A stretch of DNA of 64,000 bases. It comes from a bacterium. Lineage in GTDB: Bacteria; Bacteroidota; Ignavibacteria; SZUA-365. Under the pieces are notes generated by a model. It searched no databases. It saw nothing but the letters and a program-made list of their open reading frames with translations, and was not told where the DNA came from. Made by a program: the position numbers and the translations under genes. This document shows, piece by piece, positions 1 through 64,000 of the stretch (positions are counted from its first letter, which is position 1; each line of letters opens with the position of its first letter). The stretch covers positions 124,001 to 188,000 of the forward strand of contig JAHLLD010000004.1 of assembly GCA_020444325.1 (NCBI GenBank). Reading direction: 5' to 3'.

Positions 1-244
1 TGACTTTTCTCCCGAGGGTTTGATTGACGATTCCGTTTTGCTCGGACCTGCGCGTGGAGAGGGTCGGGCTGCAGAGCCCGGAAGACCCTGAGTCCGTTTA
101 TCGGGCGTTTTCTGGTTCAAGGGCATTCGGCGGAAATCGTCGCGCGGGTTGCGTGGCGTTCAGACACAGACTTCCGTGCCATTGGTCGCTGGTCTGATAA
201 AGGTTTGTCACGCAATGGCACATCACATTTCAAGGTTTTCTGTT

Positions 245-514
245 ATGAATCTCTATGTTGGCAATCTGAGTTATCAGATGACGGACGACGATCTTCGCGC
301 CGCTTTTGAAGCGTACGGTGAAGTGAGCAGCGCAAAGATTATCCGCGACAGGGAAACCGGTCGCTCCAAGGGTTTTGGATTTGTGGAGATGCCCACGGAT
401 TCGGAAGCTGAAGAAGCAATCAAGCAGCTTGACAACGCTGAAGTTTCCGGCCGCAATCTGAAGGTCAATCAGGCACGTCCGCGCACTGAGAACACCCGCC
501 GACCCAGCTTCTAA
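245..514 (+). CDS. RRM-type RNA-binding protein
   Basis: An 89-residue protein made almost entirely of one RNA recognition motif. RNP2 is visible as LYVGNL at residues 3-8 and RNP1 as KGFGFVEM near residues 40-47, followed by a short basic Arg/Pro tail. Small single-RRM proteins of this kind bind single-stranded RNA and are often cold-inducible RNA chaperones; that role is known for the family, not shown here. I chose the ATG at 245 because the RRM begins there with MNLYVGNL; an upstream in-frame GTG at 149 would add 32 residues unlike the family. The 244 bases before it hold no recognisable gene and may be a long 5' leader. A hairpin terminator follows at 571-604. Confidence 0.93.
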   Translation: MNLYVGNLSYQMTDDDLRAAFEAYGEVSSAKIIRDRETGRSKGFGFVEMPTDSEAEEAIKQLDNAEVSGRNLKVNQARPRTENTRRPSF

Positions 515-570
515 AGTACGCCCACGCCGTTAACCCCTCCCGACCGAGACAATCCGTTGATACAGTGTAC

Positions 571-604
571 GCGGTCCCGTTTTTCAGCGGGACCGCAGTA
601 GTTT
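571..604 (+). terminator. Rho-independent terminator after RRM gene
   Basis: GCGGTCCCG (571-579) pairs with CGGGACCGC (588-596), followed by AGTAGTTTT. It sits between the RRM gene and the next small gene, so it probably ends the RRM transcript. Confidence 0.75.
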
Positions 605-635
605 TCCGGAGTATCCATCACATGAGAGGACGCGC

Positions 636-899
636 ATGGAAGAGCAGGACCTGCAGCATCGCATCAATGAACTTCAAACGCAGATCAAGGTGCTGGAAGA
701 ACGCATCGTCTCCACCGAACGCCGGCAGAGCATGCTGCCGGACATCCCGCAGACCGCGCTGCTGAGCGGCAGTTTCCTCACCCGCGCGTTCGCGGTTCTC
801 GGTCACTACCTGGTCGCCGCGTTGATCATTACCATCCCGGTCTACGTTGTGATCTTCGTGGCTTTCCTCATTATTGGAATTTCCCTCGGCTCCATGTAA
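636..899 (+). CDS. Small coiled-coil membrane protein, unknown function
   Basis: An 87-residue protein. Residues 1-35 form a charged, heptad-like helix (probable coiled coil) and residues 55-83 a strongly hydrophobic membrane segment. A GAGAGGA ribosome site lies 6-8 bases before the ATG. I do not recognise the family. It lies 40 bases upstream of another membrane protein gene in the same direction and may be co-transcribed with it. Confidence 0.7.
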   Translation: MEEQDLQHRINELQTQIKVLEERIVSTERRQSMLPDIPQTALLSGSFLTRAFAVLGHYLVAALIITIPVYVVIFVAFLIIGISLGSM

Positions 900-939
900 T
901 ATGGAAGCACCGCATTACAATTGAACGGAAAGGAAATCG

Positions 940-1602
940 ATGTTTCTCGGTCATTTCGGTGCCGGTTTTTCGGGAGCTGCCGTTTCGCGGCGCGTATCCC
1001 CCGGCACGTTACTGATGGCGGCGCAGTTCGTGGATCTTCTCTGGCCGCTGCTTCTGCTTTTCGGGATTGAACGCGTTGCCGTCGTACCGGGTACGAGTGC
1101 GGTCACGCCGCTTGAGTTCTCCTACTATCCATGGTCGCATAGCGGACTCATGGTGCTGGTCTGGGGATTGCTGTTTGGAGGGATATACTACCTGCTTCGA
1201 AAGGATCTCCGCACGAGCCTGCTTCTGGGTGCGCTGGTATTCAGCCACTGGCTGCTCGATGTGCTTGTGCACGTTCCGGATCTTCCGCTCTTTCCCTGGG
1301 ACGGTCCGCACATCGGACTCGGACTCTGGAACTCATGGCCTCTTACAATATTGCTGGAACTTGGAATCTTTGGCGTGGGTGTCGCTATATATAGTAGGCT
1401 CAGCACCCCGAAGAGCAGGCAGGGAAGCATCGCGCTCTGGTCGCTGGTGATTTTTCTCCTCATCATCTTTGCCGCAAACAGCCTGGGTCCACCACCGGAG
1501 GACGTCTCCGCCATCGGCTTTGTCGGACTCTCACAATGGCTGCTCGTGGCCTGGGGGTACTGGATTGGCCGTACGCGGACGCTGAAACCCCGCGGAGTCT
1601 GA
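940..1602 (+). CDS. Polytopic membrane protein, YdjM/DUF457-like
   Basis: A 220-residue protein with about six hydrophobic segments. The N-terminus (MFLGHFGAGF) with a histidine at position 5, an Asp after AQFV near residue 33, and a WSHSGLM stretch near residue 68 recall the YdjM/DUF457 family of predicted membrane-bound metal-dependent hydrolases, where buried His and Asp residues would bind metal. Family assignment is by resemblance only. An AAAGGA ribosome site precedes the ATG. It may form a pair with the small membrane protein 40 bases upstream. Confidence 0.7.
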   Translation: MFLGHFGAGFSGAAVSRRVSPGTLLMAAQFVDLLWPLLLLFGIERVAVVPGTSAVTPLEFSYYPWSHSGLMVLVWGLLFGGIYYLLRKDLRTSLLLGALVFSHWLLDVLVHVPDLPLFPWDGPHIGLGLWNSWPLTILLELGIFGVGVAIYSRLSTPKSRQGSIALWSLVIFLLIIFAANSLGPPPEDVSAIGFVGLSQWLLVAWGYWIGRTRTLKPRGV

Positions 1603-1840
1603 TCCCGTACCGACAGTGATCCTGCACAGACACTGTCTGCGATCGGACGTAGATCCAGTCCGTACCCTGGGCTGCGCGAGGGACGAGCTTCGTATGGGGG
1701 CATTAGGGACTTGATATATCCGAATACAGTACGTATACTGCATCGTCTGCATACCATTAAAGCCTGCCGGTATCGGATATTGTTCGCACCGTGTGCAACA
1801 TCGCGGGAAATTTTGGGATGATTCTTCGCGATAAATTCAA

Positions 1841-1855
1841 ATGCACTCGGTGCAT
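1841..1855. repeat. Short variant of the TATGCA palindrome
   Basis: ATGCA-CTCGG-TGCAT, a 5-base inverted repeat with a 5-base centre, 39 bases before the start of the response-regulator-like gene. It keeps the core and spacing of the window's dispersed palindrome but lacks the outer T/A pair and the GAAAG centre. It may be a divergent copy or chance. The rest of the 291-base gap (1603-1893) shows only weak inverted repeats (GACAGTG/CACTGTC at 1612-1637). Confidence 0.4.
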
Positions 1856-1893
1856 GATATCGCAATACCTGTATCCCATTGAACGGAGAGCAC

Positions 1894-2574
1894 GTGAAGG
1901 ATCTTTCCAGCATACGACTCTTTATCGCGGTGGAACATCCGCTGATACGCCGCGGATTGGCGGGCTTCTGCGCGGAAACGCCGGACGTGCGTGTCGTCGG
2001 TGAGGCGGCGGATGGTGAGAGTGCGCTGCAGGCGATTGCGGCGACAAAGCCGGATGTGGTGGTGGTGCATGCGGAACTGCCGCTCGGGGATGGACCCGAA
2101 CTCATCGCAGTGCTTCGTGATCGAGAACCGCAGCTGCGCAGTATCATTCTCGTTCCGCTGAGGAATCGCGGCCTCATGCGGCGTGCGATGGCCAGTCAGG
2201 CAGACGCCTTTCTGTTGACGACCGACATTCCTCAGCACGTCATTCGCACCGTGCGCGACGTAACGGAAAACCAGCGCTTCGTCTGTCCCCTCCTGGCTGC
2301 GTGCAGCGCAACAGTGCTCAACGGGGAAATCCCTGCCAGCGTGAGAGCGGTACTCGAGGAGGAACAACTGGCACTTTTCAAAATGATCGTCGAGCATAAA
2401 AACGGCACAAAAATCGCAAGGTCGATGGGGATTGAGAACGGAGAGGTTGCACAACTTCGCATCGCGCTCTGTGAGCGGCTGCATCGTAATCCGTTGCGGG
2501 AGGAGAAAGGGTTTGCAGTACCTCGCGACATCCCGGTCATCCAAAGTACAAGTGATTACCGCACAGGCGACTGA
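1894..2574 (+). CDS. NarL/FixJ-like response regulator with degenerate receiver
   Basis: A 226-residue protein. Residues 7-125 follow a receiver fold (IAVEHPLIRRGL, PDVVVVHAELPLGDG), and residues 150-205 resemble a LuxR-type helix-turn-helix. The phospho-accepting Asp is replaced by His59, one of the two N-terminal acidic residues is missing (V-E instead of D-D), and the conserved Lys is replaced (FLLTTD). It is therefore unlikely to be switched by ordinary phosphorylation; a phospho-independent DNA-binding role is inferred. Start is GTG at 1894 with GGAGAG just upstream; an in-frame TTG at 1879 lies before that ribosome site. No partner kinase is adjacent. Confidence 0.75.
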   Translation: MKDLSSIRLFIAVEHPLIRRGLAGFCAETPDVRVVGEAADGESALQAIAATKPDVVVVHAELPLGDGPELIAVLRDREPQLRSIILVPLRNRGLMRRAMASQADAFLLTTDIPQHVIRTVRDVTENQRFVCPLLAACSATVLNGEIPASVRAVLEEEQLALFKMIVEHKNGTKIARSMGIENGEVAQLRIALCERLHRNPLREEKGFAVPRDIPVIQSTSDYRTGD

Positions 2575-2617
2575 GGATACTATGTGTTGTACGTATTCGC
2601 ATTACAGCGCGTAGTCG

Positions 2618-3175
2618 ATGTGCATACGGGGTTACGGGACAATGCCCGACCTGATATTCTGCATCAATATGACAGACAGGGAAGTCCTCTATTTGTATGT
2701 TTGTGTTGCCTGTTGCGGTGATGGGCGGAGAATAAAAGCTTTTGCAGGCAGCATCAAGCTGAAAGGAGGGGCCTTGCCCGAACTTACGATACCACTTTGC
2801 GATGAAGGTGCCGCGCTTGCAAGCAGTAAGCACTTCAAAGTACATCCTCCCGCGGAGAACGATCCACTTTTCGAAAATCTCGTTCGTTGTGTTTCCCGTC
2901 ATTGCCGCAAGTTCGTCGATCTGCACGGTGGTGAGATTAAGGATTACTATATAGGAGCGGCAGGGGACGCCCGCGAGAAACTCATGACTTTCCACCAGGT
3001 TCCGGATGACACGCCGTACCTGATACGTGACGGACTGCATTTTGACGCCGCACGCACGATTGTGCAACAGTTGATTCAGAAAGGCTGTCGTGGTGTGGCC
3101 TATGTCGAAGCCGGTGACGATCTCGACCTGTACCTGTACCGTGTCGTACCGGGCGTAACTGTGGAAGACGATTAA
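2618..3175 (+). CDS. Hypothetical protein
   Basis: A 185-residue protein that I do not recognise. It is soluble-looking, with several cysteines near the N-terminus (residues 15-35) and an acidic C-terminal end (EAGDDLDLYLYRVVPG). The start is uncertain: ATGs at 2618, 2642 and 2669 are all in frame and none has a strong ribosome site. A comparably long open frame lies on the opposite strand, but this strand ends at a TAA 35-40 bases before a good + strand terminator, which favours it. Confidence 0.55.
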   Translation: MCIRGYGTMPDLIFCINMTDREVLYLYVCVACCGDGRRIKAFAGSIKLKGGALPELTIPLCDEGAALASSKHFKVHPPAENDPLFENLVRCVSRHCRKFVDLHGGEIKDYYIGAAGDAREKLMTFHQVPDDTPYLIRDGLHFDAARTIVQQLIQKGCRGVAYVEAGDDLDLYLYRVVPGVTVEDD

Positions 3176-3210
3176 CTGCACCTCATATCAATACCTCATA
3201 TGCAGTTGGG

Positions 3211-3252
3211 AAACCGGGCGGAGCACGTTGTGTGTTCCGCCCGGACTTGTTT
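3211..3252 (+). terminator. Rho-independent terminator
   Basis: CCGGGCGGA (3214-3222) pairs perfectly with TCCGCCCGG (3236-3244), followed by ACTTGTTTT. It closes the hypothetical gene ending at 3175. Confidence 0.85.
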
Positions 3253-3336
3253 TAAACGAGCCGTACTCACCGGCATCTTGAACGAAAGCGGATAATCAGC
3301 TATTATTCCCTCCACGTAAAAGTATCCGGAGCATGT

Positions 3337-3474
3337 ATGCCGACATCCCTGCGTTACCCGATATTCCTTCTTCCATTCCTGCTGCTTCTCACGGGCTGTA
3401 TCAAGCCGCAGGTGCAGTACATCGGGCACACCTACCCGGCGCATTATCATCCACGCCTCATTGCTGCGCTATGA
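3337..3474 (+). CDS. 45-residue lipoprotein, possibly a truncated remnant
   Basis: A short frame encoding a hydrophobic signal peptide and a clear lipobox (LLLLTGC, Cys at residue 21), then a 24-residue tail containing VQYIGHTYP. A CCGGAG ribosome site lies 6 bases upstream. Its TGA overlaps the start of the AraC gene as ATGA at 3471-3474, which suggests translational coupling. Bacteroidota lipoproteins that continue after a similar Y-I-G-x-x-Y-P stretch are usually longer, so this could be the surviving 5' end of a larger gene. Either a real small lipoprotein or a remnant fits. Confidence 0.6.
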   Translation: MPTSLRYPIFLLPFLLLLTGCIKPQVQYIGHTYPAHYHPRLIAAL

Positions 3475-4469
3475 CTGAGTCGAGGGCAGGGGGCAGGCCA
3501 TCACCGCTGCGGGCGGAATACATCGCGCGCATCAACCGCGTGATCGATCACATTGAAACGCATCTCGACGAGAAGCTGACACTGGCCGAGCTCGCCGCCG
3601 TTGCAACGTTTTCGCCCTATCATTTCCACCGCATTTTCCACGCCATGGTGGGAGAGACACTCAACCGCTTTATCCAGCGGCTGCGCGTTGAGCACGCTGC
3701 CGCACAGCTGGCGGGGAATCCCTCCCGCAGCATCGGCAGTGTTGCGCTCGACTGCGGATTCAGCAGTTCCCAGACCTTCGCCCGTGCCTTCCGTGAGCGG
3801 TTCGGCATGAGCGCATCCGAGTGGATGGATGCCTGCCCCTTCGACCCGGGCAATATCAGCAACACGCTTCGCAAGATTCGCAACAGGGACAGCAAGATCG
3901 GAAACGCATCGGAGAGCGGCGATACGGATATTGGAGACGGCAATCAACAACACTGGAGCTATCAGATGACAAGATCCGTCACCCCGTCCGTCACCGTGCA
4001 GGACTTCCCCGAAACCACCGTCGCCTACATTCGTCACATCGGTCCCTATCAGCAGGACGCCGAGTTGTTCGGCCGTCTGTTCGGTCAGCTGTTCACCTGG
4101 GCTGGTCCACGCCAGCTGCTTGGTCCCGACACCCGCGTGATGAGCATTTACCACGACGATCCCAACATCACCGAGGAAGCGAAGCTGCGCACCGACGTCT
4201 GCATCACCGTCGCCCCCGAGACTCCCGTCGATGGTCCCGTCGGCAAGCTCACCATTCCCGCCGGCCGCTACGCTTTCGCGCGCTTCGAGATCAACACCGA
4301 TCAGTTTGGCGAAGCCTGGGGCGCCGTCTGCGGCGACTGGCTCCCTGACAGCGGCTACGAGCCCGCTGACGGACTCAGCTTCGAAATCTACCACAACGAC
4401 CACCGCGAACATCCCGAAGGGAAGCATATCGTCGACATCTGTATTCCGGTGAAACCCCTGCAGTCGTAG
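3471..4469 (+). CDS. AraC-family regulator with GyrI-like effector domain
   Basis: A 332-residue transcription regulator. Residues 15-118 are a two-HTH AraC DNA-binding domain (LTLAELAAVATFSPYHFHRI; GFSSSQTFARAFRERFGMS). After a polar linker, residues 170-330 match the GyrI-like/effector-binding fold (TVAYIRHIGPYQ ... IPAGRYAFARFE ... LSFEIYHNDH), which binds small amphipathic molecules in relatives such as Rob. A longer frame runs upstream to 3333, but ATG 3471 fits the family and overlaps the lipoprotein stop by ATGA. A copy of the TATGCA palindrome begins 3 bases after the stop codon. Confidence 0.9.
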   Translation: MTESRAGGRPSPLRAEYIARINRVIDHIETHLDEKLTLAELAAVATFSPYHFHRIFHAMVGETLNRFIQRLRVEHAAAQLAGNPSRSIGSVALDCGFSSSQTFARAFRERFGMSASEWMDACPFDPGNISNTLRKIRNRDSKIGNASESGDTDIGDGNQQHWSYQMTRSVTPSVTVQDFPETTVAYIRHIGPYQQDAELFGRLFGQLFTWAGPRQLLGPDTRVMSIYHDDPNITEEAKLRTDVCITVAPETPVDGPVGKLTIPAGRYAFARFEINTDQFGEAWGAVCGDWLPDSGYEPADGLSFEIYHNDHREHPEGKHIVDICIPVKPLQS

Positions 4470-4472
4470 AAT

Positions 4473-4489
4473 TATGCAAAAAGTGCATA
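4473..4489 (+). repeat. TATGCA palindrome, copy 1
   Basis: TATGCAAAAAGTGCATA: six-base arms TATGCA/TGCATA around AAAAG. It starts 3 bases after the AraC stop codon and about 120 bases before higB. Same orientation (…AAG centre on +) as the copy at 5223, so the two flank the toxin-antitoxin module. Confidence 0.85.
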
Positions 4490-4577
4490 CTATCGGCGTA
4501 CATTTCACGTACAGTGCCCCGGATGCTCCCGGGGCGGTGATGCTAGTACACATGTTCGTCCGGGATTTCTCATCCCC

Positions 4578-4606
4578 TTGACAAGCGTCACGTGATCCGT
4601 TACATT
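4578..4606 (+). promoter_or_regulatory. Sigma70-like promoter of higBA
   Basis: TTGACA at 4578-4583, a 17-base spacer, then TACATT at 4601-4606. The expected transcription start, about 6-7 bases later, falls on or next to the ATG of higB at 4612, so the toxin message may be leaderless. Confidence 0.65.
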
Positions 4607-4611
4607 CAGCT

Positions 4612-4893
4612 ATGATCAAGTCGTTTGCAGATCGCGCAACGGAGGATTTATTCGTCACTGGTCAATCGCGCAGGCTTCCTCCGGACATCGTGAAACGCGC
4701 GATTCGCAAGTTGGATGCTATCGCCGCTGCTGTGGTACCTCAGGATCTGGCTGTCCCTCCAGGGAACAGGCTGCATGCACTCGAAGGAAATCGAAGCGGA
4801 CAGCATTCCATATCGATCAACGACCAGTGGCGGATCTGTTTCGTCTTCGTCGACGGCGACGCATTTGATGTTGAAATCACGGATTATCATTAG
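4612..4893 (+). CDS. higB: HigB/RelE-type toxin
   Basis: A 93-residue protein of the HigB (plasmid maintenance killer) branch of the RelE superfamily, which cleaves mRNA at the ribosome. Visible marks are the N-terminal IKSFAD, the GNRLHALEGN turn, SISINDQWRICFVF with the conserved W-R-I, and the VEITDYH ending typical of the family. The antitoxin gene follows after 7 bases, in the toxin-first order usual for higBA. No ribosome site is seen before the ATG, consistent with a leaderless start from the promoter at 4578. Confidence 0.93.
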   Translation: MIKSFADRATEDLFVTGQSRRLPPDIVKRAIRKLDAIAAAVVPQDLAVPPGNRLHALEGNRSGQHSISINDQWRICFVFVDGDAFDVEITDYH

Positions 4894-4900
4894 GTGAATC

Positions 4901-5215
4901 ATGGCTGCGATAGAAAATCCCCGGCGTACACGACGACCTACCCATCCTGGTGCAATTCTTCGTGAGGACTTCCTCCCGGAATACCACCTCTCTGTGGCGC
5001 AGCTCGCTGCCGCTATCGGCGTTACGCGACAGACGGTGAACGAACTGCTGCGGGAGCGGCGGGCGGTCAGTCCCTCAATGGCATTGCGTCTGTCACGCCT
5101 CTTCGGAAACTCAGCGGAGTTCTGGCTCAATCTTCAGAGGGCGGTGGACCTGTGGGATGCGATGCAGGCGGTGGGAAAGGACCTCCGTGGTATCAAAACA
5201 ATGGATCCTGCCTGA
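4901..5215 (+). CDS. higA: HigA-type antitoxin
   Basis: A 104-residue helix-turn-helix antitoxin. It begins with the family signature HPGAILREDFL, then an XRE-type HTH (LSVAQLAAAIGVTRQTVNELLRE within residues 30-55), and FGNSAEFWLNLQRAVDLWDA near residues 68-88. In known pairs HigA neutralises HigB by direct binding and represses its own operon. AGGTGA precedes the ATG. A TATGCA palindrome begins 7 bases after the stop and a second hairpin (AAAACC/GGTTTT) follows it. Confidence 0.93.
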   Translation: MAAIENPRRTRRPTHPGAILREDFLPEYHLSVAQLAAAIGVTRQTVNELLRERRAVSPSMALRLSRLFGNSAEFWLNLQRAVDLWDAMQAVGKDLRGIKTMDPA

Positions 5216-5222
5216 AAATAAA

Positions 5223-5239
5223 TATGCAGAAAGTGCATA
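5223..5239 (+). repeat. TATGCA palindrome, copy 2
   Basis: TATGCAGAAAGTGCATA, 7 bases after the higA stop. It is followed immediately by an AAAACC...GGTTTTAT hairpin (about 5238-5266) that could be the higBA terminator. Confidence 0.9.
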
Positions 5240-5319
5240 AAACCTCGTCGATTGGTGGGGTTTTATGTGTGCGTCGAATTTACCGCCTGAGGAGTGAGCT
5301 TTCCTGATCTTGTAGCCTT

Positions 5320-5357
5320 CAAAAGAAACACCCCCGCAGGTGGGACTGCAGGGGTGT
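5320..5357 (-). terminator. Terminator of the phosphoesterase gene
   Basis: CACCCCCGCAG (5329-5339) pairs with CTGCAGGGGTG (5346-5356) with one mismatch. On the minus strand the hairpin is followed by TTTCTTTT. Confidence 0.75.
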
Positions 5358-5406
5358 GAAATTCAAGCTATGTAGGACACTCGTGCGGTGTCAGCAGGGG
5401 GGACTG

Positions 5407-6735
5407 TCAGAGCGTGAGGGTGAGGGAGTTGTCTGCCGGGGGCAGGTCGGTGCGCATCGAGGTGATGAGCTGCGCCAGCAAGGCAGCCGTGGGGTCTCCA
5501 AGACTGTTGAGCATGGCGACGGCCTGTTCGGAAGCGGCATCCATCTCCTCGTCTCCCGCGTAGTTGGCCACGTAAGCACCCGCGACGAACGGTGCGATCT
5601 GGCCAGCCAGTTCCTCAGCCACACCGAAATCGTTCATGAGCATGTAGGCCACGAGGTTTGTCATACCGGTGTTCAGGTATTCGGTCGCGTACTGGGGGAA
5701 ATTTCCGCCAGGAACGCCGACGTTCGTAATCGTCCGCGTGTCCAGCGTCAGCCGGCCGTCCTTATAGATGGTCGCGAGACGCCAGGGACAGGGGGCGCTG
5801 AGCGGTGAGCCGGTGGAGACGTCGTACAGGGTATTGCTGCCATCGGTGTAGGACACCACGTCGTTGGCGTGGAAGTGCCCGGAGAACAGGACCTTCATTC
5901 CTGCCTGTGCAAAGGCCGATGCGCGCTGCTGCCAGTCGCTGACCACGTACTCGGCAGTCACCGGGAAACTGCTCTGTCCGGTGAAATGCTCCACAAGCGC
6001 ATGGTGCATCATGGTGACAACGCGAATGTTCTGTGATGTTGCCTGCTGAAGCTTCGCGACCACCCAGGAGGCCGTAGCGTCCGAGATGGTGCCGTACGTG
6101 GGCGGTGTTGCCTCCGCGGTATTGTAGACGCAGCCATCGATGGCGATCAGCCAGAGATCCGACTGCAGCTCTGCCACGTAGCTCAGCGATGCGGGGTCGC
6201 GCTCTTTTGCTTCACCGTATCCGAACTCATCATAGATCTGTGCGAACTGTGCGGCGGTCACGCCCGGAATGCTCGTGGCGGGATCACCGTGGAAGCTCTT
6301 CGCCACGGGATTGTTGATGTCGTGGTTCCCCGGCACAACAAACACTCTCTTGCCTTTGCTTTCAAGCGAGCGCAGAAAACCGGCCATTGCCTCGTGGTTT
6401 TGCTTTTCGCCGTCTTTCGTGAGGTCGCCCGGCACGAGAACCACCTCGGCGTCGGAAGCTTCGACCGAGTTGAACAGCGACGAAAGAATATCGGCGTTTT
6501 CCGTCAGCAGTTTCGGATCGGCAAACAGTCCCATCTGCCATTCCTGTCCCTCCATTCCCAGGGAAGGATCGTAATAGTGCAGGTCTGATATGACAGCCAT
6601 GCGCAGTCCCGTATCCGCCGGCTCAACGATAGTCTCGTCCTCCGAGCAGGCTGCGAACAGTGCGACTATGCACAGGGTGGTGAGGATGTGGACCAGGATG
6701 CGTGATGTTTTCGTGCTCTTCGTTTCCCGTTTCAT
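5407..6735 (-). CDS. Calcineurin-like metallophosphoesterase lipoprotein
   Basis: A 442-residue exported lipoprotein with a lipobox (ALFAAC, Cys near residue 30). The metallophosphoesterase metal-binding blocks appear in order: ISDLHYYD (D-x-H), VLVPGDLTKDG (GD), VVPGNHD (GNHD), MMHHAL and FSGHFHAND (GHxH). The fold hydrolyses phosphomonoesters or diesters with two metal ions; the substrate here is unknown. The final 90 residues are helical and of unknown role. It is transcribed alone, divergently from the beta-helix gene at 6983, and ends at a good terminator. Confidence 0.88.
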   Translation of the reverse strand: MKRETKSTKTSRILVHILTTLCIVALFAACSEDETIVEPADTGLRMAVISDLHYYDPSLGMEGQEWQMGLFADPKLLTENADILSSLFNSVEASDAEVVLVPGDLTKDGEKQNHEAMAGFLRSLESKGKRVFVVPGNHDINNPVAKSFHGDPATSIPGVTAAQFAQIYDEFGYGEAKERDPASLSYVAELQSDLWLIAIDGCVYNTAEATPPTYGTISDATASWVVAKLQQATSQNIRVVTMMHHALVEHFTGQSSFPVTAEYVVSDWQQRASAFAQAGMKVLFSGHFHANDVVSYTDGSNTLYDVSTGSPLSAPCPWRLATIYKDGRLTLDTRTITNVGVPGGNFPQYATEYLNTGMTNLVAYMLMNDFGVAEELAGQIAPFVAGAYVANYAGDEEMDAASEQAVAMLNSLGDPTAALLAQLITSMRTDLPPADNSLTLTL

Positions 6736-6982
6736 GAGATGCTCCTTGACGATAATGAATGTCTGAGAACAAAGAACGCGGATTCGCGCTCCCTGTTTGT
6801 CACGATTTTGTCATGGAAATGCAAAAGTGTGTTTGACGCGAGAAACGCTGCAGGGATGGCAGTCCGCAGGATGCGCAATCGTATGCTTGCCACAGGCTGG
6901 GACTTGATTTGCGCATTCGGTTGTCGTATGCTGGTATGCAGCAGTTCAATATCCTCTTCTCCTACTCTATCCCGGTACTCAC

Positions 6983-8941
6983 ATGTTACGATTTTGCGCA
7001 CTGGCCCTGCTCGTGGTCTGTTTTTACGTTCTGCCCATCCATGCACAGCAGCGTGTTGTTCCAGACGGATATGCCACCATACAGGAAGCCATCGATGCGT
7101 CCATCCCGGGGGATACCGTTCTGGTGCGTGCGGGTTCCTATCACGAATTTCTCGTGCTGCGTGAAAATGTGGTCGTGCGTGCTGAAGGGGAAGATGATGG
7201 ATCATGGACGCGTGCGCTGCGTACGATTGTTCATTCTGAAGGACTCCGAGACAGTCTCGGACAGATCCCCCCGGTAGTGAATTGTGCGGACGGTGCGGTA
7301 CTCGATGGTTTTACGGTGACGGGTATGGATACGGTGAACCACCATCTGCCGGGACACAGTCATGCCGTGCAGAATCGTGGTACTTCTTCAACCATCATGA
7401 ACTGCATTGTACATTCCAACGGCTCAACCGGAATCGGTTCGCATGATAAGGATGGGCGGGAGGCGAATCCGTCCATTATTCACAACATGGTGTACAGGAA
7501 TTTTGGAATCGGCATCGGTTTCAATCACACCTCCCGCGGAATCGCGAGGGAAAACGACGTGTTCGAGAACCGTGAAGTGGGCATCGGCATCCAGAACGGG
7601 GCGGCACCTGAAATCCGCAATAACACGGTGCATGACAATGGTTGGAATGGGATTTCCGCCCGTGAAGGTGCGTGGCCAAGGTTGATCGGAAACACGATTT
7701 ACAACAATGGTGCGGACCCCACAGGCGAAGGGGTGCCGCCGGGTACGGGGGCGGGAATCGGACTCGACAGCACGGGCTGGATTGCGCGGCCGGGACAAGC
7801 ACCCGAACCTGCATACCTTGAAGGGAACCACCTTTCAGCCAATCCTTCAGGCGGCATCATGAGCCGGAACAGTGCGCGCTTCGAAGCGCGTGAAAATACG
7901 GCTTGCTGCAATACGAACTGGCAGATCTCCGTTTCCGATGGCAGCAACGCCCTGCTGGTGAAGAACTCTGTCGGACTCAACGACACCACCGTACAGGCGG
8001 GCGGGATCGTCGTTGCGCGCAGTGCGATGGCGGAACTGCATGAGAATATGATCAAGGACGTGAAGACGGCCGGACTCGCCGTCAGTGAGGGTGCGACGGT
8101 CGATGCGATGGACGATATCATAACTGGCTGTCAGAGCAGTGGTGTGCATGTCGATGGCGAGGCATCACTCGTCAGGCTATCCGGGACGCGCATCAGTAAC
8201 TCCGCCGGTGCGGCAATTATCTGTGAGGGGGGAAGGCTGAGCGTTTCACGCACCATTCTGGACCGAAACCTGAGTGGCGCGATCTTCGGTCCTGAAGCAA
8301 CCGTGGAGTTCATCAACAACACTGTTGTTGCTGCTCCTGCTGCCACGGGACGCGGTATCGCCGTCAACGGACGCACGGGAGCGGTCTGCTACAACAATAT
8401 TGTCGTGGGGTACACGCTGGGATTTTTCCTCGAAGAGAATCCCCTCATCAATTACAACTGCACATTCGGCAATCAGGGATATAACGGTCCCCCGGGCACC
8501 GGTGGAGCGCATGCCCTGCAGTCCGATCCCCGCTTTGATACACAGGGCGCTACCGGGTATGAGCTGCTGCAGGATTCGCCGTGCATCAACGCAGGGAATC
8601 CCGACCCGCAGTATAACGACCCGGACGGCAGCCGCGCAGACATCGGGGCTCTGCCGTATGCAGGCAGTACTTCCGTATCGGCAGCGCCACATCCCGATGC
8701 ATTGCAATTGCAGGCCTGGCCCACCGTGACACGCGGACCAGTAACAGTGAAACTGCGTGGCGGTGCCTCCGGGAATGATCTGCTTTCCGTCTACGACCTT
8801 CCCGGCAGATGTGTGATGACAGATTGGCTGCACGACGGAAGCGCTGTGCTGAATCTCGCCGGACTTCCTGCGGGCACCTACATGCTGCAGGCCCTCACAC
8901 GCAACGGAGTGCAGCACGCGAAAGTGCAGGTGCTGAGGTGA
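6983..8941 (+). CDS. Secreted parallel beta-helix protein with T9SS tail
   Basis: A 652-residue protein with an N-terminal signal peptide (ending near HAQQ). The body begins with the DUF1565-like PDGYATIQEAIDAS and continues with repeated short strands of the PbH1 type (for example IIHNMVYRNFGIGIGFN, EIRNNTVHDNGWNGIS), forming a right-handed beta-helix typical of pectate-lyase-like and carbohydrate-binding proteins. The last 75 residues, with LPAGTYMLQAL and a basic end, are a T9SS sorting domain. No catalytic residues could be identified. A clear ribosome site is not seen before the ATG. Confidence 0.85.
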   Translation: MLRFCALALLVVCFYVLPIHAQQRVVPDGYATIQEAIDASIPGDTVLVRAGSYHEFLVLRENVVVRAEGEDDGSWTRALRTIVHSEGLRDSLGQIPPVVNCADGAVLDGFTVTGMDTVNHHLPGHSHAVQNRGTSSTIMNCIVHSNGSTGIGSHDKDGREANPSIIHNMVYRNFGIGIGFNHTSRGIARENDVFENREVGIGIQNGAAPEIRNNTVHDNGWNGISAREGAWPRLIGNTIYNNGADPTGEGVPPGTGAGIGLDSTGWIARPGQAPEPAYLEGNHLSANPSGGIMSRNSARFEARENTACCNTNWQISVSDGSNALLVKNSVGLNDTTVQAGGIVVARSAMAELHENMIKDVKTAGLAVSEGATVDAMDDIITGCQSSGVHVDGEASLVRLSGTRISNSAGAAIICEGGRLSVSRTILDRNLSGAIFGPEATVEFINNTVVAAPAATGRGIAVNGRTGAVCYNNIVVGYTLGFFLEENPLINYNCTFGNQGYNGPPGTGGAHALQSDPRFDTQGATGYELLQDSPCINAGNPDPQYNDPDGSRADIGALPYAGSTSVSAAPHPDALQLQAWPTVTRGPVTVKLRGGASGNDLLSVYDLPGRCVMTDWLHDGSAVLNLAGLPAGTYMLQALTRNGVQHAKVQVLR

Positions 8942-9217
8942 ATCCGGACTGCTGATCTTGCAGAATCGATGACAATACTGCCGACGTCAGGACAAAGAAA
9001 AAATCACGCGGCGCGGCGATTAGTTACATCCAGCGAAGAAAAAAATGACCTACACGCCCCGGTGAGCACTGCACCTTGAAAAACGACTGGCTTATCCTCA
9101 TATTGTCCCGGATTCTGCAGCCTCAGGAATGATCCACGGGCTCCAGTGTCATTTGGTTTACGAAACGCATCTCAGCGTGCCGTGAGGAATTCAACATCAC
9201 TGAAGGGGATCGAGGAG

Positions 9218-10210
9218 ATGAAGACCATCCTCCATACAGACAGGGCTTACCGTCTCAAACGCTTCGGATACTACTTTCGGACGGTGCGGCAGGCGCTGCG
9301 CAATAACGTGGGTGCAGGGAATTATCTCCACCTGGCATTCGATCGGATGCTGCGCATAGACAGCGCGCTGCCGCATATGCTGTACGTGGAGATGTCCAAC
9401 GTCTGCAATACGCAGTGTGCGTACTGTCCGTACCCCACATACAGCTACAATGAACCCTTCCTGCGGGAGGATGTTCTCGAAAGCATCGTTGCATCACTCT
9501 CGAGGCAGCCGGTAGACAAAATCATGATAGGGGGCGGAGAGCCGACGCTGCATCCGGAGTTCAGTTCGTATGCGAGACGGCTGAGGCAGTCTGCGAAATT
9601 CCTCTCCGTGGTGACGAATGGACAGTGGACCGATGACCGCGTGACACATACGCTGGCGGAAGGCACCTTCGACCTGGTGGAGGTCTCCGTGGATGCAGGC
9701 GGCAAGGAAGAGTATGAGCGAACACGGAAGGGAGGGAAATACCATCGCCTGCTCGGCAATCTCGATGCGCTTATGCGCATCAAGCGCGAATCGCGTTCGA
9801 GAACCATAATAGGTATCAGGCTGATGATTCGTCCCACAATGCGTAAAGCGGAGCGACAGTACCTGCAGGCCTGGAAACCATACTGTGATACTATCCTGCC
9901 GCAGTACATCTCAACGCCTGCCGGGATGGGAGAACTGGACGATGCCTATCTCTCGGTGCATCAGCACAACAATGACTTCCCACGCTGTACGTATCCGTCA
10001 CGAGCATTGCAGATTAAAAGTGACGGTACCGTACCCCTCTGTTCGTTCAAGGGACATGCCGCACCGGCGGACAGAATACTTCTCGGGGATATCAGGGAAC
10101 ACAGCATACAATTGCTCTGGAAGCACCCGCTGCTCCTGCAGTACCGCGCCGCGCATCGAAGTCGCGACACGCAGCGTATGCCAGCGTGCAGGGGGTGTCC
10201 CGGGGGATAG
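9218..10210 (+). CDS. Radical SAM protein with SPASM-like C-terminus
   Basis: A 330-residue protein. Cys63, Cys67 and Cys70 (CNTQCAYC) form the CX3CX2C motif that binds the SAM-cleaving [4Fe-4S] cluster, followed by GGGEPTLHPEF (SAM binding) and VSVDAG. The C-terminal part has FPRCTYPSRALQIKSDGTVPLCS and ends in CRGCPGG, as in SPASM/twitch proteins that carry further Fe-S clusters. Relatives modify peptides or sugars; no precursor peptide gene is adjacent, so the substrate is open. The ATG at 9218 has AAGGGGA upstream; an in-frame ATG at 9146 would add 24 residues not typical of the family. Confidence 0.85.
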   Translation: MKTILHTDRAYRLKRFGYYFRTVRQALRNNVGAGNYLHLAFDRMLRIDSALPHMLYVEMSNVCNTQCAYCPYPTYSYNEPFLREDVLESIVASLSRQPVDKIMIGGGEPTLHPEFSSYARRLRQSAKFLSVVTNGQWTDDRVTHTLAEGTFDLVEVSVDAGGKEEYERTRKGGKYHRLLGNLDALMRIKRESRSRTIIGIRLMIRPTMRKAERQYLQAWKPYCDTILPQYISTPAGMGELDDAYLSVHQHNNDFPRCTYPSRALQIKSDGTVPLCSFKGHAAPADRILLGDIREHSIQLLWKHPLLLQYRAAHRSRDTQRMPACRGCPGG

Positions 10211-10254
10211 AGGCTGTCCGGTGTAATAGAGGCTGTGCGGGGGAGTAGAGGCTG
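10208..10254 (+). repeat. Three short tandem copies of TAGAGGCTG
   Basis: TAGAGGCTG occurs at 10208, 10227 and 10246, exactly 19 bases apart; the first copy contains the stop codon of the radical SAM gene. The array ends 9 bases before a TATGCA palindrome. Confidence 0.7.
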
Positions 10255-10263
10255 GAATAAAAA

Positions 10264-10280
10264 TATGCAGAAAGTGCATA
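10264..10280 (+). repeat. TATGCA palindrome, copy 3
   Basis: TATGCAGAAAGTGCATA, 53 bases after the radical SAM stop codon, same orientation as that gene. Confidence 0.9.
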
Positions 10281-10467
10281 ACACCGGGTCCGCCAGGAAG
10301 AACATCAGCATTTGTGATCGGAATTTCCTAGTTTAGGGTTCAATCAACGCCATCAAGCCCTCATCCGCGCTCTGCTCCGGCATGTCAGGTCCATGCAGCT
10401 ATGGATGTACCGGCGTGCAGGCGCGGTCAATGGATGATATGTTTTCGCACAACGGATGGAGAGAATC

Positions 10468-12609
10468 ATGCAGCACCTTTTACATCGATGGATCAGGATT
10501 GCCGTGACGACGTTGCCCGTGATCATGCTCGGGTTTTATCCTGCATTCGCGCAACAAGCTGAAAACCTCGTGGAAATCGGCAGCCTGATTGAAGGACCCT
10601 GTTTCGGGGCCGCCGTCTCCGGAACGACGCTGTACATGGGAAATGGTCCGATGCTGGAAATCATGGACATCGCAGACCCCGTGAATCCGCAGGGCCTCGG
10701 TACACTTCGATTGCCCGGTATTATCAACGATGTCGCGGTCAGCGGCGCATACTGCTTCGTCTCGAATGACGATTTCGGTCTGCGCGTGATAGACGTCTCG
10801 GATCGCACTTCACCAGCAGAGGTTGCGCAGATGAAGCTTCCATCTCCCTCCGGTCGAATGCAGTTGCATGGCAACTACTGCTACGTCGTGAGCGCGGGAC
10901 TGCATATTGTCGACATCAGTGACGCGCAAAATCCCGTGGAAGTGGCGGATTATACACCCGATGGCATGTATGTGCGGGATGTGGTCATCGTACATCCCTA
11001 CGCGTATGTGGCCATGGGGAATGACGGGCTCCATGTTCTTGACATCTCGAATCCAGCGCAGCCAGATCTGGTCGGATCGCTTGATGGACTCGGGGAGTGT
11101 ATCGGCGTCGGCGTGCGGGGTACAAATCTCTGCCTGGCCACAGGTTATCCCGGAGTTCAACTGGTGAATGTCTATAATCCGGAGCAGCCGGTAAAAGGCG
11201 CATCCCTTGCGATGGAAAGCCAGTATTTCAAGGATGTCGTGGTCACGAACAGGTATGCCTACGCTGTAGGTGGACGCGGGCTGTATGTCGTCGATCTTGT
11301 CGACCCCCAGAATCCCGTGCAGGTGGCGTCCTTCGACACTGAAGGCAGCGCGGCGCGGGTGCATGTTGACGGAGACCGTGTGCTTGTTGTGGATGAAACC
11401 GGGGGATGCTGCTTCATCGATATTGCTGATCCAACTGTCCCGGTACTGACAGCGACATTCCCGTCCGGTGGGTATTCGCAGAACCTCGCTATCCAGGGTG
11501 ATTACGCCTATGTCGTTGCCTATGATCGCGGACTGCGGATCGTTGATCTTTCTGATCCCACACATCCAACCGAGTTATCGGAGTTCAGCCCCAACACCTA
11601 TGTCGAAGACGTCGTCGTCGATGGCGATTACGCGTATCTCGCGAGCGTAATGCGCGGACTGACCATCGTCGATATTTCCGATCCCTCAGCTCCTCGCACG
11701 ACCGGGTATGTCGATACCGATGGACGCTGCTCAGGTGTCGCGAAGGCTGGACAGTACGCATATCTTGCGAACGGATCCGAAGGGATGTCCATCATCGACG
11801 TATCCGATCCGGAACATCCTGCCGAGATGTCGTCCCTTGCACTCAGCGGCGACACACGCGCCATCGCCGTGCAGGGAGATTATGCCTATGTCGCCGACGG
11901 AAGCGGTGGACTGCGGATCGTTGACGTCAGCAATCCCACCGCACCGCAGGAGACAGCTGTGTCTCCCACAGCTTCGGTCGCGATAGGGATATCACTGCAG
12001 GGCAACTACGCCTATGTCTCCCACTACTATGCGGGCGCAAGCATTTTCAATATCTCCAATCCTGCGCATCCTCAACAGGTATCCAATTTCCCCGGCGCAT
12101 CGAATACCTACAACATCACCGCTGAGGGGGATCGCGCCTGGATGGCGGACGGGTATGCAGGTCTCCGCATGTTCGACATATCCGATCTGTCGACACCGGT
12201 CGAGAAAGGATTTTTCCCCACGGCCGCGTCAGCCCGCGACGTGGAAATGCTGGGAGCATACTGTGTTGTCACCGACAGGCTGTCGGGACTGCACATCGTT
12301 GCGTATCAGGCACCGAGCGCGGTCAATCCGGCAGCTTCGATCCCGCGCGGGATACAGCTCCTCGGGAATTTTCCGAATCCGTTCAGCAACAGAACGACGA
12401 TCGCCTTCCGTCTCGATCATGCGTCACATGTGCGCTTGGCGGTTCACAACCTGCTGGGACGAGAGGTCTTGGTGCTGCGTGATGGCTTCGTTTCAGCTGG
12501 AACACAGCAGGCAATTATGTCCGCTGGTGATCTACCGCCCGGGACATACGTCTGCCGTCTCTCCACCACTGCAGGTACGACAAGCGCGTGTATGAAGCTG
12601 CTGCGCTAG
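10468..12609 (+). CDS. Secreted LVIVD-repeat beta-propeller-like protein with T9SS tail
   Basis: A 713-residue protein with a signal peptide (ending near AFAQQ) and about a dozen repeats of roughly 43 residues, each with a core like LRIVDISNPTAP. These are LVIVD repeats, expected to build a beta-propeller at the cell surface. The final 80 residues (QLLGNFPNPFSNRTTIAF, LLGREVLVL, LPPGTYVCRL) are a T9SS sorting domain. The ATG at 10468 has GGAGAG upstream; an ATG at 10456 overlaps that ribosome site. The ligand is unknown. Confidence 0.88.
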   Translation: MQHLLHRWIRIAVTTLPVIMLGFYPAFAQQAENLVEIGSLIEGPCFGAAVSGTTLYMGNGPMLEIMDIADPVNPQGLGTLRLPGIINDVAVSGAYCFVSNDDFGLRVIDVSDRTSPAEVAQMKLPSPSGRMQLHGNYCYVVSAGLHIVDISDAQNPVEVADYTPDGMYVRDVVIVHPYAYVAMGNDGLHVLDISNPAQPDLVGSLDGLGECIGVGVRGTNLCLATGYPGVQLVNVYNPEQPVKGASLAMESQYFKDVVVTNRYAYAVGGRGLYVVDLVDPQNPVQVASFDTEGSAARVHVDGDRVLVVDETGGCCFIDIADPTVPVLTATFPSGGYSQNLAIQGDYAYVVAYDRGLRIVDLSDPTHPTELSEFSPNTYVEDVVVDGDYAYLASVMRGLTIVDISDPSAPRTTGYVDTDGRCSGVAKAGQYAYLANGSEGMSIIDVSDPEHPAEMSSLALSGDTRAIAVQGDYAYVADGSGGLRIVDVSNPTAPQETAVSPTASVAIGISLQGNYAYVSHYYAGASIFNISNPAHPQQVSNFPGASNTYNITAEGDRAWMADGYAGLRMFDISDLSTPVEKGFFPTAASARDVEMLGAYCVVTDRLSGLHIVAYQAPSAVNPAASIPRGIQLLGNFPNPFSNRTTIAFRLDHASHVRLAVHNLLGREVLVLRDGFVSAGTQQAIMSAGDLPPGTYVCRLSTTAGTTSACMKLLR

Positions 12610-12618
12610 CGATGGAGA

Positions 12619-12647
12619 TTGACATTCGTGGTCCATTTCCCGACTAT
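12619..12647 (+). promoter_or_regulatory. Possible sigma70-like promoter
   Basis: TTGACA at 12619-12624, 17-base spacer, GACTAT at 12642-12647, about 48 bases before the CNNM/CorC-type gene. The -35 is perfect and the -10 moderate. Confidence 0.45.
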
Positions 12648-12694
12648 GTTGTATATGCTTCATCGCGCATGTTTCAAACGGGATAGTTGGTCAA

Positions 12695-13762
12695 ATGGCG
12701 CTGCTGCTTTTCTATGTTCTCCTCGCCCTGCTGGTTTCCTTCATCTGCTCCATCGCGGAAGCGGTGCTCCTGAGTATTACGCCATCCTATATCGCAGGAG
12801 TGCAGGAGCGTGACCCGAAACTCGCGTCACTTCTGCACAGGATCAAACAGGAAAACATTGATCGCTCGATAGCGGCGATTCTCACATTGAACACCATCGC
12901 CCACACGGTAGGCGCAATCGGTGCGGGAGCACAGGCGACAGCGGTGTTCGGCAGTGCCTGGTTCGGGGCGTTTTCCGTGGTCATGACGCTCATGATTCTC
13001 TTCCTCTCTGAAATTATACCCAAGACTCTGGGGGCGATGTACTGGCGTCAGCTGGCGGGAACCGTGGCGACATTCATTCGAGTCATAATCATCGGACTCT
13101 ATCCGCTCATTCTGATCAGCGAACAGCTGACACGACTCCTTGCCCGTGACCGGAAACTGCATGCATTCAGTCGTGATGAATTCGCTGCCATGGCGGGGGT
13201 CGGAGAAGAAAGCGGGGAAATCAACAAGCGGGAGTCGCGCATCATCAGCAACCTGCTTGCATTCTCCGAGCTGCGCACACGGGATATCATGACGCCGCGT
13301 ACGGTGATGTTCGGACTGCAGCAAAACCTGACCGTAGACGAGGCGAGAGCACCAGCTTCCGAGCGCGCCTTCTCGCGCATCCCGGTTTTTGAAAGCGACC
13401 TCGACAACATCACTGGCCTCGTGCTCAAGGATGAGCTGCTCGATACGGGAGCACAGAACAGGGGAGAGGTTCGATTAACCGAACTGCGTCGGGAAATCAG
13501 CACCGTGCCGGCGGAGATGCGACTGTCACAGCTGTTTGAACTCTTTCTCGAACAACGACTGCATATCGCCGTTGTCGTTGATGAATACGGGGGGACGACA
13601 GGACTCGTCAGCCTCGAGGATATCGTCGAAACCCTGCTCGGCATGGAACTCGTCGATGAAATGGATCAGGTCGTGGACATGCAGGCGCTCGCCCGGCAGC
13701 AATGGGAACGCCGCGCCCGCAGGCTGGGGATTGAAACACCACAGCGGGGTGAAGATAATTGA
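12695..13762 (+). CDS. CNNM/CorC-type membrane protein (DUF21 + CBS pair)
   Basis: A 355-residue protein. Residues 1-135 are the DUF21 membrane domain with four hydrophobic segments and the conserved SEIIPKTLG motif. Residues 200-330 contain two CBS domains (RDIMTPRTVMFGL; FSRIPVFESDLDNITGLVLKDELL; LHIAVVVDEYGGTTGLVSLEDIVE). Relatives move or regulate Mg2+ and other divalent cations. The C-terminal CorC_HlyC domain found in many relatives is absent. A probable promoter is at 12619. Confidence 0.9.
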   Translation: MALLLFYVLLALLVSFICSIAEAVLLSITPSYIAGVQERDPKLASLLHRIKQENIDRSIAAILTLNTIAHTVGAIGAGAQATAVFGSAWFGAFSVVMTLMILFLSEIIPKTLGAMYWRQLAGTVATFIRVIIIGLYPLILISEQLTRLLARDRKLHAFSRDEFAAMAGVGEESGEINKRESRIISNLLAFSELRTRDIMTPRTVMFGLQQNLTVDEARAPASERAFSRIPVFESDLDNITGLVLKDELLDTGAQNRGEVRLTELRREISTVPAEMRLSQLFELFLEQRLHIAVVVDEYGGTTGLVSLEDIVETLLGMELVDEMDQVVDMQALARQQWERRARRLGIETPQRGEDN

Positions 13763-13795
13763 TGTTTGCGCCCTTTGCCTGAAACGCATCAGCTA

Positions 13796-13811
13796 GTTAG
13801 TAGTTACTAAC
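13796..13811. promoter_or_regulatory. Inverted repeat GTTAG/CTAAC
   Basis: GTTAGTAGTTACTAAC, arms up to seven bases, 34 bases after the CNNM/CorC-type stop. It could be an operator or a weak hairpin. The surrounding gap (13763-14045) otherwise holds the promoter at 13940 and nothing else clear. Confidence 0.35.
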
Positions 13812-13939
13812 TTAGTAAACCTGCACCTGGAAGGCTGGGCAGCATCCACTGCTTGCACATCTGGTCGCGGACCATCGCTTGACATGGGACATTTGTTGCG
13901 GATGATTTCGAGCGGAGTATCCTTGCTTACGTGGCACTC

Positions 13940-13968
13940 TTGACATAAAGGATATTCCAGTGTACTAT
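13940..13968 (+). promoter_or_regulatory. Sigma70-like promoter
   Basis: TTGACA at 13940-13945, 17-base spacer, TACTAT at 13963-13968, 77 bases before the start of the T9SS gene at 14046. Confidence 0.6.
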
Positions 13969-14045
13969 GATGCAACCATGTAACAATCTGTGAGAGGAAG
14001 GGCGTAATGGGGTGCTTCATATCATCAGCCGGGAGGAACGCCGAC

Positions 14046-15221
14046 ATGCGTCAATGTTGGACCGGTCTCGTACTGACTGCAGCGATCGCACTAACGTGCA
14101 TCACAAGCCTTGCGCATGCGCAACCAACCGCGAACGATCTATCCTATTTCCCCGTGCATATCGGCGATGTGTGGGTGTACAAGGTGTCCTCGTTTTCCCC
14201 GCATGAGCCGCACTGGGTTCCAATCGATACGATCAGGGTTGAGATCACCGGAGACTCCCTTTATCCCAACAGCAAACGGTATTTTCTCTTCGAAAACGGA
14301 GGATCGTTGCGGGTAGACAGCACGGATGGACGCGTGTACGCCCTACTTACGTACCCTTCCTCCAGCGGTTCCTGTCCCGACAGTACCGAGGCGGAAGTGT
14401 ACAACCTCACGGTTGATTCAACATTCCAGTATTATCCCTGTCCGTCCGGTGGCATCACCGGCGGAGTATGCACCATCAGTCCCCTCGGCAACGAACGCGT
14501 TGGAATGCTCAATCTCCAGAGGCAGCAGCGTGTATGGGACTGCTGGGTACTTCGCAGCGTCCTTGCGCAGGGCATCGGTATCTGCGTGAAGGAGGGTGGT
14601 GGCGTTTCGGGCAATCAGCATATGCTGATCTATGCCCGCATCAACGGCACGGAATACTGGCCGGTTGAACTCAAATCTTTCACCGCAACCTCGCAGATCG
14701 ACAACAGCGTACTTCTCAACTGGGTTACGGAAAACGAAGTGCAGAATCACGGTTTCACCGTGCAGCGACGTGCGGCCGATGCAAGGGACGAAGAGTGGAG
14801 CAGCCTCGCGTTTGTGCCCGCACGTACCACGGAGGGACATGATGGCACCTACAACTACCTCGACCATCCCCTGCAAAACGGTGGCACGGCGGGAAGGCTG
14901 CAATACAGGCTCCTGCAGCACGATTTCGACGGTACCGTTTCCTATCTGCCGGTCGCGGAAGTGCAACTGGATGCAAAAGCGATCCCTGCGCAGATCACCC
15001 TCTATCCCAATCCCGCACTGCATGGTGAAATCATCAACGTGCTGCTGCAGGGAAGCTTCATTGGCGAGTTGACGCTGTTTGACGCACTCGGACGAGAATT
15101 GCGCAGCATCCCTGCCACACGCAGTATCGAGATCGAGACCGATGCTCTCGAGCCGGGAGTGTATTATCTGCGCGCAAGCCGCGAGAACGGGGTACACGTC
15201 TCCAAACTGCTGATACACTGA
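14046..15221 (+). CDS. Secreted protein of unknown function with T9SS tail
   Basis: A 391-residue protein with a signal peptide (ALTCITSLAHAQ). The N-terminal 180 residues (YFPVHIGDVWVYKV...) are a beta-rich domain of unknown role. Residues 205-295 look like the linker domain that often precedes T9SS tails in this group (VELKSFTATSQIDNSVLLNW, VQNHGFTVQRR). The last 80 residues (LYPNPALHGEIINV, LGRELRSI, LEPGVYYLRAS) are the sorting domain. The ATG at 14046 has GGGAGGA 8 bases upstream; the in-frame ATG at 14007 has none. Confidence 0.82.
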   Translation: MRQCWTGLVLTAAIALTCITSLAHAQPTANDLSYFPVHIGDVWVYKVSSFSPHEPHWVPIDTIRVEITGDSLYPNSKRYFLFENGGSLRVDSTDGRVYALLTYPSSSGSCPDSTEAEVYNLTVDSTFQYYPCPSGGITGGVCTISPLGNERVGMLNLQRQQRVWDCWVLRSVLAQGIGICVKEGGGVSGNQHMLIYARINGTEYWPVELKSFTATSQIDNSVLLNWVTENEVQNHGFTVQRRAADARDEEWSSLAFVPARTTEGHDGTYNYLDHPLQNGGTAGRLQYRLLQHDFDGTVSYLPVAEVQLDAKAIPAQITLYPNPALHGEIINVLLQGSFIGELTLFDALGRELRSIPATRSIEIETDALEPGVYYLRASRENGVHVSKLLIH

Positions 15222-15327
15222 TTTTTTCCAATTAATTTTGTCCACCCGGAGCATTCGAGAGGTAGTACTGTGTATGGAGGGAGTGAATAACGAATTGTAT
15301 TCGAGTATGATTTCAGGGTGTGCGACC

Positions 15328-16587
15328 ATGAGGTATCGATTACTGACGGTATGGACATGTACCGTGTCGATGATGCTGCTTTCAATGACTATGAACGTGC
15401 AGGCGCAGAAGCGGGAGAGCGTGACTGTGCGCGATCGCATTCCTCGCATTTCGCTGAAGCGGGCTGTGCAGGAGTTGAAAGCCATGAGTGAGGATGATTT
15501 TGCTCTCGCGATGACGGACAATCATTTTGTCGTGTTTGCGCGGATCACGCATGCGACACGTCCGCTCTCCGATTTGTCCCGCAGCGTTCTTTCGCTTTGG
15601 ACACGGGCAGTGCAGAGTCAGCAGCGGCTCACATTCTCACACGATGAGATTGAGGTGGCGATTGGTGAGCAGCGCTACTGGTGCCCGGCAAACATGAACC
15701 ACATCGGGGACCTTGTGCGTGCGACACGCGCTAATGAAGGGGTGTTCCTTTATGTGATGGCCCTCGGCCTGCGCGAGGACACCCCGGTGTTCTACACCGT
15801 CAATTTCGGATCAATCGAAGAGTATGGGACGCATGAGGATGTGCTCGAGGATCTGCTGGAAGGAGCGGAGCGGCTCACCGATCCGGAAGAATCGCTCGCC
15901 CTCATCTATGAGATGCAGCGCCGATGGTCCGGTGAAGATTGGTGGAAACAGGAGGAAACGCAGCGCATCGTGCACTTTGTCAAAGGTGAAGCGCTGCTTG
16001 CGAAAGGTGATTTGAAAGCAGCAGAACCTCATCTCAGTAAGGTGCGCGGTTATATCGCGGAGCATCCATGGGACGATTTTACTCAGACGATGCTATCCGT
16101 TCTGACGCGGGTATCATTCAGGCGCGAGTTGACCTCCCTTGCATGCGACTACGCGATGCAGATCGAGTCCCCCGAAGACGAGACCGAAGAGGCATTCTGT
16201 AACAGCTGTGTGCGGACGATACTTCATCCAGACGACCTTGGAAAGCCGTTGAAGGATCTCACTGTGATGAACGATCCTTCCTCTGTCGAAATAATTGACC
16301 GCGGTCCGAATCATGCAAGCTATGCCATGAATGGATTCCAGATCACACTCACCGCCGATCCGGCCTCCGGCATCGTGCAGGAGAAACGTATCACAGTTCG
16401 CGTCGCGAACGAGGATGTGATGGACTGGATGGAATCAGCTGTCGAGGACACAATTGAGGACTATGTCGAAAAGCTGGAGCAGGGTGCGGAGTCGGAAGGA
16501 CGTGATGTGAGTACCGCACCTTCAAAGTTCAGCATGTCACGGAGCGAAACTGAAGCAGGTGAAATCCTGGAAGTCCTCATCCGCTGA
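15328..16587 (+). CDS. Exported protein of unknown function
   Basis: A 419-residue protein with a signal peptide (hydrophobic run ending MNVQAQ near residue 28). The body is helical and acidic with a TPR-like look around residues 190-270 (LLAKGDLKAAEPHLSKVRGY), then a beta-rich C-terminal part. I do not recognise a family and it has no T9SS tail. I chose the ATG at 15328 because the signal peptide starts there; earlier in-frame starts add a non-hydrophobic prefix. A hairpin at 16616-16647 follows. Confidence 0.7.
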   Translation: MRYRLLTVWTCTVSMMLLSMTMNVQAQKRESVTVRDRIPRISLKRAVQELKAMSEDDFALAMTDNHFVVFARITHATRPLSDLSRSVLSLWTRAVQSQQRLTFSHDEIEVAIGEQRYWCPANMNHIGDLVRATRANEGVFLYVMALGLREDTPVFYTVNFGSIEEYGTHEDVLEDLLEGAERLTDPEESLALIYEMQRRWSGEDWWKQEETQRIVHFVKGEALLAKGDLKAAEPHLSKVRGYIAEHPWDDFTQTMLSVLTRVSFRRELTSLACDYAMQIESPEDETEEAFCNSCVRTILHPDDLGKPLKDLTVMNDPSSVEIIDRGPNHASYAMNGFQITLTADPASGIVQEKRITVRVANEDVMDWMESAVEDTIEDYVEKLEQGAESEGRDVSTAPSKFSMSRSETEAGEILEVLIR

Positions 16588-16615
16588 GCACGGCCTCACG
16601 CACCGTTCACGAACT

Positions 16616-16647
16616 GCACAAACCCCGCCCTATGACGGGGTTTGTGC
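16616..16647 (+). terminator. Strong hairpin, probable terminator
   Basis: GCACAAACCCCG (16616-16627) pairs perfectly with CGGGGTTTGTGC (16636-16647). No long T run follows, so termination may be partial. Confidence 0.65.
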
Positions 16648-16828
16648 GTATGTGCAGTTTCATGGAGGCAGCGCTGCTATGGCCTCCGTACCAGTGTCGT
16701 GGTGAGAGCGGGAAAGATTGTGGGCGAGGTGCGTTGCAATAAAAGCAAAAAATGCCGAAATTATTGCATCCCAAAACGTATCACGTGGCCAGAATCGACC
16801 ACCTCGAACCATTCGAAAGGAATGCATC

Positions 16829-17581
16829 ATGTATAGATTTTCCCTGCTCCTCACAGGTGCAGCACTCATCCTTGTTGCCTTTACGGCATGTTCAGATGAT
16901 GATCCCGCATCCCCGGCACAGCCGATGACATACGATGGACAGACTGTCGCAGTGGGTGACGGATCCGCCACGGCGTATGAACGTGCTGATGCAGACGGGA
17001 ATCTGCTCGCGGTCGGAATTCGCTTTGATGAGGCAGCACTCAGCAATCTCCCGGCCGATATGAGCATGTTCACGCTCGACCTGCCCGGGGATGTATCGAC
17101 ATCACCGTTCAAGTTTATTGCGCTCGACTGGAATCCCCAGGGACATGAGCCCGCACCGATTTACACGCTGCCGCACTTCGATGTGCATTTTTACTGTGTA
17201 GACAAGCAGACCGTCGCCGCTGTCGTTGCAGGTCCTGACAGCACCATGCCCGCGCCGCAGTACATGCCGCAGGATTACTTCTCCACCTTCGACGCCGTGC
17301 CGAACATGGGAACGCACTTCATCGACAGCCAGTCTCCTGAACTGCACGGTTCGACCTTCGACAAAACCTTCATCTATGGTTTCTACAAGGGCAACCTGTA
17401 CTTCATGGAACCAATGATCACGAAAGCGTACTTCGAGAGCAAGCCTGATGTCAGCCTCGACATCAAACAGCCCACGGCATTCCAGCAGACCGGCATGGCT
17501 TTTCCCATGAAGTATGACATCCGTTACGATGCGACGGCAAAGCAATATATCGTCGAGCTGACGGATATGAGCGTGCGCTGA
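16829..17581 (+). CDS. Lipoprotein, DUF5602/TTHB210-like
   Basis: A 250-residue lipoprotein with a lipobox (LVAFTAC, Cys near residue 22). The body contains IALDWNPQGHEPAPIYTLPH, then FDVHFYCV and a repeated PQYMPQDYF-type stretch, which resembles the TTHB210-like/DUF5602 family of periplasmic proteins with a conserved His-rich H-F-D-x-H-F-Y motif. Function is not established. AAAGGA lies 8 bases before the ATG. Two hairpins follow, the second containing a TATGCA palindrome. Confidence 0.75.
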   Translation: MYRFSLLLTGAALILVAFTACSDDDPASPAQPMTYDGQTVAVGDGSATAYERADADGNLLAVGIRFDEAALSNLPADMSMFTLDLPGDVSTSPFKFIALDWNPQGHEPAPIYTLPHFDVHFYCVDKQTVAAVVAGPDSTMPAPQYMPQDYFSTFDAVPNMGTHFIDSQSPELHGSTFDKTFIYGFYKGNLYFMEPMITKAYFESKPDVSLDIKQPTAFQQTGMAFPMKYDIRYDATAKQYIVELTDMSVR

Positions 17582-17596
17582 TCAATATCTGTGGCA

Positions 17597-17613
17597 TGCA
17601 GGATTTTCCTGCA
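17597..17613 (+). terminator. Perfect 7-bp hairpin after the lipoprotein gene
   Basis: TGCAGGA-TTT-TCCTGCA, 15 bases after the stop. Its inner layout recalls the TATGCA palindrome (arms around TTT) but the bases differ. Confidence 0.5.
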
Positions 17614-17631
17614 CAGTGTTCAAACCAATGC

Positions 17632-17672
17632 TGCCACGGGATATATGCAGTTTCTGCATATTTCCCGTGGCA
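17632..17672. repeat. TATGCA palindrome, copy 4, inside a 41-base inverted repeat
   Basis: The core TATGCAGTTTCTGCATA (17644-17660) is a perfect palindrome with a TTT centre. It is extended by TGCCACGGGA (17632-17641) and TCCCGTGGCA (17663-17672), giving one long, nearly perfect hairpin that could act as a terminator for the lipoprotein gene. Confidence 0.9.
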
Positions 17673-17819
17673 TTGTTGACTCCACCTCGCACTATTATCG
17701 ATACGCGTGCACTCGCAGCGGGACGCTATTTTCTTGTAATTCAGTCTGCCGGGGAGAGGGTTGTCAGACTTCTCGATATCAACAACGCCACATCGCTGAA
17801 ACGCCGAACGCAGTTCTGA
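17673..17819 (+). pseudogene. Orphan C-terminal tail of a T9SS protein
   Basis: An open frame of 48 codons ending at 17819 contains DTRALAAGRYFLVIQSAGER followed by VVRLLDI, which is the last part of a T9SS sorting domain (LxAGxYFLxIQSxGxR). It has no start codon or signal peptide of its own and begins right at the palindrome at 17632-17672. I read it as the remnant of a deleted or rearranged secreted-protein gene. Confidence 0.6.
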
Positions 17820-17885
17820 TCGGTACTTCAGGGTTACGGCGGAATTCCGCATATTCCGGTGAACGCAATCACAGGAGTATTGGAT

Positions 17886-18824
17886 ATGAATCAGCCGAAC
17901 CCGCCGGACGATCGTTTCGCCGTGCAGCTCGCACATGTCACGAAGTCGTTTCGGAAACATGTTGCTGTGGATACGCTGCAGTTGAACGTGCCGTACGGGA
18001 GTGTGTATGGTTTTATTGGACCCAATGGGAGCGGAAAAACGACAACACTGCGGATGATCATGAGCATACTGTACCCGGACGCTGGCGACATCAGGGTGCT
18101 GGGCGAGAGGCTTTCTGCGCGCATTGCCGACCGCATCGGATACATGCCGGAGGAACGCGGGTTGTACCGGCGTATGAAAGTGCGTGACTTCCTCGTGTTT
18201 TATGGCAGCCTGAAAAACGGGCGCAACGTCCGGCAGCAGGTGGACGAATGGCTGGAACGACTTGAGTTGACGGATTGGGCAGGAAGGAAAATCGAAACGC
18301 TGAGCAAGGGTATGAGTCAGAAAGTACAGTTCATTGCAACGGTCGTAGCCCGGCCTGATCTCGTGATTCTCGATGAGCCGTTTGCCGGACTCGATCCGGT
18401 GAATACCGATGTGATGAAAGACGCCATCCTGCAGCTGCAGAAGCAGGGTAGTACCGTGCTTTTCAGCACGCACGATATGGACATGGCCGAGAGGATGTGC
18501 GATTTCATATTCATGATTTTCCAGGGAAAGAAAGTCCTGGATGGAACGCTCAATGAAATACAGGATCGCTACGCCAACGATACCATTCGCGTGCAGACCA
18601 GCGCAGGAAGCAGTGCGCTGGAGGGACTTCCCGGCGTTGAACACGTCAATGACTTCGGACAGATACAGGAGCTGCGTATCGCCGATGATGCGGATCCACA
18701 AGACATTTTGAAGCGATTGATAGAACAGACCGCCGTCCAGCGTTTCGATATCGTGAAACCTTCACTGCACGACATCTTCGTGCGTATTGCGGGATCGGCT
18801 GCGAAGGAGGTGCGTCATGCGTAA
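17886..18824 (+). CDS. ABC transporter ATP-binding protein (NatA-like)
   Basis: A 312-residue ATPase. Walker A is GPNGSGKTT (Lys51), the signature is LSKGMSQK near residue 140, Walker B is LVILDEPFAGLDP near residues 160-172, and the H-loop STHD follows. The C-terminal 85 residues match the DUF4162 extension seen in NatA-type exporters. AGGAG precedes the ATG at 17886; an in-frame start at 17859 is weaker. The permease gene starts 8 bases before this gene ends, so both proteins form one transporter. Confidence 0.93.
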   Translation: MNQPNPPDDRFAVQLAHVTKSFRKHVAVDTLQLNVPYGSVYGFIGPNGSGKTTTLRMIMSILYPDAGDIRVLGERLSARIADRIGYMPEERGLYRRMKVRDFLVFYGSLKNGRNVRQQVDEWLERLELTDWAGRKIETLSKGMSQKVQFIATVVARPDLVILDEPFAGLDPVNTDVMKDAILQLQKQGSTVLFSTHDMDMAERMCDFIFMIFQGKKVLDGTLNEIQDRYANDTIRVQTSAGSSALEGLPGVEHVNDFGQIQELRIADDADPQDILKRLIEQTAVQRFDIVKPSLHDIFVRIAGSAAKEVRHA

Positions 18825-20130
18825 GACACTCCTTTTTGCCATGCGTGAATACAAGGCCGCTGTACGGACGAAAGGCTTCATCATAGGACTCGTGATCGCC
18901 CCGATTCTCATGAGCGGAAGTATCCTGGCCTTTGTACTGCTCAAGGATAAAGTCGATACGACGGATCGCAGGATAGCGGTCATCGATCGAACCGGAAGGG
19001 TTGCCAGCAAGCTCCTCGAGTTTGCAGAGTATCACAACACGAATGAAACCCGTGATCCGGAAACAGGAGAGAAAATTCGTCCACTCTATCTTTTCAATGT
19101 CGTCGACGCTGAGGAAGATGCACATGCGCAGTACCTGCGACTCTCGGACAGTGTGCGCAGCGGGGCGCTCTATGCATTTCTCGTCGTGGGAGCGGATGTC
19201 GTGCATCCCACACCTGATGCGGAGGACGCAAAGCTATCCTACTATGCGCGGAATGCCGCGCTCGACGATCTCCGCGAGTGGCTGATGTTTCAGATCAACA
19301 CGCGGCTTCGTCAGCTCCGCCTTTATGATGCCGGTGTGGATGAACGTAATCTCCCGGATCTCTTTTACTGGGTGGGTGTTGAAGGACTCGGTCTCGTTTC
19401 CCGCGATGAGAGTACCGGTACTATAGAGGAGGCGCGGCAGGCGAGTCCCATCGAGGCAATCGCTGTTCCCATCGGTATCATGATGATCATGTTTTTGATG
19501 ATCATGATGAGCGTGCCGGGCATGCTGCACTCCGTCATGGAAGAAAAAACGCAGCGCATTGCCGAAGTCCTGCTGGGCGCGATCAAACCCTTCGAGTTCA
19601 TGATGGGAAAACTCATCGGGGGCATTGCGGTTTCGCTGACCAGTTCCTCCGTGTACATCATTGGCGCCATCGTGGCGGTGTCGTACATGGGGTACGACGA
19701 CTATATTCCGTTTCACGTCCTCCCGTGGTTTGTTGTCTACATGCTGCTCGCCGTGGTGATGTTCGGTGCGCTCACTGCCGCGCTGGGGTCGACATGCAGT
19801 GAGGCCAAGGATGCGCAGTCGCTCAGCTTCCCCTCGCTCATCCCCGCCATCATCCCGATGTTCATTTATTTCCCCGTGGCCAAGGAGCCGCTGAGCGCAT
19901 TCTCCACATGGGTGTCGCTTATTCCGCCCTTCACGCCGACACTCATGCTGCTGCGCATGGCGACACCGGAGCCGATTCCCATCTGGCAGCCCATTGCCGG
20001 ACTCATCGGCGTCCTTCTCTGCACCGTGCTGTTCGTGTGGGCAGGGGGACGCATTTTCCGCGTCGCCATACTCATGCAGGGTACGCCCCCGAAGCTGAGC
20101 AACATCGTACGGTGGGCGTTGCGAGGATAA
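18817..20130 (+). CDS. ABC-2 type permease (NatB-like)
   Basis: A 437-residue membrane protein: one N-terminal helix (residues 20-42), a large extracytoplasmic domain (45-215), then five or six helices. EEKTQRIAEVLLGAIKPFEFMMGK within residues 240-275 is characteristic of ABC-2/NatB permeases. A perfect AAGGAGGT lies before the ATG, inside the end of the ATPase gene. The pair likely exports sodium, a peptide or a drug; the substrate cannot be told from sequence. Confidence 0.92.
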   Translation: MRKTLLFAMREYKAAVRTKGFIIGLVIAPILMSGSILAFVLLKDKVDTTDRRIAVIDRTGRVASKLLEFAEYHNTNETRDPETGEKIRPLYLFNVVDAEEDAHAQYLRLSDSVRSGALYAFLVVGADVVHPTPDAEDAKLSYYARNAALDDLREWLMFQINTRLRQLRLYDAGVDERNLPDLFYWVGVEGLGLVSRDESTGTIEEARQASPIEAIAVPIGIMMIMFLMIMMSVPGMLHSVMEEKTQRIAEVLLGAIKPFEFMMGKLIGGIAVSLTSSSVYIIGAIVAVSYMGYDDYIPFHVLPWFVVYMLLAVVMFGALTAALGSTCSEAKDAQSLSFPSLIPAIIPMFIYFPVAKEPLSAFSTWVSLIPPFTPTLMLLRMATPEPIPIWQPIAGLIGVLLCTVLFVWAGGRIFRVAILMQGTPPKLSNIVRWALRG

Positions 20131-20221
20131 TAATGTGAAGCATGGCTACACTTTTTTCATCCGCGAACGATGAGTATACAGATTCGAGCGCAGGGCGTGC
20201 CGATGAAGCATGACAGAAGGT

Positions 20222-20995
20222 CTAGCCCTTTTCCTTCAGCCTGATATAAATATCTCCCACGGGCCACTGAGGAAGTGTCTGTGCGAGATCACCAGGGAAC
20301 CACGCGATAAAATCATCGAGCTCCATCCACTTCGGGAGGTGGAAGGTTGAGGATTCCGCCGGAGTGACATTCACTTCAGCTGCGCCGAATTCCCGCAGTC
20401 GTTGCAGGCAGCGTATAGTTCGGGGTATGATATCCTCATTGAGATGAAATTCAATGGAGATAAGTGGGATCGGACAACTGAGACCGAGGAGCACCTGATC
20501 TTCCCAGCCCTCAACATCGATTTTGCAGTAATACGGTTTCCCGAAAGCTGCGATTGCGGCGTCCAGTGTTGTGACCGGGACATGAATCGAAGCCACAAAG
20601 CCCTCTCCACCTTTCCACCTGGAATCGAAGCTGGATTCCCCGGACCGCGTGTGAAGATTCAGTTCCATCAGCGACGCCGCATTGCCCAGAGCGGCGGGAA
20701 GAAGAGCCCATTGCGGATGCATGGCGCAGCGCGCGGTGAGTTCAGGGAAGACGGACGGATTCGGCTCGAAGGCCACAACCTTCGCCCCGGCTTTCAGCAG
20801 TGTTTCCGATTTTGCGCCGAAGTGTGCCCCGATATCGAAACACAACGCTCCCTCGGGCAGCAGATCCTGGTACATGGCGATATCCTCCTGCATAGCGCGT
20901 CGTACGGCGGGCTGAAGGATTCCATTGAGTTTCCGCGCGAAAGGGTACATGCCCAGCGCAAGCGAAGCCTGCTTGAGGTTTGACAATAATCGCAC
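20222..20995 (-). CDS. FkbM-family methyltransferase
   Basis: A 257-residue SAM-dependent methyltransferase. CFDIGAHFGAKSETLLKAG is the SAM-binding motif I, VVAFEPNPS is motif II, and YYCKIDVEGWEDQVLLGL plus LISIEFHL are FkbM signatures. The family O-methylates sugars or polyketides. The GTG at 20995 has GGAGGT five bases upstream and is chosen over an ATG at 21085 that adds 30 atypical residues. A pair of TATGCA palindromes lies between this gene and the next one upstream. Confidence 0.85.
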   Translation of the reverse strand: MRLLSNLKQASLALGMYPFARKLNGILQPAVRRAMQEDIAMYQDLLPEGALCFDIGAHFGAKSETLLKAGAKVVAFEPNPSVFPELTARCAMHPQWALLPAALGNAASLMELNLHTRSGESSFDSRWKGGEGFVASIHVPVTTLDAAIAAFGKPYYCKIDVEGWEDQVLLGLSCPIPLISIEFHLNEDIIPRTIRCLQRLREFGAAEVNVTPAESSTFHLPKWMELDDFIAWFPGDLAQTLPQWPVGDIYIRLKEKG

Positions 20996-21146
20996 AGATA
21001 CCTCCACCCGAATAATTATCCCGATTCTTTCCTGACAGCCAAGATATGAAGGAATTACATAAAATCCCGTAGTGAATACATGCAATTGCTGTCAGCGCAT
21101 GATCGTCCCTGTCGGGGAATACCCGTTTCCAATCACCCCTGAATTT

Positions 21147-21163
21147 TATGCAGTTTCTGCATA
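21147..21163. repeat. TATGCA palindrome, copy 5
   Basis: TATGCAGTTTCTGCATA, perfectly palindromic apart from its TTT centre. It forms a larger inverted repeat with the copy at 21180. Confidence 0.9.
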
Positions 21164-21179
21164 TTTCCGGTGAAAGAAA

Positions 21180-21196
21180 TATGCAGAAACTGCATA
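21180..21196. repeat. TATGCA palindrome, copy 6
   Basis: TATGCAGAAACTGCATA, the reverse complement of copy 5, 5 bases after the stop codon of the minus-strand DUF1579-like gene. Flanks GAAA and ATTT extend the match, so copies 5 and 6 form a near-perfect inverted repeat with arms of about 23 bases. Confidence 0.9.
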
Positions 21197-21201
21197 ATTT
21201 T

Positions 21202-21738
21202 TCACTTCTTCGTCATCGTGCACTCAAAGGTGCCGTCTGCTTTCCCGTCTTTCGTTGTGAGCGCGCGCCAGGTTACCTTGTCGCCATCGTGGAAGAAAAT
21301 CGTCTGTTCGGTTTTGTATGTACTGTTTCCCACGATTTTCTGTCCCTTGAATCTCAGGGTGTTCTTGCTGCCTTCGACCCACGTGCCATCGTACTTGGCT
21401 ACCTCTCCCATGTTGGAGACGCAGAGAAGAGACATCTTCTTTGTCATCGGATCGTATGCGACGATGTCCTTTTCCATGTAATGACCCATCTCGCCAAGCT
21501 CGGCGAAGGGATTGAGTTCGACGGCCTTGTCATCGAGTATATGCTTGCCGCTCATTGTCATGGTAAAGGTGATCTTCTGTCCGTCACCTCCCTCATAGGA
21601 GCCCGGTCCTTCCCAGTTCCCCACAAATAGGTTCAGCCGTGTCTGATCCAACGGGGGATCGGTTTGCGTTGCGTCCTGCGCGAACAGCGGTGTGCTCAGG
21701 ACGAGAAGCATAACTGCATACGTATATAAATATTTCAT
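21202..21738 (-). CDS. Exported DUF1579-like protein
   Basis: A 178-residue protein with a signal peptide (LLVLSTPLFAQ). FVGNWEGPGSY near residues 38-48, GKHILDD and DPMTKKMSLLCVSNMGEVAKY match the DUF1579 lipocalin-like family. GGAGG lies four bases before the ATG at 21738; a longer frame to 21855 lacks a signal. A second DUF1579-like gene, cytoplasmic, is at 50338. The biochemical role of the family is unknown. Confidence 0.8.
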   Translation of the reverse strand: MKYLYTYAVMLLVLSTPLFAQDATQTDPPLDQTRLNLFVGNWEGPGSYEGGDGQKITFTMTMSGKHILDDKAVELNPFAELGEMGHYMEKDIVAYDPMTKKMSLLCVSNMGEVAKYDGTWVEGSKNTLRFKGQKIVGNSTYKTEQTIFFHDGDKVTWRALTTKDGKADGTFECTMTKK

Positions 21739-21859
21739 AAATCCTCCATACGAAGTGTATAAATGAGCTGGGATGCGCGAAGGCATCCCAGCTGAAAATG
21801 AACTTTCCGGGTATGTAGGATTATAGCATAATGGCCGTGTGTGATGCAAGTGCATCCGG

Positions 21860-22789
21860 TCAGATCATGGTTTTCATCTTCCGGAGGTCCTGAATTGCAT
21901 CGGAAAACGTCCCGATAAGTCGCTCGAGTACATCGCCGAGCTGCTTGGCGTCGACTGCTACGTAGCGCGCCTCCTCGCTGCCGCTGGACGGGGCAGTACG
22001 TTGCCGCGCTGTTGCGCGTGTTGGACTGTGTTTCGGGGTAGCGGTGGCAGTATTATCGGCGGTGGTGGTATTCCCGGCGGTGGTGGTATTCCCGGCGGTG
22101 GTGGTATTCCCGGCGGTGGAGGTTGTTGCGGCGCTGCGCCGTCGTCCCGCGGGAGGTGAGGCCTTCCCTGCATCCACATCCGCTTTCAGGGTGAGCAACG
22201 TATGGGCCACGCGATCGGATATGCGTTTCTGTTTGTTGTTCCGGATGCTGCCGATGGTGATTGGATTGATCCCTGTTGTTTTTGCGACGGCATTTGCACT
22301 CCATCCGCCGTCAATGAGTGCCAGCAAAGCCTGCCGCACGTCAGTGAGCAAATCTCGACCGGCTCCGTGAGTTGCAGCAGCAGGGGACCGCACTTCAGTG
22401 ACCGCCGGCTCTGCCGCTTCCGCGGTATATGTTTCGCAGACGATGCGGTAAAACGAAAAGGCGTACAGATCCGGATTCTGCTGCAGAAGGTTCTCCTTGC
22501 GAATCTCCTGGAACTTCTGTTTTCCCGGAATGAAAAACAGTGTGTGATCCGAGTGCGAGAAGGCCAGTTCGAGGAAATCCGGCCAGTGAAGGCTGATTTC
22601 ACTGAATCGGAATCCGTTTTTCGGCGCGAGTCCCGGCAACGTTATTGTTTCAATAGTATAGGGGCGCTTCCCGTAAAGATTCCGCGCAATGTCCTCTGCA
22701 TCATAGGGGATACCGGGAGGGGAAAGGACAAAAAGCAGAACGGAAGTACCATAGTCGGGGTCTGAAAGAAAACTGATAGAGGTTGGCAT
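21860..22789 (-). CDS. Putative HTH protein with tandem-repeat linker
   Basis: A 309-residue protein of no known family. Residues 1-125 form an unrecognised mixed alpha/beta domain. Residues 150-200 contain a helix-turn-helix-like segment (GGWSANAVAKTTGINPITIG). Residues 215-265 are a Thr/Ala/Asn-rich linker with AGNTTT repeated three times, encoded by an 18-base minisatellite. The last 40 residues form an amphipathic helix. ATG 22789 is chosen over 22834. It follows the minus-strand sensor gene by 164 bases, so the two may belong together; that is inference. Confidence 0.6.
   Translation of the reverse strand: MPTSISFLSDPDYGTSVLLFVLSPPGIPYDAEDIARNLYGKRPYTIETITLPGLAPKNGFRFSEISLHWPDFLELAFSHSDHTLFFIPGKQKFQEIRKENLLQQNPDLYAFSFYRIVCETYTAEAAEPAVTEVRSPAAATHGAGRDLLTDVRQALLALIDGGWSANAVAKTTGINPITIGSIRNNKQKRISDRVAHTLLTLKADVDAGKASPPAGRRRSAATTSTAGNTTTAGNTTTAGNTTTADNTATATPKHSPTRATARQRTAPSSGSEEARYVAVDAKQLGDVLERLIGTFSDAIQDLRKMKTMI
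22057..22110. repeat. 18-bp minisatellite inside the HTH gene
   Basis: Three identical 18-base units CGGCGGTGGTGGTATTCC at 22057-22074, 22075-22092 and 22093-22110, with degenerate partial units on both sides. The unit is a multiple of three, so copy-number change would alter the protein linker in frame. Confidence 0.9.
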
Positions 22790-22953
22790 GAAAATGGTAT
22801 GGTTGGACTGTAGGAATGGAATACTAACATACAAAGATTCTGACTCAAATATCCCGGAATCGACAGTTTTACGATATATGGAAAAGGAAAGGACGCGGTA
22901 CTATTTGGAAGCATGAGAGGAAGGACTCGTGCTCTCGCGAGGTGTGTTTACGC

Positions 22954-25314
22954 TCAGCGCAGACGAAAATAGGCGATGATCAGGAATAAGGCGATGCCAC
23001 CGAAGAAAAGGAGAAGGACCCACCACTGAAGATACCAGTGCTGGGGAATGGTGAACGCGATGCTCGAAAGATGATTTTGCGTATCGGGATCACGCAGGGC
23101 GCGCACACGGAACACGTAGTCGCCGGGAGGCAGTGCGGTGTACTCTGCACTATGCCACTGCGCCGGTGCCGACCAGGTACTGTCATAGCCTTCCAGTATC
23201 CACTGGTACATCATGCTGTTCTCAAGCGTAATGTTTCCGGAGACAAATGAAATGGTGATATGCTGTGCGTCGGAGGAAAGGCAGAACACCGAATCGCTCT
23301 GCGTACGGCAATCGCCGTTGTACAGGGATTTCCCGTCGACGTACAGTTCGCGGATGAGTGTCGAATAACTCGGAGGTACAGGCGTTGACGCACCGGGTAT
23401 AAAACGGTACACGGCATCATTGGTCCCGAACCAGCTGCTCCCATCGATGTCGGTGTAGACGGCGATGACATCACCGGTTATTCTGCGGAACGGGGCAGAA
23501 TGGAATTCCCGTTCATTGTTGTGCAGGTCCGCGTATCCGAACGCCTGCGACTCAAACAACTGCATCCAGACGGTGCCGGTATTGTCTTCGCGGAGAAATT
23601 TCGGATCGTCCGTAAGTGGACTGAAGAAACTATTGACAAACGTCGTATCGGGATAGAAATGATCGTTCTTCCGGTCGTACGCCATCAGTTCCATTTCCGT
23701 CACCACAAGTGGATTGCCATCGATAGTGGAAACGAAGCTCGGGCCCGGTGTCAATCCCTTCTCCTCTCCATAGACATCTGTGATGACGTCCAGTGTCCCC
23801 GCTTTTATCCGCAGCCGCCGCGCGCCGAACTGCACTGTGGTGACCCAGAACGCGCCCGTCTTGTCTTCGGAGATCGAAAGCACGAAATCTTCAAGACTGT
23901 TTGAAATGTCTTTTGTCTTCCACTCGTTCCCATCCCGTACGAGGAAATAGAGACCATGGTGATGCCCTGCCAGCAGCGTGTCCGTTGACCCGTGTACCGT
24001 GTGCAGAACACGCGCGCCGGTGGAAGAGATGCGGCGCAGCTGCTGTGAGGCGTTCATTTCGTACACACCGTGGAAGCTGGCAATCAGCAGGACATCGCCG
24101 GCACGCTGAAGGTCATACACCGTCGACCGCACATTCGGCAGGAGGCGAAACATTGACGGGACGTTGCTGCGGCTTCTTTTTCCCAGCGCGAACATACCCT
24201 GCGTTGAACCGGCATACATGGTGCCGGCGAACCGCTCCACTGCAGTGATCTGACCAAGTGCACCGCGTGCGGAGCTGAATTTGCTCAGAGCTTCGCCCGG
24301 CCACTCGATGTGCAGCAGTCCATTTTCAAGTGCGGCCCAGATGACATCCTCAGCATCGATATACATTGCAGTGACACTGCCCCCGCGGAAGCCTGCCGTG
24401 CTGTTGATATGCGTGCGGACGGATCCGTTCGGTTTGAAAATGCAAATCCCGCTGTGTGTGCTGCCGACAGCAAGGGCGCCGTCCGGCAGATGAATTGCGC
24501 AGGTCGGCATCCACAGCGGATCCTCGACAGCACTGTAGTCGTGTACCTGCCGGAAACCGTTACCGTCCTGCTGCAGCAGTCCGCGCAGACGGGTGGCGAC
24601 CATGAGCTTCCCACGATCCTGAAACAGGCAGATGATTTTCTCCGACGGCTCAATGCGGGAATCATTCGTCGTCTGCTCTGCAAAAATCTCGCCGCCCGGG
24701 ACAAGCTGCCATTCACTGTTTCTGAGCTCGCAGAGCCCAGTGCCGAAAATCTGACCGAAAAGACGATTCCCGGTTTTGAACGTCCCTCCAATAGGAGCGC
24801 TGGAGGGTTGCACGTAACAGTTCTCCCCGTCCCATACACACACGGCCTCACGGCTCACAAAGTACACCGTGTTTTCTATCACATGGATTGCTTCGACTTC
24901 CGTCAGGAGAGGAGCGTCATCAGGCAGTCTGTCGCTGAGCAATTCCATTTTCGAATTGCCGCAGCGATCGAAACAGACACGCCCGAATGCGCTGCGCAGC
25001 CCGAAATACACCGTCCCATTTTTCCCGACAGCGACCGAGTACACCGGAGTTTCATTCGGGGATTCAAGGATGCGCCAGTCCATCCCGTCGTATTCGATCA
25101 GACCGAAGCTGTTTCCCACCCACAACAGCCCCCTGTCATCGCGCACGGCACACCAGTTCGATACATCATACCCCAGATCGCTGGTGTTGTGATACGTAAC
25201 GAAAGGCGCGCCCTTTTCGTTGACATATTGGGCGCCCATACCCTGTGCGGAAATATTCCCGGGAAGGGGAATACTATACAGCAGGAGACATAATACAGTA
25301 GCGATGCGAATCAT
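22954..25314 (-). CDS. Sensor protein with Reg_prop/Y_Y_Y domains, no transmitter
   Basis: A 786-residue exported protein. After a signal peptide it has propeller blades of the Reg_prop type (DDRGLLWVGNSFGLIEYDG, DAEDVIWAALENGLLHI), a Y_Y_Y-type Ig domain near residues 655-745 (QWILEGYDSTWS, LPPGDYVFRVRA), and one membrane helix (residues 755-780) ending FRLR. In hybrid two-component sensors this arrangement continues into HisKA, HATPase or DNA-binding domains; here the frame stops 5 residues after the helix and no continuation is seen in other frames. Start ATG 25314 has GGAG upstream. It may signal through a partner or be truncated. Confidence 0.82.
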   Translation of the reverse strand: MIRIATVLCLLLYSIPLPGNISAQGMGAQYVNEKGAPFVTYHNTSDLGYDVSNWCAVRDDRGLLWVGNSFGLIEYDGMDWRILESPNETPVYSVAVGKNGTVYFGLRSAFGRVCFDRCGNSKMELLSDRLPDDAPLLTEVEAIHVIENTVYFVSREAVCVWDGENCYVQPSSAPIGGTFKTGNRLFGQIFGTGLCELRNSEWQLVPGGEIFAEQTTNDSRIEPSEKIICLFQDRGKLMVATRLRGLLQQDGNGFRQVHDYSAVEDPLWMPTCAIHLPDGALAVGSTHSGICIFKPNGSVRTHINSTAGFRGGSVTAMYIDAEDVIWAALENGLLHIEWPGEALSKFSSARGALGQITAVERFAGTMYAGSTQGMFALGKRSRSNVPSMFRLLPNVRSTVYDLQRAGDVLLIASFHGVYEMNASQQLRRISSTGARVLHTVHGSTDTLLAGHHHGLYFLVRDGNEWKTKDISNSLEDFVLSISEDKTGAFWVTTVQFGARRLRIKAGTLDVITDVYGEEKGLTPGPSFVSTIDGNPLVVTEMELMAYDRKNDHFYPDTTFVNSFFSPLTDDPKFLREDNTGTVWMQLFESQAFGYADLHNNEREFHSAPFRRITGDVIAVYTDIDGSSWFGTNDAVYRFIPGASTPVPPSYSTLIRELYVDGKSLYNGDCRTQSDSVFCLSSDAQHITISFVSGNITLENSMMYQWILEGYDSTWSAPAQWHSAEYTALPPGDYVFRVRALRDPDTQNHLSSIAFTIPQHWYLQWWVLLLFFGGIALFLIIAYFRLR

Positions 25315-25472
25315 CTCCACTCCACCGACTCGCATGTGGATGAATTAACACAGTTCTAACATGGCAAGCAGGGTAACGCGATACAATAGGTATTACCACC
25401 TATTTCACACCTTTACATGAAAAAAAGATACAATATCTCCTTAAGAATACCGAGTGCCAGGTGTTTATCTCC

Positions 25473-26600
25473 TCATCGCAGCGCCAGCTGGGTAATGCGC
25501 AGGAAGAGGTCCGCGCCGGTCTCAAGCAAATCATCGGGAAAATCGTACCATCCGCTGTGCAGATGCGGTTGCTCCACGCCGGACCCGAGTCCGAACAGCG
25601 CACCTTCAAAGCGGTGTGTGAAGTGTGCGAAATCTTCCGACCAGGGGAAGGGGTTATCCAGCATTTCCACGTTCAACCCTCTGTCCTCCGCCGCCTGGCG
25701 GATCAGCTTCACGCAGGAGGAGTCGTTCTGTACGGACGGAAATTCCTCTTTCCACTCCAGCGTGTACTTGAGATCAGCAGCAGCGGTCATCTCACGTGTC
25801 CTGCTCTCTGCGGCTTCTTTCATGAACGTCATGAAATCGTCGCTGTCCGACCGGAGTGTAGCGAGCAGACGCGCATTCCCCGGCGTTGTCCCGAACGCCT
25901 CACTGCCCGCGGCGAGATGAATGATGGTGCTCACGGCGCGCGCCTTCTCGCGCTGCGCTTCCTCGGGGAGGGACATGATATGCTGGGTGAGGCGGAGCAG
26001 GACAGGCACAGGTGAATTCCCCTGCTCGGGCTCCGCGGCGTGACTGGTGCGTCCTTCAAGTTCAATATCCAGGCCGCTCGATGCCATGGCAAAAGGTCCG
26101 TCGCGCAGCAATACGCTGCCCCGCTCCTTGCCGGGAATATTGTGCAACGCAAATACTTTTTTCGGTGCGAGCCGCTCGAAGAGACTGTCTTTGAGCATGG
26201 CAGCGGCACCCTGTCCGGTTTCCTCGGCAGGTTGAAAAAGTATGGCAACCGGGGCGGGAAGGGTGGATTGCTGCGTTGCGATACGCTCGGCGGCACCGAA
26301 GAGCATGGACATGTGTCCGTCATGTCCACAGAGATGCGCTGTCCCCTTGTTCGCGCTTGCATGTGCGAAATCGTTCTGCTCGGTGATCGGCAGGGCATCG
26401 AGGTCGGCGCGGAGCAAAACACCCACCGGACCTTCCCCGCCATACACCGCGACGATACCATGTCCGGCAATCCCCGTGTGCAGGGAGGTCGGCGCCGTGG
26501 AGCGGAGCAATTGCGCGATGTGCGCAGCTGTTTCCTTTTCCTCACCGGAGCGCTCCGGGTGCCTGTGCAGATACCGTCGCAGGTCTTTGAGATCTGTCAT
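25473..26600 (-). CDS. M20-family amidohydrolase/peptidase
   Basis: A 375-residue cytoplasmic zinc-dependent hydrolase. RRYLHRHPERSGEE near residue 8, LLRADLDALP, HLCGHDGHMSMLFGAA (metal-binding His and Asp), FQPAEETGQGAAAML (catalytic/metal Glu pair) and FALHNIPG are hallmarks of the aminoacylase/hippurate hydrolase/carboxypeptidase branch of M20. It would cleave N-acyl amino acids or small peptides. GGGAAAGGA lies before the ATG at 26600. It is divergent from the alanine racemase gene. Confidence 0.92.
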   Translation of the reverse strand: MTDLKDLRRYLHRHPERSGEEKETAAHIAQLLRSTAPTSLHTGIAGHGIVAVYGGEGPVGVLLRADLDALPITEQNDFAHASANKGTAHLCGHDGHMSMLFGAAERIATQQSTLPAPVAILFQPAEETGQGAAAMLKDSLFERLAPKKVFALHNIPGKERGSVLLRDGPFAMASSGLDIELEGRTSHAAEPEQGNSPVPVLLRLTQHIMSLPEEAQREKARAVSTIIHLAAGSEAFGTTPGNARLLATLRSDSDDFMTFMKEAAESRTREMTAAADLKYTLEWKEEFPSVQNDSSCVKLIRQAAEDRGLNVEMLDNPFPWSEDFAHFTHRFEGALFGLGSGVEQPHLHSGWYDFPDDLLETGADLFLRITQLALR

Positions 26601-26765
26601 GTGAAGTCCTTTCCCTTGATGTACGTATACACGCAAGGTCGGGAATTTCCGCTCCTCATCAAACCGGACGAAGGAATGACGCCATATCGGGATTAGGCCC
26701 TTTCAGCGGTTTTTTTAGTTTAGGGAAGGCCTGCGGGCCTCGAAGCTGTCAAAGATTTTCCATTG

Positions 26766-27941
26766 ATGATGAAGTCATACGCCACTACTGCCGGATCATG
26801 GATTGAACTCAGCACGTCGGCGCTGAAGCGGAACATCGCCTACCTGAAAAAAAGGATCGGGAAGGGGAGCCATTTTGTATCGGTTGTCAAAGGCAATGCC
26901 TACGGGCATGGAATCGAAGATTACGTCCCACTCGTCGAACGCTGCGGTGTTCGGCGTTTTGCCGTTTCCGATGCCACGGAAGCAGAACGTGCCAACAGGG
27001 TACGTACTGAAGGGATGGCGATCATGATCATGAACCACATTGACCACGCCGATCTTGCCTGGGCCGTAGAGCGGGGCATTTCATGGTATGTCTTTGATCT
27101 CGAGCGGCTCGATGCCTCGATCGAAACAGCGAAGCGTCTCGGGAAACGGGCGTCGATTCACATCGAGGTGGAGACCGGCTTCAATCGTACGGGTTTTCGT
27201 CCCGTCGAAATGGAGCGTGTGATCGAACGCTGCAGGCATAACGCTGATGTCCTCGACATCGCAGGGGTGTGCACGCATTTCGCGGGTGCCGAGAGCATTG
27301 CGAACTATTATCGCATCCAGGAACAGCGTCGCGTGTTCAATGAGGTGCGCGCACAATGGGAAGCCTCGGGTTTGCGTCCCTCTGCCTACCATGTCGCAAG
27401 TTCGGCCGCTGCCCTCACCTACCCTGAGACGACGATGGATCTGGTGCGCTTCGGCATTGCGCAGTACGGTTTCTGGCCCAGTACCGAGACACGTGTGCAG
27501 AATATGATGAATGGCGAAACCAGCTTCAGCAAGGATCCTCTCGTACAGGTGCTCACCTGGAAAAGCAGAGTCATCGCCATGCAGTATGTGCGTACAGGAG
27601 AGTATGTCGGTTATGGTACGAGCTACCTCGCGCAGCGCCCCACGCAGATTGCCGTCATTCCCGTCGGCTACTGCCACGGTTTCGGGCGCAGCCTCAGCAA
27701 CCTGGGACATGTGCTTATTCGCGGACACAAGGCGCCGGTGATCGGCATGGTCAACATGAATATCATCACGGTGGATGTCACCGCGATTCCCGGTGCCGAA
27801 TCTGGCGACGAGGTGGTGCTTATCGGTAAACAGGGCCGCCATCGCATCACCGTCAGTTCCTTCTCCGACCTTGCCAATTACGTCAATTACGAGATGCTCA
27901 TCCGTCTCCCCTCCGAACTGCCACGCTTCGTGGTGGATTGA
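26766..27941 (+). CDS. alr: Alanine racemase
   Basis: A 391-residue PLP enzyme that converts L- to D-alanine for peptidoglycan. Lys42 in SVVKGNAYGHG is the PLP-binding lysine and Tyr283 in VGYGTSY is the expected second catalytic base. VETGFNRTGF, LVRFGIAQYGFWP and GHKAPVIGMVNMN are conserved family blocks. Some relatives act on other amino acids, so substrate breadth is not certain. Two adjacent ATGs (26766, 26769) follow a TTG; no strong ribosome site is visible. Confidence 0.92.
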   Translation: MMKSYATTAGSWIELSTSALKRNIAYLKKRIGKGSHFVSVVKGNAYGHGIEDYVPLVERCGVRRFAVSDATEAERANRVRTEGMAIMIMNHIDHADLAWAVERGISWYVFDLERLDASIETAKRLGKRASIHIEVETGFNRTGFRPVEMERVIERCRHNADVLDIAGVCTHFAGAESIANYYRIQEQRRVFNEVRAQWEASGLRPSAYHVASSAAALTYPETTMDLVRFGIAQYGFWPSTETRVQNMMNGETSFSKDPLVQVLTWKSRVIAMQYVRTGEYVGYGTSYLAQRPTQIAVIPVGYCHGFGRSLSNLGHVLIRGHKAPVIGMVNMNIITVDVTAIPGAESGDEVVLIGKQGRHRITVSSFSDLANYVNYEMLIRLPSELPRFVVD

Positions 27942-28062
27942 GCGCTGTCATCAATTCGAAAAATTCCTGACCACTTGCCTTCTGTCGCGGGTTTGTGTAT
28001 TGTGGGGCATTCTTGTCTGAAATCCGCCCTTCGGGGTGGCCCCTGTCCCAAACAGAGATGCC

Positions 28063-30342
28063 ATGAAGCAGTCCGAAGCCGCCAATGCGACATTCGCCCG
28101 CGACCTGGGTCTGTTCGACGCCACGATGATCGGTGTCGGCGCCATGATTGGTGCGGGGATTTTCGTGCTGACGGGACTGGCGGCGGGAGAGGCAGGACCC
28201 GCTTCCATGCTGGCGTTTGCCCTGAACGGCGTGGTGACACTGCTGACCGCATTCTCCTACGCTGAGCTGGCGTCCGCCATTCCCCGGGCCGGTGGAGGTT
28301 ACTCTTTTGTGCGTATGGCGTTTCCCGGCGCTGTGGGCTTCCTCAGCGGATGGCTGCTGTGGTTTGCCTATACCGTGGCCTGTAGTCTCTACGCCCTCGG
28401 CTTCGCCGGGTATTTCTGGGAACTGCTGCACAAGTACTTTCCTTCTTTCACCCGTGCGATCACGGACGTCACCGGTGCCCACCCGGCCGTGCTTGTTGTC
28501 ACCCTGGCGGTGGGACTCGCATTCATCTGGCTGAACGTCCGCGGAGCGGGAGTGACGGGGAAAACAGAGAACGTTCTTACCATGGCGAAAATCATCACGC
28601 TCGCCGTGTTCATTTTCTTCGGTCTTCTTGTCGTGTTCGGGGAGCCGCAGCAGGTGACGGAAAACTTCATGCCCTTCATGCCCAAAGGGATGGGTGGTGT
28701 GCTGGTTGCAATGGGACTTACCTTCATCGCTTTCGAGGGATATGACCTCATCGCAACCGTGGCGGAGGAGATCAAGGACCCGGAACGGAATATCCCGCGT
28801 GCGACCTTCCTCTCGCTGGGCATCGCTGTCATCATTTACCTGCTTGTTCTGTTCGTTTCCCTCGCGGCGCTGAGCGTGCCGGGGGAAAGCACCTGGGAAT
28901 TTCTCGGACGATTCAAGGAAACGGCTATCGTTCATGCGGCCGATGCCTTCATGCCGGCTTTCGGTGTGGCACTGATCGTGCTGGGGGGATTGCTCTCCAC
29001 GATGTCCGCTCTCAACGCGACCGTGATGGCGGCATCGCGTGTGGCGTTTTCCATGGGACGCGACAACTGGCTGCCAAAGCGCGTATCGGCCATACACAGC
29101 GAACGCCGGACGCCGCATATCGCTATCGTGCTGACGGGCGTCATCCTGCTCGCCATGGCTCTTACGCTGCCCATCGAGGCAGTGGGCTCGTCAGCAAGCC
29201 TTATTTTCCTCCTGACCTTCGCGATGGTCAACCTCTCCATCATTGTTCTTCGCCGCAAGCATCCTGAAATCCCCCGCAGATACCGCGTGCCACTCTATCC
29301 GGTTCTTCCCATGCTGGGTTTTGTCCTCAACATCTTTCTCGCCCTGTACCAGTTCAACTTTCAGCCCATCGCCTGGTACATCACGGTCGGATGGATACTG
29401 GTGGGACTTCTCCTGTACTACGCTGTCTTTGAGAAGCGTGCATCGGCCGTGGAGCCGCAGGTGCTGCTTCCGCGCCGCCGCGCTGATGAGAAGGATGCGC
29501 GTCCCTGCGTCCTTGTCTCCCTCTACAATCCCGACAACATCGGCGTGCTGCTTGACATGGCCGTTCCCGAAGCCCGGCGCCGCAACGTGCGCCTGGTCGC
29601 GATGTCCGTCGTGCAGGTCCCTCACCAGATGCCGATTCATGAAGGCACGCGCTTTGCGCATCACAAGGAGTCCCTCCTCCAGAAAGCGAAGCGTCTCGCC
29701 ACCGAGCGCGGAATTTCACTCGAGACGGACCTTGTATTTGCGCACCGGGCATCGGATGGTATTCTTGCAGGAATTGAACGGCATCGGGCCGAGGCGCTGA
29801 TTATCGGATGGAAGGGATACACGAATTCGCGGGACAGAATTTTCGGGGAGATTGCAGACCGCATCATACGGCACGCCAACTGCGATCTTATGGTATTGAA
29901 GGTCGGAAAGAAGCGGAAGTTCGAGAGTTGCCTCCTGCCCACGGCCGGGGGACCCAATGCGCGCCTCGCCAGCACCATCGTCGGCAGTATGGCGGAAGAA
30001 CTGGACATGGAAGTGTCCGCCGGGTATGTCGTTCCCGAGCAGGCAGCGGAGACCGAGAAGCATCTTGGTCTGCAGCGCATGGATGCCGTGCTGCAGGGAG
30101 TTGCACCGGACGTGCGTGCGAGCAAGCGCATCATCGAAAGCTCCTCTGTCGCCGGCGGCATCGCCCGTGCGAGTAAGGACTACGACCTGGTCGTCATCGG
30201 CGCCGCGAAAGAACAGATGCTGAAGGTGATGCTGTTCGGCGAAATCCCCGAAAAGGTCGCGCGCTATTCGCCGAGTTCCGTGCTCGTCGTCAAGAAGTAC
30301 GAGGGGGCCATGAAGTCTGTCGTGAAAAAAGTTTTCGGATAA
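28063..30342 (+). CDS. APC-family amino acid permease fused to two UspA domains
   Basis: A 759-residue protein. Residues 8-460 contain 12 hydrophobic helices and the APC substrate motif GVGAMIGAGIFVLTG at residues 25-40, with the conserved AFEGYD...AEEIKDPERNIPRA. Residues 475-620 and 625-755 are two universal-stress-protein domains; LVSLYNPDNIGVLLDMA and the glycine-rich end LVVIGAAKEQ...GEIPEKVARYSPSSVLVVKK resemble nucleotide-binding UspA. Such fusions are known; the UspA part probably gates transport in response to nucleotides. ATG 28063 is chosen; an upstream GTG at 28036 is possible. Confidence 0.9.
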   Translation: MKQSEAANATFARDLGLFDATMIGVGAMIGAGIFVLTGLAAGEAGPASMLAFALNGVVTLLTAFSYAELASAIPRAGGGYSFVRMAFPGAVGFLSGWLLWFAYTVACSLYALGFAGYFWELLHKYFPSFTRAITDVTGAHPAVLVVTLAVGLAFIWLNVRGAGVTGKTENVLTMAKIITLAVFIFFGLLVVFGEPQQVTENFMPFMPKGMGGVLVAMGLTFIAFEGYDLIATVAEEIKDPERNIPRATFLSLGIAVIIYLLVLFVSLAALSVPGESTWEFLGRFKETAIVHAADAFMPAFGVALIVLGGLLSTMSALNATVMAASRVAFSMGRDNWLPKRVSAIHSERRTPHIAIVLTGVILLAMALTLPIEAVGSSASLIFLLTFAMVNLSIIVLRRKHPEIPRRYRVPLYPVLPMLGFVLNIFLALYQFNFQPIAWYITVGWILVGLLLYYAVFEKRASAVEPQVLLPRRRADEKDARPCVLVSLYNPDNIGVLLDMAVPEARRRNVRLVAMSVVQVPHQMPIHEGTRFAHHKESLLQKAKRLATERGISLETDLVFAHRASDGILAGIERHRAEALIIGWKGYTNSRDRIFGEIADRIIRHANCDLMVLKVGKKRKFESCLLPTAGGPNARLASTIVGSMAEELDMEVSAGYVVPEQAAETEKHLGLQRMDAVLQGVAPDVRASKRIIESSSVAGGIARASKDYDLVVIGAAKEQMLKVMLFGEIPEKVARYSPSSVLVVKKYEGAMKSVVKKVFG

Positions 30343-30348
30343 TTCCAT

Positions 30349-31695
30349 ATGTACCCTCTGCGTCACATCTGCTTTTCGATGTTTCTCATCCTGGGACTGC
30401 TCGTCGTACCCAGTTTTGCGCAGCACAGTGCCGCACAGATTGTTTCCCATACCCCCGTGGATTCACTCGACCCCTTCATCTGCGGCATCGAAGTGCCGGA
30501 TTCGGTCGTATGGAGTTCAGAGGAAAATGCTTACCTCCCGAATCCTGTCCCGGTAACATACTGGATCACGAATGTTTCAAATGAAACACAGAGCTTGAAA
30601 CTGCTGGCCATGTGGTTCGAGGAGCAGGATGGATTGCGGCTGCACCCGGATTCACCATCCCCGGTTGAAATACATATGGATTTGCAGATCCCGCCCGGAG
30701 ATACAGCACGTTTTGCCTGGCTTCTGCAGGCCGATTCCTGGGGAGTTCCGAGAACAACCGGTATTCAGACACTTGGTGTTGGTGGGGGTGGCGTACTGCA
30801 ACCATGTTCCAATTCATTTTCCATCGGAGCCGCGGATCTTCCTCTCAGCTGCGCGCTGACGCTGCAGGATGGCCTGTTCTGCGATCAGGTGCTGGGCACG
30901 CCGTCTGGCGATCCCTTTCCGGCCACCGCGGTCATTCGCAACACCACGGCGACGACGATCGACAGCGTATATATCAAGTGCAGCTGGTTTGGCGAACCCA
31001 TGGGAAGCGTCATCGCAATCGATCCTGGCTCCGAGAGTGGGGCGGTCAGCTATCTCGGTGCTCTTGAACCTGGTGAGGAAAAGGCGGTCAACTGGACCTT
31101 CATAAAGTTACGGGAGCTTTCCGCTAATCAGCGCAGGGACAGGTTCAAGATCAACTATGCGCTCGGTGACAGTGCTGTCGAATCCGCAACGTTAATGCGG
31201 CACACGCTGACGATCGACCCCATCGCACTCAAGCCGGAAATCCAGTTGCAGCATACCACACTCATAACGGATCCCTACCAGGAGCTGCTCTGGTACCGTG
31301 ACGGAGATTCGATTCCCCGCGCCACGCATTATGAGCTGCGTCCCATTCGTCCCGGCTGGTACAAGGTGCGTCGCACCAATCCTTACGGATGTTTCGCATT
31401 TTCCGACAGCATCTATGTGAATTTTACTTCTGTTGAAGAACCGCCGCCCGCAGCGGCCATGTTGAACGTATTTCCCAATCCCGCCATGCAGCACTGCACG
31501 GTGCAGCTGCCGGAGACGTCTCATCCCACCGTTCTCATGCTGACGGACATGCTCGGTCGCATGCAGCGAAAGTTTGACGTGCGCGCGGGTGTTCAGGATC
31601 TGCAGCTGCATGTCACCGATCTGCCGCGCGGCACCTATCTCCTGCGGTTGCTCGGTGCCGAGCGGACGTGGACACGGCGATTGCAGCTGCGGTAG
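30349..31695 (+). CDS. Secreted protein of unknown function with T9SS tail
   Basis: A 448-residue protein with a signal peptide (LGLLVVPSFAQH). The middle holds Ig-like stretches (YWITNVSNETQSLKL, AVIRNTTATTIDSVYIKC) with cysteines that could form disulfides. The last 80 residues (NVFPNPAMQHCTVQL, DMLGRMQRKF, LPRGTYLLRLL) are the T9SS sorting domain. It starts only 6 bases after the APC-UspA stop codon and is probably co-transcribed with it. Function unknown. Confidence 0.8.
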   Translation: MYPLRHICFSMFLILGLLVVPSFAQHSAAQIVSHTPVDSLDPFICGIEVPDSVVWSSEENAYLPNPVPVTYWITNVSNETQSLKLLAMWFEEQDGLRLHPDSPSPVEIHMDLQIPPGDTARFAWLLQADSWGVPRTTGIQTLGVGGGGVLQPCSNSFSIGAADLPLSCALTLQDGLFCDQVLGTPSGDPFPATAVIRNTTATTIDSVYIKCSWFGEPMGSVIAIDPGSESGAVSYLGALEPGEEKAVNWTFIKLRELSANQRRDRFKINYALGDSAVESATLMRHTLTIDPIALKPEIQLQHTTLITDPYQELLWYRDGDSIPRATHYELRPIRPGWYKVRRTNPYGCFAFSDSIYVNFTSVEEPPPAAAMLNVFPNPAMQHCTVQLPETSHPTVLMLTDMLGRMQRKFDVRAGVQDLQLHVTDLPRGTYLLRLLGAERTWTRRLQLR

Positions 31696-31722
31696 TGTGG
31701 TCCGTTGAAACGCCGAAGTGCG

Positions 31723-31754
31723 ATATCCGACCATGAGCAATATCCCACCATGAG
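31723..31754 (+). repeat. Two near-identical 15-base direct repeats
   Basis: ATATCCGACCATGAG (31723-31737) and ATATCCCACCATGAG (31740-31754), 17 bases apart, in the gap before the hexosaminidase gene. Possibly a duplicated protein-binding site; nothing else is seen in this gap. Confidence 0.5.
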
Positions 31755-31833
31755 GGGTGAGGAAAACTGGGCTTCTGGGTGTTATTTTCCATGAACGCGT
31801 CAGTTCGCGGCTGTTTCATTTTGTCCTGCATGC

Positions 31834-34143
31834 ATGCTCTTCCTGCGTATCCATATTTCTTTCGTGATTCTTCTGCTGCCCGCGTTTCTCCATGCGCAGC
31901 ACGCGCTCATTCCTGCACCTGTTCGCGCGGCGATACAGCCGGGTGCGTTTCATATCGATGAGGAAACCGAGGTGCTGTACGATGTGGACAGCATGGATGT
32001 ACGCGCTGTGGCGGAGGATATCTGTGAACGTATTGGCAGGGTCTCCTCGTTTCGTCCCTCTGCGCGACTGCATACGGGAACTACCATTCCACGCAACAGC
32101 ATACTGCTCTCACTGCGGGAGGCAACGGAGAACATGCTGCCGGAAGGGTATGTGCTGCGCATCGCCCCGAACGGCGCGCGCATCACCGCCAGCTCTGCTG
32201 CAGGAATGTTCTATGCCGTGCAGACCATGCGGCAGCTGCTGCCCGCGCGCTTTGAGTCCACCGCCGGCAGGGATACCGTCAGGGGCTGGGATGCGACCTG
32301 CTGTCTGATTGTCGATGCACCGCGCTTTGCGTGGCGGGGACTCATGCTCGATTGTGCGCGGCATTTTCTCGATGTGGATTTCATCAAGCACACACTGGAT
32401 GTCATGGCGCTGCTAAAGCTCAATCGCCTGCACTGGCATCTGTCGGATGACCAGGGATGGCGCCTGGAAATCAAACGCTATCCTGCGCTGACCTCGGTCG
32501 GCGCCTGGCGTACCGAAGCAGACGGAAGACGGTATGGCGGTTATTACACGCAGCAGCAGGTGCGCGACATTGTGGCGTATGCCGCGGCTCGCAACATCAC
32601 CGTGGTGCCGGAAATTGATATGCCCGGACACATGCGTGCCGCGATCGCCGCGTACCCTGTGCTTTCCTGCACACAGGAGCGGCTCGAGGTGCCGCATACC
32701 TGGGGTGTGTTCAAGGACGTGCTCTGTCCCGGACGCGACGAGACGCTCACGTTCATGGATGATGTGCTTGATGAAGTGATGGCACTGTTTCCCTCGCAAT
32801 GGATTCATCTCGGCGGCGACGAGGTGCCGCCGGATCGCTGGGAAGCGTGTTCCCGATGCCGGGCTCGGATGGAGAATGAGGGATTGCAGGACGTCCATGC
32901 CCTGCAGTCATGGTTCATGACACGCATGGCAGGGACACTCGCCGCACAGGGACGCCGGATGATCGGCTGGGATGAAATTCTGTCGGGTCCCCTTGCGCCG
33001 GACGCCGTCGTACAGTGCTGGCGCAGTATCGATTCCGCCACCGCCGCGGTTGAGCGCGGGCACGATGTCATCGTATCCCCGACCAGCCACGCCTATTTCG
33101 ATTACCCGCTCAGCCGCATCGACATGGAACGCGTGTACGCGTTTGATCCCATTCCGACGGATCTCAAACCGTCGAAGCAGGGACACATTCTCGGCGGTGA
33201 AGCGGAAATGTGGACGGAGCGCGCACCACAGGATCGCATTGAGCGTCGTCTCTATCCCCGCCTGCTGGCCATGGCCGAGGTGTTGTGGACAGCGGAGCTG
33301 CAGCGGAATTTTTCGAATTTTCGCGACAGGGTGACGAAGTACTATCCCCGACTCGATTCGCTTGGTATCCGTTATGGATTTGAAACATTACCGGTGCAGC
33401 TGCTTCCCTCATACGACAGCAGCGGCGTCATCACCTTTGACACGAAAACCCGTCAGGGGGGATTGCAGCTGCAGTGCCTGGAATTCCAGTCCAATGGCAG
33501 CGTGCGCGAAGTCGCAACGCCTTTCATCGCAACCGGAGCAGGCGAGGTCGGCGCGATGGCGCGGAAGAACGATCGGCTGCAAAGCGATACGCTTCGGCTG
33601 TGCTACGATGCACATGAGGCAATGCTCGCGCGCGTGCAGTACAGTCGGCCATACAGCCCGCATTACACGGGCGGGGGAGACAGTGCGCTGGTCGATGGTA
33701 TTCTCGGATCCGTCGATCATCGCGACGGACACTGGCAGGGTTTTACCGGAGGCGACATGGTGATCGATATCAGACTCGACCCCCCGCGTTCTGTACACGA
33801 GTTACAGCTGGGTTTTCTGCAGCATACGCGGGCAGGAATTCTCCCACCCGATTCCGTGGAGGCGGAAATTCGATTTGCCGCGGGAAGCAGGGATGACAAT
33901 GACACAAGGGTAGTGCTGACATTGCCCCTGCGGTCTGCTGCCGCAGACAGGAAGGGCGAAACACCGCGACGGCTGGTGTACAGTTTGGAAGGGGATACGG
34001 GAGAAGATCGTATTCGTCCGGGCAGTGACTCCCGCTTCGATCATATCCGTCTCTCCATCAAAGCACCGAAGTCGCTTCCAGCCTGGCATCGTAACAATGG
34101 CGGTACGGCCTGGCTTTTCATCGATGAATGCGTGCTGCACTGA
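31834..34143 (+). CDS. GH20 beta-N-acetylhexosaminidase
   Basis: A 769-residue exported enzyme that removes terminal N-acetylglucosamine or N-acetylgalactosamine. After a signal peptide (AFLHAQ), residues 22-155 are the GH20b domain and 160-510 the catalytic barrel: FAWRGLMLDCARHFLD, LNRLHWHLSDDQGW, VVPEIDMPGHMRA, and the catalytic pair Asp329-Glu330 in IHLGGDEVPP. The C-terminal 240 residues contain a discoidin-like or chitobiase-type beta domain. There is no T9SS tail. It would feed amino sugars from chitin or cell-wall material to the cell. Confidence 0.93.
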   Translation: MLFLRIHISFVILLLPAFLHAQHALIPAPVRAAIQPGAFHIDEETEVLYDVDSMDVRAVAEDICERIGRVSSFRPSARLHTGTTIPRNSILLSLREATENMLPEGYVLRIAPNGARITASSAAGMFYAVQTMRQLLPARFESTAGRDTVRGWDATCCLIVDAPRFAWRGLMLDCARHFLDVDFIKHTLDVMALLKLNRLHWHLSDDQGWRLEIKRYPALTSVGAWRTEADGRRYGGYYTQQQVRDIVAYAAARNITVVPEIDMPGHMRAAIAAYPVLSCTQERLEVPHTWGVFKDVLCPGRDETLTFMDDVLDEVMALFPSQWIHLGGDEVPPDRWEACSRCRARMENEGLQDVHALQSWFMTRMAGTLAAQGRRMIGWDEILSGPLAPDAVVQCWRSIDSATAAVERGHDVIVSPTSHAYFDYPLSRIDMERVYAFDPIPTDLKPSKQGHILGGEAEMWTERAPQDRIERRLYPRLLAMAEVLWTAELQRNFSNFRDRVTKYYPRLDSLGIRYGFETLPVQLLPSYDSSGVITFDTKTRQGGLQLQCLEFQSNGSVREVATPFIATGAGEVGAMARKNDRLQSDTLRLCYDAHEAMLARVQYSRPYSPHYTGGGDSALVDGILGSVDHRDGHWQGFTGGDMVIDIRLDPPRSVHELQLGFLQHTRAGILPPDSVEAEIRFAAGSRDDNDTRVVLTLPLRSAAADRKGETPRRLVYSLEGDTGEDRIRPGSDSRFDHIRLSIKAPKSLPAWHRNNGGTAWLFIDECVLH

Positions 34144-34262
34144 GCTGAGAATCCGCCAATGACTCAACCCATCGCACATATTGCTTCTCTTGGCCTCTCC
34201 TCGTATTATGCATTCCTGATGATAGTATCTTCTGTCGCTCAAGGCATCCAACGGGGGGATTC

Positions 34263-37200
34263 ATGAGACGCATTCTATTTATCTGTATTGCACTGCTTTT
34301 TCTGCCGCCTGCGCTGCAGGGGCAGTGGCGTTTTGAACGTATCGGACTCGAACACGGACTTCCGCACAGCCGCATCGTCGCCCTGACGCAGGACGCCGAA
34401 GGGTATATCTGGATCGGGACGTTCAGCGGACTGGCGCGGTGGGACGGTCACCGGGCGAAAACCTGGCATCACGATCCTGATGACGTCAACAGTCTGCCCG
34501 GCGATAATATCTGGGCATTGAATCAGGACCACACCGGCGTGCTGTGGATCGGCATGGAGGGCGGCGGACTCTGCCGCTACGACCCGAAGGACAATTGCTT
34601 TGTCCGCTATCTCAACAAGGCGTCCGATTCCACCACACTGTCACAGAACCGCGTAAGCCTGATTTTCGAAGACAGTCAGAAGCGTCTCTGGATCGGAACG
34701 AGCGGAGCGGGACTCAATCTCTATCAACGCGGCAGCGATCAATTCAAGCGCTACAACGGGGAAGATAATCCTCCGGGGCAGAGCTGGGGGACCTACATGC
34801 GATCGGCACTGTCCCTCCCCGACGGCAGACTGCTTGTCGGATCGGTCGGATCGGGCGCCGCGGTTTTCGATCCTGCGACCGGACTCGGTTCCCGCGTATT
34901 TCACGGCTGCGATCTGCGTGACATTGGTTGCGAGAATATCCTCGACATTCTCCGTGATCGACATGGACGCTACTGGTTCGCCACCTCCGAGGGCATCGCA
35001 ATCCTCGATGTGCAGTCCCGCAGGTTTTCCTATCTCACCGCCCAGATGGAAGGCGAGCGGAGACTGAGCAGCAATGATGTCTACGATATTCATGAAGACC
35101 GTGATGGTCGCATCTGGATTGCCACGCAGGCGGGACTCGACATCCTCGATCCCGTGCGCAACAGTGTGACCCATCTGCATCACGATCCTCTCGATCCCTA
35201 CAGCCTGTGGCACGACTCCGTTTACCGCATCATGGAAGACCGGGGCGGGAACATCTGGATAGCCACGCATCGCGGCGTGAATGTGTATTCCCCGCTGAAA
35301 AATCGTTTTCGTCATATTCAGCATACGACGGATCCGCAAAGCCTGAGCCATGACGACGTAAGTGCGGTATCGCCTTCACCTCGGAACGGAAGGATCTGGG
35401 TCGGGACGTTTGGGGGCGGACTCAATCTTCTCGATCCGAGAACGGGCCGGGCGCGGCGTTACACGACGGCAAATACGCCGCTGAGCGAGGACGATGTGCT
35501 TTCCGTGTACGAAGATGCGGACGGCATCGTTTGGATAGGCACGTACGGTGGGGGACTCAACCGCTTTGATCCCGCCAGGAACAGCTGGCGGAGTTATCGC
35601 GAAGATATCCAGCGTGCGGGTGGTTTGACGCATGACGACATCTGGGTAATAACCGAGGACACCGAACACCGCCTCTGGGTGGGTACAAACTTCGGCCTGA
35701 ACATCCTCGACAGGAAGACCGATCAGTTCCAGCGTATTGTCAGCGAGTCGCCTGACCCGCATCGTATCCGGCACAACCGCATCCGCGCCGTATATGACGA
35801 TGGCATATCCATCTGGGTCGGCACCGAGGGAGGTGGCATCTATCGCTACGGGCATGACCTCAGGCAGCAGGCGCATTTCTCCATGGCGGATCAGGAGGAA
35901 GAGCATTTGCGCAGTGATGAGATTTCCTGTTTTATGGGAACGTCCGACGGCTCGCTCTGGGCGGGAACTGTCAGTGGCGGTCTGACACTCGTTGACCGGG
36001 TGCACGGACCGGTGTTCACGCTCACGCGAGAGCACGGACTGCCCGACAACACGATCTGCGCGCTGCAGGAAGATGCGCACGGCGACCTGTGGATCGTGAC
36101 CAGTTCCGGTCTCGCCCGTCTGAGTCTCGCGACCGGAAAAATCGATGTCTTCGGGGCCGCGGATGGTATTCGAAACCGGCAGTTCAATCCCCGTGCTGCA
36201 GCCTTAACCGAAGACAATGTGCTTCTCGTCGGCGGGATTTCCGGGTTGACGTCCATCGGAGACACGCGTCTGCGTCGTCCCTCCAATGCCGGACGCCTGG
36301 TCTGCACCGATATTCGTGTGCTGAATCAGTCGCTGGAATTCGGCAGTGATGAAGAACTGGATCGTCCGGTGGAGCTGATTCACGAACTGTCTCTTCCATA
36401 CAATAAAAACTCGCTCTCCATTTCCTTTGCTCTGCTGGAGTACGCTGCTCCTGAGCGGCATCACTACCGCTATCGCTTCGCGGGTGTGCATGATACGTGG
36501 ATAGATCTGGGTAATTCCCGTACCGTGGTCGGTACGGATCTTTCTCCGGGATCCTATACACTGACCGTGACGGCGGAGGACGCATTCGGCACCGAGGCGC
36601 TCGAGCCATTCGTGATGCATATCGACATCACGCCGCCGTTCTGGCGCAGCAACTGGGCATACGGATTCTATGCGCTCGTTGCGATCGGATTGCTTTTCGT
36701 GCTGCAGCGCCTGCGACTGAATCGTATGCGCCTGCGCGATCAGCTGCATCGTGAATCCCTTGAAGCGCGGCATCTCAAGGAAATGGATGGTTTGAAATCC
36801 CGTTTCTTCGCCAACATTTCACACGAATTCCGGACGCCACTCACGCTGCTGCTCGGTCCGCTCAGCGACCTGGAAAAAAGGCTGCCTGATGGGACGATGA
36901 GGAAAATGCACGCCGGTATGCGGCGGCAGGCAGAGCGGCTTCTTGCGCTTGTCAATCAGATCCTGGATTTATCGCGTCTCGAATCGGGCGCCATGCCGCT
37001 GTCTCTGCGCATGACCGATGTACACACATTCGCGAGCGGTATCCTGCACAGCTTCACCGCGATGGCGGATCAGCGCGGTATCACACTGCTGTACAAGACC
37101 GATGAAGCTGGGCTGCGCTTCCCCTGTGACCGCGATGCCGTCGAAAAAGTGCTGACGAACCTGATTTCAAATGCGATTCGTCACACGCGATCGGGAGGAC

Positions 37201-38429
37201 ACGTGACGCTCTCTGTCGAGGCCGTGGAAACCATGCTTGACGGACGGCTTCGCGCATGCTGCCGTATTTCCGTCAGCGATACAGGGACGGGCATTCCCTC
37301 CGACCAGCTGCCGCATGTATTTGATCGTTTTTTCAGTACTGCCAGTGAGGGGAAAGGCGGAACCGGTATTGGTCTCGCACTTACGCGGGAGCTCGTGCGA
37401 CATCACGGTGGCAGTATCTCGGTGAACAGCGCAATTGGTGAAGGCTCTGTTTTCAAGGTACTGTTGCCCATGGACCTTCCAGGAACGGGAAGCGAATCCG
37501 CCGCACAGCTTGCGCAGGCTGCTCAGCCTGCGGCAGAGGATGAAGCCGCGGTGCCGGAAAACAAGGTGGAACACGCGGAAACCGGAAGCATCACACCCAT
37601 TCCGGATACGGAAATGCAGTCCCTGCTGGAGGCGCTCCCCGCGGTTACCTCCAGTGATGATGGCAATGCGGAGGATCGTCCCGTATTGCTCATCGTCGAA
37701 GACCATGTCGAACTCCGCGAGTATATGCGGTCGCTGTTTGCCGGGCAGTATACCGTTCGCGAAGCAGAAAACGGGGAAGAGGGACTCGCCACTGCGCTGG
37801 ACATCATACCCGATGTCATCATCAGTGATATCATGATGCCTGAAATGGACGGTTTTGGACTGACACGGGCCCTCAGGCAGGACACGCGAAGCAGTCATAT
37901 CCCCATCATCCTTCTTACTGCGCGGGCAGATGCGGAAAGTCGACTCGAAGGGCTCGATCTCGGCGCAAACGACTACCTGACAAAACCGTTTGAGGCGACG
38001 GAGCTTCAGCTCAAGGTCCGCAACCTCATGCGCCTTTACCGGCAGCTTCGTGAGGAAACCACGCAGCATTCCGGTTACACGCTCGAACCGCGCTCCTATA
38101 CATCGACGGATCAGCAGTTTCTCGACCGCATCGTCGCCCATGTTGAGGAGCATCTCGATGACGCAGAACTGAGCATCGAAGGCATCGGCAGTGAAATCGG
38201 TATGAGCCGCACACAACTCTATCGTAAAATTCGTGCGCTGACCGGACTCTCGCCATCCCGCTTTGTTCGAACCATACGGCTCGATCGTGCCCGTGAAATG
38301 CTCGAGCAGGGTGCCGGAAATGTGGCGGAAATCGCCTACGCCACCGGTTTCGGATCACAGGCCTGGTTTACCCGCTGCTACCGCGAACGCTTCGATGTCA
38401 CTCCCGGCGAAACCGCTCGCAATCGTTAG
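34263..38429 (+). CDS. Hybrid two-component sensor/regulator (HK-REC-AraC)
   Basis: A 1388-residue one-protein signalling system. Signal peptide 1-20; periplasmic Reg_prop propellers to about 690 (repeats such as GYIWIGTFSGLARWD); Y_Y_Y domain about 700-780; membrane helix about 797-815; HisKA with His854 in ISHEFRTPLT; HATPase about 950-1080 (SDTGTGIPSDQ, GKGGTGIGLAL); receiver with Asp1189 in ISDIMMPEMDG; AraC-type HTH about 1285-1388. Such proteins usually sense glycans outside and control nearby polysaccharide-use genes directly. It follows the GH20 gene, a plausible target. GGGGGGA lies before the ATG. Confidence 0.95.
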   Translation: MRRILFICIALLFLPPALQGQWRFERIGLEHGLPHSRIVALTQDAEGYIWIGTFSGLARWDGHRAKTWHHDPDDVNSLPGDNIWALNQDHTGVLWIGMEGGGLCRYDPKDNCFVRYLNKASDSTTLSQNRVSLIFEDSQKRLWIGTSGAGLNLYQRGSDQFKRYNGEDNPPGQSWGTYMRSALSLPDGRLLVGSVGSGAAVFDPATGLGSRVFHGCDLRDIGCENILDILRDRHGRYWFATSEGIAILDVQSRRFSYLTAQMEGERRLSSNDVYDIHEDRDGRIWIATQAGLDILDPVRNSVTHLHHDPLDPYSLWHDSVYRIMEDRGGNIWIATHRGVNVYSPLKNRFRHIQHTTDPQSLSHDDVSAVSPSPRNGRIWVGTFGGGLNLLDPRTGRARRYTTANTPLSEDDVLSVYEDADGIVWIGTYGGGLNRFDPARNSWRSYREDIQRAGGLTHDDIWVITEDTEHRLWVGTNFGLNILDRKTDQFQRIVSESPDPHRIRHNRIRAVYDDGISIWVGTEGGGIYRYGHDLRQQAHFSMADQEEEHLRSDEISCFMGTSDGSLWAGTVSGGLTLVDRVHGPVFTLTREHGLPDNTICALQEDAHGDLWIVTSSGLARLSLATGKIDVFGAADGIRNRQFNPRAAALTEDNVLLVGGISGLTSIGDTRLRRPSNAGRLVCTDIRVLNQSLEFGSDEELDRPVELIHELSLPYNKNSLSISFALLEYAAPERHHYRYRFAGVHDTWIDLGNSRTVVGTDLSPGSYTLTVTAEDAFGTEALEPFVMHIDITPPFWRSNWAYGFYALVAIGLLFVLQRLRLNRMRLRDQLHRESLEARHLKEMDGLKSRFFANISHEFRTPLTLLLGPLSDLEKRLPDGTMRKMHAGMRRQAERLLALVNQILDLSRLESGAMPLSLRMTDVHTFASGILHSFTAMADQRGITLLYKTDEAGLRFPCDRDAVEKVLTNLISNAIRHTRSGGHVTLSVEAVETMLDGRLRACCRISVSDTGTGIPSDQLPHVFDRFFSTASEGKGGTGIGLALTRELVRHHGGSISVNSAIGEGSVFKVLLPMDLPGTGSESAAQLAQAAQPAAEDEAAVPENKVEHAETGSITPIPDTEMQSLLEALPAVTSSDDGNAEDRPVLLIVEDHVELREYMRSLFAGQYTVREAENGEEGLATALDIIPDVIISDIMMPEMDGFGLTRALRQDTRSSHIPIILLTARADAESRLEGLDLGANDYLTKPFEATELQLKVRNLMRLYRQLREETTQHSGYTLEPRSYTSTDQQFLDRIVAHVEEHLDDAELSIEGIGSEIGMSRTQLYRKIRALTGLSPSRFVRTIRLDRAREMLEQGAGNVAEIAYATGFGSQAWFTRCYRERFDVTPGETARNR

Positions 38430-38497
38430 TCCCCCTTACAGCATCTCCCCGTGTCAGTAAAACCTGACAATGCGGCATAGCTTTGCTGTTCTGGAAA

Positions 38498-38514
38498 TAT
38501 GCAGAAAGTGCATA
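38498..38514 (+). repeat. TATGCA palindrome, copy 7
   Basis: TATGCAGAAAGTGCATA, 68 bases after the hybrid kinase stop codon; first member of a four-copy cluster. Confidence 0.9.
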
Positions 38515-38570
38515 AATGCCGCGCGCCGGATAATTCTGTTTGTACATTGCTGTTGTGCTGCCGGTGTAAA

Positions 38571-38587
38571 TATGCAGAAAGTGCATA
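38571..38587 (+). repeat. TATGCA palindrome, copy 8
   Basis: TATGCAGAAAGTGCATA, starting 73 bases after the start of copy 7. Confidence 0.9.
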
Positions 38588-38644
38588 ATTTCGCCTTCCC
38601 CACCTGATTATTCCGTCTGAAATCTTCCGAAGACTGAAAAAATT

Positions 38645-38661
38645 TATGCAGAAAGTGCATA
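38645..38661 (+). repeat. TATGCA palindrome, copy 9
   Basis: TATGCAGAAAGTGCATA, starting 74 bases after copy 8. Confidence 0.9.
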
Positions 38662-38676
38662 AACCGGACCTCATTT

Positions 38677-38693
38677 TATGCACATGTTGCATA
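38677..38693. repeat. TATGCA palindrome, copy 10 (variant centre)
   Basis: TATGCACATGTTGCATA: same arms, centre CATGT. It starts 32 bases after copy 9. Confidence 0.8.
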
Positions 38694-38806
38694 TGGGTAC
38701 TGCTATGTTGCACCGGGAACATAAGGATACATTATTGACGCATCTGTAGAAGAATCAGGGGCTTGCGATTGCGTATGTTGCAGCGTCGTGATTAGGAGAG
38801 GGCCTT

Positions 38807-38839
38807 GACGGGGGCCGGCGACACAAACCGGTCCCCGTC
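38807..38839. terminator. GC-rich hairpin in gene-free region
   Basis: GACGGGGGCCGG (38807-38818) pairs with CCGGTCCCCGTC (38828-38839) with a single G-T position, followed by GGGTCTTGAAAAAATT. It could end a transcript from the hybrid kinase or belong to a small RNA. The 908-base stretch 38430-39337 has no convincing gene; short open frames in it have no family resemblance. Confidence 0.5.
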
Positions 38840-39064
38840 GGGTCTTGAAAAAATTGCGAATGAACAGATCAGTTATTTAAGGCTCGCCACAGTGCAGCAT
38901 CAGACAGAATGAGAACAGCAGTTACATAAGAATGGCTCGCCCCGGCGTAGCCACAGTGAAGCAGAAGCTTCGATGGTTGCGTAAAGCGGGCGTAGCCGGG
39001 CCCATGAGGGGTACCGAAAGGTGCAGAGGAGGAGCGGGAGAGAGGGCTTTCGTTGTGGGATGGA

Positions 39065-39180
39065 GGATTTTCCCGGAGGAGCTGGAGGGCTCTGAAGGGG
39101 AAGGAGAGGATTTTCCCGGAGGAGCTGGAGGGCTCTGGAGGGGAAGGAGAGGATTTTCCCGGTGGGACGGGAGGGTCCGG
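39065..39180. repeat. 43-bp purine-rich tandem repeat
   Basis: Units begin with GGATTTTCCCGG at 39065, 39108 and 39151, exactly 43 bases apart; two units are complete and the third is partial. The + strand is nearly all G and A between the TTTTCCC blocks. Frames across it do not look like protein-coding sequence. Confidence 0.85.
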
Positions 39181-39263
39181 GAGGGGATGCAGTAAGCGGT
39201 TCGACCTTGTGCATGCCACGGAGGGGATGGGAGGACCGGACCGCTTTCTGCATCCTTAACGGA

Positions 39264-39301
39264 AAACCGCCGCTCGCGTCATCTGACACGAGCGGCGGTT
39301 T
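39264..39301 (-). terminator. Terminator of the subtilase gene
   Basis: AACCGCCGCTCG (39265-39276) pairs with CGAGCGGCGGTT (39289-39300). On the minus strand it is followed by TTTTCC; it lies 36 bases past the subtilase stop codon. Confidence 0.8.
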
Positions 39302-39337
39302 CTGTTATTCAGCAAAATTGGCCGAGAACCGGGTTGC

Positions 39338-41452
39338 TCAGGGAGCGTTGACGGTTTCAGACGACGTGGCATTGAGCAATGCGTTATAATTGTATCCGCT
39401 TGCCGTCACACCGGTCACCGTGAATGAAGCGTTCGCGGCTTTGTGATTGCACTTGGTGGAGACAACGCACTGTCCGCTGCTGTTGGTAACAGCATTGGCA
39501 CTGCCATTCGCACCGCCGCCGAAGTCTCCGGATACGGTCGCGCCTGCGACGGGACCATTACTGCTTGTCACCGTAATCACGAACTCGGCGTCCCAGTTCT
39601 TGCCCTTGGACGGCGTTGCTGTCGCAGTAATGCCGCTCACCCACATGTCAGGTGTAGGAGGCGGAGTCTGCGTGGAGAAGTTCACGGTGTTGGTCGCACT
39701 CGGCGAATCGCCGGCACTGTTGTAGGCCCACACGCGAACGTCATAAGTGGTTCCGGAGCTGAGACCTGACAGCGTTGTGCTGGAAACGTCAGCACCGACA
39801 GTTGTGGAATTCCAGCTGCTGCCGCTGTTGGTGCTGTACTCAATGCGGAAGCCGGTTTCGTCATTCGAATTATCAGTCCAGTTGAGGTCTGCGCTGTTCT
39901 CTGTGACATTCGAGGCGCTGAGAAGAGTCGGACTGGCAGGCGCTGTCGGTGGTGCAGTCGTTGTGAAACTCGCCGGTCCGGCAGGATTCTGGGAATCACC
40001 CGTGCCATTGTAGGCGAACACGCGCACATCATAGGTTGTGCTGCTGCTCAGTCCGGAGAGCGTTGTGTTGGTGACATTCGAACCGACAGTTGTCGAACTC
40101 CAGGTACTGTTGCTGGAGACCTTGTACTCGATACGGAAGCCGGTTTCATTGCTGGAATTGTCATTCCAGCTGATGTCCGCGCTATTCTGCCCGATATTCG
40201 AGACCGAGAGTCCCGACGGATCCGCAGGCACGGTCGGCGTGGGAGGGGGACCGGCGATCATATTGTAGAGCAGCAGGTTTGGGGATCCACTCCCGGGATT
40301 GCTCACGACACCGCTGGTTGCACCGTTGACGATGGCTGCGTTCACCTGCGCCGGGGTGGCGTTGGGATTGGAGCTGAGATACAGCGCAGCGACACCGGCC
40401 ACATGTGGAGAGGCCATCGAGGTACCGGACCAGTTGGCGTAACTGCTCGTGCTGTTCATCGTCGAGGACCGGATGCTGGAACCTGGTGCGAACACATCGA
40501 CGCAGCTGCCGTAGTTCGAGAAATACGAGCGTCCGTCACTGCTTGTGGTCGCTCCGACGGTCAGGGCGTTCGGTGCGCTGGCGGGCGAGTAGTTGCAGGC
40601 ATTGGCGTTGCTGTTTCCTGCCGACACCGCGTACACCACACCGGCTGCGATACTGTTCTCAACAGCAGTGTTGATAATGGAGAAATAGCCACCACCGAGG
40701 GACATGTTTGCGACGGAAGGACCGCTGGCATTCGCGGTCACCCAGTCGACACCTGCAACAACGCCGGACCAGGTGCCTGATCCCTGGCAATTGAGTACGC
40801 GCACGGCGATGAGTGTGACCTTCTTCGCGACGCCCACTGTTGTTCCACCAACGGTACCGGCCACATGCGTGCCGTGTCCATCGCAGTCTGATGCGTCATT
40901 GTCGTTCTGCACGAAATCCCATCCGGAGAATGCACGACCGTTGTATTCCTGGTGATCGAAACGGATGCCCGTGTCGATGATGTAGGCCGTGACGTCTTCG
41001 CCCTGGTTCGGATAGTTGTACGTGTTGTCGAGCGGGAGATAGCGCTGATCGATGCGATCGAGTCCCCAACTCGGCGGATTGTTCTGCGTTCCGTTCTTCG
41101 AGACAATGCCATCAGGTTCGACAATCGCGACGTTCGGATTGTGCCGTATGCCCTCAACAGCCTGCGGTGGAATAGTCGCGGCAAAACCCTTGATCGCGTG
41201 ATGATAGCGATAATGAACCTTGCCACTGTTCCCGCGCATCAGTTCGTCTGTCATTGCGTCGACGTTCTCGACATTGTCTTTGAACATGACCACGTAGCGG
41301 TCGCGTATGTCAATGCCATCAGCGTTGCCCTTTTGGAGCTCCTCCGATGCGCCGTTGGACGGATCGTTGCCTGCGGGACCCGACGGATCCTCGCTACAGG
41401 CGCTGACCAGCAGCAGGAGCGCTGCTGCGATCCAGACACTGCGTTGTTTCAT
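39338..41452 (-). CDS. Subtilisin-like serine protease lipoprotein with two Fn3 domains
   Basis: A 704-residue exported protease of the S8/proteinase K type. Lipobox LLLLVSAC puts the lipid on Cys19. Residues 50-118 are an I9 inhibitor propeptide (RYVVMFKDN, YRYHHAIKGF). The catalytic triad is Asp160 (AYIIDTGI), His193 (DGHGTHVAG) and Ser345 (SGTSMASPH), with oxyanion Asn280. Two fibronectin type III domains follow (about 415-510 and 510-600), then a beta domain to the end. There is no T9SS tail, so lipid anchoring is the likely location. Predicted broad-specificity surface protease. Confidence 0.94.
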   Translation of the reverse strand: MKQRSVWIAAALLLLVSACSEDPSGPAGNDPSNGASEELQKGNADGIDIRDRYVVMFKDNVENVDAMTDELMRGNSGKVHYRYHHAIKGFAATIPPQAVEGIRHNPNVAIVEPDGIVSKNGTQNNPPSWGLDRIDQRYLPLDNTYNYPNQGEDVTAYIIDTGIRFDHQEYNGRAFSGWDFVQNDNDASDCDGHGTHVAGTVGGTTVGVAKKVTLIAVRVLNCQGSGTWSGVVAGVDWVTANASGPSVANMSLGGGYFSIINTAVENSIAAGVVYAVSAGNSNANACNYSPASAPNALTVGATTSSDGRSYFSNYGSCVDVFAPGSSIRSSTMNSTSSYANWSGTSMASPHVAGVAALYLSSNPNATPAQVNAAIVNGATSGVVSNPGSGSPNLLLYNMIAGPPPTPTVPADPSGLSVSNIGQNSADISWNDNSSNETGFRIEYKVSSNSTWSSTTVGSNVTNTTLSGLSSSTTYDVRVFAYNGTGDSQNPAGPASFTTTAPPTAPASPTLLSASNVTENSADLNWTDNSNDETGFRIEYSTNSGSSWNSTTVGADVSSTTLSGLSSGTTYDVRVWAYNSAGDSPSATNTVNFSTQTPPPTPDMWVSGITATATPSKGKNWDAEFVITVTSSNGPVAGATVSGDFGGGANGSANAVTNSSGQCVVSTKCNHKAANASFTVTGVTASGYNYNALLNATSSETVNAP

Positions 41453-41641
41453 TGCATCCTCCAGAGATATATGAATAGTAAATGATAAACCATACCCGAA
41501 ATATCGTAATTAACCAGAAGGACTAACCCGGCCTGAAAGGTACCGTGCCAGTTTTCTACTCTTTAGTACGAGGGCTTATTTGGACAGAATAGCGAAATAT
41601 TTTCTCTGCGTCAAGGTCATTGCGGGAAATTGGAGAGTGCG

Positions 41642-43645
41642 TCAAGACGAATTCCGGGGCAGGGTAATGATGAATTCCGTACCAGTGCCCGGCGTACTTT
41701 CCGCGCGTATGCTGCCATTGTGACCCTCTACGATGATATCATACGCGATGGACAGGCCGAGACCCGCATTTTTTCCGGTGCTTTTCGTAGTGAAAAACGG
41801 TTCGAAGATGCGCGGGAGAACGGAATCAGTGATGCCGGAGCCGTTGTCCTGAAAGCGCAATACGACGCTGTTCGCTTCCTGCCTGGTGCTGACGCTGATG
41901 GTGGGTTGGAACGCATTTCCTTCCCCGGCTTTCTCTTCGAGTGCATCGAGTGCATTCTGATGCAGATTGAGGATTGCGCGCGAAAGCTCTCTCGGTCGCA
42001 ATGGCAGGTCTGCGATGTTTCCGTCCAGGGTGAGATTGAGGATGTAGGGCACGTCCCTGGGCTCGGGGCCCTGCGCACCGCGGGCGATGGTCAGCATGCG
42101 CCGCAGCAGGGCATTGAGATCCGTCGGTTCCGGCGCTTCCGTACTGCCTTCCCCATGCTGTACCATGCTTTTCACGATTCCTTCGGCGCGTCGCCCATAC
42201 CCTGCGATTTTTTCCAGATTCGCCTGCAGTGACCGCAGGTCTTCACGGGAAAGCTGGAGGGGGGTGTCTCCCGGGACCGCATTCTCGGTGAGGAGCTCAG
42301 AAGACAGGTCCGCAAAGTTGTTTATGAAATTCAGCGGATTGAGGATTTCGTGAGCGATACCGGTGGAAAGCCGACCGAGCGTTGCCATTTTCTCTGCGTG
42401 AATCAGCTGTTCCTGCGTGCGGTGCAGTTGCGCAATGGTGGAGCGCAGCTCGGCATTCCTGCGTTTGCGTTTTCTTGCGATGGAGAAAATCCACACTGCG
42501 GCAACGGTGAGCAGGATTACTGCAAGGATGATGAAATTCCTCAGCAGTGATTCGCGCGCAATACGCTCCTCCTGCAATTTCGACGTTGCCTCGAGCAGAG
42601 CAATCTGCTGTTCGCGCTCACGAATCTCGTAGGCGCGAGTCTTGGAATTGATCTGATGTAGTACCTCGGAGTTGAACAGCGAATCGCGAATCGCATTGTG
42701 CTGCAACTGGTATTGGTACGCCTGCCTGTAATTTCCGGTCGCAGCAAGGCATTCGGCCAGATGTTCGCTGGCAATGCGTTGCAGGTTCATCGCGCCGATA
42801 TCACGCGCTGTCTCCAGGGCCTGGCTGTACGTCCTGATGGCACTGGCCCAGTCTTTTCGCTTCTTGTGGATTTCCCCGATGTTGGTGCGAATGATCGCGA
42901 CGGCGCGCATATCTCCACGGCGCTGGTTCATTTCGAGACTGTTGCGATAGAGGCGGAGCGCCTCGGTCAGCCGTCCGAGTTGGACGTATGCATTCGCCAT
43001 GCCATTCAGAACCGTTGACTCCCCGAAATGATCGCCGGCCCTGCGGAAGATGCCGTTGCATGCATTGAAATAGGCGATCGCCTTTTCATTATTCTTCCGC
43101 TGATTCTCAATGTTCCCGAGATTCACCAGTGCCTTGGCCATGGCAAGCGAATCCCCTGCGCTCCGTGCCGCATCGAGGCTGCGCCGCGTGTAGTCAAACG
43201 CTTCCTGCAGATTTCCGATGCGACGTTGCACGACCCCGATATTTCGCAATGCACGAGATATGCCGGTTTCGTCACGAAGTGTCCGGTAGAGTTCACGGCT
43301 CTGTTGAAAATCAGTCAGTGCCTGCTCGAAGCTGCCCGCGTTCGTGTGCAGGGCCCCCAACGTATTGAGGACCTCAGCTTTCCCCTGCTTCCATGCAAGC
43401 TTTTCAGCGAGCGCCCTTGCGTCATTGATGTAGACGAGCGCCTCGTCGGGATCACGGGGACTCAGTTGCTGGGCAATCCTGTTGAGAAGCAGTACCAGGG
43501 AGCTATCAGGTGGCGAGCGGTCCGCCAGCGCCTTGAGACTGTCGACGGACTGCGCGTGCGCAATACCATGCATGCCGGCGATGATTACGACCACAATCAC
43601 GCACGACACGGGTCCCCGTAATGCGGAGCAAAGGGTGGCACGCAT
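41642..43645 (-). CDS. TPR-containing sensor histidine kinase
   Basis: A 667-residue protein. Signal peptide 1-32, then about six TPR repeats in the periplasm (residues 40-340, for example ALVNLGNIENQRKNNEKAIA), a coiled coil, one membrane helix near 370-390, HisKA with His432 (GRLSTGIAHEILNPLNFI), and HATPase (NALDALEE, DNGSGITD, FFTTKSTGKNAGLGLSI). It would phosphorylate a separate response regulator, but none is adjacent. ATG 43645 has GGAGG five bases upstream; the upstream GTG at 43651 overlaps that site. Confidence 0.92.
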   Translation of the reverse strand: MRATLCSALRGPVSCVIVVVIIAGMHGIAHAQSVDSLKALADRSPPDSSLVLLLNRIAQQLSPRDPDEALVYINDARALAEKLAWKQGKAEVLNTLGALHTNAGSFEQALTDFQQSRELYRTLRDETGISRALRNIGVVQRRIGNLQEAFDYTRRSLDAARSAGDSLAMAKALVNLGNIENQRKNNEKAIAYFNACNGIFRRAGDHFGESTVLNGMANAYVQLGRLTEALRLYRNSLEMNQRRGDMRAVAIIRTNIGEIHKKRKDWASAIRTYSQALETARDIGAMNLQRIASEHLAECLAATGNYRQAYQYQLQHNAIRDSLFNSEVLHQINSKTRAYEIREREQQIALLEATSKLQEERIARESLLRNFIILAVILLTVAAVWIFSIARKRKRRNAELRSTIAQLHRTQEQLIHAEKMATLGRLSTGIAHEILNPLNFINNFADLSSELLTENAVPGDTPLQLSREDLRSLQANLEKIAGYGRRAEGIVKSMVQHGEGSTEAPEPTDLNALLRRMLTIARGAQGPEPRDVPYILNLTLDGNIADLPLRPRELSRAILNLHQNALDALEEKAGEGNAFQPTISVSTRQEANSVVLRFQDNGSGITDSVLPRIFEPFFTTKSTGKNAGLGLSIAYDIIVEGHNGSIRAESTPGTGTEFIITLPRNSS

Positions 43646-43783
43646 GGCCACCTCCAGCTTGAATGGAAGGATTTGGAAGTAAGACGGCTCTGTGGGTAAA
43701 GATATGTGCTCTGGCGCATTGTTTCAAGGAGAGGGACTGCCTGCAAACGTAGGGCCGGAGGCAGTATGTGCCAGCGGGAACAC

Positions 43784-44113
43784 CTATTTGGGAGGCAGCG
43801 ACGAGGCGAAGCCTATAGCCATTTCCAGCCAGTCGCGAAGATCCGCATCGGACACGATACCGCTGGGCTCCACGTACACCATGCCCTTCATTGGCTTCCC
43901 GGTAAAATCCATTACACGTGCGTGGGGTCTGCTGAGCGCGAGCTTAGACTGGTTCTCACCCACACGCAGCATCAGCTCATCGCGGATCACACCACAGCAC
44001 ATGTTGCCCGAGAGCATGAATGCTATTCCACCGAACATGCGTTTTTCTATTATATCGTTGCGGCGCGTCAACTGCTGTCTGATGCGTTCAGCGAGAATTT
44101 CGTCGAATGCCAT
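43784..44113 (-). CDS. TfoX N-terminal domain protein
   Basis: A 109-residue protein made of one TfoX/Sxy N-terminal domain: KRMFGGIAFMLSGNMCCGVI near residues 24-43, LMLRVG, and MDFTGKPMKGMVYV near residues 68-81 are family hallmarks. TfoX regulates competence in gammaproteobacteria, but short single-domain relatives elsewhere have no known role. It lies between two divergent or unrelated genes and is likely monocistronic. Confidence 0.88.
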   Translation of the reverse strand: MAFDEILAERIRQQLTRRNDIIEKRMFGGIAFMLSGNMCCGVIRDELMLRVGENQSKLALSRPHARVMDFTGKPMKGMVYVEPSGIVSDADLRDWLEMAIGFASSLPPK

Positions 44114-44343
44114 GCTGTGCTCCGAAGGCTACGTGTGATGAATATGCAAGCTGGCGATTCACGGTGTCATTACATTTTGTCTTCATCGAGAAAGGCCAGG
44201 GGGCAGAAAGCGGGAACCGCTTTATATTTAAGATAATGAGGAGTATCATTCGGTCAAATCCTGAGCCCTTATTTCTCTTTTCGATCTTGCGAACCGCGCG
44301 TCGGTTTCGCGCACAGGTCTTTATATATATAGATGGAGTCTGT

Positions 44344-46575
44344 ATGAAATCGTTAGTACTGTATTGCTTTGCGCTCGTGTGTCTGTTGAGCGGATCCGTC
44401 TTGGCCACGACGCATACTGTGGTGAATTCAGGGTTCAGTTTCAGTCCCTCGAGTCTTACCATAAACGTTGGTGACACGGTGGTGTTCAATCTCGGATCAG
44501 CGCATAATGTTGTTGAGGTGAGCCAGGCCACTTGGAACGCCAACGGGAACACCCCGTTGAGCGGAGGATTTACGCTCCCGTTCGGTGGAGGGACGCTGAT
44601 CTTCAGTACTGCGGGAACGGAGTATTACGTCTGCTCGCCTCATGCCTCGTCCGGAATGAAAGGCACGATTAATGTCGTGCAGACCACCGTCTCCACCAGT
44701 ACGCTCGCCGCGTCCAGCTACTGCGTGGGCGATATGATGACAGTGCCGTACACCGCGAGTGGAAACTTCCAGGCGGGGAATACGTTTACGGCGCAGCTCT
44801 CCGACGGCAGTGGTTCCTTTTCGAGTCCAACCACCCTGGGAAGCGTAGCCAGCACGACTTCGGGACAGATTTCGGGCAGCATTCCCGGCAGCGTCGTCAC
44901 GGGCACGGGCTACCGTGTACGCGTTGTTTCGAGCATGCCAGTCCTGGTCGCCAACGACAACGGGAGCGACCTGTCGATAAGCGAGGTCCCGAATGCCAGC
45001 ATCACTCCTGCCGGACCGACGACGTTCTGTGAAGGATCGAGCGTTACGCTTGACGCTTCACCAACGGGTGCGGGACTCACATACATATGGCGGCGGGACG
45101 GTATTGTAATCGTCGCCGCCTCCGGGGCGAGTTATATTGCAGCTCTGGCGGGACAATACACTGTTGAGGTAAGCAATGGCACGTGTTCATCAACGTCCTC
45201 CCCGCGTCCGGTGTTCGTCAATCCCGCTGATCCGACTACACTGACATGGACGGCAGCGGTGGATACCGACTGGGGGACCGTGGGGAACTGGGACAATCCC
45301 TGCGCCGTGCCGACTGCCGGTGACACGGTCATCATCAATGGAGGCGTGCAGCCGCCTGCAGGCACACCGGCACTTTCCATCGACCGTCTCGTGCTCAACA
45401 ACTCTGCCGGACTCACACTCAACAATGACCTGGAAATCACTGGCGTGCTGGTGATGAGCAGCGGGTCTATCACACTCGGGATAAACAATCTCACGATCAG
45501 TTCCGCTGCGATGATCTCGGGTGCGACATCCTCAAACTTTATCATCACGGATGGAAGTGGGGAACTGCGTCAGGAGGGACTTGGTAGTGGTGGCCGCAGC
45601 GCTGCGGTGCTTTTCCCGGTGGGAATAAACGGGTTCAGTTATACCCCGGTATCGGTGACCAATGCCGGAACGCAGGATGTGTTCGCTGTGCGTGTCGCGG
45701 AGGATGTGCTCACAGACGGCAGCAGCGGGAGCGCCCTGCTGACGGATATTGTGGACAGAACGTGGTTTATCAGTGAAGGCATCGCGGGAGGGAGCAACGC
45801 GGACCTCACGTTCATGTGGAACGGCGCGGATGAACTTCCCGCGTTTGATCGTACGGCGTGTTTTGCCGCACATCACGATGGCTCTGATTGGTCCCCTGTG
45901 CAATCCATCGGCGCAGCGAGCGGGGGACCGGTGTACCAGCGTACGGCAACAGGGGTTTCCAGCTTTTCTCCCTTCGCCATCGGAGATGCCTCATCGCCAC
46001 TTCCCGTGGAGCTGAGCAGGTTTTCGGCGGATGTGGATGGGCGCATGGTTCATCTTCGCTGGGAAACAACGCAGGAAACAGACTGCGCAGGATTCGCGGT
46101 GCAGCGGGCGGACGAGCGTCAGGCGGACTGGGAGGATATCATATTTCTCCCGAGCCGGAGTCCCCGTCTCGGAACACAATATTTCTATACCGATGAGACA
46201 CCGGGAAGCGGTACATGGTCGTACCGACTGCGGCAGGTGGACCTCGATGGCAGCGAGTCGTATTCGCCGGTGCTGCGCGTGCAGGTGATCACCGCCGCCT
46301 CGCTGGCCCTCGAGAATCTGTATCCCAATCCGGTATTCCTTTCGAATGGCGCCAGTGTAAGCCTCCAGCTGAGGTCCGCGCAGAATGCACCGGTGCGTCT
46401 GACGCTGCACAATGTGTTGGGCGAGGAAGTCATGCAGCTGTTCGAAGGCAACCTCGCAGCAGGTGAGAGCCGGCAGCTGCAGGCCACGCTCTCATCTCTT
46501 GTGCCCGGAGTATACATCTACCGGTTGTCACAGGGCGATGTTCTGCGGCAGTACCGAATGCTGGTCCAGCACTGA
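44344..46575 (+). CDS. Secreted cupredoxin-domain protein with T9SS tail
   Basis: A 743-residue protein. After a signal peptide (SGSVLATT), residues 22-113 are a plastocyanin-like domain with all four type 1 copper ligands visible: His54 (GSAHNVV), Cys97 and His100 (YYVCSPH) and Met105 (GMKG). Then come Ig/PKD-like domains (about 115-300), a beta-rich middle, the common pre-tail domain (PLPVELSRFSADVDGRMVHL), and a T9SS sorting domain (NLYPNPVFLSNG, VLGEEVMQL, LVPGVYIYRLS). Likely a surface-exposed electron-transfer or copper-binding protein. ATG 44344 is the start of the signal peptide; the frame is open further upstream. Confidence 0.9.
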   Translation: MKSLVLYCFALVCLLSGSVLATTHTVVNSGFSFSPSSLTINVGDTVVFNLGSAHNVVEVSQATWNANGNTPLSGGFTLPFGGGTLIFSTAGTEYYVCSPHASSGMKGTINVVQTTVSTSTLAASSYCVGDMMTVPYTASGNFQAGNTFTAQLSDGSGSFSSPTTLGSVASTTSGQISGSIPGSVVTGTGYRVRVVSSMPVLVANDNGSDLSISEVPNASITPAGPTTFCEGSSVTLDASPTGAGLTYIWRRDGIVIVAASGASYIAALAGQYTVEVSNGTCSSTSSPRPVFVNPADPTTLTWTAAVDTDWGTVGNWDNPCAVPTAGDTVIINGGVQPPAGTPALSIDRLVLNNSAGLTLNNDLEITGVLVMSSGSITLGINNLTISSAAMISGATSSNFIITDGSGELRQEGLGSGGRSAAVLFPVGINGFSYTPVSVTNAGTQDVFAVRVAEDVLTDGSSGSALLTDIVDRTWFISEGIAGGSNADLTFMWNGADELPAFDRTACFAAHHDGSDWSPVQSIGAASGGPVYQRTATGVSSFSPFAIGDASSPLPVELSRFSADVDGRMVHLRWETTQETDCAGFAVQRADERQADWEDIIFLPSRSPRLGTQYFYTDETPGSGTWSYRLRQVDLDGSESYSPVLRVQVITAASLALENLYPNPVFLSNGASVSLQLRSAQNAPVRLTLHNVLGEEVMQLFEGNLAAGESRQLQATLSSLVPGVYIYRLSQGDVLRQYRMLVQH

Positions 46576-46594
46576 CAGAGCAGGTTGCATGAAC

Positions 46595-46627
46595 AACAGG
46601 CGGCATCCACACCGGGTGCCGCCTGTT
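46595..46627. terminator. Terminator between convergent genes
   Basis: AACAGGCGGCA (46595-46605) pairs perfectly with TGCCGCCTGTT (46617-46627). It serves the + strand T9SS gene and, on the other strand, the carbonic anhydrase gene. Confidence 0.8.
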
Positions 46628-46652
46628 TCATGTATCAGCGTTTCTTATTGTA

Positions 46653-47279
46653 TTATGGCTGCGGTGTGCTGTCGAAAAAGTCTACCATGCCGCTCTCAAG
46701 GGAATATTCCGCGCCGACAATCATCAGTTCATTATCGAGCAAACGTTGTTCGAGAATGCGTGAACCATGGCGGAGATGGTCTGCGGCCAGGCGGACATTC
46801 GCGCGAACGGCTTCTGCCATCAGGGCGTCATGATCGTTTCGGAGTTCAGTATGCAGCAGGGATTCGACCGCGGGACGCACCCGCTCGACGATGGAGCGAA
46901 GGTGGGGGGATTGTGTTTCCGAGGCACGTGTCATTTCCTCGATCGTCGCCTGTACGGCGCCGCATTGTGTGTGTCCCAGCACGACGACGAGAGGGGTCCC
47001 GAATTTTTCCGCGGCAAACTCGACGCTGCCGATTTGAGAGGGTGCCACCACATTGCCGGCGATGCGAATGACGAAGAGATCACCGAGACCCTGGTCGAAA
47101 ACGATTTCCGCAGGGACGCGGGAATCCGAACAACCGAGTATGGTCGCAAACGGCGTTTGTCCCTCAAGCAACTCCTGCCTGCGGATGTGGTCCGCATCGG
47201 TATCCGTATTCCGCTCACCCGCCACGAAGCGGCGATTGCCCTCCTTCAGCCTTGCCAGCGCTTCCTGTGCAGTAATCAC
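46653..47279 (-). CDS. Beta-class carbonic anhydrase
   Basis: A 208-residue cytoplasmic enzyme that interconverts CO2 and bicarbonate. Zinc ligands Cys50, His103 and Cys106 (ILGCSDSRV; VLGHTQCGAV) and the Asp52/Arg54 dyad are all present, with VIRIAGNVV between them. Full length for the class. A convergent terminator follows at 46595. Confidence 0.95.
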   Translation of the reverse strand: MITAQEALARLKEGNRRFVAGERNTDTDADHIRRQELLEGQTPFATILGCSDSRVPAEIVFDQGLGDLFVIRIAGNVVAPSQIGSVEFAAEKFGTPLVVVLGHTQCGAVQATIEEMTRASETQSPHLRSIVERVRPAVESLLHTELRNDHDALMAEAVRANVRLAADHLRHGSRILEQRLLDNELMIVGAEYSLESGMVDFFDSTPQP

Positions 47280-47365
47280 GTGCGTACTCCTTTCTTGCTG
47301 TTCCCCAGATCAACACGCACTGCGGATAAGGAATTCCCGGTACGCTCGCTTCCAGGCAGTGTGAT

Positions 47366-47752
47366 TCATGACTCATGATCAAGAAGCCAGGCGAGCGCGC
47401 TTTCTTCCTCCCTGAACAGTTTCACCTGATAGCCACGGTTTGCGGCCACCGTGACGGTGAAAATGTTCTGTTGATACGACTCCTCATTGAGATCGACGAT
47501 GGCAGCGCGGTAACTGCGTTTCCAACCAAACGCAGCGGGATCGCTGGAGAGCTGGTATGCGGATCCGGCCGGGAAATCCCCATGGAGATCGATGATGCAG
47601 AGAACCCGTGTTCGGTCTGCTTCCTCGCACAAATCTGCAACCGCACGCCAGACCTCAATGGCCTGTGAAGTCGTTTCCCCTTCGATTCGTATCCCGGAAA
47701 CTTCGACCCGCAGATACCCGTCCTCTACACGCGTACTCATGGAATATGACAT
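47366..47752 (-). CDS. SpoIIAA/STAS-like small protein
   Basis: A 128-residue protein that resembles SpoIIAA-like proteins: short beta strands at the N-terminus (EDGYLRVEVSG), VLCIIDLHGDFPAGSAYQL in the middle and an alternating helix/strand end (VAANRGYQVKLFREEESALAWL). Family members often have unknown signalling roles. ATG 47752 has GAGG upstream; the frame extends to 47800 without a better site. Confidence 0.6.
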   Translation of the reverse strand: MSYSMSTRVEDGYLRVEVSGIRIEGETTSQAIEVWRAVADLCEEADRTRVLCIIDLHGDFPAGSAYQLSSDPAAFGWKRSYRAAIVDLNEESYQQNIFTVTVAANRGYQVKLFREEESALAWLLDHES

Positions 47753-48025
47753 GATGCGCCTCAGGTATACTGAATGTGCGCCGCGCGCGCACATGATCAT
47801 ATGTTTGAAAAATCAGGATTACACTGCGAATGTACCTGTGGGAAAGGCAGAAGTCAAGAGAAAAGACGATAGCCCAGTCAGAAGATCCGAATACGACTGT
47901 GGACACTCCAGTGCTGTACGTCAAAACACAGGAGTTTCTAGTAATTCACTAACTCTTGCCTAATCAGGGAAGTGCATCTTCGAGTTCAGGTCAACCCAAT
48001 TTCTATAATTTGTGAGGAGAACTCC

Positions 48026-48250
48026 ATGCAGATGCCTTTCCGCATCCATAATTTGATGATGCTACTGTTCACGTTCGTCCTTTCGACGGCTGTGCAGGCA
48101 CAGGAAGCTGCATTCAAGGCGGCGGGTGTGCACAGTGTGCAGTGGCATGCGCAGTCCGATGACGGTGTGGCGCTTCCGAGCGGAACATATCTCTACACGC
48201 TTCGTACCGCGAACGAGGTGAGCACGCGCAGTATGATGCTCGCCAAGTAA
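48026..48250 (+). CDS. 74-residue exported mini-protein: signal peptide plus T9SS-like tail
   Basis: A good ribosome site (GAGGAGA) precedes this ATG. Residues 1-26 are a signal peptide ending VQAQE; residues 33-74 (VHSVQWHAQSDDGVALPSGT then YLYTLRTANEVSTRSMMLAK) match only the last half of a FlgD/T9SS sorting domain. There is no passenger domain at all. It is followed by a strong terminator, so it is an independent transcription unit. It may be a natural deletion remnant or a real decoy-like small secreted protein. Confidence 0.65.
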   Translation: MQMPFRIHNLMMLLFTFVLSTAVQAQEAAFKAAGVHSVQWHAQSDDGVALPSGTYLYTLRTANEVSTRSMMLAK

Positions 48251-48282
48251 GAACGCAGCTGCTCCACGCAGCAGATGGCATA

Positions 48283-48326
48283 AAAACAGAAGCCCCCGGT
48301 TCTTTGCCGGGGGTTCCTGTTTTTTC
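48283..48326 (+). terminator. Strong Rho-independent terminator
   Basis: AACAG..GCCCCCGG pairs with CCGGGGG..CTGTT and is followed by TTTT (48285-48325). It closes the 74-residue gene. Confidence 0.9.
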
Positions 48327-48394
48327 AGGGGAGAGCGCGATGTCCCTCCGCACCTGGAAGCGAAGGACATGCTGGAGCTTCTCAGATACTCACG

Positions 48395-49039
48395 TCATCC
48401 TGCTTTCAGCAGCTTGAACGCATGGGTCCATTGCTGATTGAGAAATCCCGGAATGCACCAGAGTATACACAACGGCTCGATGGCGCGGGCGGCTTCGACA
48501 CCGCCCATGTCTTCCACTTCCCAGCCAAATTTCTGCAGAATAGCTGTGGTTTCCTGCTTTGCATTTTCATTGTTCCCGCAGATGAACATTGTGGGCGTGG
48601 CACCGAGTGCCGGATTGACCATCAGGTGTGCTCCGACGGAATTGAATGCCTTCACGAAATGTGCATCCGGTACGGCGGTCTGCAACTGTTCCATCAACGA
48701 AGTCTTGAGGTCGGTGAAAAAGTGCAGTACACCATTTTCCGGCGCTTCCTCGGCGATAGGATTTGTTGCATCGATAATGATTTTCCCACGCAGGGCGTCC
48801 TTGCCAGCGGCTTCAAGCACGTTCAACGCAGCCGTACCTTTGACCGCGAGAACTACAATTTCTCCAAACGCAGCCGTCTCCGCTGCCTGTCCGGTTTTTG
48901 CTTCGGGACAGCGTTCCTCTACCCAGTCCGCCAGTTTCTTCGGCTCGCGGCTACCGACCATGACCGCGTGTCCATGCCTGACAAATCCCTCAGCCAGCGT
49001 TTTTCCGACACCACCGGATCCGAGAATTGCAACATTCAT
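48395..49039 (-). CDS. NADP/F420-type oxidoreductase
   Basis: A 214-residue protein with an N-terminal Rossmann fold: MNVAILGSGGVGKTLAEGF is the dinucleotide-binding loop, followed by VMVGSREPKK, which fits NADP(H). IIIDATNPI, VKAFNSVGA and MFICGNNENAK match the F420-dependent NADP reductase/YfiA-type family. Cofactor F420 genes are not in the window, so NADP(H) alone is as likely. AAGGAGA lies before the ATG. An 18-base perfect palindrome lies 51 bases upstream and may control it. Confidence 0.88.
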   Translation of the reverse strand: MNVAILGSGGVGKTLAEGFVRHGHAVMVGSREPKKLADWVEERCPEAKTGQAAETAAFGEIVVLAVKGTAALNVLEAAGKDALRGKIIIDATNPIAEEAPENGVLHFFTDLKTSLMEQLQTAVPDAHFVKAFNSVGAHLMVNPALGATPTMFICGNNENAKQETTAILQKFGWEVEDMGGVEAARAIEPLCILWCIPGFLNQQWTHAFKLLKAG

Positions 49040-49089
49040 CTTATATCTCCTTTCTGACGCCATCCCGGCGATCGCCGCAATCGCGTACA

Positions 49090-49107
49090 AATGAAATCGA
49101 TTTCATT
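49090..49107. promoter_or_regulatory. Perfect 18-bp palindrome, LacI-type operator candidate
   Basis: AATGAAATCGATTTCATT is perfectly self-complementary with a central CG, the layout of LacI-family operators. It lies 51-68 bases before the minus-strand oxidoreductase start. No LacI-family gene is in the window. Confidence 0.55.
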
Positions 49108-49147
49108 CTTTGTGTGCATAGATCCCAACAAGGGGTACCGTCTTTCA

Positions 49148-49217
49148 ATTCCCCGTTGGTCGGATTCCCCGTTGGTGGGATTCCCCGTTGGTCGGATTCA
49201 TGAATCCGACCAACGGG
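49148..49217. repeat. Three 16-bp tandem units running into a 34-bp perfect palindrome
   Basis: ATTCCCCGTTGGTCGG (with one C/G change in unit 2) is repeated at 49148, 49164 and 49180. The third unit starts a perfect palindrome, CCCGTTGGTCGGATTCA (49184-49200) followed by its exact reverse complement (49201-49217). It lies about 100 bases before the dioxygenase-like gene. Confidence 0.9.
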
Positions 49218-49320
49218 ATTTTCCCCTTGTTCATTGGAGGGAGACGGGTGTACATTGGGGAAAACGGACATGATGCATCCCAATTAATTGACCTCGTGCA
49301 ATTGCGAAAGGCGGTTATTA

Positions 49321-50328
49321 ATGGAACGACGGAAACTCTTGAAGGGATTGGGGATTGCTGGATTGGCTACGGTACTGCCCGTGAAAGGTTCGGCAGCTGC
49401 TTTTCAGGGAAAAGTGCGTCAGGCGGAACTGTCTCGTCCCGCGGGTGCTTCATGCTGGCTGACACCGGAGACAACGGAGGGGCCGTACTATTTCGATCCC
49501 GGGTTGTTGCGCTCGGATATCCGGTTGGACACGCAGAACAACGTTCTGCATGATGGACTCCCGCTCGACCTCACCATCTCTGTGGTGAACGTTTCGTGTC
49601 AGCCTGTCGCCGGAGTACTGGTGGATATCTGGCATGCGAACAGGGGTGGACTGTACTCAGGATACGTACAACCCCAGGGAAACACGACGAATCAGAATTT
49701 CCTCCGGGGTACACAGGTGACGGACGAGCAGGGGAACTGCCGTTTTGAGACCATCTATCCGGGGTGGTATCCCGGCCGCACGACGCATATTCATTTCAAG
49801 GTGCGTCTTTCCTCAATGGCCTATGTCACCTCGCAGTTTGCTTTTGAGGATGCTGTAAACGCGGATGTCTATGACACCGCCCTGTATGCAGACCGGGGAC
49901 AGAATACGACCACGAATGCCAGTGACGGAGTGTTTCGCGATGCGACGCCCGAGCATCTGCTTGCTGAAGTCGAGCCCGACCCTGTATCAGGGGGATATCG
50001 AGGCACGTACACGATCGGTATTGATTCGCCGACGGATATCGATCAGGACGTGCGTCGTCCCGAGGAGTGCTGGCTAGCACCGAATTACCCGAATCCCTTC
50101 GCGGAGCGAACGGCCGTGACCTACAATCTGAACCGTCCCGGACATGTAGAAATCAGTGTTTTTGATGCGGCTGGGAAGATGCGCGCGAAACTGGTGGATG
50201 AACAGCGGCAGGCCGGACAGCATGTGGCGCCGTTCGACGCTGGGGGACTCCCGAGCGGATATTATTTCTGTCGCATGCGGGCAGGCGAGTATGTTGCCAT
50301 TCGTGAGATGCTTCTTATTCGCCGCTAG
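49321..50328 (+). CDS. Intradiol dioxygenase-like protein with Tat-type signal and T9SS tail
   Basis: A 335-residue protein. The N-terminus MERRKLLKGLGIAGLATVLP looks like a twin-arginine signal (Arg3-Arg4). Residues 45-220 match the intradiol ring-cleavage dioxygenase fold: TPETTEGPYYFDP, VDIWHANRGGLYSGY and YPGWYPGRTTHIHFKV, with Tyr112, Tyr150, His156 and His158 as the four expected Fe(III) ligands. The last 80 residues (NYPNPFAERTAVTYNL, LPSGYYFCRM) are a T9SS sorting domain. It probably acts on an extracellular catechol-like compound. Start ATG 49321 follows AAAGGCGG. Confidence 0.88.
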   Translation: MERRKLLKGLGIAGLATVLPVKGSAAAFQGKVRQAELSRPAGASCWLTPETTEGPYYFDPGLLRSDIRLDTQNNVLHDGLPLDLTISVVNVSCQPVAGVLVDIWHANRGGLYSGYVQPQGNTTNQNFLRGTQVTDEQGNCRFETIYPGWYPGRTTHIHFKVRLSSMAYVTSQFAFEDAVNADVYDTALYADRGQNTTTNASDGVFRDATPEHLLAEVEPDPVSGGYRGTYTIGIDSPTDIDQDVRRPEECWLAPNYPNPFAERTAVTYNLNRPGHVEISVFDAAGKMRAKLVDEQRQAGQHVAPFDAGGLPSGYYFCRMRAGEYVAIREMLLIRR

Positions 50329-50337
50329 AACTGTGAC

Positions 50338-50802
50338 TCAGGATTTCCTGGTGTAGACTGCATCGAAAAGCTGCTTCCACTGCTTGCCGTCCTGAGACAT
50401 CTCCATGGAGGAGAGCATGCGCCCGGGGTCGGTCATATCCCACCGCAGGCGAACCTGCATGTTCGGATTCCTGCTCGTCATAGTGAGCACCTTTTCAACG
50501 AACCGGCCCGTAAAAATTTCAGGTGGGGAGCCGATGGAATCAAGCCAGTACATCGTGTACAGGTCTTCTTCCGGATTATAGGAATAGATTCCGTGTCCCT
50601 CAAACGTCGTTTTGCCATCCTTTTTCTGCACGTAATCATTGATCGCGGCAAGACCCCCGAGAGCGAGACGCGTGATATTGATCCCCTGAGCGGTGCCCCC
50701 GGCCGGGTCCCATTCAGAGGGATGCATGTGCTCTTCCCCGTGCCACTCACCAGCGAGCAGCTCGAGTTTTTTATGTCCGGCAGATAGTTCTTCGTGCGCC
50801 AT
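50338..50802 (-). CDS. DUF1579-like cytoplasmic protein
   Basis: A 154-residue protein of the DUF1579 lipocalin-like family: LELLAGEWHGEEHMHPSEWD near residues 14-33, LGGLAAINDYVQKKDGKTTFEGHGIYSY, DLYTMYWLDSIGSPPEIFTG. No signal peptide, unlike its relative at 21202. GAGGAT lies before the ATG at 50802; the longer frame to 51006 is not supported. It converges with the dioxygenase gene, whose stop is only 10 bases away. Confidence 0.8.
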   Translation of the reverse strand: MAHEELSAGHKKLELLAGEWHGEEHMHPSEWDPAGGTAQGINITRLALGGLAAINDYVQKKDGKTTFEGHGIYSYNPEEDLYTMYWLDSIGSPPEIFTGRFVEKVLTMTSRNPNMQVRLRWDMTDPGRMLSSMEMSQDGKQWKQLFDAVYTRKS

Positions 50803-50890
50803 GATCTCTATCCTCAGGCTGTTGCAGTTCCGATTGTTCTGTGGTATGCGGGGTTGCGGAGACACATTATCCCAAAAAATTGTACCGCAG

Positions 50891-51436
50891 TCAAGTGCGT
50901 CCCTGTCTGGATCGATCCCGTTGCACCGGTGAGTGATGCCGTGCGTTGTATCGTATATACCCTCGTATGTTATCCACGAACTCGTCGTCAGTAACACGCC
51001 GGTCAAAGTATGTTTCCTGCCAGAGTGGAGTGCCGGTCATTCCGCGAATTTTGTTAATTTCTCGGGCACTTGAAGCCTTGATAAACCCCACCGCGAGGGG
51101 AATCAACATCTTCCGCCGCTCTTTTTTCCATTCTGCGTGTGAAAGTACCTGCGTAGGTTTGGATACGTGACCAGCGGTGGTAATTCTGATGAGAAGATGG
51201 ACATGGTCAGGCATTACGCAGAACGTCTCGATTTGTAATCCATCATATTTATCCGTTGCCTGGATGATGAGGCGCTGCACAATTTTCCCAAACTCATTGA
51301 GATGCATTTCGTCGTCGCGGATTTCCCCGAACATATCGATCCGTCTCTTCAAGCACATCGTGCAATGATACCAGCCGGGTGAAGAATAATCGATCCACCT
51401 CGCACGCATTGATGATAATTTCCTACGGTGTTTCAT
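50891..51436 (-). CDS. REP-associated tyrosine transposase (RAYT)
   Basis: A 181-residue HUH-type single-strand nuclease of the IS200/RAYT group. The HUH motif is MPDHVHLLI (His78, His80), and a candidate catalytic Tyr lies in GYIRYNARHH (Tyr160 or Tyr163). LWQETYFDRRVTDDEFVDNI is typical of RAYTs, which are single-copy domesticated enzymes that spread REP palindromes. No terminal inverted repeats of an IS are seen. AGGGAGA precedes the ATG. A small repeat patch lies just upstream (51472-51547). Confidence 0.9.
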   Translation of the reverse strand: MKHRRKLSSMRARWIDYSSPGWYHCTMCLKRRIDMFGEIRDDEMHLNEFGKIVQRLIIQATDKYDGLQIETFCVMPDHVHLLIRITTAGHVSKPTQVLSHAEWKKERRKMLIPLAVGFIKASSAREINKIRGMTGTPLWQETYFDRRVTDDEFVDNIRGYIRYNARHHSPVQRDRSRQGRT

Positions 51437-51471
51437 CGGATTCTCCCTTGTTTCCGAAATGGTGGAAATTA

Positions 51472-51547
51472 TTTCCCGACGGGTCGCCGATCAACGCCAA
51501 CGACGCGGATAATCGCGGATAATCGCGGATCGACGCGGATCGGGAAA
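51472..51547. repeat. Palindrome-flanked 10-bp tandem repeat upstream of RAYT
   Basis: TTTCCCGA (51472-51479) and TCGGGAAA (51540-51547) form inverted arms. Between them CGCGGAT recurs at 51504, 51514, 51524 and 51534, a strict 10-base period. It resembles a REP-like structure and lies next to the RAYT start. Confidence 0.7.
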
Positions 51548-51684
51548 TCGATTTTATTTATTGGATTAAACGCGGGCGGGGTGATTGCGTCCAAAAGATG
51601 AATTCCATCAACCCTGTCATACGGATTTGCTTCACCAACAGGCAGCCATTGGCGACATCCGAAATCCTGAATAAGGAGGCCACC

Positions 51685-53496
51685 ATGCAGCGCAGTACAC
51701 GTTTCACGAATCTGACCCTGTGTACCACTCTTTTCCTGATTTTCGTTTCATCACGGCTGTTTGCGCAATACGACAGTACCTACTTCATCGTGGACAGCGG
51801 ACAGCAAAAATGCTACAACAATACGGGACAGATGCCGGCGCCATCCCAGGGACAGGCGTTTTACGGACAGGATGCGCAGCACCAGGGGAATCAGCCGCAT
51901 TACGTGGACAACGGGGATGGAACGATCAGTGATCTGGTGACGGGATTGATGTGGGTGAAGGCGCGGGGATCCAAAATGTCATGGGAATACGCACAGGCCG
52001 GCGCGTCCTTCTGCTCTGTGGGCGGCTACAACGACTGGCGTATGCCAACGATCAAGGAGCTGTATTCCCTTATTGACTTCAACGGGAAAAGCGGCACAAC
52101 GGCATCCAACTCCATTCCCTACATCGACACGCAGTATTTCGACTTTGCGTATGGAAACACCGCTCTCGGTGAGCGCATCATCGACTGTCAGGACTGGTCC
52201 TCAACTACCTATGTGCATTTCACCATGAACAATGACACGACGGCGTTCGGGGTGAATTTCGCTGATGGACGCATCAAGGGATATCCCAAACCCGATCCGA
52301 TGCAGGGGGGACGCAAGCAGCTGTATGTGCGCTATGTGCGTGGGAATGCTTCGTACGGGATCAACAATTTCGTCGACAATCAGGACAGCACGATTACAGA
52401 TAAGGCGACGGGACTCATGTGGACGCAGGCGGACAGCAGGGGTGGAATGAACTGGGAGGAGGCTCTGGCCTGGGTGCAGGCGAAAAATACTGCGCAGTAC
52501 CTCGGGTACAGTGATTGGCGGCTCCCTAACGCCAAGGAATTGCAGAGCATTGTCGATTACACGCGGTCACCCTCAACCAGTAGCAGCGCAGCCATCGACC
52601 CCATCTTTTATGCGAGCAGCATCGGGGGCGGAGAGTATCCATTCTACTGGTCAAGCACGACGCACCTCGAAAGCGCACCGACCTCGAGCGGCGGTGAGTA
52701 TGCGGCCTATGTCTGCTTTGGCCGCGCACCGGGGTGGATGCCTGTCCCGCCGAATTCATCCAATTATGTTCTGATGGATGTCCACGGTGCCGGTGCACAG
52801 CGCAGCGATCCCAAGACGGGGGACCCTGCAAACTTCCCGTACGGACATGGTCCACAGGGCGATGTTGTTCGCATATACAATTATGTTCGGATGGTGCGTG
52901 GCGGCAATCTGCGCGTGCCGGTGGAGATGTCCTCTTTCCGCGCCACGACTTTTCCGGGTTCTCTGCAGGTTGCCCTGCACTGGCGCACGGAGAGTGAAAC
53001 CAATAATCTCGGTTTTTACGTCGAGAGGAAAACGGCGAAGGGTAGCAGTTGGGAGCGACTCGAGGAAGGATTCGTACCCGGTCAGGGCAGCACGACACAG
53101 AGTTCTGATTACAACTGGACCGACCGTGTCCCCGGTGAAGGGACCTGGTATTACAGGCTGCGACAGGTGGATACCGACGGGAGTTTCAGCTATTCGCCGT
53201 CCATCATGGCAGCTGTCAGCGTCCTGCCGAGCACCCTCTCACTTTCCATAGCACCAAACCCCGTCACCGCTGGGGCCCAGATCCAGTTTTCACTCGAACG
53301 TGATGCGACCGTTACCCTGACCGTGCATGACCTCCTGGGGAAAAAACGAGTGACCGTCCTTGATGCTGCACAACTCTCGGCCGGATGGCATGGCATGACG
53401 CTGCAGGCGTCCGCGCTTCCCCCCGGCATGTACCTCTGCCGTCTCAGCACCGCTGCAGGCGACCAGCGGAGTATCCGCATTGTGCGAACGCACTGA
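51685..53496 (+). CDS. Secreted DUF1566 (Lcl-like) protein with T9SS tail
   Basis: A 603-residue protein with a signal peptide (SSRLFAQ). Two DUF1566 domains are visible: about 70-200 (VTGLMWVKA, DWRMPTIKELYSLIDF, DWSSTTYV) and 230-405 (ATGLMWTQA, DWRLPNAKELQSIVDY, YWSSTTHL, VRMVRGG). In other bacteria such domains occur in collagen-binding-like or fimbria-associated surface proteins. A pre-tail domain and T9SS sorting domain close it (LSIAPNPVTAGAQIQF, LLGKKRVTV, LPPGMYLCRLS). AAGGAGG precedes the ATG at 51685. Confidence 0.88.
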   Translation: MQRSTRFTNLTLCTTLFLIFVSSRLFAQYDSTYFIVDSGQQKCYNNTGQMPAPSQGQAFYGQDAQHQGNQPHYVDNGDGTISDLVTGLMWVKARGSKMSWEYAQAGASFCSVGGYNDWRMPTIKELYSLIDFNGKSGTTASNSIPYIDTQYFDFAYGNTALGERIIDCQDWSSTTYVHFTMNNDTTAFGVNFADGRIKGYPKPDPMQGGRKQLYVRYVRGNASYGINNFVDNQDSTITDKATGLMWTQADSRGGMNWEEALAWVQAKNTAQYLGYSDWRLPNAKELQSIVDYTRSPSTSSSAAIDPIFYASSIGGGEYPFYWSSTTHLESAPTSSGGEYAAYVCFGRAPGWMPVPPNSSNYVLMDVHGAGAQRSDPKTGDPANFPYGHGPQGDVVRIYNYVRMVRGGNLRVPVEMSSFRATTFPGSLQVALHWRTESETNNLGFYVERKTAKGSSWERLEEGFVPGQGSTTQSSDYNWTDRVPGEGTWYYRLRQVDTDGSFSYSPSIMAAVSVLPSTLSLSIAPNPVTAGAQIQFSLERDATVTLTVHDLLGKKRVTVLDAAQLSAGWHGMTLQASALPPGMYLCRLSTAAGDQRSIRIVRTH

Positions 53497-53524
53497 CAAA
53501 CCACCTGCACACTGTTGAATTGCC

Positions 53525-53749
53525 TCAGTTTTCTTCGTCGGAGGTGTCTTCCCTGAAGACATTTTCCACGGATGCACCCAGCACACGCGCGACGGCGAAT
53601 GCGAGGGACAGGGAGGGGACATACCGTTCCTGTTCCAGCATGATGATGGTCTGCCGCGTGCAGCCGCAGGCCCTGGCGAGATCGGCCTGTGTCATCCCCT
53701 TCTCTTCCCGCAGCAGACGCACAGTGTTACGAATATGCTGCCTAGGCAT
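53525..53749 (-). CDS. XRE-family transcription regulator
   Basis: A 74-residue Cro/CI-type helix-turn-helix protein (RLLREEKGMTQADLARACGC, then TRQTIIMLEQERYVPSL). It starts 8 bases before the end of the DUF2178-like gene upstream (ATGC...TGA overlap), so it is translated from the same message. It probably represses the operon through the palindrome at 54211, a common arrangement for such pairs. Confidence 0.9.
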   Translation of the reverse strand: MPRQHIRNTVRLLREEKGMTQADLARACGCTRQTIIMLEQERYVPSLSLAFAVARVLGASVENVFREDTSDEEN

Positions 53750-54188
53750 GGATGCCGCCTCTCCAATCAAGAATGAACGACGCCGCCGAATGCACGAGGG
53801 AAAGCAGACACACGGTACCATACGCGATCAGATACAGCCAGCCGGCAGGGACGCCACCGGACTGCCCGTTCGTTTCGTACAGAAGAATGCTGGTGAAATA
53901 CACCGCAAGCGCGACCACGACAAGCGTGATCCTCGACGCCGCCAGCGCGATCGCGTCATCCCGCTCGTCGATTTCTCCCTCCCTGCGGCCTTTCTTCGAC
54001 CGCCAGCCCAGCCACGCATTGAAGATGAAACCCGGCAGGATTACCGCCGCTGCGGCCAGCCGCCATATCGAATTCTCCGCGCTGTCGAAATGTTCGATCC
54101 CACCACGGAATACAATGATGATCAGAAAGAGGAAAATGAGGGACCAGAGAATGCTCGCTGTCAGGGCATGCTTGCTTGCGACTGTCAT
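53742..54188 (-). CDS. DUF2178-like membrane protein
   Basis: A 148-residue integral membrane protein with four hydrophobic segments (residues 10-30, 42-60, 85-105, 118-140). The cytoplasmic loop holds EIDERDDAIALAAS, the conserved E-x-D-E-R motif of DUF2178 proteins, which are commonly paired with small XRE regulators. Function of the family is unknown. GGAG precedes the ATG. It is first in a two-gene operon. Confidence 0.8.
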   Translation of the reverse strand: MTVASKHALTASILWSLIFLFLIIIVFRGGIEHFDSAENSIWRLAAAAVILPGFIFNAWLGWRSKKGRREGEIDERDDAIALAASRITLVVVALAVYFTSILLYETNGQSGGVPAGWLYLIAYGTVCLLSLVHSAASFILDWRGGIHA

Positions 54189-54210
54189 GTTATGCTCCAG
54201 GATGTTGCCG

Positions 54211-54260
54211 TGTAAGAAATAACTTACATTGACCGCGTGAGAATGTCAACTATTTCTTAC
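54211..54260 (-). promoter_or_regulatory. Promoter and operator of the DUF2178/XRE operon
   Basis: On the minus strand TTGACA (54243-54248 complement) is followed by a 17-base spacer and TAAGTT. The palindrome TGTAAGAAATAACTTACA (54211-54228 on +) overlaps the -10, and the same GTAAGAAATA half recurs inverted at 54251-54260 by the -35. This is a typical autorepressor layout. Confidence 0.65.
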
Positions 54261-54408
54261 TTTTCGTGCATCGAGCTTCACACAGAACCCGGAATCCCTT
54301 GCGTTCCTCCCGGTGAGCGCCTAAATTAAGATAAGTCGTATCCCAAATTTAGACCCCCGATCACGTCACGTACGTCTGTGCGTTGCTGTGCCCGGAAAGG
54401 AGATTCCC

Positions 54409-56958
54409 ATGCGTCGGTTCGCTACCTATGTTCCGTTTGTCCTCTTTCTCACGACGCTGACGTTGTCGGCCCAGCTGAAAGGGGATTACGAAAAAACCTT
54501 CGACTCCTTCATGTTTTCGATGACCTCGGACATCACGATTACCGATAATGGTGATGTGACGGCGGTCGGTGTGCGTCTTGACGACATCCGCTTGACGTAT
54601 GATGAAGCGGAGGATGCCTATCTCGGCGAGGGAGACCTCGTCCACACAAACTTTGAAATTCCGCTCGGGGACGATTGCTGGATCGCGCAGCCTATTTACC
54701 GCACGGACCGATACTTCATTCGTGTGGAGGTCGACGAATACTTCGATGCGGCGCCTGATGTGCGTCTGTTCATCCGCATGCGAGGAACAACAGCGTTTAC
54801 CATGGCCGGGGAAGGTGCGATTATCAACTGCCTTTTACAGGATGGGGATACGCTGGACTTCACCCAGCCCGCGGTTCCGATCTGGGCTGCCGGCTGGTTC
54901 GTGATACGCGACGATGTTGGGGAAGGTCCCTCCGAGCCTCATGGCTGGCCTATCAAGAATCTCAAGGTCGAGGGCTGGGAGATTACTGGAATCGAACGCG
55001 AAGATTTCCGCATTCACAAAGAACTTGATCATTCCTTCACCGATGACGATGGCGGCGTGTTTCGCGAAAAGGCCACCTACGTGATCGAGCCCTGTCTCAA
55101 GCACGAGGTCGCATTCGAGATGGGCGTCGACAGCTACACGTTTACCAACCTACCAGATGTCGTTTGGCCGGAGTCGTACTGGTCGCAATTCGATTACAGC
55201 GTTGAAGGTGATGCGTTTCTTACTGTCACAGGGAATCCGCCTGCGAGTATTTTCCCGGACTGGTATGCATTCTCCCGGGCGTTCGGGGAAGCACAGACGT
55301 ATCGCAGCGTGTTTCCGAAAGTGCATGTACCGAAGGCAATGCTTCGCTGGAACGTCATGAACCGGCCGTTCGGCGGGAGCTGTTACGGTTTCGCCTACTC
55401 CAGTCTGCTTCACTATACCGGGCTTCGCAGTGCGGTTCCGCAGCCCCTTGGGAATCTCACACCGGAGGATATCGTGCTTGAGGAACTGCATGAAAAACAC
55501 TGCTACCAGATGAGCGCCGAAGCAATTCAAAACATCTTCCAGAATTACCAGATGCGTCCGAAGCAGATGGTGGAAAAGCTCATCGAAAATTTCAAAGAGG
55601 ATGGCACCGCCAACTGTGCACTCAGTGTGATTCTCGGGGGGGAAGGGCATACGATGGTTCCACTGCGCGTGATACGCTGCTTTGATGATGAGAATGACGA
55701 AGTACTTACCCGCATTGAGGTGTGGGACAACTACTCCCCCTTTGTGCCGCGTACCATCGAAGTCAATGAGACGCAGAACGTCATCCTGGGGAGCAATGGA
55801 AACGTGGACAGGGGATTTTTCCCTGACGTGCCCGCCACGGCATTCGCTGCGACCTATCCCACCATGTACAAAGCACATGCAAATGAGGTGCCCGGGGGAA
55901 GTACCAGCAAGGGGGCGAAACCAACGCTGCTCGCTTCGAACAGGACGGAAGTTTTTTACAAGGGAGGAGGTACTGCGATGCTTGCCGTGGATGGACGTGA
56001 CCCGGTCGATCTCAATCATATTGATCTCGATGCGCCGGAAGACATGCATCCCATCCATCTCACTACCGGTACGGTCCCCATCGTGCCCGGATATACACTC
56101 GATACGCAGCTCGCATCCACGGTAGCCGTCGATGTGACAACAGGCGGAGAGAGGGAGAACATCACCAGCATTAATCCTCCCGGTGCGCTGAACATGATGT
56201 ACAGTGCCGGTGCCGGGAGCAGCGTGCGTGCCGTCCTGCGCAACGACGATCTCGGGATGGATGTATCCACGCAGGGCAGTGTTCATGAGTCCGTATTACA
56301 GCTGCTGCGAAGCGGCGAGGAGCATGACATCCTCGTCCATTTCAGCGAGATAGACTTCAGCGGAAGTGACGGAGTAACCGTGGAGATGGGTGAGAACGAG
56401 CACGTTGCCATGCTGCGGAACCAGGGAGGTACGAAGACCTTCGCTGTTGAGGTGATGCGTTTCGGTGAGACCTTCTCGACCAGTAGCACGTTCACCGGGA
56501 TTGAGATCGCTGACGATGAGACGCAAACGGTGGTCGTCGGGAGCGTAGACAGTCTTCGCACCACGCAGATTGAACTCCACGTGGACCGCGGCAGTGATGG
56601 TTCAACGGATGAGATTCGTGTGTTGCGCGCCTATGGTACCGTCTCTGTCGATCGTCCCGCAGTGATCAGCGAGGATCTGCACGCCTGGCCTTCGCCGTGG
56701 AATCCCGCACTGCAGCCCCTGCAATTGCGTTACGCCCTGCAGCGACCCGCCACGGCGCGACTCGTCGTCTACAATACGCTGCAGCAGGAAGTCGTGGAAC
56801 TGGTCGCTGCTCAACCGCATCAGGCATCGTCGCTCTACACCGCAAGCTGGGATGGTCTTGACAGCAAGGGACGTCCGGTACCCGGTGGCAGCTACTTCTA
56901 CATTCTGCAAACCGAGGATGGCAGCCGCGCCCTCGGGAAACTTGCCATATTCCGCTGA
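54409..56958 (+). CDS. Secreted protein with papain-like Cys-His-Asp/Asn motif and T9SS-like tail
   Basis: An 849-residue protein with a signal peptide (TLTLSAQ). Residues 1-300 are a beta-rich unknown region. Residues 315-450 contain GGSCYGFAYSS (Cys325), GGEGHTMVPLRV (His414) and VWDNYSP (Asp440/Asn441), the order and local sequence of a papain-fold cysteine peptidase; the domain is not assigned to a named family. The middle has beta domains and the last 80 residues a FlgD/T9SS-type domain (AWPSPWNPALQPL, DGLDSKGRPVPGGSYFYIL). AAAGGAGA precedes the ATG. Peptidase activity is inferred, not shown. Confidence 0.75.
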   Translation: MRRFATYVPFVLFLTTLTLSAQLKGDYEKTFDSFMFSMTSDITITDNGDVTAVGVRLDDIRLTYDEAEDAYLGEGDLVHTNFEIPLGDDCWIAQPIYRTDRYFIRVEVDEYFDAAPDVRLFIRMRGTTAFTMAGEGAIINCLLQDGDTLDFTQPAVPIWAAGWFVIRDDVGEGPSEPHGWPIKNLKVEGWEITGIEREDFRIHKELDHSFTDDDGGVFREKATYVIEPCLKHEVAFEMGVDSYTFTNLPDVVWPESYWSQFDYSVEGDAFLTVTGNPPASIFPDWYAFSRAFGEAQTYRSVFPKVHVPKAMLRWNVMNRPFGGSCYGFAYSSLLHYTGLRSAVPQPLGNLTPEDIVLEELHEKHCYQMSAEAIQNIFQNYQMRPKQMVEKLIENFKEDGTANCALSVILGGEGHTMVPLRVIRCFDDENDEVLTRIEVWDNYSPFVPRTIEVNETQNVILGSNGNVDRGFFPDVPATAFAATYPTMYKAHANEVPGGSTSKGAKPTLLASNRTEVFYKGGGTAMLAVDGRDPVDLNHIDLDAPEDMHPIHLTTGTVPIVPGYTLDTQLASTVAVDVTTGGERENITSINPPGALNMMYSAGAGSSVRAVLRNDDLGMDVSTQGSVHESVLQLLRSGEEHDILVHFSEIDFSGSDGVTVEMGENEHVAMLRNQGGTKTFAVEVMRFGETFSTSSTFTGIEIADDETQTVVVGSVDSLRTTQIELHVDRGSDGSTDEIRVLRAYGTVSVDRPAVISEDLHAWPSPWNPALQPLQLRYALQRPATARLVVYNTLQQEVVELVAAQPHQASSLYTASWDGLDSKGRPVPGGSYFYILQTEDGSRALGKLAIFR

Positions 56959-56993
56959 CCGGCAGAAGAGAAAAAATATTTCCGATCTGCTAG

Positions 56994-57024
56994 TTGTTTT
57001 TAGAGCTTCCCTTATTTATATTTG
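56994..57024 (+). promoter_or_regulatory. Bacteroidota-type promoter of the TonB receptor gene
   Basis: TTG at 56994-56996 and TATATTTG at 57017-57024 match the -33/-7 consensus (TTTG or TTG; TAnnTTTG) with a 20-base spacer, about 98 bases before the TonB-dependent receptor start. Confidence 0.55.
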
Positions 57025-57121
57025 GTCTTAGTAGTATATGCGCGATGCACATGGTCGCGCACGCAACGGTGGCAGCAGTAGCGCCGTCGTTTTCCCAAAT
57101 AGAAGATAATGGAACCTTGAT

Positions 57122-59437
57122 ATGCGTAACGTCGTTGTGGCCATTCTTCCTGCATTGCTGATCCTCTTGCAGGGGCATACCGTTCATGCCATGGATAACA
57201 GGGATACCACAACCGCAGCGCAGCACGGCCGCATTGTGGGACGTGTTGTCGATTCCGAGGAGGGACTCCCCGTTATTGGCGCTCACATTTACATCGATGC
57301 CCTTTCCCGCGGTGCAACAAGCGGGACTGATGGGAGCTTTGAACTGCCCGAGCTTCCTCAGGGACAGCACACGATCACCGTCAGTTATATCGGATACGCC
57401 GGAATGCGCCGTGAAGTGCTCGTTGAATCGAATCGCACTGTAGAACTCGAATTTTCGCTGCAGCCCGGTGTACATGAAATGGGAACGGTGGTCATTACCG
57501 GCTCGGCTACGCCGTACCTCTACACGGAATCGCCCGTGAAGACGGAAGTCATCACACACAAACTCATAGAACAGACACAGGCTGTCAATCTTGCTGAAGC
57601 GCTTTCGCTGCAGACGGGTGTGTCGGTGGATAACAGCTGTCAGAACTGCAATTTTACCCAGGTGCGCATTCTCGGCTTCGACGGGAAATACGCGCAGGTA
57701 TTGATTGACGGCGATCCAGTGGTTTCGTCACTGGCTGCGGTCTACGCGCTTGAGCATTTCCCTGACGAGATGATCGAGCAGATCGAAGTTGTGAAGGGCG
57801 GCGGTTCAGCCCTGTACGGCGGGGGAGCATTGTCCGGAACGATCAACATGCGTACACGTACACCACTCGGGACGCATACACGTTTCAATTACCTGGCACA
57901 GTCGCTAAAAGGCACGTTGGATCACAAGGCCGGAGCGGTGACGGAGTGGGTGTCCGGCTCAAAGGATATGGGTGCGTTCCTGTATATTTCTGCCCGTGAC
58001 CGTGGAGGGTATGATCACAACGGGGATGGATTTACTGAACTGGGCCAGGTCAGCAACAACACCATAGGCGTCAACAGTTATCTCCACGTTGAGGGATATG
58101 GTGACTTCCAGCTCTCCCTCCATCATATCAACGAGGCGCGCCGCGGCGGCAGCGACCTGGACTTACTCAAGCATGAGGCACGCATTACCGAGGCCGTTGA
58201 TCACCGGCGTTGGGGAGGAAAGCTGCGATGGGAATCGCGTGTAAGTGCCGCCCTGCACTTGCAGGCGCATTACGGTTTCAGTCTGCTCGACAGGGATTCG
58301 TACTATGGCGGACTCGCCGGGGACACGGAACAGGACAGGCTCGATGCCCTGCGCTACTACGGATTCTCAAAAAACAGAACACATATTGCCGGCGTCCGCG
58401 GTTTACTGAGCACAGGGGTGCAGGATATTACCGCGGGGGTCGAGTACAGCAGCGATCGGCTGGTCGACCGCAGCGTGCGAGACGCTTCATACGCTATCGA
58501 TGCGCTGTACACCAACGTGGGAATGTATGCACAGGATGCCATCACGCTCTTCGAGCACGCACTGGTACTCATCGCCGGTGTGCGCATCGACAGACACTCC
58601 GAACTGGATGAGGCCGTTCTGAGTCCCCGTATCAACGCCCGCATTGAACTGCTCCATGAACTCAGTCTGCGGTTGGCGTACACCACGGGATTCAAGGCCC
58701 CGCAGGTCTTCGACGAAGACCTGCATATCGAATCTCTCGGAGGCGTTCAGCGGGTCATACGTAATGTTGACGGATTGCAGCCTGAGCAGAGTGCGTCGGT
58801 CAGCGTCAACCTTGATTACAACGGACTCGTGGGCAGTACCCCTGTGCTTATCGGACTGACACTTTTCCATACCCGTCTTGAAGATGCCTTTACCCTGATG
58901 GAAGTGCAGCACCCCGGTGAGGAAGTCATACTATGGCAGCGTGTGAACAGTGATGGTGGGTTGGTACGCGGACTCGAGCTTGATCTCGGCGTGAAGCCTG
59001 CGCAGAGTACGGAACTGCGCCTCGGGGGGACACTCAAGCGCGCATTGTTTGATCAGCCGCAGGAGGTGTTTGATGGTGTGGCTTCCGACCGCTTTCTGTA
59101 TACGCCTGATTTCCAGGGTCATCTGCGCATGACACAGCAGGTGGCAGAGGGACTTAGCATGTACGCGTCGCTTCGCTACACCGGCACCATGACATTGCCT
59201 GATGCCACCCGAGAACGTCTCGTGGAAACGACCGATACCTTCATCGATATCGATGTTGGGGGCAGTCTTCGATTCCCACTAAGCGAGAACACGAACCTGG
59301 AGCTCAACGCCGGTGTCAAGAATCTTCTCGATGCATACCAGGAGGATCTGCAGCGTGGTGTTGATCGCGATCCAGGCTATCTCTACGGTCCCACCCAGCC
59401 GCGCCGTCTCTATCTCGGTGTGGACGTGATCTGGTGA
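57122..59437 (+). CDS. TonB-dependent outer membrane receptor
   Basis: A 771-residue outer-membrane receptor. Residues 1-23 signal peptide; 35-115 a carboxypeptidase-regulatory-like domain (RIVGRVVDSEEGLPVIGAHI); 140-250 the plug (LAEALSLQTGVSV, VRILGFDGKYAQVLIDG, IEVVKGGGSALYGGGALSGT); then the 22-strand barrel ending in VDVIW. The plug contains CQNC, a Cys-x-x-Cys pair also seen in receptors thought to handle metals or cobalamin. It takes up an unknown ligand using the TonB energy system. A barrel protein gene follows after 155 bases with a terminator between. Confidence 0.95.
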   Translation: MRNVVVAILPALLILLQGHTVHAMDNRDTTTAAQHGRIVGRVVDSEEGLPVIGAHIYIDALSRGATSGTDGSFELPELPQGQHTITVSYIGYAGMRREVLVESNRTVELEFSLQPGVHEMGTVVITGSATPYLYTESPVKTEVITHKLIEQTQAVNLAEALSLQTGVSVDNSCQNCNFTQVRILGFDGKYAQVLIDGDPVVSSLAAVYALEHFPDEMIEQIEVVKGGGSALYGGGALSGTINMRTRTPLGTHTRFNYLAQSLKGTLDHKAGAVTEWVSGSKDMGAFLYISARDRGGYDHNGDGFTELGQVSNNTIGVNSYLHVEGYGDFQLSLHHINEARRGGSDLDLLKHEARITEAVDHRRWGGKLRWESRVSAALHLQAHYGFSLLDRDSYYGGLAGDTEQDRLDALRYYGFSKNRTHIAGVRGLLSTGVQDITAGVEYSSDRLVDRSVRDASYAIDALYTNVGMYAQDAITLFEHALVLIAGVRIDRHSELDEAVLSPRINARIELLHELSLRLAYTTGFKAPQVFDEDLHIESLGGVQRVIRNVDGLQPEQSASVSVNLDYNGLVGSTPVLIGLTLFHTRLEDAFTLMEVQHPGEEVILWQRVNSDGGLVRGLELDLGVKPAQSTELRLGGTLKRALFDQPQEVFDGVASDRFLYTPDFQGHLRMTQQVAEGLSMYASLRYTGTMTLPDATRERLVETTDTFIDIDVGGSLRFPLSENTNLELNAGVKNLLDAYQEDLQRGVDRDPGYLYGPTQPRRLYLGVDVIW

Positions 59438-59457
59438 TCCGATATGGGTACGGTATT

Positions 59458-59497
59458 GACGGACAGGATATTCCCGGCCTGTCCGTCTTGTATTTGC
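59458..59497 (+). terminator. Terminator of the TonB receptor gene
   Basis: GACGGACAGG (59458-59467) pairs perfectly with CCTGTCCGTC (59478-59487), followed by TTGTATTTG. Confidence 0.85.
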
Positions 59498-59592
59498 ATT
59501 GATGATTCCCGAAGTTGCGTTTGCGTGCATGAATCACGGCAGTTCCCGTAGATATCGTGCGCAATTGCTGTACGTCTCATCCAGGAAACCCC

Positions 59593-60273
59593 GTGCGTAC
59601 ATTCATTCTGCTTTTGCTCATTTCATTGTGTGTGACACCACTCATCGCGCAGCCGAGTGCACGTCTCGGAGCGTATGATGGAATGGGCTTCACGAAGATC
59701 ACCTATGATTTCTTCGGGAAAGAGCATGACCGTGGATACGAATCCTACGCCGTCATCGGTCTCGCGACCGAGATTCCAGTCGCTGAGTATACACTTCTCT
59801 CCATCCGTGCTGCATTGACGAAGATGAATGCCGCAGCCGGCTTTTCCGCGCGTGTTACGGAGGTGGACGGTTCGCGTCGATACACGGGCATGCTCGATGA
59901 ACAGTGGATTGTGGAGGTGCCGGTGCTGGTCAAATTCGTCCAGGATGCCGGGAGGGATATGCGCACGTACTGGGGCATCGGAGGCTTCCTTGATATCAAC
60001 AGTAAACCCGCTGACGTGATTGTCGAAGGGGTTGGTGATCCTCCTGCACCACGCGCCGCGTCGTTTTCCAGTTTCAGCGGCGGACTGATGGTCGCGGCAG
60101 GACTCGAGCTGAACGTCGAAGGCGTCCTGATATTCACCCCGGAGCTCGCCATTCGTCAGCCTTTTACCCGCCAGCTCGACGCAGGCTTTGTGACGTTCTA
60201 CAACAACCCACGTTTCCTGTTCAGTGTCGGCATCCTCTTTTCCCTCTCTCCGGAGAGATGGCGCGACCGATAA
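59593..60273 (+). CDS. Outer-membrane beta-barrel protein
   Basis: A 226-residue protein with a signal peptide (CVTPLIAQ) and alternating hydrophobic/polar strands of the PorT/OmpW-like outer membrane beta-barrel type, ending in FSVGILFSL, a typical barrel end. No specific family is certain. GTG 59593 is chosen: AGGAAA lies 6-8 bases upstream and the signal peptide follows at once. Confidence 0.78.
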   Translation: MRTFILLLLISLCVTPLIAQPSARLGAYDGMGFTKITYDFFGKEHDRGYESYAVIGLATEIPVAEYTLLSIRAALTKMNAAAGFSARVTEVDGSRRYTGMLDEQWIVEVPVLVKFVQDAGRDMRTYWGIGGFLDINSKPADVIVEGVGDPPAPRAASFSSFSGGLMVAAGLELNVEGVLIFTPELAIRQPFTRQLDAGFVTFYNNPRFLFSVGILFSLSPERWRDR

Positions 60274-60454
60274 GCCTCCCTGATTCTCATCCTCCGCCAT
60301 TGACATCATAGCCTGAATCACGTACTATTCGGAAAATTCCTTTCCCGGTGCATGGAGCTTGTTGTTTGTTTCTGCCGTTGCCCCTGCAATGCGGCAGACT
60401 GTGCTGTATACCATGCCAGCAACATCCTGCTTCAACATGAAGGAGACCTGTGTC

Positions 60455-61567
60455 ATGATCGTGCATCCGTCAGATCTTCGCTGGGGACATTGGAGAAAAA
60501 TTTTTTTCATGACTGCATTCTGGTCGGCAGCCATCGTGTTCATCATCACCTATGAAGCCGTCCTTACCGACTTCGAGGCCACAACAGGGGGGGATTCATA
60601 CAGCTTTACCACGATTATGCTGATATCGCTGTCCGTTGGGATCCCGGCCTCATTCATCCTTGCCCTCTTCGAAATTGCATTTTTCAGTCGGGTCTTTCGC
60701 AAGAAGCCATTTGGAACGGTGCTTGCGGTGAAAACAGCCATCTATATTGGCTGTATCTTCGTGGCCAATTCGCTGGCCTTATTGTTGGTGTACAGTTCAG
60801 AGCTCGGGGCGGGAATGCTTGAGCCGATCGTTTGGAAACAGTATCTCAAAGATTCGATACTCAGCGGGATGATGCTGCTGCGGATGATTTACTGGGGCGT
60901 TTGCGTTTTTCTCGCGCTCTTTTTTGTTCAGGTCAGCCAGAAATTCGGCGATGGCGTACTGTTGAGCTTTATCCTGGGCAAGTACCATCATCCCAGGGAG
61001 GAGCATCGCATTTTCATGTTTCTCGATTTAAAATCATCAACCACCTACGCCGAGAAACTTGGCCATATCCGCTACAGTCAGCTCATACAGGATTGTTTTT
61101 TCGATCTTACTGACGTGGCGATGAAATATCACGCCATGATATATCAGTACGTCGGCGATGAGGTCGTACTCACATGGGAGACGGACCTTGGCGTACGCGA
61201 CGGAAATTGTGTGGAGGCATTTTATGCATACGACGCCGCCCTACGCTCACGCAGCGACTATTACATGAAGCGGTACGGGATGCTGCCTGAATTCAAGGCG
61301 GCACTCAATGTCGGCTCGGTGACGGCTGCTGAAGTCGGAGAGGTGAAGAAAGAGCTTGCATATCACGGAGACGTCCTCAACACCGCAGCCCGCATACAGG
61401 AAAAGTGCAATGAATTCGGGTGCCGACTGCTCGTCTCAGAAGCGATCTGCGGTTGTGTCGATGCATTGAAGAGTTATACCACGAACCTGGTTGGGGATGT
61501 TACGCTGAAAGGGAAGTTGAAGTCCGTAAGAATCTATACCGTGCAGGAAGGCGCAGCCATGCAGTAG
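60455..61567 (+). CDS. Membrane-bound class III adenylate/guanylate cyclase
   Basis: A 370-residue protein. Four or five membrane helices (residues 15-160) precede a class III cyclase domain (180-365). Metal-binding Asp191 (IFMFLDLKSST) and Asp235 (YVGDEVV) are present, and GDVLNTAARIQEKC supplies the transition-state Asn/Arg pair, so it should be active. Base specificity (ATP or GTP) cannot be decided by eye. AAGGAGA lies 8 bases before the ATG at 60455; earlier in-frame ATGs lack a site. The small gene at 61579 follows after 11 bases. Confidence 0.9.
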   Translation: MIVHPSDLRWGHWRKIFFMTAFWSAAIVFIITYEAVLTDFEATTGGDSYSFTTIMLISLSVGIPASFILALFEIAFFSRVFRKKPFGTVLAVKTAIYIGCIFVANSLALLLVYSSELGAGMLEPIVWKQYLKDSILSGMMLLRMIYWGVCVFLALFFVQVSQKFGDGVLLSFILGKYHHPREEHRIFMFLDLKSSTTYAEKLGHIRYSQLIQDCFFDLTDVAMKYHAMIYQYVGDEVVLTWETDLGVRDGNCVEAFYAYDAALRSRSDYYMKRYGMLPEFKAALNVGSVTAAEVGEVKKELAYHGDVLNTAARIQEKCNEFGCRLLVSEAICGCVDALKSYTTNLVGDVTLKGKLKSVRIYTVQEGAAMQ

Positions 61568-61578
61568 CACCTCCTGCC

Positions 61579-61876
61579 ATGCCATCGATTCTTTATCACG
61601 ATGTTGAAACCATGATACCGAACGAATACATGAGTATTCGGCATCCCGGCATGATCGACGCTGACGAAAAAGAACTCCCTTCTTCACCGGAAAATGATGA
61701 ATGGGCGGGGGGGGGGGGGGGGAACTGAGAGCTACCGGCTCGTACCCATTGAGAACGGGATTCGCCTCGTTGCTGAAGTTGACGCGGTGGAAACATTCGA
61801 GGACTTCATGAACGAGCACTTCCCGAAGGCCCTTCAGGTTGTGAAAACACTGGCGGAGCAGCAGAAGCACGAGTAA
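61579..61876 (+). pseudogene. Small gene interrupted by a run of 16 G (possible phase variation)
   Basis: The frame from ATG 61579 runs 43 codons to a tract of 16 Gs (61707-61722) and then meets TGA at 61726. The next frame is open from the tract to TAA 61876 and looks protein-like (SYRLVPIENGIRLVAEVDAV). Removing one G, or adding two, would join both into one 98-residue acidic protein. No family is recognised. It starts 11 bases after the cyclase stop codon, so it may share its transcript. A sequencing error in the run is possible. Confidence 0.6.
61707..61722 (+). repeat. G16 homopolymer
   Basis: Sixteen consecutive G residues inside the small gene after the cyclase, a slippage-prone length for replication. 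Confidence 0.9.
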
Positions 61877-61884
61877 AAACCGCG

Positions 61885-62604
61885 TCAGCCGTTGTTCCTG
61901 CTCTGGGCGATCCTGGAGAGTACCTGCTTCGTCCACTGCAAAAGTGTTTCACGTCCCTCCGGATTTCCCGGCAGAATGCTCTCGGAATTTTCCAACGCAT
62001 AGCGGAGGTGGCGCTCGGCGGAATCGACATGCTGCGGCTGCGTCATCAGTTCTGCTTTCCCCAGGTACAACGAGAGCAGGGGAAAGTCAGGATGACGGGT
62101 CAGGACGCGTTGCATGACGTCAATCGCTTCATTGATGTAACTGTTGCCCACAAGTATTTCTGCTACACCCAGGGCGAGAGTTGGACTGCCGTAGATGCGG
62201 TGTGCCGCGCTGCGAACAAGTTCGATCGGCAGGCTGTCATTACTGCCGGTCGATACCCGCAGCGACAGCAATTGGAACAGCGGATCATCCTCGACGAAAG
62301 GCTGCAGCCATTTCAACTGATCATTGACGAGGGAGGCCGGAAATCCTGGTTGTCCGACACGAGAGCCGCTTTCAAGAATCAGGTCGTAGTAAATTTCGAG
62401 AAATTCATCCCGGTGCCCGGCGTACACCGTGTCACGTCCCTGCGCTGTCATGTCTTCAATTCTCGGACGCAACGAACTGATCAGTTCATCCATTCCCTTG
62501 CGAATACGATGTGAATCCTGCTGCTTGACAAGGATGTCACTGAAGTCGAGATAATCTCCGGGATATCCGACCATATCGATTTTTCTGCTGATCGCCCAGA
62601 GCAT
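61885..62604 (-). CDS. TPR-like helical protein, unknown function
   Basis: A 239-residue, mostly helical protein. The C-terminal 120 residues read like two or three TPR-type helical pairs (NSYINEAIDVMQRVLTRHPD, FPLLSLYLGKAELMTQPQHV); the N-terminal half contains a possible amphipathic anchor. I do not recognise the family. It starts 29 bases after the alkaline phosphatase stop codon and is probably the second gene of that operon. GGAGAAGGG precedes the ATG. Confidence 0.65.
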   Translation of the reverse strand: MLWAISRKIDMVGYPGDYLDFSDILVKQQDSHRIRKGMDELISSLRPRIEDMTAQGRDTVYAGHRDEFLEIYYDLILESGSRVGQPGFPASLVNDQLKWLQPFVEDDPLFQLLSLRVSTGSNDSLPIELVRSAAHRIYGSPTLALGVAEILVGNSYINEAIDVMQRVLTRHPDFPLLSLYLGKAELMTQPQHVDSAERHLRYALENSESILPGNPEGRETLLQWTKQVLSRIAQSRNNG

Positions 62605-62633
62605 CCCTTCTCCATCATCAATGGAGCGGATGT

Positions 62634-64000
62634 TTACTTTCCTGTCGACACGCCGTTGCCGCGCCAGAGTTGCAGCATGACCTGTCCCACTTCCGCATTA
62701 TGCAGGTAGCGTCCCCGCACTAAGTCACGCTCATCGGCGAAACGGGAAAACAGCTCACTCCCGGTGCCGCGCGCATAGAAGGGGATGAGCTGATTCGTGT
62801 GTCCATCGCTGTTGAAGCGCATGCCGGGCATCCGGTGCTTGCCGTTATTGATGATCGGATTGGTAACCGGAGAGTTATCGGCTTCCTTCGGACCGGTGAG
62901 GTAGCCTGTCTCGTGGTCCGCAGTGACAATGAGAAGGTTCTCCTCCCAACCGCCGTTAGCCTCAATCCATGTGATCACAGCTTTGACAGCGTTGTTGAAA
63001 TCGTGTTCCTCCTCGATCAGGCGGCCGGGTTGATTGTCGTGTGCTGCCCAATCGACTGCACCACCTTCCACCATGAGGAAAAATCCATTCGTGTTGTTGT
63101 CGAGCACATTCAACGCGCCGCGTGTCATTACCTCGAGAGTGGGAATCCCCTCATTGAACGGGACGACATACGCATCTTCTTTCCCATCACTCGTGCCACG
63201 TTTTTGCTGCAGGGTTTCGTGAACACGCGGGAGGCCGAGCACGCGCAAAGGGGTGTCGCCATGAGTCAGTTTGTGGAAATCCTCTTCCGACTCAATCAGC
63301 GTCCAGGCATCAGCCATCCCATCGCCGTCGATATCCTGCACACTGCTGTTTCCGGAATTGGCAGCAACGCCGAATGTCGTACTGCCATCCATAAGATGTT
63401 TCCATGCATCCTCACCCCCAACGTAGCGGTAATACGCATCAGTTCTTGCTCTGGCATTGTCGTCGAACAGCGGGTGGCCGGCGCCCATGATGACCGAAAG
63501 CCGGCTGTCGAGCAGCATCTCGCGAGCCAGTTCTTCGTAATTCTCACGGTGCCGATTGTGTGCGACGAAGGAAGCCGGTGTAGCATGCGTCCATGGCACG
63601 GAAGTAACCACTCCAGCGGACTTACCGAGCAGAATCGCACACTCCGTTATATTCTGCAGGGGCTTGAGATTGACATCGACACCGACACGCTTCTTGGCGG
63701 TTTCCTGTCCGGTCGCGAGTGCAGTTGCCGCCGCTGCAGATCCCGTCGCTCCATGCTTGACCCAGGTGAACGTCGCCCACGCGCTGTGTGAATTGTAGCC
63801 AGGCTGCCCGCTCCCCTTGTCAGATGCCTCCTCCGCCTTTGCGGGATATGTGCTCAGGAAGAATTTCTGTGGAAACTGTTCGTAAGGCTGTGATTCGAAT
63901 GCACCGTCATGCCAGGCGTTCGCTGCCTGGATGTGGTTGTAGCCGCAGCCATCGCTGATCATGACAATGATGTTCTTCGGCACCGTCCGTCCCTGCGATA
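62634..64000 (-). CDS. Alkaline phosphatase, 5' end outside the window
   Basis: At least 449 residues of an alkaline phosphatase; the frame is still open at the window edge, so the true N-terminus and any signal peptide are not seen. A GTG at 63983 is only an internal candidate. IIVMISDGCG binds metal, GATGSAAAATALATGQ carries the nucleophilic Ser, EGGAVDWAAHDNQ and TADHETG supply further metal ligands, and DGHTNQLIPFYARG ends the site. It releases phosphate from organic phosphomonoesters outside the cytoplasm. A TPR-like gene follows in the same direction. Confidence 0.93.
   Translation of the reverse strand, partial: SQGRTVPKNIIVMISDGCGYNHIQAANAWHDGAFESQPYEQFPQKFFLSTYPAKAEEASDKGSGQPGYNSHSAWATFTWVKHGATGSAAAATALATGQETAKKRVGVDVNLKPLQNITECAILLGKSAGVVTSVPWTHATPASFVAHNRHRENYEELAREMLLDSRLSVIMGAGHPLFDDNARARTDAYYRYVGGEDAWKHLMDGSTTFGVAANSGNSSVQDIDGDGMADAWTLIESEEDFHKLTHGDTPLRVLGLPRVHETLQQKRGTSDGKEDAYVVPFNEGIPTLEVMTRGALNVLDNNTNGFFLMVEGGAVDWAAHDNQPGRLIEEEHDFNNAVKAVITWIEANGGWEENLLIVTADHETGYLTGPKEADNSPVTNPIINNGKHRMPGMRFNSDGHTNQLIPFYARGTGSELFSRFADERDLVRGRYLHNAEVGQVMLQLWRGNGVSTGK

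Follow-up and report, generated by a model that had tools for sequence, protein, structure and literature searches.

The question raised by positions 48026 to 48250 (+ strand) of the 64,000-nucleotide stretch analyzed here (the window) is whether a stop-free frame of 74 residues, in which a signal peptide is joined directly to half of a T9SS sorting domain, is a kind of gene in its own right or the remainder of a larger one. That arrangement, first described in the initial annotation, is borne out by the translation and by profile matches, and the AGGAG motif and the folding of the downstream hairpin agree with its description of a gene framed by a ribosome site and a strong terminator (Table 1). 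Residues 1 to 26 look like a Sec-type signal, judged by eye from a basic start, a hydrophobic core (hydropathy peak of 2.8), and a VQA-Q end. GGAG sites of a similar kind precede the ATG of the intact genes of relatives described below. The terminator consists of a 10-pair stem with flanking A/U pairs and a T run. Its RNA folds at −28.5 kcal/mol versus −16.2 kcal/mol for shuffled sequences, none of which was equally stable (0 of 200). It is genuine in form and, being bidirectional, is shared by the mini-gene with the oxidoreductase gene convergent to it. Neither a sigma-70-like promoter nor, in a rough scan, a Bacteroidota-type promoter was found on the + strand of the mini-gene.

Table 1. Features of the mini-gene and of its flanking genes in the window
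Feature	Position	Strand	Basis or remark
Ribosome-binding site AGGAG	48015..48019	+	Sequence; 6 nt 5' of ATG
Signal peptide, residues 1-26 (MQMPF...AVQAQ)	48026..48103	+	Sequence
Putative deletion junction, approximate, residues 27-30	48104..48115	+	Alignments with intact tails; homology ends about here going upstream
Type A T9SS/FlgD-Ig-like tail, C-terminal half (strands 5-7 by alignment, motifs D and E; motif B part absent)	48116..48247	+	
Intrinsic terminator, bidirectional, between mini-gene and convergent oxidoreductase gene	48291..48315	both	
Carbonic anhydrase (Pro_CA), left synteny marker	46653..47279	−	Adjoins intact gene in G001 and G004
Uncharacterized protein between carbonic anhydrase and mini-gene	47366..47800	−	Longest ORF; start codon unsettled
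F420/NADP oxidoreductase-like protein, right synteny marker	48395..49039	−	

Profile searches place the C-terminal part of the mini-protein at the end of a sorting tail. FlgD_ig matched residues 23 to 62 (profile positions 37 to 76 of 79; E = 7.1e−6) with 26.4 bits, slightly below its cutoff of 27 bits, and the Por_Secre_tail model TIGR04183 matched residues 45 to 69 (profile positions 44 to 68 of 72; E = 0.027) with 14.4 bits, short of its curated cutoff of 23 bits. PF18962 gave no match at an E value of ≤1, and nothing was found in a phage family library. When the mini-protein was searched against 40 relatives and its own genome at an E value of ≤1e−6, the best foreign match was to genome G004 (C216; 53% identity over 45 residues, E = 2.9e−11), followed by G001 (C18; 52%, E = 4.1e−9). 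Matches of this strength to the tails of full-length proteins indicate that the frame is not a chance one. The mini-tail is 48 to 55% identical to the intact tails over 42 residues, while the intact tails are 52 to 67% identical among themselves.

The proteins behind these matches are full length: 785 aa in G001 (C18), 789 aa in G004 (C216), and 797 aa in a third relative, G009 (C124). All three contain a choice-of-anchor I domain (NF038117, ∼600 bits) and Por_Secre_tail; the G001 and G004 tails belong to one orthologous gene, of which G009 carries a third orthologue. This tail ranks first among the 103 tail matches of the mini-protein in G001, scores 45 bits in G004 versus 30.8 bits for the next match there (E ≤ 1e−6), and is the second-best match in the G009 genome. 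The mini-gene resembles such cargo (NF038117/PF22494 plus TIGR04183) in its N-terminal signal peptide, its last ∼45 residues, and its neighbor genes but differs in lacking the passenger and the first half of the tail, with 74 rather than 785 to 797 residues. PF22494 was detected in 3 of 12 family genomes (G001, G004, and G009), gave no match in G002, G003, or G005, and was absent both from the mini-protein and from its own genome, which is rated 100% complete. With the three intact proteins as tblastn queries, only the tail was matched at the mini-gene locus (from 48119 to 48247), and no significant piece of the passenger was found nearby. The mini-gene shares the tail and the neighborhood of the choice-of-anchor I T9SS cargo genes, though with an extra gene in between; with PF22494 absent, it is a remnant of this family and not a member.

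The neighborhood argument draws on both sides of the mini-gene. The G001 carbonic anhydrase, with 68% identity to that of the window, is divergent from the intact gene, as its counterpart is from the mini-gene, with ∼420 bp between the two starts. The intact gene of G004 has a carbonic anhydrase fragment (64% over 36 aa) 307 bp upstream, at a contig end and again divergent. On the right, the G009 oxidoreductase orthologue is convergent with the intact gene, as in the window, and its 66% identity compares with 33 to 39% for the best matches in other relatives. Gene order thus suggests that the mini-gene sits where relatives have the intact gene, seen from both sides and with the differences discussed below.

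Other genes of the neighborhood also carry sorting tails. A plastocyanin-domain T9SS cargo gene (44107-46575) has a small protein gene (43784-44113, − strand) on one side and the carbonic anhydrase on the other. The small protein and carbonic anhydrase genes are adjacent in G002, where this cargo gene is absent, so it was either gained here or lost in G002. To the right, an intradiol dioxygenase-like protein (PF00775; 49321-50328) has a T9SS sorting tail, so export may bring this enzyme, of the ring-cleavage type, to the cell surface. The interval between the oxidoreductase (−) and dioxygenase (+) genes holds three 16-nt units (ATTCCCCGTTGGTCGG), arranged head to tail, that continue into an overlapping inverted repeat, perfect over 20 bp (49148-49217); this may be a site for a regulator or an element resembling a terminator.

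On the basis of the synteny with relatives and the missing passenger domain, we consider, with a probability of roughly 84%, that the mini-gene arose from a choice-of-anchor I T9SS cargo gene by an internal, in-frame deletion and is its remnant. By alignment, the lost part begins near residue 27 and ends near residue 737 of the G001 protein, a loss of ∼710 codons with the frame kept. A single deletion of ∼2.1 kb would have taken out the PF22494 passenger entirely, along with strands 1 to 4 of the tail, and left the ribosome site, the signal peptide, the last three tail strands, and the terminator. If made at all, the product would pass through Sec and then either be broken down or be secreted as a peptide of ∼48 residues without function. 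The signal half likely comes from the same gene as the tail. Its alignment scores against the intact choice-of-anchor I signal peptides are 21 to 32, and a score of 30 was obtained with the signal peptide of an unrelated T9SS cargo gene located at 51598 in the window, so the match is not specific and does not prove a common origin.

Several observations count against a deletion. The uncharacterized gene splits the carbonic anhydrase from the mini-gene, unlike in G001 and G004, where nothing homologous lies between the two genes; a 37% homologue occupies the same place in G002. That genome has the nearest carbonic anhydrase (76%), followed by this homologue and then by other genes, and it lacks PF22494. 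In G009, 4.2 kb containing another T9SS cargo gene separate the oxidoreductase from the intact gene. A 641-base region of the locus had no DNA similarity to 11 relatives. The unspecific signal match and the equally close tail of an unrelated gene in the same genome (see below) count on the same side. The deletion reading is weakest on where the signal half came from and on whether the assembly might be wrong here.

The principal alternative is that the mini-gene is a functional mini-cargo, secreted by the T9SS through a minimal signal of motifs D and E and either occupying the shuttle or translocon or acting as a peptide. The intact frame, ribosome site, and terminator favor this. In the mini-gene's own genome, no second signal-plus-half-tail gene was present among 95 other tail matches (E ≤ 10). 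Only two of these were in short frames, the next shortest being 229 aa: one of 60 aa (C12:162253) lies 53 bases from a contig end on the side from which it is read, and one of 53 aa (C2:431991) has an internal TAG, and both were rejected. No such gene was found among 103 tail matches in G001 or among 98 in G008, where the shortest frame was 216 aa. The search of 41 genomes at an E value of ≤1e−6 returned 28 matches, 2 of them in the mini-gene's own genome, with short frames of 44 aa (G012), 149 aa (G014), and 166 aa (G018). The first begins at base 4 of its contig and the second adjoins a run of N, and neither was accepted as a mini-gene. A scan of genome contigs gave 12 loci. The G018 frame and these 12 loci aside, the short form was not found in the other genomes searched. 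Nothing relevant on T9SS cargo remnants or passenger-less mini-cargo was found in the open-licence literature.

Two further G001 frames were considered and rejected as mini-genes. One of 112 aa lies at a contig end, is open to that end, and has no signal. Another, of 143 aa, contains a 131-aa ORF (C24, L103:1408-1803) that carries a whole tail. This ORF is like the mini-gene in that a cargo gene has apparently shrunk to little beyond its tail; it differs in that the tail is whole, no clear signal peptide is present, and part of the preceding repeat domain remains. It adjoins an intact 634-aa cargo gene with a similar end stretch and is likely another cargo-gene remnant.

Of the 18 sites at which all three intact tails agree (42 aligned residues), the mini-tail keeps 16. 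When each intact tail was left out in turn, the mini-tail kept 18/22, 16/22, and 19/28 of the sites common to the other two, versus 18/22, 18/22, and 18/28 for the tail left out. Because these counts resemble those of an intact tail, no decay is visible. This would be expected of a mini-cargo in use, but a recent deletion would appear just as undecayed, so that the state of the tail fits either. By the NG86 method, dN between the mini-gene and the intact tails was 0.40 to 0.48 and dS was 1.4 to 2.0, with dS close to saturation and the greater part of the branch possibly older than the deletion; among the intact tails, dN was 0.24 to 0.49 and dS was 0.87 to 2.0. These distances favor neither reading. 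Nothing in this analysis, which had one genome of the species, supports selection for the short form.

Whether the half-tail could still sort depends on which motifs it retains. Motif names follow PMC10202324 and PMC11969387, and their assignment to residues of the mini-protein is ours. In alignment with the intact tails, motif D (GxY) is present as SGTYLY and motif E (basic end residues) as STRSMMLAK; the motif B region, taken as HDLLGR of the intact tails, is absent. The intact G001 tail was modeled with seven strands (pLDDT, 81.8; pTM, 0.71), in contrast to the mini-protein, for which one N-terminal helix and three strands were predicted at low confidence (pLDDT, 66.5; pTM, 0.33); the three predicted strands correspond by alignment to strands 5, 6, and 7 of the intact tail. 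The genome encodes the T9SS sortase PorU (957.8 bits). According to the review PMC10202324, the last 22 residues of the Porphyromonas gingivalis cargo HBP35, which carry motifs D and E, are enough for GFP to be secreted. Because the retained end of the mini-protein holds these two motifs, found sufficient in that one cargo, a secreted peptide is possible as a by-product.

PMC11969387 points both ways. It describes genuine short, three-stranded tails of 40 to 55 aa in Prevotella intermedia, which the half-tail of the mini-protein resembles in its length of ∼45 residues, its three predicted strands, and its motifs D and E. Those tails keep motif B and have cargo in front of them, and the mini-gene has neither; their strands are also described as 3, 6, and 7 of long tails rather than 5, 6, and 7. 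The motif B that those short CTDs have shortly before motif D is missing from the mini-protein, and a change in motif B of RgpB is stated there to have abolished secretion. With PorU, the HBP35 result, and the P. intermedia tails on one side, and the lack of motif B, the weak model, and the lack of a conserved short form on the other, we regard a functional mini-cargo as very unlikely. That a passenger-less T9SS substrate is still made and exported by its half-tail with motifs D and E alone, possibly as a self-made competitor of normal cargo, is slightly less probable still. The initial annotation had proposed a mini-protein that competes for the T9SS machinery or is released as a peptide, and had suggested looking for similar mini-genes at home and in relatives; none was found in the genomes searched. 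What it had named as refuting its proposal was largely observed, with full-length genes at the matching place in relatives and no short form found in the relatives searched. The proposed role is not supported, and the anatomy has stood. Its simpler alternative, deletion of a passenger domain, is the best supported, given the full-length genes of relatives, the shared neighbors, and the absence of PF22494 from the home genome.

A recombinational origin, in which one half of the mini-gene, signal or tail, came from another T9SS cargo gene, would also yield such a frame. At least 150 tails in the genome exceed the TIGR04183 cutoff (150 scored of 322 candidates), and one unrelated tail (C2:58244) matches the mini-protein with 38.8 bits, on par with the 38.5 bits of the G001 tail. 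Tail similarity alone is thus not conclusive, another donor being possible, and the score of the 51598 signal peptide, on a level with those from the intact genes, would allow the same for the signal half. However, the neighbors on both sides are shared with the intact gene of relatives, and the intact gene gives the best tail match in two genomes, which makes ectopic recombination decidedly improbable. Least probable of all is an assembly artifact in which the organism has an intact gene and a piece was lost during assembly, since, for all that this is a draft assembly of 25 contigs, the contig is 354 kb long, no repeat obviously able to cause collapse surrounds the locus, and PF22494 occurs nowhere else in the genome.

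The mini-gene is a curiosity and not a new kind of gene, and as a gene remnant it is of little importance. If a passenger-less substrate were nevertheless made and exported, nature would have put the minimal sorting signal to the test. The locus also carries a warning for T9SS-rich genomes, in which the synteny of short signal-plus-tail frames needs to be examined before the label mini-cargo is applied. As a naturally trimmed construct with strands 5 to 7 and motifs D and E, the mini-protein could serve as a cheap probe of whether these motifs are enough, as in HBP35, or motif B is needed, as in RgpB.
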